The notes under the pieces were generated by a model. The model saw only the letters and a list, made by a program, of their open reading frames with translations. It did not search any database and had not been told where the DNA came from. A stretch of 37,362 nucleotides of DNA from Archangiaceae bacterium (lineage in GTDB: Bacteria; Myxococcota; Myxococcia; Myxococcales; Myxococcaceae): positions 1 to 37,362 of the forward strand of contig JAHFDQ010000004.1 of NCBI GenBank assembly GCA_023248915.1, read 5' to 3'. The position numbers and the translations under genes were made by a program. Of this stretch, positions 1-37,362 are shown one piece after another (the first letter of the stretch is position 1; every line of letters starts with the position of its first letter).

Positions 1-1
1 A

Positions 2-73
2 CCCCGGACCGCAGGGACTCAAGGGCGACAAAGGCGACCCCGGACCGCAGGGGCTCAAGGGGGACAAGGGCGA
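2..73 (+). repeat. Two tandem copies of a 36-bp unit encoding [12 protein letters not shown]
   Basis: ccccggaccgcaggg(a/g)ctcaaggg(c/g)gacaa(a/g)ggcga at 2-37 and 38-73, few mismatches. Confidence 0.85.
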
Positions 74-296
74 CCAGGGTGAGCAGGGGCTCCGGGGCGA
101 AACGGGCCTGACCGGGCCTCAGGGAACGCCGGGCGCGAGCTGCTGGATGCGCGACACCACCTACTTCAGCTGGGGCGAGTGTCCCGCGGGCACGAGCTTC
201 CGCGGTGGCCTCGCGCTCCGCGGTGTCGTGTCGTTCGCCTCGGTCGAGCACAACTTCTGGCACGTCCCCGACTACGTCTTCTGGTGCTGCCCGTAG
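3..296 (+). CDS. Collagen-like (Gly-X-Y) repeat protein, 3' part only (5' end outside window)
   Basis: Frame 3 reads [69 protein letters not shown]...VFWCCP*; stop TAG at 294-296. Missed by the ORF track because no start codon lies inside the window. Confidence 0.85.
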
Positions 297-397
297 TCTC
301 TACCTGCCTCCCGGCTGCTGCTGAGGTCCTCGCCTTAGGTGGCGACCGAGCGGACACGGGGTCCGCTCCCGGCTTCCTGCGACGTGCGCGATGCGGT

Positions 398-625
398 ATG
401 GGTCGCTCCATGCCCATGCTCGCGTGCACCCACCACGTCGCCTGGATCAAGCCGGTCGCCGGCGGCAAACACCAGTGCACCTACTGCAAGGCGGCGGTGG
501 CGAAGAAAGAGATCTACCCGAAGTTCGAAGACCTGGGCCCCACCTTCCAGGCTCAGTGGGACGCGCACGAGAAGACCGGCCCGGCGCCGGCTCCGAAGGC
601 CGACGCGCCCGCAGCCGCTCACTGA
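398..625 (+). CDS. Small cysteine/histidine-containing hypothetical protein (possible zinc binder)
   Basis: Frame of ORF 179-625; plausible start at 398 or 410, MGRSMPMLACTHHVAWIKPVAGGKHQCTYCKAAVAKKE...; C, HH and CxxC residues. Confidence 0.55.
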   Translation: MGRSMPMLACTHHVAWIKPVAGGKHQCTYCKAAVAKKEIYPKFEDLGPTFQAQWDAHEKTGPAPAPKADAPAAAH

Positions 626-655
626 ATTAGACGAGTCCCAGAGCCCAGCGCGCGG

Positions 656-853
656 CTACGCCGCGACCTGCACGATGCACTCATCGACCGGGCAGACGGA
701 CTTGCACTTCTGGTCCCCGCCCTCTTTCTTGCACTCGTCGCACTTCGCCGTGTCGATGACGAAGTAGTCGTCGCCCCGGGTGATTGCCTGGTTCGAGCAC
801 TCCGTCTCGCACGCGCCGCAGTTGATGCAGTCCTCGGTGATTCGGTTCGCCAT
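656..853 (-). CDS. 2[4Fe-4S] ferredoxin (YfhL-like spacing)
   Basis: CINCGACETEC...CDECKKEGGDQKCKSVCP: CxxCxxCx3C plus CxxCx8Cx3CP. Confidence 0.88.
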   Translation of the reverse strand: MANRITEDCINCGACETECSNQAITRGDDYFVIDTAKCDECKKEGGDQKCKSVCPVDECIVQVAA

Positions 854-919
854 GATGTCCTCGCAGAGCCGATTGATGCCCGAAGGCTCGGCGAGAATAC
901 CTCCGGGTCGCGGCTGTTT

Positions 920-1957
920 CTACGCCAGCGCGGCGATGGCGGAAAAGCCTTCGAGCTCGACGCGCGGCGCGAGGTAGCCGCTCTGTACCGGTTCGTCGCG
1001 CAAGAGGTCGGTCGACAGGTACTTCTTGTTGCTGTCGGGCAGCACCGTCACCACGGTGGCGTCGCCCCCCAGCTCTTCGACCAACTGCACCGCGCCGAGG
1101 AAGTTCGCCCCCGACGAGATGCCCAACCCCAGCCCGAGCCGACTTCCCAGCGCCTGGGCCATCAGAATCGCGTCGCCGTCCCAGACGTCGACCACCCGGT
1201 CGAGCTGGTCGAGCTTGACGATGGTGGGGATGAATTCGTCCGAGACGCCCTGAATGCGGTGGCGCCCCACCTTGTGGCCGGTGCGCAACGTCGGCGAGTT
1301 CGCCGGTTCCAGCGGGTGCACCCGCACCTTGCGCTTCTTGCGTAGGTACCGCCCCACCCCCATCACCGTGCCCCCCGTGCCCACGCCCGCGACAAAGGCG
1401 TCGGCGGCGCGCCCCACCCGCGCGAGCTGCTGTTCGATTTCCGGCCCGGTGGTGGCCTCGTGCGCCTCGACGTTGCCCAGGCACTCGAACTGGCGCGGCA
1501 AGAAGACGTTGCCCTGCTTCTCGGCCCAGTCCTCGGCCAATTGAATGCTGCCCAAGAAGCCACCCTGCTCTCGCGTAACCGGCACCACCTCGGCCCCCAG
1601 CGCCCGGATGAGCTGAGACCGTTCCTGGCTCATCCAGTCGGGCATGTAGATGCGTACCGGGTGGCCGAGCGCGCGCCCGATTGCCGAGAACGAGATGCCG
1701 GTGTTTCCCGATGACGCCTCGACGATGGTGGCGCCGGGCTTCAGGTCGCCGGCCTGGTAGGCGCAGGCGAGAATCCACGCCGCCATCCGGTCCTTCACGC
1801 TGCCAGTCAGGTTGAGCGCCTCGTACTTGGCGAACAGGCGGCGCGGCTTGCCGTCGAACCGGTAGCGCAGCTCGAGCAGCGGGGTGCGCCCGACCAGCGC
1901 CATCAGCTCGTCCACCGCCGGGTGGCCGGTGCGTCCGCCCGAAACCTCTGCCCTCAT
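920..1957 (-). CDS. PLP-dependent cysteine synthase / cystathionine beta-synthase family protein
   Basis: [16 protein letters not shown] and EASSGNTGI motifs typical of the O-acetylserine sulfhydrylase fold. Confidence 0.88.
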
Positions 1958-1999
1958 CGTTCCATCCTCGAGCCCGTCCTTACCACCGAATGCCGCGGG

Positions 2000-3190
2000 C
2001 TACCGGCGCGCGCGCACGTACTGTTCGACCAGGTCGAAGGCCCGGTCGAGCACCTCGGGCGGCGGCAGAAACACGACGCGGAAGTGCTGGGTGCCCGGGC
2101 GCTGGCCGAAGCCCGAGCCGTGCACGAAGAGGACTCCGGTCCTTCGTACCAGGTCCACCACCCAGGCCTCGTCGTCCACCACGCCGGGAATTTGCAGCCG
2201 GGCCATCGCGTAGAAGGCCCCCGCCGGCTCGACGCAGGACAGGCCGGGAATCGAGTTCAGCCGGCGCACCGTCAAGTCCCTGCGCACCCGCAGCCGCTTC
2301 ATCATCTCGGGGATGTGGTCCTGCGGCCCCTCGAGCGCCGGAGCCACCGCGTACTGCGCCGGCGTCGGGCTGCACAGGCGGGCGTCGGCCAACCGCTGCA
2401 CCGCCCGGCGAAGCTCGGGGGTCAGTCGGGGGTTGCAGAAAATCATCCACCCGATGCGCCAGCCGCAGGCCAGGTAGGCCTTGGATAGACCGTTGAAGCT
2501 GATGACGGGCACGTCGGTGGCGAGCGACCCCAGTGACACGTGGGGCTTGTCGTAGGTCAGCCGGTCGTAGATTTCGTCCGACAGCACCACCAGCTTCTTC
2601 CGGCGCGCGATGTCGAGCAGGCCCGACAGCACGTCCTTGTCGTACCAGCCGCCGGTGGGGTTGTTCGGGCTGCCCACGACGATGGCCCGGGTGTCCGGCC
2701 CCACTTTCGCTTCGATTTCGGCCAGGTCGAGCGACCAGCCGCGCGCTTCGTCGAGGTAGTACGGAATCGACCGGGCGCCGATTTTCGCCACCACCGCGTC
2801 GTACAAGGGGTAGTTGGGCGAAGGCAGCAGCACCGACTCGCCCGGCTCGAGCAACGCGGTGAGGACGAGCTCGATGGCCTCGCTGGCGCCGGTGGTGACG
2901 ACGACGTCGTCCGGCCCGACGCCGTGCATGCCCTTCTTCTCGGCCTCGGCGGCGATGGCCCTTCCCGCCTCGGGAATGCCGGCCGAGGGGGCGTAGCCGT
3001 TGTGGCCGTCGACCATCGCCCGGTGCACCGCCTCGACCAGGTGGGGCGGCGTCTTGAAGTCGAACTTCAGCGGGTCGCCGACGTTGAGGTAGAGGATTTC
3101 CTTGCCGGTGGCGGCGACCTTCTGGGCCTCGGCGACGATGTTCCGGATGGCGTAGCGGACGTTCTCGATGCGCGACGCGGGCTTGAACAT
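2000..3190 (-). CDS. Class I/II pyridoxal-phosphate aminotransferase (AlaA/AspC-like)
   Basis: VVGSPNNPTGGWYD, VVLSDEIYDRLTY, FNGLSKAYLACGWRIGW (PLP lysine context). Confidence 0.9.
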   Translation of the reverse strand: MFKPASRIENVRYAIRNIVAEAQKVAATGKEILYLNVGDPLKFDFKTPPHLVEAVHRAMVDGHNGYAPSAGIPEAGRAIAAEAEKKGMHGVGPDDVVVTTGASEAIELVLTALLEPGESVLLPSPNYPLYDAVVAKIGARSIPYYLDEARGWSLDLAEIEAKVGPDTRAIVVGSPNNPTGGWYDKDVLSGLLDIARRKKLVVLSDEIYDRLTYDKPHVSLGSLATDVPVISFNGLSKAYLACGWRIGWMIFCNPRLTPELRRAVQRLADARLCSPTPAQYAVAPALEGPQDHIPEMMKRLRVRRDLTVRRLNSIPGLSCVEPAGAFYAMARLQIPGVVDDEAWVVDLVRRTGVLFVHGSGFGQRPGTQHFRVVFLPPPEVLDRAFDLVEQYVRARR

Positions 3191-3279
3191 GGCGCGAAGA
3201 AACTAACCACGGACACCGCGCGGCGGGAAGCGAGTCGGGGCCCCGTGGGTGCCGAAGCGAGCCCGGTTCTTGCGCAATC

Positions 3280-4374
3280 TCAGAAGGACGAGCAGGCCGA
3301 CCGCCAGGCACCTGGCGCCCTTTGCCGTGCCATCGTGTGCCCGTGCGCGGCCAAGCCGACCTTGACGAGGTTGTAGTCTTCGCTGAACGCTCCCGACTCC
3401 ACCATCCACTCCCCGATGATGTTGTCCTTGACGGTGAGGTTGGTGGAGCTTCGAATCCACAGGGTCCCGCACGAGTTCCACGAGCACGACGTCCCGTACG
3501 CGAACGTGTTGTGCTGGACGAGGCTGTTCGTCCAATTCCCCATTACGATGCCGTAGGGGTACTCGGTCAGCATGAAGACGTTGTCGATGACCTGCACCGC
3601 CTCGGCGCCGTCGGGCGCCATCAGCCCGTCGTCGGTGTCGTGAAAGTAGTTGCCCTTGATGACCGTGCCGGGCCCCTCGCCATAGAGCTGAATCGAGTCC
3701 GTGTGGGTGCCGCTGGACGCGTTGACGCCGGTGAACTCGTTCCCGACTATCTGCACGGCGCTGGCATTTCCGCCCACCTGAATGCCGTCGGAGTTTCCCC
3801 CGGCGAAGTAGGAGTTCGAGATGGTGATGCCGCTCGGGTCGCCGCCGCTGCCCATGACCGAGATGCGCCCTTCCACGCAGGCGTTGTTGGTACAGGGGTT
3901 GGGTATGTCGACGTACCTCACCCGGTCGATGAGGATGTCCGCGTCGGGAATGGTTCCGTACACCTCGAGAATCTGCGACACGCCATTCACGAGGTGGGCG
4001 GCGCCGGTCGAATCGACGATGTGCAGGTGGTGGCCTCTGAGGATGCCCCCGGTGAAGGTGACGCCGCTCAGGTGCAGGTAGGCGACGTTGTCGAGGTTGA
4101 GGTCCCCGACGTTCACGCTTTGCGCGCCGTTGAGGGATTGAACTGTCACGGCGCTGGTCTTGGTCACGTTGCTGAGGCTGATGCCGGCGTAGGTGCCGTC
4201 GTTCAGGCAAATGACCGCTCCTCCGGCGGCGCCGGAAACGGCCGCGCCGATGTCGCCGCCGGCGCTGAGCGTCTGGCTGCACGTCGCGGCGGCCACGCGG
4301 CTCGGGCAGAGCAGAAGGGCTCCGAGCGCGAGGACGAGCGGCGACTGCGCGATGGCGCACAGAGGTCTAATCAC
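3280..4374 (-). CDS. Secreted right-handed parallel beta-helix protein
   Basis: GTG start overlapping upstream TGA (gcaGTGAtt); signal peptide-like VIRPLCAIAQSPLVLALGALLLCPSRVAA, then repetitive N/D/G-rich strands (ITISNSYFAGGNSDGIQVGGNASAVQIVGNEFTG). Confidence 0.75.
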   Translation of the reverse strand: MIRPLCAIAQSPLVLALGALLLCPSRVAAATCSQTLSAGGDIGAAVSGAAGGAVICLNDGTYAGISLSNVTKTSAVTVQSLNGAQSVNVGDLNLDNVAYLHLSGVTFTGGILRGHHLHIVDSTGAAHLVNGVSQILEVYGTIPDADILIDRVRYVDIPNPCTNNACVEGRISVMGSGGDPSGITISNSYFAGGNSDGIQVGGNASAVQIVGNEFTGVNASSGTHTDSIQLYGEGPGTVIKGNYFHDTDDGLMAPDGAEAVQVIDNVFMLTEYPYGIVMGNWTNSLVQHNTFAYGTSCSWNSCGTLWIRSSTNLTVKDNIIGEWMVESGAFSEDYNLVKVGLAAHGHTMARQRAPGAWRSACSSF

Positions 4375-4619
4375 TGCGCGCCGGCCCCCGAGAGGCGCCG
4401 CTCGCACTTGGCGTGCAGCTCGTCGGCGGGCAGAGCCATCTCGACGCACTCCTTGAACTTCTTCCTCGCCTCGTCGACCTCGCCCCGCCCCGCGAACTCG
4501 TAGCCCAGCATGTAGACGTTGTTCGTCCGGGCCTTGGCGTCGGCGGCGATGGTTTGCGCCCCCGCGTGGGCGCGGTCGAGCTCGAGCACCTTGGCCGCGT
4601 ACTCCCAGGCGCGACCCCA
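4371..4619 (-). pseudogene. C-terminal continuation of the upstream repeat protein, separated by one in-frame TAA
   Basis: Same frame as 4620-5810: ...MASSANQTA*WGRAWEYAAKVLELDRAHAGAQTIAADAKARTNNVYMLGYEFAGRGEVDEARKKFKECVEMALPADELHAKCERRLSGAGAQ*; TPR-like pattern. Confidence 0.6.
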
Positions 4620-5810
4620 TTACGCGGTCTGGTTCGCCGACGAGGCCATCTTGTAATACTGCGTCGCCAGCCGAGTTCGCGCCCCCCGCGCCGCCGTGCC
4701 TCCTCCGCACACCGCGACGTCGAGCCGCACCAGGCGCTCGAGCTCTCTCGGGTCGAGCCCCTCGACTCTCCGGTTGAGGTCCTGGAACTCGGTCACCTGT
4801 CCCACCAGGGTGCGACAGGCCGGTTCCTTGTCCGCGCAGGCGTTCGCCATCGCGAAGGCCCCGCCCACGTCGCCGCTCTTGAAGCGCTCGGCCACCTCGA
4901 CCCACGGGCCCGGCCCCTCGGGCCCCTTCTCTTCTACCGGCCTGTGGGTGAGCCGCGCGATGGCTTCCAGGGCCTGGTCGCGCAGGGTGCGGACGTCCCG
5001 GTCGTCGGGCTTGAACGAGAGCAGGTCGTCCATCGAGGCCTCGAGCTTCTTCTGCGCGGCCAGGTTGCCGGGCGTGGCCGCCAACCCCCGGCCTTCGACC
5101 AGCTTCGCCGCCACCGCCTCGTCGAGCCGCTTCCGGGCGCGGTCCAGCGGCGCTCCCTGCACCGTGTCGTCCGACACCTTCTTCAGCTCGGCGGCCGCCA
5201 GGCCCAGCTGTTCCTTCTCGACGGCGGCGATGGCGGCGGCCAGGTGCAGCTGGTTCGGTATCTCGACCGCCGAGCGCGCCAGGTACGAATCCAGCCCGGG
5301 AAGCTGAGGGTCCAGCGCGGCCGCCTGGTCGAAGCGCGCCTTGGCCTGTTGCCAATTTCCCTCACGGGCCAGGTTCTTCCCTTCCTGGAAGGCGGCGGCG
5401 GCTCCAACCGCAGGCGACGGCCCGACCGGGAACGCGGGCGCCGCCGGTGCGTGGGTCGTCAGCCACCAGTAACCGGCGCCTCCGCCGGCCGCGAAGAGCA
5501 AGAGCAGCAGCAACACCGCACGCGGGCCCTTGCCGGACTTCTCGTCGCGCGCCTGCGACCTCCGGATGGGCAGCCGGGGCGCCGGGCGTGGCCGGGCGCC
5601 CCGGCTTCGCGTCGATTCGGGGCCCCGGGTGAGCGTGTCCATCGCTTCGGGCGACAGCGGCAGCGCCACTCCGCGCGGCTCGGTGTCGTCGAGCTCGGGA
5701 GGCGCGACGGGCGGGATGGTCGCCTTCGGTATCTCGCGGAGAGTGTCGCCCTCCTTGGGGGCGGGCGCGTCCGGGACAGGACGCCGGGGAGGAGGCCGGC
5801 CGTTCACCAT
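4620..5810 (-). CDS. Membrane-anchored TPR-like repeat protein (N-terminal cytoplasmic Pro-rich region, one TM helix)
   Basis: GPRAVLLLLLLFAAGGGAGYWWL TM segment; AAAFQEGKNLAREGNWQQAKARFDQAAALDPQLPGL TPR-like unit. Confidence 0.75.
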   Translation of the reverse strand: MVNGRPPPRRPVPDAPAPKEGDTLREIPKATIPPVAPPELDDTEPRGVALPLSPEAMDTLTRGPESTRSRGARPRPAPRLPIRRSQARDEKSGKGPRAVLLLLLLFAAGGGAGYWWLTTHAPAAPAFPVGPSPAVGAAAAFQEGKNLAREGNWQQAKARFDQAAALDPQLPGLDSYLARSAVEIPNQLHLAAAIAAVEKEQLGLAAAELKKVSDDTVQGAPLDRARKRLDEAVAAKLVEGRGLAATPGNLAAQKKLEASMDDLLSFKPDDRDVRTLRDQALEAIARLTHRPVEEKGPEGPGPWVEVAERFKSGDVGGAFAMANACADKEPACRTLVGQVTEFQDLNRRVEGLDPRELERLVRLDVAVCGGGTAARGARTRLATQYYKMASSANQTA

Positions 5811-5826
5811 GCGGCCGGGGATTGTG

Positions 5827-6231
5827 TCACAGCTTCGGCGATTCGTGATTCTGGCCGTAGCGCCCGTAGAAGTGGGTGCGGAGGTAGCCCCGGGCGTGCC
5901 CCCGGCTGATGCGCCGGTGGGCCTCGGCCACCACTTCCTGCGCCTCGCCGAGCGAGAGCTCTTCTTCGCCCAGCGCGGTGGCCAAGAGGCAGTTGAAGCT
6001 CGCGCAGTGCGAGGGCCGGCTCTCGTAGATGCGGCACGACCGGTTCGTCAGCGCCGCGCAGGGCTGGGCAAGCACCGTCTGCCCGCCCGGGCGGGTGGCG
6101 AGGCAGAAGGCCTTCGCCCGCAGCCTTTCGGCGTCGCCGGGCTCGAGCCCGACGTAACCGAAGAGGCTGCCGTCGCAGCACAGCGCGCAGTGCCGGCACA
6201 GGGCCGACACCGGGGCCTCGCCGCCTGGCAA
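5827..6231 (-). CDS. YkgJ/UPF0153-type cysteine-cluster protein
   Basis: CRHCALCCDGSLFG...CAALTNRSCRIYESRPSHCASFNC cysteine pattern. Confidence 0.8.
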   Translation of the reverse strand: MPGGEAPVSALCRHCALCCDGSLFGYVGLEPGDAERLRAKAFCLATRPGGQTVLAQPCAALTNRSCRIYESRPSHCASFNCLLATALGEEELSLGEAQEVVAEAHRRISRGHARGYLRTHFYGRYGQNHESPKL

Positions 6232-6232
6232 G

Positions 6233-6811
6233 CTACGCTCGGGGCGCCATCGCCAGGGGAATCTTGAACAGGTCCATCACCTGCTGCACGTCGACGGGCT
6301 TGAAGACGCAGGTGGCGGCGCCGGCCTTCAGGGCCTGCTCGACCAGGTCCGCGTTCTGGCGGGCGGTCATGGCGATGCAGCGCACGCCCTCGAGCTGCTT
6401 GTGCGAGCGCACCCGCCGAATGACTTCGAGGCCGTCCAGGTCGGGCATGTTGAGGTCGATGAGCAGGCCGTGCGGCTTCTGCTCGGACACCATCAAGAGC
6501 GCCTCGACGCCGCTGGTGGTGGTGAGCAGCTCGACCTGCGCGGCGAACGGCTTGAACGCCCGCCGCAGCCCGTCGAGCACCGGCTTCTCGTCGTCGACCG
6601 CGAGCAATTTCACCAGGCCGCTGCCCAGCTCGGTGGGGACCGGCATCTGGTGCGCCACCAGGAACGTGCGCAGGTCGGTGGCGCGCACCCGGCGGTGGCG
6701 GCCCGGAGTGCGGAACGCCATCAGCAAGCCTCGGTCAATCCACTTCGAGATGGTGGAGGGGTCGACCTGCAGAAGGCGGCTGATGTCGTGCGTCGTGTAA
6801 AGCGGGTCCAT
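6233..6811 (-). CDS. Excisionase/MerR-like HTH fused to C-terminal response-regulator receiver domain
   Basis: YTTHDISRLLQVDPSTISKWIDRGLLMAFRTPGRHRRVRATDLRTFL, then VDDEKPVLDG...LLIDLNMPDLDG...AMTAR...FKPVD with all REC catalytic residues. Confidence 0.87.
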   Translation of the reverse strand: MDPLYTTHDISRLLQVDPSTISKWIDRGLLMAFRTPGRHRRVRATDLRTFLVAHQMPVPTELGSGLVKLLAVDDEKPVLDGLRRAFKPFAAQVELLTTTSGVEALLMVSEQKPHGLLIDLNMPDLDGLEVIRRVRSHKQLEGVRCIAMTARQNADLVEQALKAGAATCVFKPVDVQQVMDLFKIPLAMAPRA

Positions 6812-6958
6812 TGAGCCTCTCGTGAAGGGAGTTTCGTTGCTGCGCCTTTAATACACGGATGTTGTCCCGAATTCACCGAGTCGCGTCACACCCGTCCAAG
6901 CAGTTGGACCCGCGACCGGCTGCCGGATGTCAGCGGTGACCCTCCGGGCCGCGGCCGG

Positions 6959-7669
6959 TCAGAGGTACTGCCCGGCGTCGACGCGAAGCACCTGGCCGGT
7001 CACTCGCCGGGCGGCGTCCGAGAGCAGGTACAGCACCGCCTGGGCGACGTCTTCCGGTTCGGTCAGCTTCTCGAGCACCGTCTCGGCCAGGGCCTTCTGG
7101 CGGTATTCCTCGGGCAGCTTCAGCGCCATCTCGGTCAGCACCATGCCGGGGGCCACCGCGTTCACCGTAACGCCCTTCGGCCCCAGCTCGCGCGCGGCCG
7201 TCTTGGTGAGGCCGATGAGGCCGGCCTTGGCGGCGGCGTAGTTGGCCTGGCCGAACTTGCCGCGCAGGCCGTTGATGGACGTGATGTTGACGATGCGGCC
7301 GTGGCCGGCGGCGCGCATCGCCGGGGCCAGCGCCCGAATCAGGTTGAAGGCGCCGGTCAGGTTGACGTTCAGCACCGCCTGCCAGTCCTCGTCGGTCATC
7401 TTGGCCAGGCTCTTGTCGCGGGTGATGCCGGCGTTGTTGACGAGGAGGGTTGCGTGGGCAGGCAGCTCGGCGACCGCCTTCGCCACGCTCGCCGAGTCGG
7501 AAATATCCACCCGGTGGAAGACGGCCTTCGACGGCGAACCGGCCTCGAGGTCGAAGACGTGCACCTCGGCCCGGCTCTTTAGCAACAGGTCCGCGATGGC
7601 CCGACCGATGCCCTGCGCGCCTCCGGTCACCACCGCGGCGCGGCCCGAGAAGTCCCAGTCGACGTTCAT
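6959..7669 (-). CDS. Short-chain dehydrogenase/reductase, 3-oxoacyl-ACP reductase-like
   Basis: VTGGAQGIGRAIA, NNAG, YAAAKAGLIGLTKTAARELGPKGVTVNAVAPG. Alternative start at 7684. Confidence 0.9.
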   Translation of the reverse strand: MNVDWDFSGRAAVVTGGAQGIGRAIADLLLKSRAEVHVFDLEAGSPSKAVFHRVDISDSASVAKAVAELPAHATLLVNNAGITRDKSLAKMTDEDWQAVLNVNLTGAFNLIRALAPAMRAAGHGRIVNITSINGLRGKFGQANYAAAKAGLIGLTKTAARELGPKGVTVNAVAPGMVLTEMALKLPEEYRQKALAETVLEKLTEPEDVAQAVLYLLSDAARRVTGQVLRVDAGQYL

Positions 7670-7684
7670 GGTGCCAGGCACCAT
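7668..7684. repeat. 17-bp palindrome atggtgccaggcaccat across the SDR start codon
   Basis: Perfect 8-bp arms around one base; overlaps both candidate SDR start codons. Confidence 0.85.
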
Positions 7685-7691
7685 GCCAGGT

Positions 7692-8636
7692 CTACAGCTC
7701 GCAGCCCACCACCAGCAGCGGCTGCGAGACGGCCGCGGGCGCGCCGCCGCCCTCGACTTCGAAACCGAAGAGCGCCACCAGGTCGACGTGCACGTTGGGC
7801 ACCGGGCGCCACTGGACGCTCGGCCCTGCCTGCACCTCGTAGTTTCGAAAGTCCAGCCGCGCCGTCCGGTCGTCCACCGACTCGACCTTCACCTCGGCGC
7901 CGACGGACAGCGCCTGGTCCGTGACGGTGTACGCGACGCCCCCGGTGAGCGCGTACTCATGGGTGAGAGCCGACCCGCCCAGGTCCCGCTCGAAGACGGC
8001 GTTGGCGCCCCAGTGCCAGCTCGGAGCGGCCTCTCCGCCGACGAGCAGTTTCAGCTCGGCGCGCGGCGGTCCGGAGTTGGTGTGCACGTACTCGAGGTAC
8101 AGCGTCGGGTTGCCCCAGAGCTTTCCCCAGTCCGCCAGGGCGTACCGAAGCTCGGCCTTCTCCTCTTCGAGGAACAGCGGCCCCTGGACTCCGGACTGGC
8201 GGGCTTGCAAATAGAGGTCGAGCTGCAACCTGTGTCCCAACCCGAGCTCAAGCTCGTACTGCGACCGGATTCGGGAGTCCGCGGGACTGTCGAACGGAGT
8301 CTTCACCTCGTACCACCACTCGAGCTGCACGGTGCCCGCAGGCACTACGTACAGGCGGGTGGTGGGAAAGCGGCGGCGCGCCGTCCAGCGGGGCTGGGCG
8401 TAGTCCCCGATGAGTTCTTCCTCGGCGAGCGGGCGCGCTGCGCGCACCAGGGTGGTGTTCAGCGCCGGGACTTCCCAGGACCGCTGGCGCGTAGGTTCGA
8501 CGGCGGCCGGCGTTGGGTTCTCTTTCGCGGCCGCCGCCTCGTGCGCCGGCTGCGCCACCCCGTCCTGCCCGAACGCCGGCAGGGCCGCGCCCAGGGCGGC
8601 GAGGCAGAGCGGGAACATTGGCCTGGCTCGGCTCAT
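7692..8636 (-). CDS. Predicted outer-membrane beta-barrel protein
   Basis: Signal peptide MSRARPMFPLCLAALGAALPAFGQ, then alternating strands ending ...VSQPLLVVGCEL. Confidence 0.6.
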   Translation of the reverse strand: MSRARPMFPLCLAALGAALPAFGQDGVAQPAHEAAAAKENPTPAAVEPTRQRSWEVPALNTTLVRAARPLAEEELIGDYAQPRWTARRRFPTTRLYVVPAGTVQLEWWYEVKTPFDSPADSRIRSQYELELGLGHRLQLDLYLQARQSGVQGPLFLEEEKAELRYALADWGKLWGNPTLYLEYVHTNSGPPRAELKLLVGGEAAPSWHWGANAVFERDLGGSALTHEYALTGGVAYTVTDQALSVGAEVKVESVDDRTARLDFRNYEVQAGPSVQWRPVPNVHVDLVALFGFEVEGGGAPAAVSQPLLVVGCEL

Positions 8637-8656
8637 CGTGCTTCCGTCCTTTCGAG

Positions 8657-10150
8657 TCACTCGTCCAACAGCACCACCGGCACCGACCGGCCGAGGCTGG
8701 GGCTCCAGCGCAAGAGCTCGGCGTCTGCCCCGCGCACCTGCAGGAAGGTGTACTGGACCCGGTCTCTCGGCACCATCACCTCGTGGCTGAACACCGCAAT
8801 CCAGGTGCCGGTGTTGAAGTACCAGGCCTTGCCGCCCGACGGCCGGTCCAACCGCCAGAGGACTTCGTCGTGGGTGTGACCGAAGGTGACGACGCCAACG
8901 TCGAGCTCGCTGGCAATCTCCTGGGCCGCGCGTTTCAGCGGGCGGGGCCGCACCTCGGGCGCCTCGCGCCACAGGGCGTACGAGACGCCGGCCAACAGGC
9001 CCACCGCGGTGATGCCGTTCAGGAGCAGGAACAGCAGCGTCCGCACCGGAAACTCGACTTGCAGGGTGGCGATGACGTCGAACAGGGTGAACCAGGCCCC
9101 CGAGGCGGCCACCGCCAGCAACAGCCCGAGCGTCCCCCACTTGGCCACCGGCCACACCAGCGCCCGGACGGCCAGCACCAGGCTGGGAGCCACCTTCTTC
9201 AGCCCTTCGATGCGCCGCAGCTTCTCGCCCAGGCCCGAGGCATCGCAGAGCGCCTCGAGCTCTTCGGTGTGGGCCTGCTCGAGCGCGCGCGTCGGCACCA
9301 CCGCGGTGCCCAGGCGCCGGAGGAACTGCAGGCCGAACGGGCCGTGGCTGGCCAAGACGCGCAAGAGGAGCCCGGGCCGGTTCGCCACCAGCCAGCGCAC
9401 GTAGCGCAGGTTGGCGCGGGTGCTGGGCACCACGAACGCCAGGGCCCCGAAGGCGTTGTACAGGTAGCGCTGGCAGAACGAGCCGAGCGGCAGGTCGCGC
9501 TCGAGCTGGGCCAGGGCGTCGGCCCGCCCCTGGGCCCGCGACCGCAGGTGGTACCGGAACGAGCTCTCGGCGTCGTACTGGCAGCCGTGCTCGACCCACA
9601 TTCGCCCGGGGACGTGGAAGAACCAGGGCTCAAAGGAAAGGCTCTCCTTCGCGCGGCTCTCGGCCTCGGCCCCTCGCGACGCGCGCACAGAGGACAGCAG
9701 CGCTTCCCTCACCGCGGCGTGGGCGTCGGGCCATTGCAGCTCGATGTCGTGGTTGCCGGGCAGAAACACCACCCGGTGCCCCGACGCGAGCAACAAGGCC
9801 ACGCCCTCGACGAAGCGGGGGTGGCCCAACAGCACGTCCTTCAGCATGCTGCCCGCGCGGTCGGGCGTCACCACCGGCCCGTAGCGCTTCTCGCGGCGGG
9901 TGGCGTCTTCGCCCACCGGTTCGGGCTCGATGCGCAAGAGGTCGAAGGTGTCGCCGTTGAAGACGACGACCAGCCCGTTGCGGCGCTCGGCGGCCTCGCG
10001 GCACAGGTGCTCGCAGAAGCGGAAGAAGTCCTCGTCGTAGAAGAAGGCCTCGAGGGCGTGAAAGCGCCCGGTCTCGGCGTTCCGCCCGCGGCCCAGGTGC
10101 AGGTCGCTCAGCACCACGATGTCCGGCACGGCGGCACCCGGGGGGCTCAT
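8657..10150 (-). CDS. Calcineurin-like metallophosphoesterase with inserted hydrophobic segments
   Basis: DIVVLSDLHLG, FNGDTFDLL, FLPGNHDIEL, VTFGHTHDEV; hydrophobic LGLLLAVAASGAWFTLF and TLLFLLLNGITAVGLLAGVSYAL between GNHD and GHTH. Confidence 0.87.
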   Translation of the reverse strand: MSPPGAAVPDIVVLSDLHLGRGRNAETGRFHALEAFFYDEDFFRFCEHLCREAAERRNGLVVVFNGDTFDLLRIEPEPVGEDATRREKRYGPVVTPDRAGSMLKDVLLGHPRFVEGVALLLASGHRVVFLPGNHDIELQWPDAHAAVREALLSSVRASRGAEAESRAKESLSFEPWFFHVPGRMWVEHGCQYDAESSFRYHLRSRAQGRADALAQLERDLPLGSFCQRYLYNAFGALAFVVPSTRANLRYVRWLVANRPGLLLRVLASHGPFGLQFLRRLGTAVVPTRALEQAHTEELEALCDASGLGEKLRRIEGLKKVAPSLVLAVRALVWPVAKWGTLGLLLAVAASGAWFTLFDVIATLQVEFPVRTLLFLLLNGITAVGLLAGVSYALWREAPEVRPRPLKRAAQEIASELDVGVVTFGHTHDEVLWRLDRPSGGKAWYFNTGTWIAVFSHEVMVPRDRVQYTFLQVRGADAELLRWSPSLGRSVPVVLLDE

Positions 10151-10252
10151 TCGCCGCGAAGCCTAGCCGCCAGGGCAGCGCCCAACGAGCGATTCCGGAA
10201 CCCTCGACGCCGGCCGAGACAATCGCCGGGCGGCGAGCCAAACTCTCGGGGA

Positions 10253-11638
10253 ATGCAGGCGGCACCGAGCGTCTTCTGTGGGGGTTGCGGTTTCCCAGGC
10301 GAGGACGCCGTCTGCGCCGCCTGCGGGCGGTCTCGCGAGACCCCCGTCCAGGAGCACCCGCCCAAGCGCAGCGGGCGCGTCCTCGCCCCAAGCCCGACGG
10401 ACTTTCCGGCGCTCGCCACGGCCTTCGCGGCGTGGGGCCAGCGCGACTTCCCGCGCATGGTGTCGCACTGCCTCGAATCGGCCGGCATTCGCATTCCCCA
10501 GCCGGAAACGCTGCCGCGGGGCCTGGGGTGGATGTTTTTCCAGCACTCGGCCGCGGTCTTCATCTCGCTGTCCCGGGACGGCGAGCTCGCGGTCGAGTCG
10601 CCCCTGGTGCTCGTCCCCTCGGAGCAACGCGTGGCGCTGTTCCGCGCGTTGCTCGAGCTGAACGAGGCTTCGCTCGGGGCCGCCCGCTTCTGCCTGCGGG
10701 TGGACAAGGTGATTCTCCGCTTCGTCGACCGGGTCGAGAACATCGCACCGCCCAAGCTGATGGAAGCCATTCGCGAGGTGGCGCTGGCCGCCGACCACTT
10801 CGACGACCTGTTGGCGCACCGGTTCTCGGCTCCGATGCTCGGGCCCGAGGTGAAGAAGCACAAGACGCCGTGGCAGCTCTTGGGGCCGCCGGTCGTCCTC
10901 AAGATTGACGTCGACGCGCCGCCGGCCCGGTTCGAGCTCGAGAGCCTGTCCGACCACGTCGCGGGCGCGTCGGGGCGCAGCTTCCTGCCGCCCGTCGACG
11001 ACGCCGAAGAGCTCGAACTCGCCCGCCCGGTGCGCAGCGCTGCCTCGGAGGAGGAGGCCGGCCCCTTGGCGATGCTCGGCCAGGCGCAGCAGATTGCCGA
11101 GCGGCACCTCGAAGAAGGGGTGCTCGGCCTCCTGGTGCTGCGGGCCGCGGCGTACAAGGCGCGCGCTCTCTTCCGCGTCGAGCACCAGCCTCAGGCGTCG
11201 TGGCTGTTGCGCGGCCTGGGCGCGTGGCTCGGCGCGCTGCCCGAAGTGCCGTCCGGCGGCCTCTTCGCCAAGCTCAAGCTGCAGGGCGGCCCGGGGCGCC
11301 CCTCGTTTTCCGAAGTCAATGGAGTGCTCGCCGACATCCTCGACAACTCGGCGGTCATCGGGCCCGAGTGGAACGGCGTGTACCCCATTCCGGCGTTCAC
11401 CAGCCCCGAGGACGCGCGCCAGCACGTTCGTAAGCTGGTCGCTGCCGTCGCGGGGGCGGCGAACGACGACGAACTGCGCGGGCTGGTGCTCGAAGGAGCG
11501 CTCTGCGAGATGCTGCTGCGCTGCAACGCCAAGAACGACGTGGTGGACGCAGTGCTGACCACCGTGTGCCAAGCCTCTCGCCCCGGGCCGATGCGGGTGC
11601 AGCAGCTCCAGAAGCTCTTGACGAGGTTGTTCACGTGA
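10253..11638 (+). CDS. Zinc-ribbon protein with YbjN / type III chaperone-like domain
   Basis: N-terminal CGGCGFPGEDAVCAACG ribbon; EQRVALFRALLELNEASLGAARFCLRVDKVILRF resembles YbjN/CesT-type fold and is shared with the downstream protease. Confidence 0.65.
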   Translation: MQAAPSVFCGGCGFPGEDAVCAACGRSRETPVQEHPPKRSGRVLAPSPTDFPALATAFAAWGQRDFPRMVSHCLESAGIRIPQPETLPRGLGWMFFQHSAAVFISLSRDGELAVESPLVLVPSEQRVALFRALLELNEASLGAARFCLRVDKVILRFVDRVENIAPPKLMEAIREVALAADHFDDLLAHRFSAPMLGPEVKKHKTPWQLLGPPVVLKIDVDAPPARFELESLSDHVAGASGRSFLPPVDDAEELELARPVRSAASEEEAGPLAMLGQAQQIAERHLEEGVLGLLVLRAAAYKARALFRVEHQPQASWLLRGLGAWLGALPEVPSGGLFAKLKLQGGPGRPSFSEVNGVLADILDNSAVIGPEWNGVYPIPAFTSPEDARQHVRKLVAAVAGAANDDELRGLVLEGALCEMLLRCNAKNDVVDAVLTTVCQASRPGPMRVQQLQKLLTRLFT

Positions 11639-12774
11639 GCGCCACCGACGTCTGGCAGATGACGCGGCAGGCGGTCGCCGGCATTCGCAGCGACGGCGGC
11701 ATCGGGTCGGGCTGGGTCGCGGCGCGCAACGGGCTGGTGGTGACCAACCTGCACGTGGTGGGGTACGAGCGAAGCGTCTCGCTGCACTTCTTCGACGGGC
11801 GGCAGTGCGGCGCGCAGGTGGTGTGGGCCGACGCCCGGCTGGACATCGCCTTCCTGTTTCCCGACGTCGAGGCGGAAGTCCAGTCGCTGCCCATCGCCCA
11901 GGCCAACGCCGCCCAGGTCGGCCAACAGGTGTTCGCCGTCGGCCACCCCCACGGGCTGGCGTTCACCATGACGGAAGGCATCGTCTCGGCGATGGACCGC
12001 GCCGACGAGCGCGGCGTGAAGATGATTCAGACGGACGCCCCGCTGAACCCGGGCAACAGCGGCGGTCCGCTGGTCACCGAGAAGGGCGTCGTCATCGGGG
12101 TGAATACCCGGGCGTTCATCCAGGGGCAGAACCTCGGCTTCGCGGTGCCGGTGGCGACCTTCATCGACGCGCTGAAACAGCACCTGGGCAACGCCGACGA
12201 GCTTCGGGGGCGCCAGCCGACCTACCGGTGCGTCGAGTGTTCCACCGAGCACGCCCCGACGCAGATTCAGTGCAACAGCTGCGGGGCCCAGGTTCGCTTC
12301 GCCGAGCACCGGAACCACCTGTACCGCCGCCGGTCGAGAGCACACGGCGAGAACGTCGCCACCCAGTTGCTGAGCGCGACGGGCTGGGACCCGGTCGCCA
12401 CCGCCATCGGGCCGGGGCTGTGGCGCCGACGGTCGTCGGGGGGGGAAGTGACCGCCGGCCTCGACCCGGAAGGCGAGAACATCACCTTCCGGGCGCGCCT
12501 GGTCGAGTTGCCCGAGCAGAACCACGAGGCGTTCTTCCGGTTCTTGCTCTCGCTGAACGACGCGACCGTGGGCAGTTGCCGCCTATCGCTCGAGGGCCGG
12601 GCGGTGACCTTGTCGATGACCGAACCCATCGCCTTCCTCTACGCGAACGAGGCGGTGAAGAACACCGAGCGCCTGGTGTCGCTGGCCTCGGCGCTTCGCC
12701 GGCTCTTGCGACAGCGCTTCGGAGCGGCCGTGGTGGAAGCCCAGGCGCCGCTGTTCGGCACCACCCTCGAGTAG
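11635..12774 (+). CDS. Leaderless trypsin-like (HtrA/DegP-type, no PDZ) serine protease + zinc ribbon + YbjN-like C-terminal domain
   Basis: GTG start overlapping upstream TGA; NGLVVTNLHVVG (His), DARLDIAFL (Asp), LNPGNSGGPL (Ser); CVECSTEHAPTQIQCNSCG ribbon; C-terminal NHEAFFRFLLSLNDATVGSCRLSLEGRAVTLS. Confidence 0.8.
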   Translation: MSATDVWQMTRQAVAGIRSDGGIGSGWVAARNGLVVTNLHVVGYERSVSLHFFDGRQCGAQVVWADARLDIAFLFPDVEAEVQSLPIAQANAAQVGQQVFAVGHPHGLAFTMTEGIVSAMDRADERGVKMIQTDAPLNPGNSGGPLVTEKGVVIGVNTRAFIQGQNLGFAVPVATFIDALKQHLGNADELRGRQPTYRCVECSTEHAPTQIQCNSCGAQVRFAEHRNHLYRRRSRAHGENVATQLLSATGWDPVATAIGPGLWRRRSSGGEVTAGLDPEGENITFRARLVELPEQNHEAFFRFLLSLNDATVGSCRLSLEGRAVTLSMTEPIAFLYANEAVKNTERLVSLASALRRLLRQRFGAAVVEAQAPLFGTTLE

Positions 12775-12785
12775 GTCCGCTCCGC

Positions 12786-13733
12786 CTACAGCCAGTGGCG
12801 GTACCGGAACCAGGTGAGCATTCCCACCGGCAGGGCCACGCAGAGCGACAGCACCCCCCAGAGGAAGGGCCGGCCGTTGATGCCCTCGAAGTTCTGCCCG
12901 AAGAAGCTGGTGAGGAAGGACAGCGGCAGGAAGATGGTCGCGAACAGGGTGAGCTGCTTGGTGACCTCGTTCGTCTTGTTGGCCAGCATCGACAGGTAGC
13001 CGTCCATCGCGTTGCCGAGCATGTCGCGCGCGGTGTCTATCTGCTCGTACATGCGGACCAGGTGGTCGTAGACGTCGCGGAAGTACAGGCTGGTCCGTTC
13101 TCCGACGTGGGGAATGCCGCGCCGGGCCAGCAGGGCCACCACGTCGCGCTGGGGGGACAGCACCCGGCGCAGCCGCGCCAGCGCCCGCTTCAGCTCGAAG
13201 GAATGGGCGAGGTGGCGCTTGTGGGGGACGTCGAAAATTTCCTGCTCGAGGTCTTCGAGGGTGTCGTTGAACGCGTCGAGCAGCGGGAAGCCCTGGTCGA
13301 TGAGGGCGTCGGCCAACAGGTAGGCGACGAAGTCGACGCCCCGCCCCATCGTCGCCGCCGGGTCGGCCTCGAGGCGCCGGCCGACCGCCTCGACCAGCGG
13401 CGCCGCCCGCTCGTGAACCGAGAGCAGCCAGTCGGGGCCGAGGAAGAGGTGCAGCTCTTGCAGTTCGAGGTCGGCCCAGCTCTTCGGCACCCCGGCGAAG
13501 GCCTGCAAGACGATGAAGACGTGGCCCGGGTACTCCTCGAGCTTCGGCCGTTGGTCGAGGTGGAGGCAGTCTTCGACGGCCAGGGCGTGCAGCGCGAACC
13601 GGCTCGCCAGCGGCGCCAGCGCGGCCTCGGTCGGGTCGGCCACGTCTATCCACTTCGTGCCGGGCTCATCCAGCAGCTCGAGCCCTCCCCGGCGAAGCGC
13701 CCCGGCCGGCGTCAGCAATGTCACGCGAGTCAC
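12786..13733 (-). CDS. CorA-family divalent metal ion transporter
   Basis: C-terminal TM pair LFATIFLPLSFLTSFFGQNFEG...FLWGVLSLCVALPVGMLTWFRYRHWL and CorA-type soluble domain; signature is GQN rather than GMN. Confidence 0.87.
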   Translation of the reverse strand: MTRVTLLTPAGALRRGGLELLDEPGTKWIDVADPTEAALAPLASRFALHALAVEDCLHLDQRPKLEEYPGHVFIVLQAFAGVPKSWADLELQELHLFLGPDWLLSVHERAAPLVEAVGRRLEADPAATMGRGVDFVAYLLADALIDQGFPLLDAFNDTLEDLEQEIFDVPHKRHLAHSFELKRALARLRRVLSPQRDVVALLARRGIPHVGERTSLYFRDVYDHLVRMYEQIDTARDMLGNAMDGYLSMLANKTNEVTKQLTLFATIFLPLSFLTSFFGQNFEGINGRPFLWGVLSLCVALPVGMLTWFRYRHWL

Positions 13734-13800
13734 GGGCGGCGCTGTATCGGCTTCCGCGCCCGTTTTCCACCGGCGACTGGCCCGGCCGGCGGCGGACGCT

Positions 13801-15699
13801 CTAGCCCACGGCCGCCGCGGCGCCGTCGGCCACGACCGGAAGGGCCGGCACCCCGGCGGGCGTGACGAGTTCGGGCTCGACCGGCACACGGCGGCGCGGA
13901 ATGGCCACCGATTGCGGTCGGGGTTCCGGGCGCGGCACGCCACGGGGGTAGCGGTGGTCGAAGGTGCCGTAGTGGGTCAGGTGGCAGCGGGGGTTTTCGG
14001 CGACCCGGGTCACCTGCGCGCGCCGGTGCCGACGCGCTTCGAGCGCCATCGACGCCCGCACCAGCGGCGTCGCCAGGGCCGAGGCCGCCCGGCCCGACAG
14101 CCCGGTCTCGGCCAAGAGCGCCTCGCGCAGCTCGTCGAGGCGTCCGCACACTCGGTGGTTCATCCGCCCCAGGTCCTTCGACATGGCCCCGAGCAGCGGC
14201 AGGTAGATGACGAACATCTTCTTCGTCGCCGCCCGCCGCAACTGGACCAGCTCGTGGTCCCAGTCGCGCGTCTTCACGTAGCCGTCGTAGTGGACCTTCA
14301 TCATCCGGTAGAGAGAAGGGCCGAGCACCTCGAAGTCTTCGACGAAGGCGCGGTCGAGCCGCTCTTCCAGCTCGGCTTCCGCGAGGTGCGGGTGATGCCA
14401 GTTCTGCCTGGCTTGGCCGTGGATTTCCATCCACGGGAAGCCCTGCTTCAATTTGCCGGCCGCCTTCATCTCTTCCCACAGGCCGGTGCCGGGAATGGGC
14501 ATGTACAGCATGAACTGGTTGTAAACGCAGTCGTGGGACAGCGCGTGGTCCACTTCCCGGTCGAGGTCGGCCTTCCGGTGATGCTCGAGCCCGAGGATGG
14601 TCGACCCCAGCACCTCGACCCCGTGCGCCTGGAGCGACCGAATCAGCTCTCGGGTGTCGATTCCGTGCAGCTTGTCGTAGGTGCGCCCGGTGGATTCCTC
14701 GAGGCCAATCCAGACGAAGCAGTAGCCCAGCTTGACGATGTTCTCGATGCCGAGCTTGGCCAAGCCGTTGGCGGAGGAAAAGACGGTGTACCGGTGCGGC
14801 CGCTTCTGCTCTTCCATCAGGCGCAACAGCCGAAGCGCCCGCTTGGTGTCGAGCGAGAAGTTCTCCGACATCACGAACATCTCGGTCCGGCCGCGGTCGG
14901 CCTGGGCGTTCGCGACCGCCATGATGTCCTCGGCCGTGCGCAGGTATTGAACGAAGCGCCCGTCGAACTTGTAGGAAGTCGCGCAGAAGCTGCACTTCAT
15001 CGGGCAACCGACGTCGGGGACCATCAGGCCGGCCGACGTCGACGGAACCGGTATGCCGAAGACGCGCTTGCCGAAGCTGGCGTCCACCAGCGGGGCGTGG
15101 ACGAAGCCCGAGTCTCTCAGCCCGACCCCGCCGAGCTGGGCGTAGTAGTCGAGGCCGTCGCGCTTGACGAAAGTGACTCCGGGGCCCAACCGCCCTTCCC
15201 CTTCCAGCCAGGAGTTGATGGGCAGCCGGTCGCGGCCGAGCCGCTTTCCTTCCCACGCCGGTTCCCACACCCGGAAGGTGTCAGCGGGGTGCAGCTCGAG
15301 CATCCGGCCGACCAGCTCTTTCACCACTCCTTCGTCGGTGGCGATGTGGCCGCCGACGTCGATGGGCACGTCGGGGAGCACGTCGCGGATGAGCTGGTAG
15401 GTGGCGAGCAGGCTCTCGAAGTTCGCCGCGATGGAAGACACGCCAACGCGGTCCCACCGGCCGGCCCGAAGCACGCCTTCCAATTGCCGAGGCAGCGGGA
15501 AGTCAAGGGTGGCCACCTCGGCGTTCAGGTTCGCCCCGAACAGGTCGAAAGCGAACGTCCGCGAGCACATCTGAACCGTGTAGTAGCTCTGCCCGCGGGT
15601 CACTTGGTTGGCGAGCAGGCCCATCGGGTTCTTGAAGCGGCTGCGCCCGCTGTCTACCCCATAAGGGCCGAGCACCGAGGTGAACAGAATCTGGGTCAT
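13801..15699 (-). CDS. Radical SAM protein with possible N-terminal B12-binding-like domain
   Basis: VPDVGCPMKCSFCATS (CxxxCxxC); N-terminal SIAANFESLLATYQLIRDVLPDVPIDVGGHIATDE; strong continuous coding frame. Confidence 0.87.
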   Translation of the reverse strand: MTQILFTSVLGPYGVDSGRSRFKNPMGLLANQVTRGQSYYTVQMCSRTFAFDLFGANLNAEVATLDFPLPRQLEGVLRAGRWDRVGVSSIAANFESLLATYQLIRDVLPDVPIDVGGHIATDEGVVKELVGRMLELHPADTFRVWEPAWEGKRLGRDRLPINSWLEGEGRLGPGVTFVKRDGLDYYAQLGGVGLRDSGFVHAPLVDASFGKRVFGIPVPSTSAGLMVPDVGCPMKCSFCATSYKFDGRFVQYLRTAEDIMAVANAQADRGRTEMFVMSENFSLDTKRALRLLRLMEEQKRPHRYTVFSSANGLAKLGIENIVKLGYCFVWIGLEESTGRTYDKLHGIDTRELIRSLQAHGVEVLGSTILGLEHHRKADLDREVDHALSHDCVYNQFMLYMPIPGTGLWEEMKAAGKLKQGFPWMEIHGQARQNWHHPHLAEAELEERLDRAFVEDFEVLGPSLYRMMKVHYDGYVKTRDWDHELVQLRRAATKKMFVIYLPLLGAMSKDLGRMNHRVCGRLDELREALLAETGLSGRAASALATPLVRASMALEARRHRRAQVTRVAENPRCHLTHYGTFDHRYPRGVPRPEPRPQSVAIPRRRVPVEPELVTPAGVPALPVVADGAAAAVG

Positions 15700-15748
15700 C
15701 GAGGGGGACGCTACCCAGGCGCCGTCACCGGACCGTCACCGCGGGCGA

Positions 15749-16618
15749 TCAGTGGCTGCCGAGCGGGTCCGGAGTCTCCGGGTCGAAGGCGGCGTCGAAG
15801 TCGACCTCGGCGGTCATGCCCGGCCGCAGCGCTTCGTCCCGTTCATCGACGCCGACTCGCACCCGGAAGGCGCCGGTGACTGGCCGGCCGCGCTTGCCGT
15901 CACGGCCGGCGGCGCCAGCTCGCACTGGGCCCACCTCGACCACGTGCCCCCGAAACGTCCGGCCGGGCACCGCCAGCACCCGGATGGACGTCGGGTCTCC
16001 CGTCCGAAGGTCCGCCAATTGCGCCTCGTCCAGGTCGAGGCGCACCGACAGGCTCTTTACGTCCTCCACGGTCACCACCGCCGTCCCCGGGCTGACCCAC
16101 TCGCCCTCCCCGAGGTCGCGGTCCACCACCCGGCCCTCGAACGGCGCGTGAATCTCGGCCTGGGCGAGCTGAGTCCGCGCCAGCTCGAGGGCAGCCTCGC
16201 CGACGCGAAGCGCCGCGCGGGCATTGCTCGCCGTCTGGCCAAAGTGCGTGCGGGCCGGCATCGGCGCCGTGTCGGTTCCCGCGAAGCTCACGGTCGGCAA
16301 GGGCGCTCCGAGGCTCGCCTCGGCGTCGCCGAGCGCCTGCCGGTCGCGCTCGAGGTTGGCCTCGGCCAGCGCCACCGCCGCCTGCCGCTCTCGGGAGTCG
16401 AGCCGCGCGAGCAGTTGGTCCTTCTGCACCCTGTCGCCCTCGCGTACCGGAATCGACTGCACCTGCCCGGACACGGTGGCCGCGACAGCCGACCGCCGGG
16501 CGTCGAGGAAGCCGGAATACGGCAGCAGCCTCTGCTCGCGGCAGGACAGCAGCGCCGCTGGAGCCAACACCAGGACAAACGTCAGGCGGTGCACGAAGCC
16601 TCCGCGCGGCAGTGACAT
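15749..16618 (-). CDS. HlyD/RND-type efflux periplasmic adaptor (putative lipoprotein)
   Basis: Lipobox-like PAALLSC; VAATVSGQVQSIPVREGDRVQKDQLLARLDSRE and AEIHAPFEGRVVDRDLGEGEWVSPGTAVVTVED lipoyl-like halves. Confidence 0.85.
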   Translation of the reverse strand: MSLPRGGFVHRLTFVLVLAPAALLSCREQRLLPYSGFLDARRSAVAATVSGQVQSIPVREGDRVQKDQLLARLDSRERQAAVALAEANLERDRQALGDAEASLGAPLPTVSFAGTDTAPMPARTHFGQTASNARAALRVGEAALELARTQLAQAEIHAPFEGRVVDRDLGEGEWVSPGTAVVTVEDVKSLSVRLDLDEAQLADLRTGDPTSIRVLAVPGRTFRGHVVEVGPVRAGAAGRDGKRGRPVTGAFRVRVGVDERDEALRPGMTAEVDFDAAFDPETPDPLGSH

Positions 16619-16689
16619 TCCGAAGTCCGTGAACGGTGCTCACGGCCGCGTGGCCGCGCACGCCACCTGGTCCGCGGGCGCGCCGCTGT

Positions 16690-16704
16690 GTCGACTTGCC
16701 GGCC
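16690..16704 (+). repeat. 15-bp direct repeat copy 1 (gtcgacttgccggcc)
   Basis: Exact match to 17033-17047. Confidence 0.85.
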
Positions 16705-16745
16705 CCCTAAGCGAAGTGAATCGCCGGCGTCGACCGAAGCGACCG

Positions 16746-16759
16746 CTGTCAGGCCAGAT
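16746..16759 (+). repeat. Inverted-repeat copy a, ctgtcaggccagat
   Basis: Exact reverse complement of 16987-17000. Confidence 0.9.
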
Positions 16760-16857
16760 GACTCGCCCCGGTGCACGAGCGGAGCGCCGCACTGACGTCA
16801 AACCACGGCAAACACGGGCCTTCGTCTCGAGGGGCCGGCGCCGCGGGCGTCATTTTC

Positions 16858-16889
16858 GTCTGGCCTGACGCCCGGGCGTCAGGCCAGAC
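16858..16889. repeat. Perfect 32-bp palindrome gtctggcctgacgcccgggcgtcaggccagac
   Basis: 16-bp arms, zero spacer; each arm contains the same TCTGGCCTGAC / GTCAGGCCAGA core as the flanking inverted repeats. Confidence 0.93.
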
Positions 16890-16986
16890 CATTTTGCCCC
16901 GCTCCCCGGACCCGGCCTTCAGTCGACCTCAGTGAATCTATGCACTTCCGACACTGGATCACCCACTCGAGCGACGCTCCGCCGCA

Positions 16987-17000
16987 ATCTGGCCTGACAG
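16987..17000 (-). repeat. Inverted-repeat copy b, atctggcctgacag
   Basis: Exact reverse complement of 16746-16759. Confidence 0.9.
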
Positions 17001-17032
17001 CTCAACCTGGGCGCCTAAGCCGACCATCCTAG

Positions 17033-17047
17033 GTCGACTTGCCGGCC
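17033..17047 (+). repeat. 15-bp direct repeat copy 2 (gtcgacttgccggcc)
   Basis: Exact match to 16690-16704. Confidence 0.85.
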
Positions 17048-17093
17048 TTCCCCGGCGCGGCGTGAGCACGAGCCCTGCTATTCCCCGAGGCAG

Positions 17094-17116
17094 GCCGGCC
17101 GCCTCCGTCGGCCGGC
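17094..17116. repeat. Hairpin gccggccg-cctccgt-cggccggc
   Basis: 8-bp perfect stem with 7-nt loop; no T tract, so not called a terminator. Confidence 0.6.
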
Positions 17117-17489
17117 TAGGCCCAATACCGATCAGTTAGGCGCAAGCGTTCAATCTCGCCGAGGAATTCCCGCCCTCTCGTCACGGCAGCGGCTGAGTGG
17201 GCTGTTCGAACCTCCGGCAGTGAAAATGGCGCCGAAAACCGAAGCCCGGGGGGATGAGCGAAGGCGGCAGCGGCGGACCGGTCCGTGCTCCTCGCCCGGG
17301 GCGACCTCTGCCGTCGGTGAGCGCAGGAAGCTCGAGGATGCCCGTCATGTGGGCGCGTGCCCACGCAAGAGACCGCCCCTTCCCCCTACGTGCCGAACGC
17401 TCCGGGCTGGCGGCAAGGCCTCGTCCTCACATCCAGCGAATTCATGCGCCGGGTCCGAGCGGCAATTGTTCGCCTACTCTGTCGGCGCC

Positions 17490-18038
17490 ATGCGGACTTC
17501 CGTGTTGAATCGCTTCGGGTTGATGTTCCTGGTGCTCCTCGCCAGCGCTTGCGAACGAAGCAACTCGACGGTCCGACTGGGCAGCTACGTGTTGAAACCC
17601 AAGAGCTCGCTCTCAGTCGTGTACTCGGCCTGCAACACGTCCTGGACCGACCTCGTCGTCTCGGACGAGCCTGATGTCTGCGGCACCTATCAGGCATCGA
17701 TTTGCGCAGAACAGCCGGTGCGGCGTCCACCCGGTTCCTTCATGGTCGTTCGCGTGAACGGAAGCGGTCCGGGGTCCTTTCCGATTCGTGGGAGTGCGCT
17801 GGCCGACTCCGTCTGGGGGCTACCGGCGTCGCACTGCACCGGCTCCGACCCAGGTCCTGGGCAGTCCAGCGCGAGCTTCGGCACGTCCGAACCCTACTTC
17901 TCGGACTTCGCCTCTTCGGGGACGGTGACGCTCGAGCAGGCCAATGGAGACCAGCCCGTCTACGGCCGCTACGAGCTCGCGGCGAGCAGCGGGACGCGCT
18001 ATGTGGCGACCTGTTCGGCGCGGCGTGCGCGGGCGTGA
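17490..18038 (+). CDS. Putative lipoprotein, hypothetical; 3' end possibly frameshifted
   Basis: MRTSVLNRFGLMFLVLLASACERS lipobox; continuous frame to TGA at 18036-18038; a different frame continues as a Cys-rich tail to 18220. Confidence 0.6.
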   Translation: MRTSVLNRFGLMFLVLLASACERSNSTVRLGSYVLKPKSSLSVVYSACNTSWTDLVVSDEPDVCGTYQASICAEQPVRRPPGSFMVVRVNGSGPGSFPIRGSALADSVWGLPASHCTGSDPGPGQSSASFGTSEPYFSDFASSGTVTLEQANGDQPVYGRYELAASSGTRYVATCSARRARA

Positions 18039-18245
18039 AGTGGGCGAGGAACTTTCAAGGTCCAGAATGCACGGACCAGCGCACCGCGAGCGAGCTGAGC
18101 ATCTCCTGCGAGTGCGACTGCAGGAGCGGCGGTGGAGGCCAACATCACTGCTCCGGCCCCGCCCCGGGGGCGATTACTCCCAACGGCTCCCCGTCCATCG
18201 GCTGCTGCCCCGTCTTCTGAGCGCGTCCCAATCTCGAGCGCCCGA

Positions 18246-19001
18246 CTATTCCCCCAGGTAGGCGCGGCGTACTTCGGGGCTGGCCAGAAGCTCTTGTCCC
18301 GGTCCTGCCATCGCCAATTCACCGGTCTCCAGCACGTAGCCGTAGTCGGCCAGCGCCAGCGCCAGGTGGGCGTTCTGCTCGACCAGGAGGATGGACACCC
18401 CCCGGCCGTTCACCTCGCGCAAGATTCGGAAGATTGTCTGCACCACCTGCGGCGCCAGCCCCAGCGACGGCTCGTCGAGGAGCAACAGCGTCGGCCGCGA
18501 CATGAGGGCCCGCGAAATTGCGAGCATCTGCTGCTCGCCGCCCGACAGCGTCGCCGCCTGCTGCTTCCGGCGCTCGGCCAGCACCGGGAACAGCGAGAAG
18601 CAGTACTCGGCGTCCTTCGTCACCTCGGCCCGGTCTCGGCGCAGGTAGGCGCCCAACTCCAAGTTTTCCAGCACCGACAGGTTGAGGAAGATGCCTCGCC
18701 CCTCGGGAGCGTGGGCCATGCCGCGCGGCACCAACAGGTTCGGCTTCAGCCCGGTGACGTCGGCCCCGGCGAGGGTGATGCGGCCGCCCGCCGGCTTCAC
18801 CATGCCGCTCACCGCGCGCAGGGTGGACGTCTTGCCCGCGCCGTTCGACCCGATGAGCGCCACCACCTCGCCCTTGCCCACCGACAGGGTGATGCCGTGC
18901 AGCGCCTTGATGGCGCCGTAGGACACCCGCAGCTCCTTCACCTCGAGCAGCGGCTCGCGCGGGCGGCGTTCGCCCAGCACCTGGGTGGCTCCTTCCGTCA
19001 C
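18246..19001 (-). CDS. livF: Branched-chain amino acid-type ABC transporter ATP-binding protein LivF
   Basis: GSNGAGKTSTLRAVSG, LSGGEQQMLAISRALMSRPTLLLLDEPSLGLAP. Confidence 0.9.
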   Translation of the reverse strand: MTEGATQVLGERRPREPLLEVKELRVSYGAIKALHGITLSVGKGEVVALIGSNGAGKTSTLRAVSGMVKPAGGRITLAGADVTGLKPNLLVPRGMAHAPEGRGIFLNLSVLENLELGAYLRRDRAEVTKDAEYCFSLFPVLAERRKQQAATLSGGEQQMLAISRALMSRPTLLLLDEPSLGLAPQVVQTIFRILREVNGRGVSILLVEQNAHLALALADYGYVLETGELAMAGPGQELLASPEVRRAYLGE

Positions 19002-19903
19002 CGGGAAGCTCCCGCCGCGGCGGCCGGCTGCGCCTCGCCCAGGTAGGCCTCGACCACCTTCGGGTCGGCCCGCACGGCCTCGGGCGTGCCGTAGGCGATT
19101 GTTTCTCCGTGGTCGAGCACCGTTATCTGCTCGCAGATGCCCATCACCAGTTTCATGTCGTGCTCGATGACGAGCAACCCCAGCGAGAACTGGTCCCTCA
19201 GCTTCCGGATGAGCACCATCAGGTCGGACTTCTCGCGGGTATTCATACCCGCGGCGGGTTCGTCCAACAGCAGCACCCGAGGCCGGGTGCCGAGCGCCCG
19301 CGCAATCTCCAGCCGCCGCTGTTCACCGTACGGCAGCGACGCGGCCTCTTCGTCGCGGCGGTGGGCCAGCCCCATCACCTCGAGCAATTCGTCGGCGCGG
19401 CGGGTGACGGCTTCCTCCTCGCGCAGAAAGCCCGGGGTGAGCAACAGCGCCCGCCACCAGTCGTAGTAGTTGTTGGTGGCGTCGAGCATCTGCCCCAGCC
19501 GGGCAAGCGCCGACCCGCGGCGGCGCAACGCGGCCACCCGCTCGGCGCTCACCAGCGGGCGGCTGTCGGCCAGGCAGGCCACCTTCACGTTGTCCACCGC
19601 CGAGAGTTGCTTGAAGAGGCGAATGTTCTGGAAGGTGCGCGCCAGCCCCAGCCGGTTGATTTGGTGCGGCAGCTTGCCGTTCACCCGCTGGCCGGCGACG
19701 AAGACGTCCCCGGACGTCGGCCGGTAGACGCCGGTCAGCACGTTGAACGCGGTCGTCTTGCCGGCGCCGTTCGGACCAATCAACCCCTTCAAGTCGCCCT
19801 GGCGAATTTCCAAGTTGAAGCCGGTGAGCGCCTTCAGCCCCCCGAACTGAATGCTGGCCGCGCGCACCTCGAGCAGCGGCGGGTTGACGGTCGCGGGCGT
19901 CAC
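18998..19903 (-). CDS. livG: Branched-chain amino acid-type ABC transporter ATP-binding protein LivG
   Basis: [51 protein letters not shown] start inferred at 19903. Confidence 0.88.
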
Positions 19904-20961
19904 GCCACCGGCCCCTTCAGGGCGGGCCCTCGGCGCGACAGCCACTTCGGCAGGACGTCCCACGCCTCGCGGGTGCCGAACAGCCCCTGCGGCCGCACCA
20001 GCATCAACAGCACCAGCAGCAGCCCGTAGATGGGCATGCGAATCTGGTCCACCTTCTGCGCCAGCGAGGCGTCCTCTCCGCCGAGCCGCAGGAAGAGGCT
20101 GCGCATGCCCTCGGGCAACAGGGTGAGACAGACCGCCGCGACGATGGCGCCGGTCGTCGAACCGAGGCCCCCGGCCACCACCATCACCACCACCTCCATC
20201 GACTTCACGAAGGTGAACGAGCCCGGGTTGATGATGGGCACGAAGTGGGCGAACAGGGCTCCGGCCACTCCCGCGAAGAAGGACGACACCACGAACGAGC
20301 GCACCTTGTAGCCGGTGGTGTCGACGCCCATCGCCTCGGCGGCCACCTCGTCCTCGCGAATCGCCCACAGCGACCGGCCGTGGGAAGAGCCGGCGATGCG
20401 CCGGGCCACCAGCACGGTGACGAAGACCCACAGCCAAACCATGTAGAAGCTCGACCGCTGCGGAATGCCGGACAGCCCGAGCGCGCCGCCCAGGGTCTCG
20501 GTGTTCTGCACCACCACCCGAATAATCTCCCCGAACCCCAGCGTGACGATGGCCAGGTAGTCGCCCTTCAGCCGCAGGGAAGGCAGGCCCACCAGGAAGC
20601 CGCACGCCGCCGCCGCCACCCCGCCCACCCCGATGGCGGCGAGCAACAGGAGCTGGTCCGACAAGGTGGCCGGCAACCCCCGGATGTTGAGCTCTTTCAC
20701 CGCCAGCGAGAACAGGCCCGACAGGTAGGCCCCCACCGCCATGAAGCCGGCGTGGCCGATGGAAAACTGCCCGGTCATGCCGTTCACGACGTTGAGCGAC
20801 ACCGCGAGGATGACGTTCACCCCCACCAGCGACGACAGGTACACGAAGAAGTGCATCGGCCCGAAAATCCACTGCAGCATCGCCAGCACCGCAAGCGCGC
20901 CCAATAGAGGCGCCAGGCCCCGCGCCCAGTACGGCATCGTCTTCGCGCTGGCGGCCCCCAT
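19900..20961 (-). CDS. livM: Branched-chain amino acid-type ABC permease LivM
   Basis: Multi-TM; GQFSIGHAGFMAVGAY, LRLKGDYLAIVTLGFGEIIR typical LivM motifs; ATG overlaps livH TGA. Confidence 0.9.
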   Translation of the reverse strand: MGAASAKTMPYWARGLAPLLGALAVLAMLQWIFGPMHFFVYLSSLVGVNVILAVSLNVVNGMTGQFSIGHAGFMAVGAYLSGLFSLAVKELNIRGLPATLSDQLLLLAAIGVGGVAAAACGFLVGLPSLRLKGDYLAIVTLGFGEIIRVVVQNTETLGGALGLSGIPQRSSFYMVWLWVFVTVLVARRIAGSSHGRSLWAIREDEVAAEAMGVDTTGYKVRSFVVSSFFAGVAGALFAHFVPIINPGSFTFVKSMEVVVMVVAGGLGSTTGAIVAAVCLTLLPEGMRSLFLRLGGEDASLAQKVDQIRMPIYGLLLVLLMLVRPQGLFGTREAWDVLPKWLSRRGPALKGPVA

Positions 20962-21908
20962 CACACTTTCTCCGCCACCGCGCGGCCGAACAGCCCCTCG
21001 GGCCGCACCAGCAACACCGCGATGAGGAAGCCGAACGCCACCGCGTCGCGCCAGGAAGAGGACGTGTAGCCGACGACGAATTCCTCGCACAGGCCGAGCA
21101 AGAGCGCCCCCACCACGGCGCCCGGCACGTGGCCGATGCCCCCGATGACCGCGGCCACGAAGGCCTTCAGCCCCACGTACGTGCCCATCAAGGGCTGCAC
21201 CGCGGTGTCCTTGATGGCGTAGAGCAACCCGGCGCCTGCGGCGAGCGCGCTGCCCAGCATGAAGGTGGTGGCGATGACTCGGTCGGTAGGAATGCCCATC
21301 AGCGCCGCGGTGCGGTGGTCGAAGGACACCGCCCGCATCGCGCTGCCGAAGCGCGTCTTGAACACCAGCAACTGCAGCCCGACCATCAAGGCCACCGCGA
21401 TGCCGAGGCTGATGACCTGCCAGTTCCACACCACGACGTCCCGGTCGCCGAACACCAGCCACTCGGTGGGCTTGATGATTTCGGGGAAGGCGCGCGGGGC
21501 CGCTCCGGGCAAGAGCGTCACCGAGGCGCTGCCCAGGTGCGCCACCCAGTCGAGCTGGAAGCCGTAGGACAGGGCGAAGGAGATGCCGATGGCGGTGATG
21601 AGCGCCGTCAGCCGCGGCTTCTCGCGCAGCGGGCGGTAGGCGAACCTCTCGATGACGAAGCCGAGCAAGGCGCAGCCCGCCATCGCCACGAGGAAGATGA
21701 GCAGCACCCCGAGGAACGAAGACTGGGAGCCGCGGCCCAACTGGAACGCGGTGCCGTAGCCCAGGTACACGCCCACCATCATCACGTCGCCGTGAGCGAA
21801 GTTGATGAGCTTCAGCACCCCGTACACCATGGTGTAGCCGAGGGCGACGAGCGCGTAGATGGTGCCGGACGCGAGCCCGTTGATGATGTGCTGGACGAAG
21901 TCCGACAT
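20961..21908 (-). CDS. livH: Branched-chain amino acid-type ABC permease LivH
   Basis: GLASGTIYALVALGYTMVYGVLKLINFAHGDVMMVG typical LivH N-terminus. Confidence 0.92.
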   Translation of the reverse strand: MSDFVQHIINGLASGTIYALVALGYTMVYGVLKLINFAHGDVMMVGVYLGYGTAFQLGRGSQSSFLGVLLIFLVAMAGCALLGFVIERFAYRPLREKPRLTALITAIGISFALSYGFQLDWVAHLGSASVTLLPGAAPRAFPEIIKPTEWLVFGDRDVVVWNWQVISLGIAVALMVGLQLLVFKTRFGSAMRAVSFDHRTAALMGIPTDRVIATTFMLGSALAAGAGLLYAIKDTAVQPLMGTYVGLKAFVAAVIGGIGHVPGAVVGALLLGLCEEFVVGYTSSSWRDAVAFGFLIAVLLVRPEGLFGRAVAEKV

Positions 21909-21914
21909 CGGCCG

Positions 21915-23156
21915 CTAGGGCGCCACGGTGGTGACGAAGGCGAACTTGCCCTCTTCCACCTTGAGCACGACGGCCGGCTTCACCGCGTTGCGGTCCTTGT
22001 CCATGGTGATGCGGCCGGCCACGCCGGGAAAGTCGCGGGTCTGCGCCAGCGCGGCGCGCAAGGCCGGTCCGGACAGGTCGGGAGCCCGCTTCATCGCTTC
22101 GAGCGCCACACGCGCCGCGTCGTACCCGAGCGCGGCCAAGGAATCGGGCACCGAGCCGAAGGCGGCCTGGTACGCCTTGACGAAGTCCTGCACCGACGGG
22201 TCGGTCGCCGAGTAGTGGTTCGAGACGTAAGCGCCCTCGATGGCGCTGCCGCCGAGCTCGAACAGCTTGTCCGAGTCCCACCCGTCGCCGCCGAGCAGCG
22301 TCGCCTTCAGCCCCAGCTCGCGCGCCTGGCGGGCGATGACGCCCACGTCGTTGTAGTAGCCGGGAATGTAGAGCGCGTCGGCCTTCTTGCCCTTCAGCGC
22401 GGTCAACTGCGCCCGGAAGTCGGTGTCGCCCTTGGCGTAGGCCTCGATGGCCACCACCTTGCCGCCCATCTCGGAGAACTTGCGCTCGAACACCTCGGTC
22501 AGCCCGATGGAATAGGCGCTCTTCACGTCCTTCAGGATGGCGGCCTTGGTCACCTTCAGGTTGTCGTGGGCGAACTTCGCCATCACGTAACCCTGGAAGG
22601 GGTCGATGAAGCAGACGCGGAAAATGTAGTCGCCCACTTGGGTGACGGAAGGGTTGGTGGACGACGGCGTAATCATCGGCACCTGTGCTTCCTGGGCCTT
22701 CGGCGCCATCGCCAGCGAGTTCGACGAGGCGACCTCTCCGAGGATGAGTTTCACGTGGTCCTGGGTGATGAGCCGGGTGACGGCGCTGGCCGCCTCTTCC
22801 GGCTTCGACTGGTCGTCGTAGACCCGGACCGCCACCTTCTTGCCCTTCAGGCCTCCGGCGGCGTTCACCTCGCGTAGCGCCAGCTCGATGCCGTTGCGTG
22901 TCGAGATGCCGAACGCCGCTTCCGAGCCGGTGAGCGACCCGACTTCGCCGAGCAGAATGGTGTCGTCGGCCGGGGCGCCCGGAGCCATAGGGCCCGACGG
23001 CCCCACCGCCGGAACCGGAGCGGCGTTGGCCTCGCTCGCGGAATGCACCGCCTGGGGCGCCGCGGGGGCCGTCGCTTCGCCGCTCGACGTCTTCTTCTCG
23101 CAACCGGCGGCGGCCAGGGTCAACGCCGCGAGAAAGGTCAACGAATTCAAGCGCAT
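21915..23156 (-). CDS. Branched-chain amino acid-type ABC substrate-binding lipoprotein
   Basis: Lipobox LTLAAAGCEKK; LLGEVGSLTGSEAAFGISTRNGIELALREVNAAGGLKGKKV type I periplasmic binding protein. Confidence 0.9.
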   Translation of the reverse strand: MRLNSLTFLAALTLAAAGCEKKTSSGEATAPAAPQAVHSASEANAAPVPAVGPSGPMAPGAPADDTILLGEVGSLTGSEAAFGISTRNGIELALREVNAAGGLKGKKVAVRVYDDQSKPEEAASAVTRLITQDHVKLILGEVASSNSLAMAPKAQEAQVPMITPSSTNPSVTQVGDYIFRVCFIDPFQGYVMAKFAHDNLKVTKAAILKDVKSAYSIGLTEVFERKFSEMGGKVVAIEAYAKGDTDFRAQLTALKGKKADALYIPGYYNDVGVIARQARELGLKATLLGGDGWDSDKLFELGGSAIEGAYVSNHYSATDPSVQDFVKAYQAAFGSVPDSLAALGYDAARVALEAMKRAPDLSGPALRAALAQTRDFPGVAGRITMDKDRNAVKPAVVLKVEEGKFAFVTTVAP

Positions 23157-23287
23157 CAGGTCCTCCCAGAGTCGGGGCCTTGTACGGGGCTCTGTCGGGC
23201 CGGTCAAGAGAAGCGCTGGAGTTCGCCTTGAGGCCGGCGCCTGCGCCCGATAAGGTCGGAGCGGCACCGAAACGAAAGGCAGATGAA

Positions 23288-24106
23288 ATGTCTCAGCTGA
23301 ACCTCATCCTCTCCGTCCCACAGGGCGCCATCACCGCAACCAGCTTGGGGATTGAGGGCTTCGCCTGGCACTTGAGCCCGGGCTCGGCCAAATACTACCG
23401 GGGCAGGAGCGTGCTGGTCGACCTGGCGCTCGCCAACGGCAAGCCCGACTTCCAGTACCTACCCGAAGGTGAGTGGCGCGACGCCGCGGGGGACTCGGCC
23501 CTGGCCGTCGCCGCGGCCGTGGGTGGCAAGCGCACCAAGACCGCGCTGTCGAACAACGCCTTCAGTTGCACCCCCATCGAGGCCTTCCGCCACATCTACC
23601 TGGTGAAGACGGGCGGGCACGCGCTGCCGCTGACCCAGCCGGTCGAATTGGCCAAGTACTCGACGCACACCTGCGACGAGAACCTGTCCACCGAGGACGT
23701 CGCCCGGGCCATCGGAAAGGCCAACCCGGCGAACCGCCACGCGCGGCTGTACATGGTGCTGGCGCCGACCGAGTTCCTGGTGCTGTCGAACCTCAGCCCC
23801 GAGGAATACGTCTGGTACTCCACCCACCGGCCGGGGAAGAAGTTCCGCCAGGTGATGTTCTGCGAGCTGAAGCCCGGGGTGCAGTTGGTGGCCGAGAGCG
23901 TCTACCACTCGGCGGTGAAGAACCTCGAGAACCCGAACAAGAAGACCAAGACGCTGGTCTCGGGCGACTGCTTGAACCGGGTGGCCTTCCCCGACTGGAT
24001 TGGGTACGGCAACAAGGGCGCGGGCATGTACGTCGGCGACCGCACCCGCGCGGTGGCCTGGCACTTCCCCGACGTGCCCTCTTCCTGGGCTCGCGCCGAC
24101 GGTTAG
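23288..24106 (+). CDS. Hypothetical protein
   Basis: Continuous frame MSQLNLILSVPQGAITATSLGIEG...; divergent from the liv operon; no family recognised. Confidence 0.65.
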   Translation: MSQLNLILSVPQGAITATSLGIEGFAWHLSPGSAKYYRGRSVLVDLALANGKPDFQYLPEGEWRDAAGDSALAVAAAVGGKRTKTALSNNAFSCTPIEAFRHIYLVKTGGHALPLTQPVELAKYSTHTCDENLSTEDVARAIGKANPANRHARLYMVLAPTEFLVLSNLSPEEYVWYSTHRPGKKFRQVMFCELKPGVQLVAESVYHSAVKNLENPNKKTKTLVSGDCLNRVAFPDWIGYGNKGAGMYVGDRTRAVAWHFPDVPSSWARADG

Positions 24107-24154
24107 TCCACAACCAGGTTGCGCCCGTGCGTCCGGCGAGGCCAAACTCGCCGG

Positions 24155-24595
24155 ATGCTCAAGTCCATCCACGCCCGCACCGTCGCTGCTTCGCGCCCGG
24201 CCGCCGCCCAGGCTTCGCTGGTCGTCGCGAAGAACGCCTTCAACCATCTCTACGACGCGAACCAGCGCGACGACATCACCCGGCGACCCGGCTGGCCGTA
24301 CGACGCGGGCCAGGTGACGAAGCTGACCGGCGGCGCCGAGCTCGCGGGGTTCGACCTCGAGAAGCTTCCCAAGGGCTCGAAGGCGGTGAAGGACCTCAAG
24401 GTGTTCGTCGACGAAGGCGTCGACGGAGATCAATGCGCCTTCCACCTGAAGGTGGGCAACACCACGTACCTGGTTGTGGCGGCGTTCCCCGAAGACGCCG
24501 CGCGCGACCAGATTTGGGTGTACGACGCCAAGGGCCAGAAGCTCATGGCCGAGGCGCAGCCGAACGAGGACACCGGCAAGCTGCACTGGAGCTAG
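24155..24595 (+). CDS. Hypothetical protein
   Basis: MLKSIHARTVAASRPAAAQASLVVAKNAFNHLYDANQRDD...; amino-acid composition looks coding; no family recognised. Confidence 0.6.
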   Translation: MLKSIHARTVAASRPAAAQASLVVAKNAFNHLYDANQRDDITRRPGWPYDAGQVTKLTGGAELAGFDLEKLPKGSKAVKDLKVFVDEGVDGDQCAFHLKVGNTTYLVVAAFPEDAARDQIWVYDAKGQKLMAEAQPNEDTGKLHWS

Positions 24596-24658
24596 CGGAC
24601 GCTCGGCGCGCGGCCACGGAACCGAGGGATTCAAGCACGGGTGAGGTAGCCTCGCCCG

Positions 24659-25915
24659 ATGCCCGCCGCGCCTCTCTCTCGCCTGATGCGCACCTGGCGG
24701 ACCCGCGTGTTTGCCGCCACCTGGCTGTCCTACGTCGGCTTCTATTTCTGCCGGAAGCCCTTCTCCATCGCCAAGAGCGCGATGGGCGCCGAGGCCGGCT
24801 TCGACGCCACCACCCTGGGCGCCATCGGCGCCGCCTACCTCATCTCGTACTCCATTGGTCAGTTTCTCGCGGCCGGCCTCGGGACGCGGCTGGGGCCCCG
24901 GCTGAACCTGCTGCTCGGCATGGGCCTGTCCATATTGGTGTCTCTCGGGTTCGGGCTGACCCTGTCGTTGCCGCTCCTGGTGGGCCTGATGGTGACCAAC
25001 GGCATCGCGCAGGCGACGGGGTGGTCGGGCAACGTCGGCACCATGGCCGCCTGGTTCCGCAAGGCCGAGCGCGGCAAGGTGATGGGGGCCTGGGCGACCA
25101 ACTTCACCGTCGGTTCGCTGGTGTCGACCTACTTCGCGTCGTGGGTGTTCGGCGCCTACGGCTGGCGCGCCACCTTCTTCAGTGGAAGTCTCGTCTTGGG
25201 GGCGGTCGTCGTCTTCTTCGTCTTCAACCAGGCCAACCGGCCCGAGGACGCGGGCCTGCCGGCGCTCGAGGACCGCGAGGCGAACGACGCGCCCCAGGCG
25301 CTTGGAGGGCTCGACAGGGACGCCCTCGTCAACATCGCCCTCATCGGCTGCTTCTACTTCTTCGCAAAGCTAATCCGTTACGCGGTGTGGTCATGGGTGC
25401 CGTTCTTCCTCGCGCGGAACTACGGGCTGAAGGGCGACGACGCCGGCTACTACTCGACCCTCTTCGACCTGTGCGGAATTCCCGGAGTGATGGTCACCGG
25501 CTGGCTCTCGGACCGCTTCTTCAAGAGCAAGCGCGCCGGCATTTCCTTCCTCATGGTGGTCGCCCTGACGGCCGCGTGCGGCTTGCTGCTCGCGGTCGGC
25601 GGCGCCGGAGCCGGCGTTTTCGCGCTCTGCCTGGGACTGGTCGGCTTCACCCTCTACGGGCCCGACGCGCTCATGACCGGCGCGGCGGCGATGGACGTCG
25701 GCAACCGGCGCGGCGCGGTGCTGGCCACGGGGCTCATCTCGGGCATCGGGTCGCTGGGCCCGGTGGTCCAGGAGTTGGTGATTGGGAAGCTGTACGACGC
25801 CAAGGGCGGCGACCTCGGCCCGGTGTTCCTGCTCCTGTTCGGGTCGGCGGCGATGGCCGCGGTGTTCTGCGGCGTGCTCGTGCTTCGGGCCAGGGCCGGG
25901 AAGAGCTCGGTCTAG
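24659..25915 (+). CDS. MFS transporter, organophosphate:phosphate antiporter (GlpT/UhpC)-like
   Basis: 12-TM-like; TWLSYVGFYFCRKPFSIAKSAM and NGIAQATGWSGNVGTMAAWFRKAERGKVMGAWATNF resemble the OPA family. Confidence 0.88.
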   Translation: MPAAPLSRLMRTWRTRVFAATWLSYVGFYFCRKPFSIAKSAMGAEAGFDATTLGAIGAAYLISYSIGQFLAAGLGTRLGPRLNLLLGMGLSILVSLGFGLTLSLPLLVGLMVTNGIAQATGWSGNVGTMAAWFRKAERGKVMGAWATNFTVGSLVSTYFASWVFGAYGWRATFFSGSLVLGAVVVFFVFNQANRPEDAGLPALEDREANDAPQALGGLDRDALVNIALIGCFYFFAKLIRYAVWSWVPFFLARNYGLKGDDAGYYSTLFDLCGIPGVMVTGWLSDRFFKSKRAGISFLMVVALTAACGLLLAVGGAGAGVFALCLGLVGFTLYGPDALMTGAAAMDVGNRRGAVLATGLISGIGSLGPVVQELVIGKLYDAKGGDLGPVFLLLFGSAAMAAVFCGVLVLRARAGKSSV

Positions 25916-25960
25916 CCGGCCTCTGGGCCGGCGTTCCCTTTCGGTGCTAAGCCGTGGCCG

Positions 25961-26788
25961 ATGCCGGTTCGAATCAAGCCTGCCGACCCGCGGCTGCCCC
26001 GCGGCAAGGACTTCAACGGCAAGCCCTTCGACGGCCTGCACTACGCCCAGGTGCGGGGCGACCTGTTCGTGTCCGGCGTCTCGGCGACCGACGTCGGGCA
26101 GGGAAACCTGGGCGACTGCTTCTTCCTGTCGTCGCTGGCGGCGGTGGCGAAGACGCACCCCGAGCTCTTGAAGAAGGCCATCGCTCGGAACGCGGACGGC
26201 ACCTACACCGTCACCTTCAAGCAACCCGGGCGGAACACCGTGAGAAGCGTGCCCGTCACCGTCGACGGCGACTTTCCCATGCGCCGGGGCGGCGGGCCGG
26301 CGTTCGGGCGTGGCCTGCAGCGCGGCGCCTCGGGCCCCGAGCTCTGGCCCGCGGTATTCGAAAAGGCCTACGCGTCGCTGCAGGGCAGCTTCAGCACCCT
26401 CAACCAGGGCGGCTACGCCGACGATGCGCTCGCCGCCCTCACCGGCAAGCGGGCCACCCGGCTGGTGCCGAAGGACTTGTCCGCCGAGAAGCTGTGGACG
26501 ACGCTCGGCGACGCGACGCGCGCTCAGAAGCCCATCGTCACCGGCACGGTGGAATTCGCCGAGCTCAAGCGCCTCACCGGCCGGGCCGACCTGGCCGGGC
26601 TCATCGACGGCCACGCCTATGCGTTGCTCGGAGTGCACGAGGCGCGCGGCGTGCGCTACGTCGACCTGTACACGCCGCTCACCCCCGCCGAGGGAGGCAA
26701 CCCGGCCGGCGGCTGCCAGCGCACGGTTTCGGTGCCCCTCGCCGACTACCAGCGCGTATTCGACGACCTGGTCATCGGCGCCGCGTAA
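25961..26788 (+). CDS. Calpain (peptidase C2)-like protein
   Basis: VGQGNLGDCFFLSSLAAVAK (Gln/Cys), LIDGHAYALLGV (His); Asn-containing NPW motif not evident. Confidence 0.8.
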   Translation: MPVRIKPADPRLPRGKDFNGKPFDGLHYAQVRGDLFVSGVSATDVGQGNLGDCFFLSSLAAVAKTHPELLKKAIARNADGTYTVTFKQPGRNTVRSVPVTVDGDFPMRRGGGPAFGRGLQRGASGPELWPAVFEKAYASLQGSFSTLNQGGYADDALAALTGKRATRLVPKDLSAEKLWTTLGDATRAQKPIVTGTVEFAELKRLTGRADLAGLIDGHAYALLGVHEARGVRYVDLYTPLTPAEGGNPAGGCQRTVSVPLADYQRVFDDLVIGAA

Positions 26789-26809
26789 CCCGCGCCGCGC
26801 CCGCCGCCG

Positions 26810-28126
26810 TCAGGGCGCCGCGAATTCGTTGAAGTTGTACCGGGCGTTTCCATTGTGCAGCCAGTGCGACGCGCCGTAGAGAGTCAGGTGGGTGGAGTCG
26901 TCTACGTAGGCGCCCGCGGCCGCTCCGAAGTTGCACTGCTGGTCGTGGCAGTAGAACTGCCGGCGCACCACGAAGGTGACGGTGGGCGCCGCGTCGACGC
27001 CGCTCGGAAAGTCCACCCGATACAAGCTCGCCAAGTCGTTGCCCGGGAGCGTCGGCGCCCCCTTCTGCTGATTTCGGGCCGCCACGATGTACAGCGTGCC
27101 GTCGCACTGCCGCACCAGGTTGATGTTCTGGTAGGTGCCGCACCCGGTAATCCCGCACCCGCCGCCCTGGAAGCCGCCGGCGACGTCAGAGGGATTCACC
27201 GATTGAAACGTGGGGACGAAGCCGTCTTCCAGCTTGGCGCTGTTCGACAGGAAGAAGTCGAGGGAGACGTCGTCCCAGGCGACCACCCGGAACCGGCCGT
27301 CGGCCAGCCTTGTCATTCCGACGGAATTCACGAGCGTCGAGGTCCTCAGAATGCGCGCCCCGGGCACCTCGACCGGCGCCTTGGGGTCAGTCAGGCGGTA
27401 GAAGCGCACCTCGCCCTTGCTCTTGTCGTCGCCGTAGAGGGGGATTGCCAGCACGTCCAGCCACCGCTGCAGCCCGCCGGCGTGCCAGTTTCCGACGTCC
27501 AGGTCGATGAGCGCCACCACCCGGTCTTCCGCGGGGGGGTTCAGAAAGTCATGGCCGTAGCTGGGCAGCGACCAGGGGCCGGTCTCGGACCGGGTGCCCA
27601 TCTCGACGACCATCAGCTGTCCGGTGGGCGGCGTGACGTGCTTGCCTGACCCGGTCAGGTACAGGAGGCGCCCGTGGCGCTGAATGCCCTGGAAGTGCTC
27701 GTCCAGGCCGTAGGCGTTCGACGCGTCGGTGGTGTAGCGGGGCCAGGGGACGACCGAGGGGTTCTGCGCGCCGAGGTACTTCGAGGTGTCTCCGCTCGGC
27801 ACGTCCACGCTTGTTGGAATCTCTCCGAAGCGCGCGGGCACGTCGTCGAGGCAGGGGCCCTCTGGGCACGGACAGCCGGGGACGCACTCTTCGGTGCACG
27901 AGCCGCCGTCCGGCTCGGCCCCGGAGTCGGCCGGGTCGCCGCCGTCCTCCGGCGCTCCGGCGTCTCCGCCTGCGTCGGCGTCCAGGCCAGCGTCAGCGTC
28001 GGCACCGGCATCGGCATCGGCGTTCGGGTCGGACTGACAGCCCGGGTTCTGGCACGCGAGGGCCAGCGCGAACGCGGGCAACAGCGCCCTGACCCGAAAC
28101 TCGGCGGCTGGGAACCGGAGGCGCAT
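26810..28126 (-). CDS. Secreted/lipoprotein hypothetical with Asp/Ala/Gly low-complexity linker
   Basis: LPAFALALACQNPGC then NADADAGADADAGLDADAGGDAG, then a Cys-containing globular region. Confidence 0.78.
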   Translation of the reverse strand: MRLRFPAAEFRVRALLPAFALALACQNPGCQSDPNADADAGADADAGLDADAGGDAGAPEDGGDPADSGAEPDGGSCTEECVPGCPCPEGPCLDDVPARFGEIPTSVDVPSGDTSKYLGAQNPSVVPWPRYTTDASNAYGLDEHFQGIQRHGRLLYLTGSGKHVTPPTGQLMVVEMGTRSETGPWSLPSYGHDFLNPPAEDRVVALIDLDVGNWHAGGLQRWLDVLAIPLYGDDKSKGEVRFYRLTDPKAPVEVPGARILRTSTLVNSVGMTRLADGRFRVVAWDDVSLDFFLSNSAKLEDGFVPTFQSVNPSDVAGGFQGGGCGITGCGTYQNINLVRQCDGTLYIVAARNQQKGAPTLPGNDLASLYRVDFPSGVDAAPTVTFVVRRQFYCHDQQCNFGAAAGAYVDDSTHLTLYGASHWLHNGNARYNFNEFAAP

Positions 28127-28148
28127 CCGCCCTCATCGTACCTCTCGC

Positions 28149-28670
28149 CTACGAATCTGCACGGCCGGCCCGGCGCTCGAGCTCCTTCAGGTGGGCGTCG
28201 AGCTCTTTCTCCTCGCGGCCCGTCTCGAAGCCGATGGCTCGCGCCCCCTCGAGCACTGCCAGGCACCACAGCACCAGCCGGGCGGCGTCGCGCGACGGAG
28301 CCTCTTCGGGGTGGCCGTACAGCTCGTGCTTCAGCCGGTCGAGCAGCCGCGACAAATCGCCCAGGCAGACGGCCGTCGGCAGCTCGGGCAGCGGCCCGGT
28401 GTTGCCGGTCGCCGGCGCGAAGGCCACGCCCGCCGCGGTGAGCGCGAGCTGCCGGCCGTTGCCGAAAGAGAGCCGGAGGTAGGGCTGCCCCGTCTGGCTG
28501 TCCTTCGCCTCTTCCACGCCCGTCAGCTCGACCAGCGCCAGGGGCAGCGCCTTGGCCGATTGCACGTCGAAGAGCGCCGCGCCGGCTTCGTCGAACAGAA
28601 CCGCCGCGCCTGGCAGGGCGCACCAGGCGCGAAGCCGCGCCACCCGGTCCGCTCGGGAACCCCCGGCCAC
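28149..28670 (-). CDS. Hypothetical protein co-directional with the kinase
   Basis: Continuous frame MAGGSRADRVARLRAWCALPGAAVLFDEAGAALFDVQSAKALPLALVELTG...; starts 2 nt after the kinase stop. Confidence 0.7.
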   Translation of the reverse strand: MAGGSRADRVARLRAWCALPGAAVLFDEAGAALFDVQSAKALPLALVELTGVEEAKDSQTGQPYLRLSFGNGRQLALTAAGVAFAPATGNTGPLPELPTAVCLGDLSRLLDRLKHELYGHPEEAPSRDAARLVLWCLAVLEGARAIGFETGREEKELDAHLKELERRAGRADS

Positions 28671-28672
28671 CT

Positions 28673-30157
28673 TCAGGCCTTCACCAGCGGCGGCGGCGCG
28701 CCCGTCTGGTCCCAGAGCCGATACTCGTCCCGGACCGCGGGGAAGCGCTTCACCAACAGGGCCCCCAGCTCGGCGTCGGTGGCCAGGGGGCCCGTCCGGC
28801 GCAGCGCCTCGCCCATCTCGGCGGCGGTCGCGTAACGCCCTTCCGGCGCCTTGGCGAGGGCGCGCGAGATGACGTCCCAGACGGGACGGCTGATTCCCGC
28901 CGGGCGGACGGGCAGCGGCGCGTCCACGATGGCCTGCATCGTCTGGGTGCCGTCGTCGCGCTCGAACGGCCGGGCTCCGGTCAGCGCCTCGAAGAGAATG
29001 AGCCCCATCGCGAACAGGTCGCTTCGCCGGTCGAGCCGGTCGCCCACCGCCTGCTCGGGCGACATGTACAGCGGCTTGCCCTTGACGATGCCGGGCAGGG
29101 TGAGCGTCCGCTGGTCGCGCAGCTTGGCCACGCCGAAGTCGAGCAGCTTCACCCTCCCGTCGAAGCCCACCATCAGGTTGTGGGGAGACAGGTCGCGGTG
29201 CACCAACCCGAGGGCGGTGCCGTCCTCGGCCTTCGCCTCGTGGGCGGCGTGCAGCCCCGCCAGGGCCTGCGCCACCACCGCCGAGGCGAGCGCGGCGTCG
29301 ACTCCGGCCGGCGCGTCGGCGGGGTATGAGTAGATGACGCGGTCGAAGTCCACCCCGCGCAAGAGCTCCATCGCGATGAAGTAGGCGCCTCCCACCGCCT
29401 GCCCGAAGTCGTAGACGGTGACCACGTTGGGGTGCGACAGACGCAGGCCGATGCGCGCCTCGTCGAGGAACTGCTCGACCAGCGCCGGGTCCGACGCGAG
29501 CTGGGGCAAAATCCGCTTCAGGGCCACCAGGCGGCTCACCCCCGAGGGGCCGAGCGTGCGCGCCACCAGCACCTGCGCCATGCCGCCCGCGCCGAGCGGG
29601 GCCAATAACTCATAGTGCCCGAGCCGGCTCTTGGGCAGGAAGGCGGCCTCTTCCGACAGCTCGTCGAGGCGGGCCAGCACCGGGGTGTCCCGGGACAGGG
29701 CGCAGAAGCCGAGCACCGCCGAGTCCAGCATCTCGCCGGCCGCGTCCACCAGCGCGGCCACCTGCTTGCCGCCGTCGGGGAAGGTGCCCGGCAACAGAAA
29801 GCCCAGGGTGCCCACCCGGGTCGAGCCCAGGGTGAGCTGGGTGACGAACAGCATCTGGCGCGGGCCGACCGCCACCGGCCCGGCGGCGTCGGCGTGGCGG
29901 TCCAGGCCGGCGACCTTCTCGCCGTGCACCCGGGTCAGCACCGGCCCGCGGGTGCCGCGCACCTGGGCGAAGCCGCCGACCGCGTGAATCAACCGGCAAG
30001 TCATGGACAGGAAGACGTCGAGGGCCGCCGACAGCCCGAGCCGGCGCTCCAGGCAGTCTTCTAGTATCTCGTCGGCCAGCCGCTGCACCGCGACCAGGCC
30101 TCGGAGGAAGCGAATCTCGTCTGCGTCGGACTCGAACTCGGGCAGCGCCCCGTACAT
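28673..30157 (-). CDS. Ser/Thr protein kinase with N-terminal GAF-like region
   Basis: LGAGGMAQVLVA, VALKRI, VHRDLSPHNLMV, LLDFGVAK, YMSPEQ; ~170-aa N-terminal extension. Confidence 0.9.
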   Translation of the reverse strand: MYGALPEFESDADEIRFLRGLVAVQRLADEILEDCLERRLGLSAALDVFLSMTCRLIHAVGGFAQVRGTRGPVLTRVHGEKVAGLDRHADAAGPVAVGPRQMLFVTQLTLGSTRVGTLGFLLPGTFPDGGKQVAALVDAAGEMLDSAVLGFCALSRDTPVLARLDELSEEAAFLPKSRLGHYELLAPLGAGGMAQVLVARTLGPSGVSRLVALKRILPQLASDPALVEQFLDEARIGLRLSHPNVVTVYDFGQAVGGAYFIAMELLRGVDFDRVIYSYPADAPAGVDAALASAVVAQALAGLHAAHEAKAEDGTALGLVHRDLSPHNLMVGFDGRVKLLDFGVAKLRDQRTLTLPGIVKGKPLYMSPEQAVGDRLDRRSDLFAMGLILFEALTGARPFERDDGTQTMQAIVDAPLPVRPAGISRPVWDVISRALAKAPEGRYATAAEMGEALRRTGPLATDAELGALLVKRFPAVRDEYRLWDQTGAPPPLVKA

Positions 30158-30160
30158 CGG

Positions 30161-31987
30161 CTACGAACTCTTCTGCTGGTCCGAGTAGATGGCGTCGGCG
30201 ATGCGGTAGGCAGACCCTTCGAGCCGGGTGATGGCCTCTTTGATTTTCACCGGGTCGTTGGTGGGCAGAATCTTCTTCAGGTTCTCCAGATCGACCTTGA
30301 TCTCTTCGCGGTCCTTCGCGGTGAGCAGGTTGGCGTATTCCTCGATGGACTTCTCGGTCGTGTACATCAGCCCGTCGGCGTTGTTGCGCAGGTCGGCGAG
30401 CTCTTTCTTCTTCTTGTCGTCGACCGAGTGGGCCTGGGCGTCGGCGATCATCCGCTGAATCTCGACCTCGGACAGGCCCGAGTTCGACACCACCCTCACC
30501 TGCTGAACCTTGCCGGTGCCCAGGTCCTTGGCGCCGACGTGGACGATGCCGTTGGCGTCGATGTCGAAGCTGACCTCGATCTGCGGCACGCCTCGCGGCG
30601 CCGGCGGAATGCCGACCAGCTCGAAGCGGGCCAGCGTCTTGTTGTCGGACGCCATCTCGCGCTCGCCCTGCAGCACGTGCACCGACACCAGGGGCTGGTT
30701 GTCGACCGCGGTCGAGAAGGTCTGCCCCTTCTTGCAGGGGATGGTGGTGTTCTTGTCGATGATTTTGGTGAAAACGCCGCCCGCGGTCTCGACGCCCAGC
30801 GACAGCGGAGTCACGTCGAGGAGCAGGACGTCCTTCACCTCGCCCTTCAGCACGCCTCCTTGAATCGCCGCGCCGACCGCCACCACCTCGTCGGGGTTGA
30901 TGCCCTTGTGCGGTTCGCGGCCGAAGAATTCCTTCACCTTGGCCTGCACCCGCGGCATGCGCGTCATGCCGCCCACCAGCAGCACCTGGTCGATTTGGGC
31001 CTGGGCCAGGCCGGCGTCCTTCAGGGCGATTTTGCAGGGGTCGATGGTCTTGTCGATGAGGTCGCCCACCAGCTTCTCGAGGGTGGCGCGTTCGAGCGTC
31101 TCGGTCAGGTGCTTGGGGCCGGTGGCGTCGGCGGTGATGAACGGCAGGTTCACCTCGGTCTCGGTGGCCGAGGACAGCTCGTGCTTGGCGCGTTCGGCGG
31201 CTTCCTTCAGCCGCTGCAGGGCCATGCGGTCCTTGCGCAGGTCGATGTTGGTGGCCGTCTTGAAGGCCGTCGCCAGGTGGTCGATGACGCGCTGGTCGAA
31301 GTCCTCGCCGCCCAGGAAGGTGTCGCCGTTGGTGGACTTGACCTCGAAGACGCCGGCGTTCAGCTCGAGAATCGAGATGTCGAACGTGCCGCCGCCCAAG
31401 TCATACACCGCCACCTTCTCGGTCTTGCCTTCCTTCTGCTTGTCGAGGCCGTAGGCGAGCGCCGCCGCGGTGGGCTCGTTGATGATGCGCAGCACGTTGA
31501 GGCCGGCGATGCGCCCGGCGTCCTTGGTGGCTTGGCGCTGGCCGTCGTTGAAGTAGGCGGGGACGGTAACCACCGCTTCCGTCACCGGTTCGCCGAGGTA
31601 GTCCTCGGCGGTCTGCTTCATCTTGGTCAAGACGATGGAAGAGACCTCGGGCGGGCTGTAGCCCTTGCCGCGAATCTCGACCCAGGCGTCGCCGTTGGCC
31701 GAGGCGATGACCCGGAAAGGGCTGATGGCGATGGCCTTCTTGGCTTCGGGAGAGTCGAAGCGGCGCCCCATCAGGCGCTTGACCGCGAAGATGGTGCACT
31801 CGGGGTTGGTGATGGCCTGCCGCTTGGCGATCTGCCCCACCAGCCGCTCGCCCGACTCGGTGAAGGCCACCATCGACGGCGTGGTGCGGCTGCCCTCGGA
31901 ATTGGGAATGACGACGGGTTCTCCGCCTTCCATGACGGAGACGCACGAGTTCGTCGTGCCCAGGTCGATGCCGATGACTTTACTCAT
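30161..31987 (-). CDS. dnaK: Hsp70 chaperone DnaK (possible paralog)
   Basis: [22 protein letters not shown]..., [43 protein letters not shown]; ends ...YSDQQKSS. Confidence 0.95.
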
Positions 31988-32007
31988 TGCCGACTGACTC
32001 CATGACG

Positions 32008-32832
32008 CTAGCTTTCCGCCGCGGGTTCCGGCGTCTTGCCTTCGCCGTCACGCTCGCCCCCCGCTGCCGCCGCCGCTTCCGCCTTGTTCGCTGAAGCCTG
32101 ACCTTCGCCTTTTTCGGGCGCCTTGGAAACCATCACCAGGGCCGGTCGCACCAGGCGGTCGTTGAGAGTGTACCCACGGAGAATTTCCATGACCACCTGG
32201 TTCGGCGGAACGTCGGCCGATTCCACCTGCTGCATCGCCTCGTGCAGGCGCGGGTCGAAGGGCTGGTTGGCCGCCGAGAAGGACTTCACCCCGTGCCGGC
32301 CGAGCGCGTCTTCGAACAGCTTGCGCGTCATGCCGACGCCGGTGCGGAAGCTCTCGATGTCGGTGGTGCCCTTGGCGTGGTCGAGCGCCCGATCGAGGTT
32401 GTCCAGCACCGGCAGCAAGTCCTTGAGCAGGCGTTCGGCGCCGTAGCGCTGAATCTCTTCCTTTTCCTTCGCGGCGCGCTTGCGGAAGTTCTCGAGGTCG
32501 GCCACCGCCCGGAGCATCTTCTCGTGGCCGTCCTTGACCTTCTCCATCAGGTCTCGGCCCTTCGCCATCGAGAACTCGAGCTGAATCTTGAGCTGACCGA
32601 TTTCCTTCTCGCGCGGATCAGGCGCGACGGCAGCTTCGGCGGTCGGCGCTTCGGAGGCATCGTCCGGGGCGGCGGCGGCGGCACCGTCGGCGGCGGGCGC
32701 CGGAGTCGAGGTCTCGACCTCGATGGGTATCTCCGCGGGCGCACCTCCGGTGTGCCGCTTGACGCTCTGGAGCGCCTCGTCGATGACCTTCTGGCTGATG
32801 TCGGCCGAGAATTTTCCCTTGTCCGTGCCCAC
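32008..32832 (-). CDS. grpE: Nucleotide exchange factor GrpE with long acidic/Ala-Pro N-terminus
   Basis: [45 protein letters not shown]...[46 protein letters not shown]. Confidence 0.9.
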
Positions 32833-32913
32833 CCGCCGACTATCGCATGGCCCTCCCTATGGGCCAACAGCCTGTTTCACTCGCTGAGGCGGACTTTTCG
32901 GGTCCAAGAGCGG

Positions 32914-33342
32914 CTATTTCCGCTTGCGTCCCAGGCTCTTCGGCGCGGCGGCGCTCTTGGCCTTCGCGGCCTTCTTCCGCTTGCCGCCGATGGACTTCGG
33001 GGCCGGCTTCGGGGCCGCCGCCATGTCCGCCGGCGGAGGCGAAGGAGGCGTGGGCGCGCCCTGGACCTCGTCGGTGGTGGCCGGGGAACCCTTCGGCTTG
33101 AACGCGTCCTCGGCCTTCCGGACGCCGGTCTCGACCGCGGTGGCGACTTCCTCGGCCGCCTTCCGGGCCATCGAGCCCAGCTCGCGCAGGCCTTCCTTCA
33201 TCTTCGCCTGGCGCTCGGGGTCCTGGACTTCTTTCACCAGGCGCTGCGCCTCGGCGCGAATGTCCGCGCCCGCCCGCTTGAAGTCCTCTCCGGTGCGCTT
33301 CAGGAACTGCTTCAACTGCTCGTCCCACTGGGTGTCGACCAT
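32914..33342 (-). CDS. Helical hypothetical protein with duplicated Lys/Arg-rich C-terminal tail
   Basis: MVDTQWDEQLKQFLKRTGEDFKRAGADIRAEAQRLVKEVQDPERQ...PKSIGGKRKKAAKAKSAAAPKSLGRKRK*. Alternative start 33375. Confidence 0.7.
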   Translation of the reverse strand: MVDTQWDEQLKQFLKRTGEDFKRAGADIRAEAQRLVKEVQDPERQAKMKEGLRELGSMARKAAEEVATAVETGVRKAEDAFKPKGSPATTDEVQGAPTPPSPPPADMAAAPKPAPKSIGGKRKKAAKAKSAAAPKSLGRKRK

Positions 33343-33387
33343 GTCCCGCCTCCGTTCGATGGCTTCATCTATCATTCCTCGGCCGTC

Positions 33388-34119
33388 ATGCCTCGCCTCG
33401 TCAAGCGCTTCGTCGAACCCCCTCGACCGTGCAGCTACCTGCCCGACCGTTCGGCCTCGCTCGACCACCGCCTGATGCTGCAGGTGAGCCCGGCCGACCT
33501 GGAGGAGTTGCTCGTGCGCGGCTGGCGCCGTTTCGGACCCGCCTACTTCCGCGCGGCCTGCGCTGCTTGCTCGGAGTGCGTGTCGCTTCGAATTCCGGTC
33601 GAGGGCTTCACCCCCCGCGCCAGCCAACTTCGGGCCGCGCGGCGGTGCCGGCGCTTCCGGATTTCCCTCGGCGTACCCGAGGTGGACGACGAGCGGCTCG
33701 CCCTGTACCGGGCCTGGCACGCCGGGCGCGAAGCTGCCCGCGACTGGCCGCCGTCCGAGCTCGACCGAGAAACCTACGGGCTGCAGTTTTGCTTTCCCCA
33801 CCCCGCCGGGCGCGAGCTGACGTTCCGCGACGGGGACGAGCTGGTGGCGGTGGGCCTGTGCGACGTGACGCCCCACGCCCTGTCGCTCATCTATTTCTTC
33901 TACCACCCGGACATCGCCCACCTGTCGCCCGGCGTGGCCAACGTCGTCACCTCGGTCGAGAAGGCGCGCGAACTGGGGCTCTCGCACGTGTACCTGGGCT
34001 ACCGGGTGCTGGGCTGCCCGTCGATGCGGTACAAGGCCGGCTTCGGTCCGCACGAATTGCTCGAGGGCCGGCCCGGGCCCGACGAAGCCCCGCGCTGGGT
34101 GCCGGCTCAGCGCTTGTAG
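33388..34119 (+). CDS. Bpt/Ate-family aminoacyl-tRNA--protein transferase
   Basis: [81 protein letters not shown]. Confidence 0.9.
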
Positions 34120-35285
34120 TAGGCGGCCAGCGCCTCGGCCCAGACGCGCTTGACCGGCACGCCAGCCTGCTTCGCGGCAGCACGGCAGTCCTCGAGCTCG
34201 GGCTGCGCGTTCCAGACTTCGGCCCCGCGGAACCCCAGCTTCACCCGCACCGGCCCGTACGGCGTCTCGACCGTCTCGAAGCGCCGGTCGAGCGCGGTGC
34301 GCTCGACGCGGTGGAAGCGCACGCCGAGCGAGGTGGTTTCCTTCAGCAGCGCCTCGACGACGGCGTCGCGCTTGTCCGCGGGCACCACCGCCGCCAACAG
34401 GTGCCCGGGCCGGCTCTTCTTCATCGTCGCCGGCAGCACGTAGGCGTCCAGGGCGCCCTTCTCGAAGAGCCCTTCCAGCAGCGTTCCCAAGAGCTGCGGG
34501 CTGCAGTCGTCGAGGTTGGCCTCGACCACGAAGGTGCCTAGGGCGGCGCCGTGCACCGGCCGGCCCAGGGTGGCGCGCAGCACGTTGGCGCGGTCGGGCC
34601 AGTCGCGCGTGCCCACGCCGTACCCCACCCGCTCGACGAGCAGCTCGGGCGGCCCGCCCACGGTGCAGAGCACCTTCAAGAGCGCCGCGCCGGTGGGCGT
34701 GGTCAGCTCGCCGACTCCTTCGAACTTCACCGGCAGGTCTCTGAGCAGCTCGAGCGTGGCCGGAGGCGGCACCGGCATCACCCCGTGCGCGGTGCGCGTC
34801 GAACCGCTGCCCAGGGGGGGCGGCGCGGCGAAGACCTCGGGGTCGCCCAGCAACTCGAGCACCATCGCCGCGCCGCAGATGTCCACCAGCGAGTCCACCG
34901 CCCCGACTTCGTGGAACTCGACCGCGTCCAAGGTGACGCCGTGCACCTTGGCCTCGGCCGCTCCCAGCGCCTCGAAGACGGCCTGGGCCCGGGCCCGCGC
35001 CCTGGGCGGCAGCGTCGCCGCGCCGTCAATCAGCTTCCGGATTTCGGCGAGCGGCCGGTGCGAGTGGCCCGCCGCCGCCTCGTCCACCACCACGTCCAGG
35101 TGGGTGCCCGAGATGGCGTGGCGCACCTGGCGGGTGACTTCGAAGCGCCAGCCGGGAACCATGAGCCCCTTCAGGCCCGCGGCCAGGGCCTCGACCGAGA
35201 CGCCCAGGTCCAGCGCCGCGGCGAGGAACATGTCGCCGGCGATGCCACCCACCGGTTCCAGGTACAGCACCGGCCGGGCGCTCAC
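34107..35285 (-). CDS. larC: LarC, nickel-pincer cofactor biosynthesis (nickel insertion) protein
   Basis: [51 protein letters not shown]-like [28 protein letters not shown] start at 35285 inferred. Confidence 0.9.
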
Positions 35286-36034
35286 CGCCGACCCCGGGTG
35301 CGCGACACCAGCGCCGCGTAGAAGCCGCCGCCGAAGCCGTTGTCGATGTTCATCGTCGCCACGTTCGACGCGCACGAGTTCAGCATGGCGAGCAGCGCCG
35401 AGACGCCTCCGAAGTTGGCGCCGTAACCGACCGACGTCGGCACCGCCACCACCGGAATGCCCACCAGCCCGCCCACCGCCGAGGCGAGCGCTCCTTCCAT
35501 GCCCGCCACCACCACCGCCGCGTGCGCCTGCTGGATGTCGGCGCGCCGCCTGAGCAGCCGGTGAATGCCCGCCACCCCGACGTCGTACACGCGGGTCACC
35601 GTGGCCCCCAGCGCCTCGGCCGTCACCGCAGCCTCTTCGGCGACGGGAATGTCCGACGTGCCGGCCGTCACCACCGCGACTCTCCCCGCCCGGGGCTTCT
35701 TCTTTCGCAGCTCGAAGATGCGCGCCGTCTCGTGGAAGACGCCGACGGGGAAGCGGTCGGCGAGCGCGGCCGCCTTCGCGGGCGACAGCCGCGTCACCAG
35801 CACCGACTGGCGCCGCGCCACCAGGGCTCCGACGATGCCCAGAAGCTGCTCGACGGTCTTCGGTTCGCCCAGCACCACCTCGGGCACGCCCGCGCGCAAC
35901 GCCCGGTGGGTGTCGAGGGTGGCGTAGCCCAGGTCGGCGAAGGGCAGGTCCTTCAGCGCGCGCACGGCCGCGTCGACGGGCAGGGCCCCGCGGCGCACCC
36001 GGGCCAGGAGCCCCTTGAGCTCGCGCTCGTCCAT
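35282..36034 (-). CDS. larB: LarB, nickel-pincer cofactor biosynthesis carboxylase
   Basis: [69 protein letters not shown]. Confidence 0.92.
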
Positions 36035-36039
36035 CTAGC

Positions 36040-36648
36040 TCACACACCCAGCGCGGCGAGCAGCGTCGGCAGCGCCTCTCGGTCGGGCAGCACCAGCAGC
36101 CGGCCGCACAGCGCCGGAGCCACCTCGGTCTGGAAGCGCGCCTCGAGCGCCACCACCAGGCCCGCCGGAGCCCCGGACGCGGCCAGCACCGCGGCCACCA
36201 ATTCTCCCGACTTCCCGGTCGACAGGGTGGGCGTGGAAGGCAAGAGCCTGAGGCCGGTGAGCGTCGAGATGGCCGACACGCACGCCGAGGCGACGATGTT
36301 GGCCGCTTCCTGCAGGGCGCTCTCGGCGTGGGCGGCGATGGGCGTGGCCCGGGCGTGCTCGAGCAACAGCGTCTTCAGCTTGTTCGCGTCGGCCTCGGGC
36401 AGCACCAGCAGCAGCCGGCCGGTCAACTGGCCGTGCAGGGCGAACTCGGCGGTGACCGCGGGCAATTCGTCGCCGCCCACCAGCGACGCCATCTTCCCGA
36501 CTCCCGCGACCAGCACCCGCGGCAGGTCAATCACCATCTTCCGGCCCCCCACCAGGCGCGACAGGGCGCTCACCCCCTGGGCGCAGCCGATGTTGGCCAC
36601 TTCGCGAAGGGCGTCGAGCTGTAACTCAGAAGGTTCCGCCATGTTCAT
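36040..36648 (-). CDS. CheC-like chemotaxis phosphatase
   Basis: Two D/S-x3-E-x2-N motifs: DALREVAN and SALQEAAN. Confidence 0.88.
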
Positions 36649-37362
36649 GCGACCAAGAGCCTGGGTGCGTCGAGGATGAAGATAGGCCGACCGGTGCCCA
36701 GAATCGTAACGCCTGACAGGCCGGATACCAGATCCAAGGGGCTGGCGAGCGCTTTGAGCACCGCCTCTTCCTGGGCGAGCAGCCGGTCCACCGCGAACGC
36801 CACCTTCCCGGTCTCGCCTTCCATGACGACGTAAGGCCGACGGCCGACCCGGGGCTGGGCGGGCACTCCCAAGAGCCCGGACAGCACGTGCACGGGCAAG
36901 AGCGTCCCTCCGTGCGGCAGCATCACCGTGTCGCGGCTGCGGGTGAGCTCGTCGGGGTCGGCCTCGACCACCGCCAGCACCTTGCCGATGGGCAGGCCGT
37001 AGATTTCTTCGCCCACTGCCACCAAGAGCAACGTCACCACCGCCACGGTGAGCGGCAGCCGCAGGGTGAAGCGGGTGCCGCGGCCGCGCTCGGACTCGAT
37101 TTCCATCGTGCCGCCCACGTTCTCGAGGGTGCGCTTCACCGCGTCCATGCCGACGCCGCGACCCGAGATTTCCGAGATGTCCTTGGCGGTCGACACGCCG
37201 GGCAGGCACGCGAGCATGAAGGCCTCGCGGTCGGTGAGCCGGTTCGCCGTCTCGACGGTGATGAGGCCCCGCGCCACCGAGGCCGACCGCAGCTTGGCGG
37301 CGTCCATTCCGCGGCCATCGTCCTCGATTTCGATGACCACCCGGTCGCGCGCCCGCCGCACC
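36645..37362 (-). CDS. cheA: Chemotaxis histidine kinase CheA, C-terminal part (5' end outside window)
   Basis: IEDDGRGMDAAKL, SGRGVGMDAVKRTLENVGGTMEIESERGRGTRFTLRLPLTVAVV (HATPase) then CheW-like domain; TGA overlaps cheC start. Confidence 0.92.
   Translation of the reverse strand, partial: VRRARDRVVIEIEDDGRGMDAAKLRSASVARGLITVETANRLTDREAFMLACLPGVSTAKDISEISGRGVGMDAVKRTLENVGGTMEIESERGRGTRFTLRLPLTVAVVTLLLVAVGEEIYGLPIGKVLAVVEADPDELTRSRDTVMLPHGGTLLPVHVLSGLLGVPAQPRVGRRPYVVMEGETGKVAFAVDRLLAQEEAVLKALASPLDLVSGLSGVTILGTGRPIFILDAPRLLVA

Follow-up and report, generated by a model that had tools for sequence, protein, structure and literature searches.

HtrA proteins are textbook envelope proteases, and the function of the YbjN family is unsettled. 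The locus described here raises the question of what a serine protease of the HtrA type does when it carries neither an export signal nor a PDZ domain and is encoded directly behind a YbjN-like gene with which it shares a domain. The window, i.e., the whole stretch of 37,362 nucleotides that was analysed, is an entire contig (G000:C647). The draft genome to which it belongs measures 6 Mb and comprises 727 contigs. As the flanking genes, encoding a metallophosphoesterase and a CorA transporter, are opposite in orientation, the unit consists of two genes, with the following features:

8657–10150, minus strand: metallophosphoesterase, flanking gene
10253–11638, plus strand: gene 1, ATG start, 461 aa; ribbon, YbjN/TY-chaperone domain, linker and C-terminal helical domain
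10277–10324, plus strand: gene 1 N-terminal CxxC...CxxC ribbon (C9, C12, C21, C24)
10448–10825, plus strand: gene 1 YbjN/TY-chaperone domain (residues about 66–191; Pfam, profile and Foldseek matches)
11039–11635, plus strand: gene 1 C-terminal all-helical domain (residues about 263–461; no family match)
11635–11638, plus strand: GTGA overlap of 4 nt, the gene 2 start codon lying on the gene 1 stop codon
11635–12774, plus strand: gene 2, GTG start, 379 aa; HtrA-like serine protease lacking a leader; ribbon and, at the C-terminus, a TY domain
11674–12183, plus strand: HtrA/Deg-type trypsin barrel (residues about 14–183; Trypsin_2 and Foldseek)
11752–11754, plus strand: catalytic His40 codon (TNLH40VV)
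11842–11844, plus strand: catalytic Asp70 codon (RLD70IAF)
12058–12060, plus strand: catalytic Ser142 codon (GNS142GGP)
12229–12282, plus strand: gene 2 four-cysteine ribbon (C199xxC202...C213xxC216), all four cysteines kept in 48/48 homologues
12337–12720, plus strand: gene 2 C-terminal YbjN/TY-chaperone domain (residues about 235–362; predicted topology α-β-β-β-α-β-β-α)
12786–13943, minus strand: CorA transporter, flanking gene

The preliminary description of this stretch had noted the 4-nt overlap, a CxxC..CxxC ribbon in both proteins, a related domain of YbjN/CesT-like fold in both, an intact His/Asp/Ser triad and the lack of a leader and of a PDZ domain in the protease; these points are borne out by the features above and by the analyses below. 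Elsewhere in the window (6233–6811, minus strand), an HTH_17/MerR-like helix-turn-helix lies upstream of a fused response-regulator receiver domain, an order that is inverted for a response regulator.

Pfam searches identified TY-Chap1 (E 1e-7) and YbjN (4e-5) in the gene 1 product, both above cut-off (PF22551, 32.1 for a cut-off of 27; PF10722, 24.2 for a cut-off of 22), and comparison of the gene 1 profile with the PDB returned 2plg, a solved YbjN-family structure, at E 5.7e-8. The predicted model of the protein (pLDDT 72 overall, about 75–94 across most of the TY domain) has 2plg, ExsC, SycH, CesT and YbjN as Foldseek neighbours, the SycN-YscB heterodimer (1xkp) being also listed, and its predicted fold follows the order α-β-β-β-α-β-β-α, as in 2plg, ExsC and YbjN. 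This is also the order of elements in DR1245 and in type III chaperones (PMC3575483). In the same model, the helical domain is preceded by a low-confidence, probably disordered linker (residues 212–268).

Gene 2 encodes a trypsin-like protein (Pfam Trypsin_2, 5e-30, above cut-off) whose barrel is specifically of the HtrA/Deg type, as indicated by a partial match to the NCBIfam model degP_htrA_DO (5e-45) and by Foldseek, the best matches of the predicted model (pLDDT 83) being DegQ and DegS. The equivalog/subfamily cut-off of degP_htrA_DO was not reached (154 bits vs 416 needed), and no PDZ domain was found by Pfam, by NCBIfam or in the predicted model. In place of PDZ, the barrel is followed after 22–27 residues by the ribbon and then by the TY fold, so that the TY domain is predicted to occupy the position where HtrA carries its PDZ domain. 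A hydrophobic N-terminus is likewise absent from 12/12 protease homologues examined, and the 67-codon open frame before the GTG, where an upstream in-frame start might have supplied a signal peptide, contains no hydrophobic stretch (maximal KD12 0.66); a leader gained in this way, which the preliminary description had named as a refuting finding, is thereby excluded. From the missing leader, the simplest reading is that the gene 2 protease is cytoplasmic, a location predicted from its sequence, with non-classical export as a possible alternative.

The C-terminus of the protease was linked to gene 1 by several comparisons: (i) in a tblastn search of the window, the gene 2 C-terminus matched gene 1 at E 2.5e-4 with 26% identity; (ii) a profile of six protease C-termini, comprising no gene 1 sequence, recovered gene 1 of the window's genome at 2.6e-7 and that of genome G050 at 2.7e-7; (iii) the gene 1 profile recovered the C-termini of the proteases of Bernardetia and of genome G195 at 6e-7 and 3e-6, respectively; (iv) hhalign aligned gene 1 with the protease C-terminus at a probability of 98.9% (E 2.5e-17), the ribbons aligning too; and (v) the protease C-terminus profile matched 2plg in the PDB at E 1.1e-8, the same structure as was matched by the gene 1 profile. 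Pfam detected no YbjN or TY-Chap1 domain at the C-terminus of any of 12 proteases, the Bernardetia homologue scoring only 13.1 bits; because the curated domains miss this region, its TY homology is shown by profile comparison. Whether the two domains share a fold had been set beforehand as a test, and they do. As judged from these sequence and profile comparisons, the gene 1 TY domain and the gene 2 C-terminal domain are homologous, and their likeness is not due to chance. Since the hhalign alignment spans both the TY domains and the ribbons, the protease resembles a barrel to which a copy of the ribbon-TY half of gene 1 has been joined.

To follow the pair in other genomes, 47 protease loci were extracted from Myxococcota and from the class of genome G281, a large-genome group, which with one locus on a Bernardetia plasmid make a set of 48 homologues. 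The full protease is encoded in 6 of the 195 genomes sampled from the window's own phylum, and in 37/290 genomes of the class of G281 (counting matches that reach into the ribbon). Upstream sequence was available for 46 of the 47 loci, and every one of these 46 has a gene 1 homologue as its direct upstream neighbour in the same orientation. The 4-nt overlap recurs in 38 of the 46 testable loci; the other junctions are gaps of about 17–22 nt in five loci of one family, and −1, −8 and +2 in three others. Two module copies within one assembly, L136 and L137 (G588:C6 and G588:C9), are apparently identical, by duplication or through redundant assembly, so that the independent loci are slightly fewer than counted. 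In the reverse search, starting from gene 1, all long homologues with downstream sequence have the protease next, those of G050 and G536 stopping at contig edges; in G050, gene 1 is cut by the contig end, and no full-length protease candidate was found elsewhere in this genome (80% complete). The distances between gene 1 sequences and between protease sequences are correlated across 44 loci (Mantel, r 0.92), a value that largely reflects shared descent. The pair is thus a conserved, translationally coupled two-gene module, its adjacency holding in other genomes, which the preliminary description had set as a test. Genes of YbjN-like and of HtrA-like type are both frequent, and an HtrA protease could come to lie beside an unrelated YbjN gene by chance; the conserved adjacency, the shared domain and the shared overlap refute this explanation, to which we give practically no credence.

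The Bernardetia plasmid protease (L055:5986–7065, NZ_CP147018.1, WP_338791029.1), from Bacteroidota, is a lone, leaderless trypsin-ribbon-TY protein with no adjoining gene 1, and shares 33% identity over 98% with the protease of L028. As the same architecture occurs at this plasmid locus without a gene 1 neighbour, an adjacent gene 1 is apparently not required everywhere. No recurring third gene was found across the 11 neighbourhoods inspected, and neither type III secretion genes nor an effector partner in the inspected loci.

Small stand-alone YbjN-like genes, which score with the TY profiles, are common in genomes of the class of G281 (G195:C96:1500–1922, L090, L091, L092 and L093). L158 (G202), a YbjN protein without a protease, was rejected as a module member. 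Also discarded were chance or ribbon-only matches of the first search with gene 2 (L010, L011 and L012) and out-of-frame or compositional matches of the search with gene 1 (L016 and L017). A first scan of genome contigs with a single protease sequence as query recovered no relative, and the mixed alignment A3 yielded no usable pattern.

The protease tree, a quick build with several long branches in which the placement of the window's sequence is unsure, separates into two starred halves, which correspond to two subtypes. The gene 1 ribbon occurs in loci of the window's type only, and is absent in the other subtype wherever the N-terminus is present. The catalytic triad is intact in 32 of the 48 homologues, including that of the window with its GNSGGP context, and lost in the 16 others, all of which have kept the gene pair. 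In this tree, calculated without the columns around the triad, 15 of the 16 dead proteases form one clade with an SH-aLRT support of 100; the 16th, L134 (G586:C113), arose by a separate single change, with His and Asp kept, Ser replaced by Ala (GHAGGP) and the pair otherwise intact. Mean protease dN/dS values in two sets of close relatives within the dead clade are 0.17 and 0.29, and as these values are low, the genes are not decaying. The pseudoprotease clade is old and under purifying selection, and the ribbon, the TY domain and the pairing are all retained in the pseudoprotease clades. The existence of this ancient clade indicates that proteolysis is not the sole function of the module. Genomes G393, G687 and G700 each encode one active and one dead module, at separate loci.

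These data bear on the relation between the two proteins. The gene 1 protein could be devoted to the protease as its inhibitor, activator or substrate, with a TY domain that caps or replaces the protease's own and switches activity in response to a signal such as the redox or zinc state of the ribbons. Strict pairing and translational coupling would suit such control, the shared domain permits exchange between homodimers and heterodimers, and an uncontrolled HtrA protease in the cytoplasm would probably need restraint. However, the pair survives with a dead protease, where control of catalysis has no meaning, and redox switching through gene 1 cannot apply throughout, as a whole subtype lacks the gene 1 ribbon; we consider this explanation a serious rival, but less likely than not. 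The barrel, ribbon and TY domain might otherwise form the binding scaffold of a regulatory complex, with peptides or nucleic acid as ligands, proteolysis being secondary or residual. The retention of pseudoproteases across long divergence at low dN/dS and the invariance of the ribbon cysteines beside a variable triad are consistent with such a role, and inactive trypsin domains of other bacterial systems have been interpreted as binding peptides (PMC7159879). Nevertheless, two thirds of the homologues (32/48), the window's included, have the full triad and GNSGGP, which argues that catalysis is selected in most lineages; a mainly scaffolding role, although the other serious rival, is rather improbable.

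The preliminary description had also suggested a role in a stress or conflict response. Were the pair to act against phages or in conflicts between bacteria, the protease would be an effector freed once its partner senses an invader; the patchy distribution of the module would fit, TY-chaperone domains are found in predicted ADP-ribose conflict systems (PMC9503650), and trypsin domains in other predicted conflict systems (PMC7159879). However, the 11 inspected loci contain no defence or mobile neighbours and have no third gene in common, PADLOC returned no model for gene 1 and matched gene 2 only through the trypsin part of its RT-Protease models and weaker generic ones, and relatives of gene 1 are absent from 72,556 plasmid and 50,697 phage records. 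With the low dN/dS values, these results lend no support to a stress- or conflict-response role, and we regard a conflict system as very improbable. This part of the earlier interpretation is thus unsupported, whereas the conserved undescribed module, the shared fold and the leaderless, PDZ-less protease stand.

Searches of the literature outside subscription that joined YbjN or TY-Chap to trypsin, serine protease or zinc ribbon turned up no account of a comparable gene pair, although absence there is not proof; the module, conserved as a pair, is apparently undescribed, as had been suggested. With HtrA/Deg proteases (DegP, DegQ, DegS; S1C), gene 2 shares the barrel fold, the His/Asp/Ser triad and the GNSGGP and GFA-P motifs, but it has no signal peptide, membrane anchor or PDZ domain, carrying instead a ribbon and a TY domain, and it has a TY-protein partner. 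With YbjN, DR1245, TY-Chap1 and the class I type III secretion chaperones, the module shares fold and topology, 2plg being the nearest solved structure for the domains of both genes; here, in contrast, a protease carries the domain as a fusion, a second copy belongs to a partner that has an additional helical domain, and the inspected loci offer no type III secretion context. The presence of active and inactive HtrA-type proteins in one genome, as in G393, G687 and G700, recalls MamE and MamO, a magnetosome HtrA protease and a repurposed HtrA protease (PMC4794232). Their accessory domains are unrelated, however, and the dead and active forms described here belong to separate two-gene modules. 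MamE and MamO are not known to carry a TY domain or a ribbon arranged as in gene 2. In the Trypco1/2 and NucA-trypsin pairs of predicted conflict systems, too, a small gene is often found next to one for a trypsin domain, and inactive trypsins occur (PMC7159879); unlike in these, no MoxR/vWA, EAD, NucA or STAND partner was seen with the present module, its partner has a YbjN fold and its context is not defence. Each part is a known fold, and the combination lacks export and PDZ, two features that define HtrA proteins of bacteria, and gains a partner.

YbjN proteins form dimers, their conserved residues corresponding to the core and the dimer interface, and in type III chaperones of the YbjN fold the client chains wrap around the dimer (PMC5398634). 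The contacts of the DR1245 dimer are similar to those between chaperones and substrates (PMC3575483), and SycN-YscB (1xkp) provides a precedent for a heterodimer among chaperones of this fold. Peptide binding by YbjN-family proteins is itself a mostly inferred property. As both TY domains are translated from a single overlapping message, always in the same order, a heterodimer is the natural expectation, and because the TY domain sits at the PDZ position of HtrA, client capture by the TY pair followed by cleavage in the barrel is the simplest model. The gene 1 TY domain would associate with its C-terminal counterpart in the protease, in the manner of YbjN or type III chaperone dimers, forming a peptide-binding replacement for the PDZ domains of ordinary HtrA. 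This unit would catch cytoplasmic client chains that are unfolded or partly folded, the helical domain of gene 1 possibly adding specificity, and the barrel would cut the bound clients independently of ATP. In the pseudoprotease lineages binding alone would remain, and the module could sequester clients as a chaperone, serve as a decoy or regulate an active paralogue. That the TY pair is a peptide-binding unit, selecting the clients that a cytoplasmic HtrA-like protease cleaves or, in the dead forms, sequestering them, is the likeliest of the readings we infer, if somewhat short of an even chance. More tentatively, the locus may represent an undescribed module for cytoplasmic, ATP-independent proteolysis in which a type III chaperone-like heterodimer replaces PDZ, and in which an ancient pseudoprotease branch binds without cutting and may restrain or redirect the active proteases.

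A gene pair that fuses the YbjN and HtrA folds, and that exists in active and dead versions, provides a direct test of the ligands of the YbjN fold, with the protease as readout, and its pseudoprotease clade is a natural experiment on the loss of catalysis. The module further suggests that HtrA barrels, equipped with a new recognition domain, were co-opted for work in the cytoplasm.
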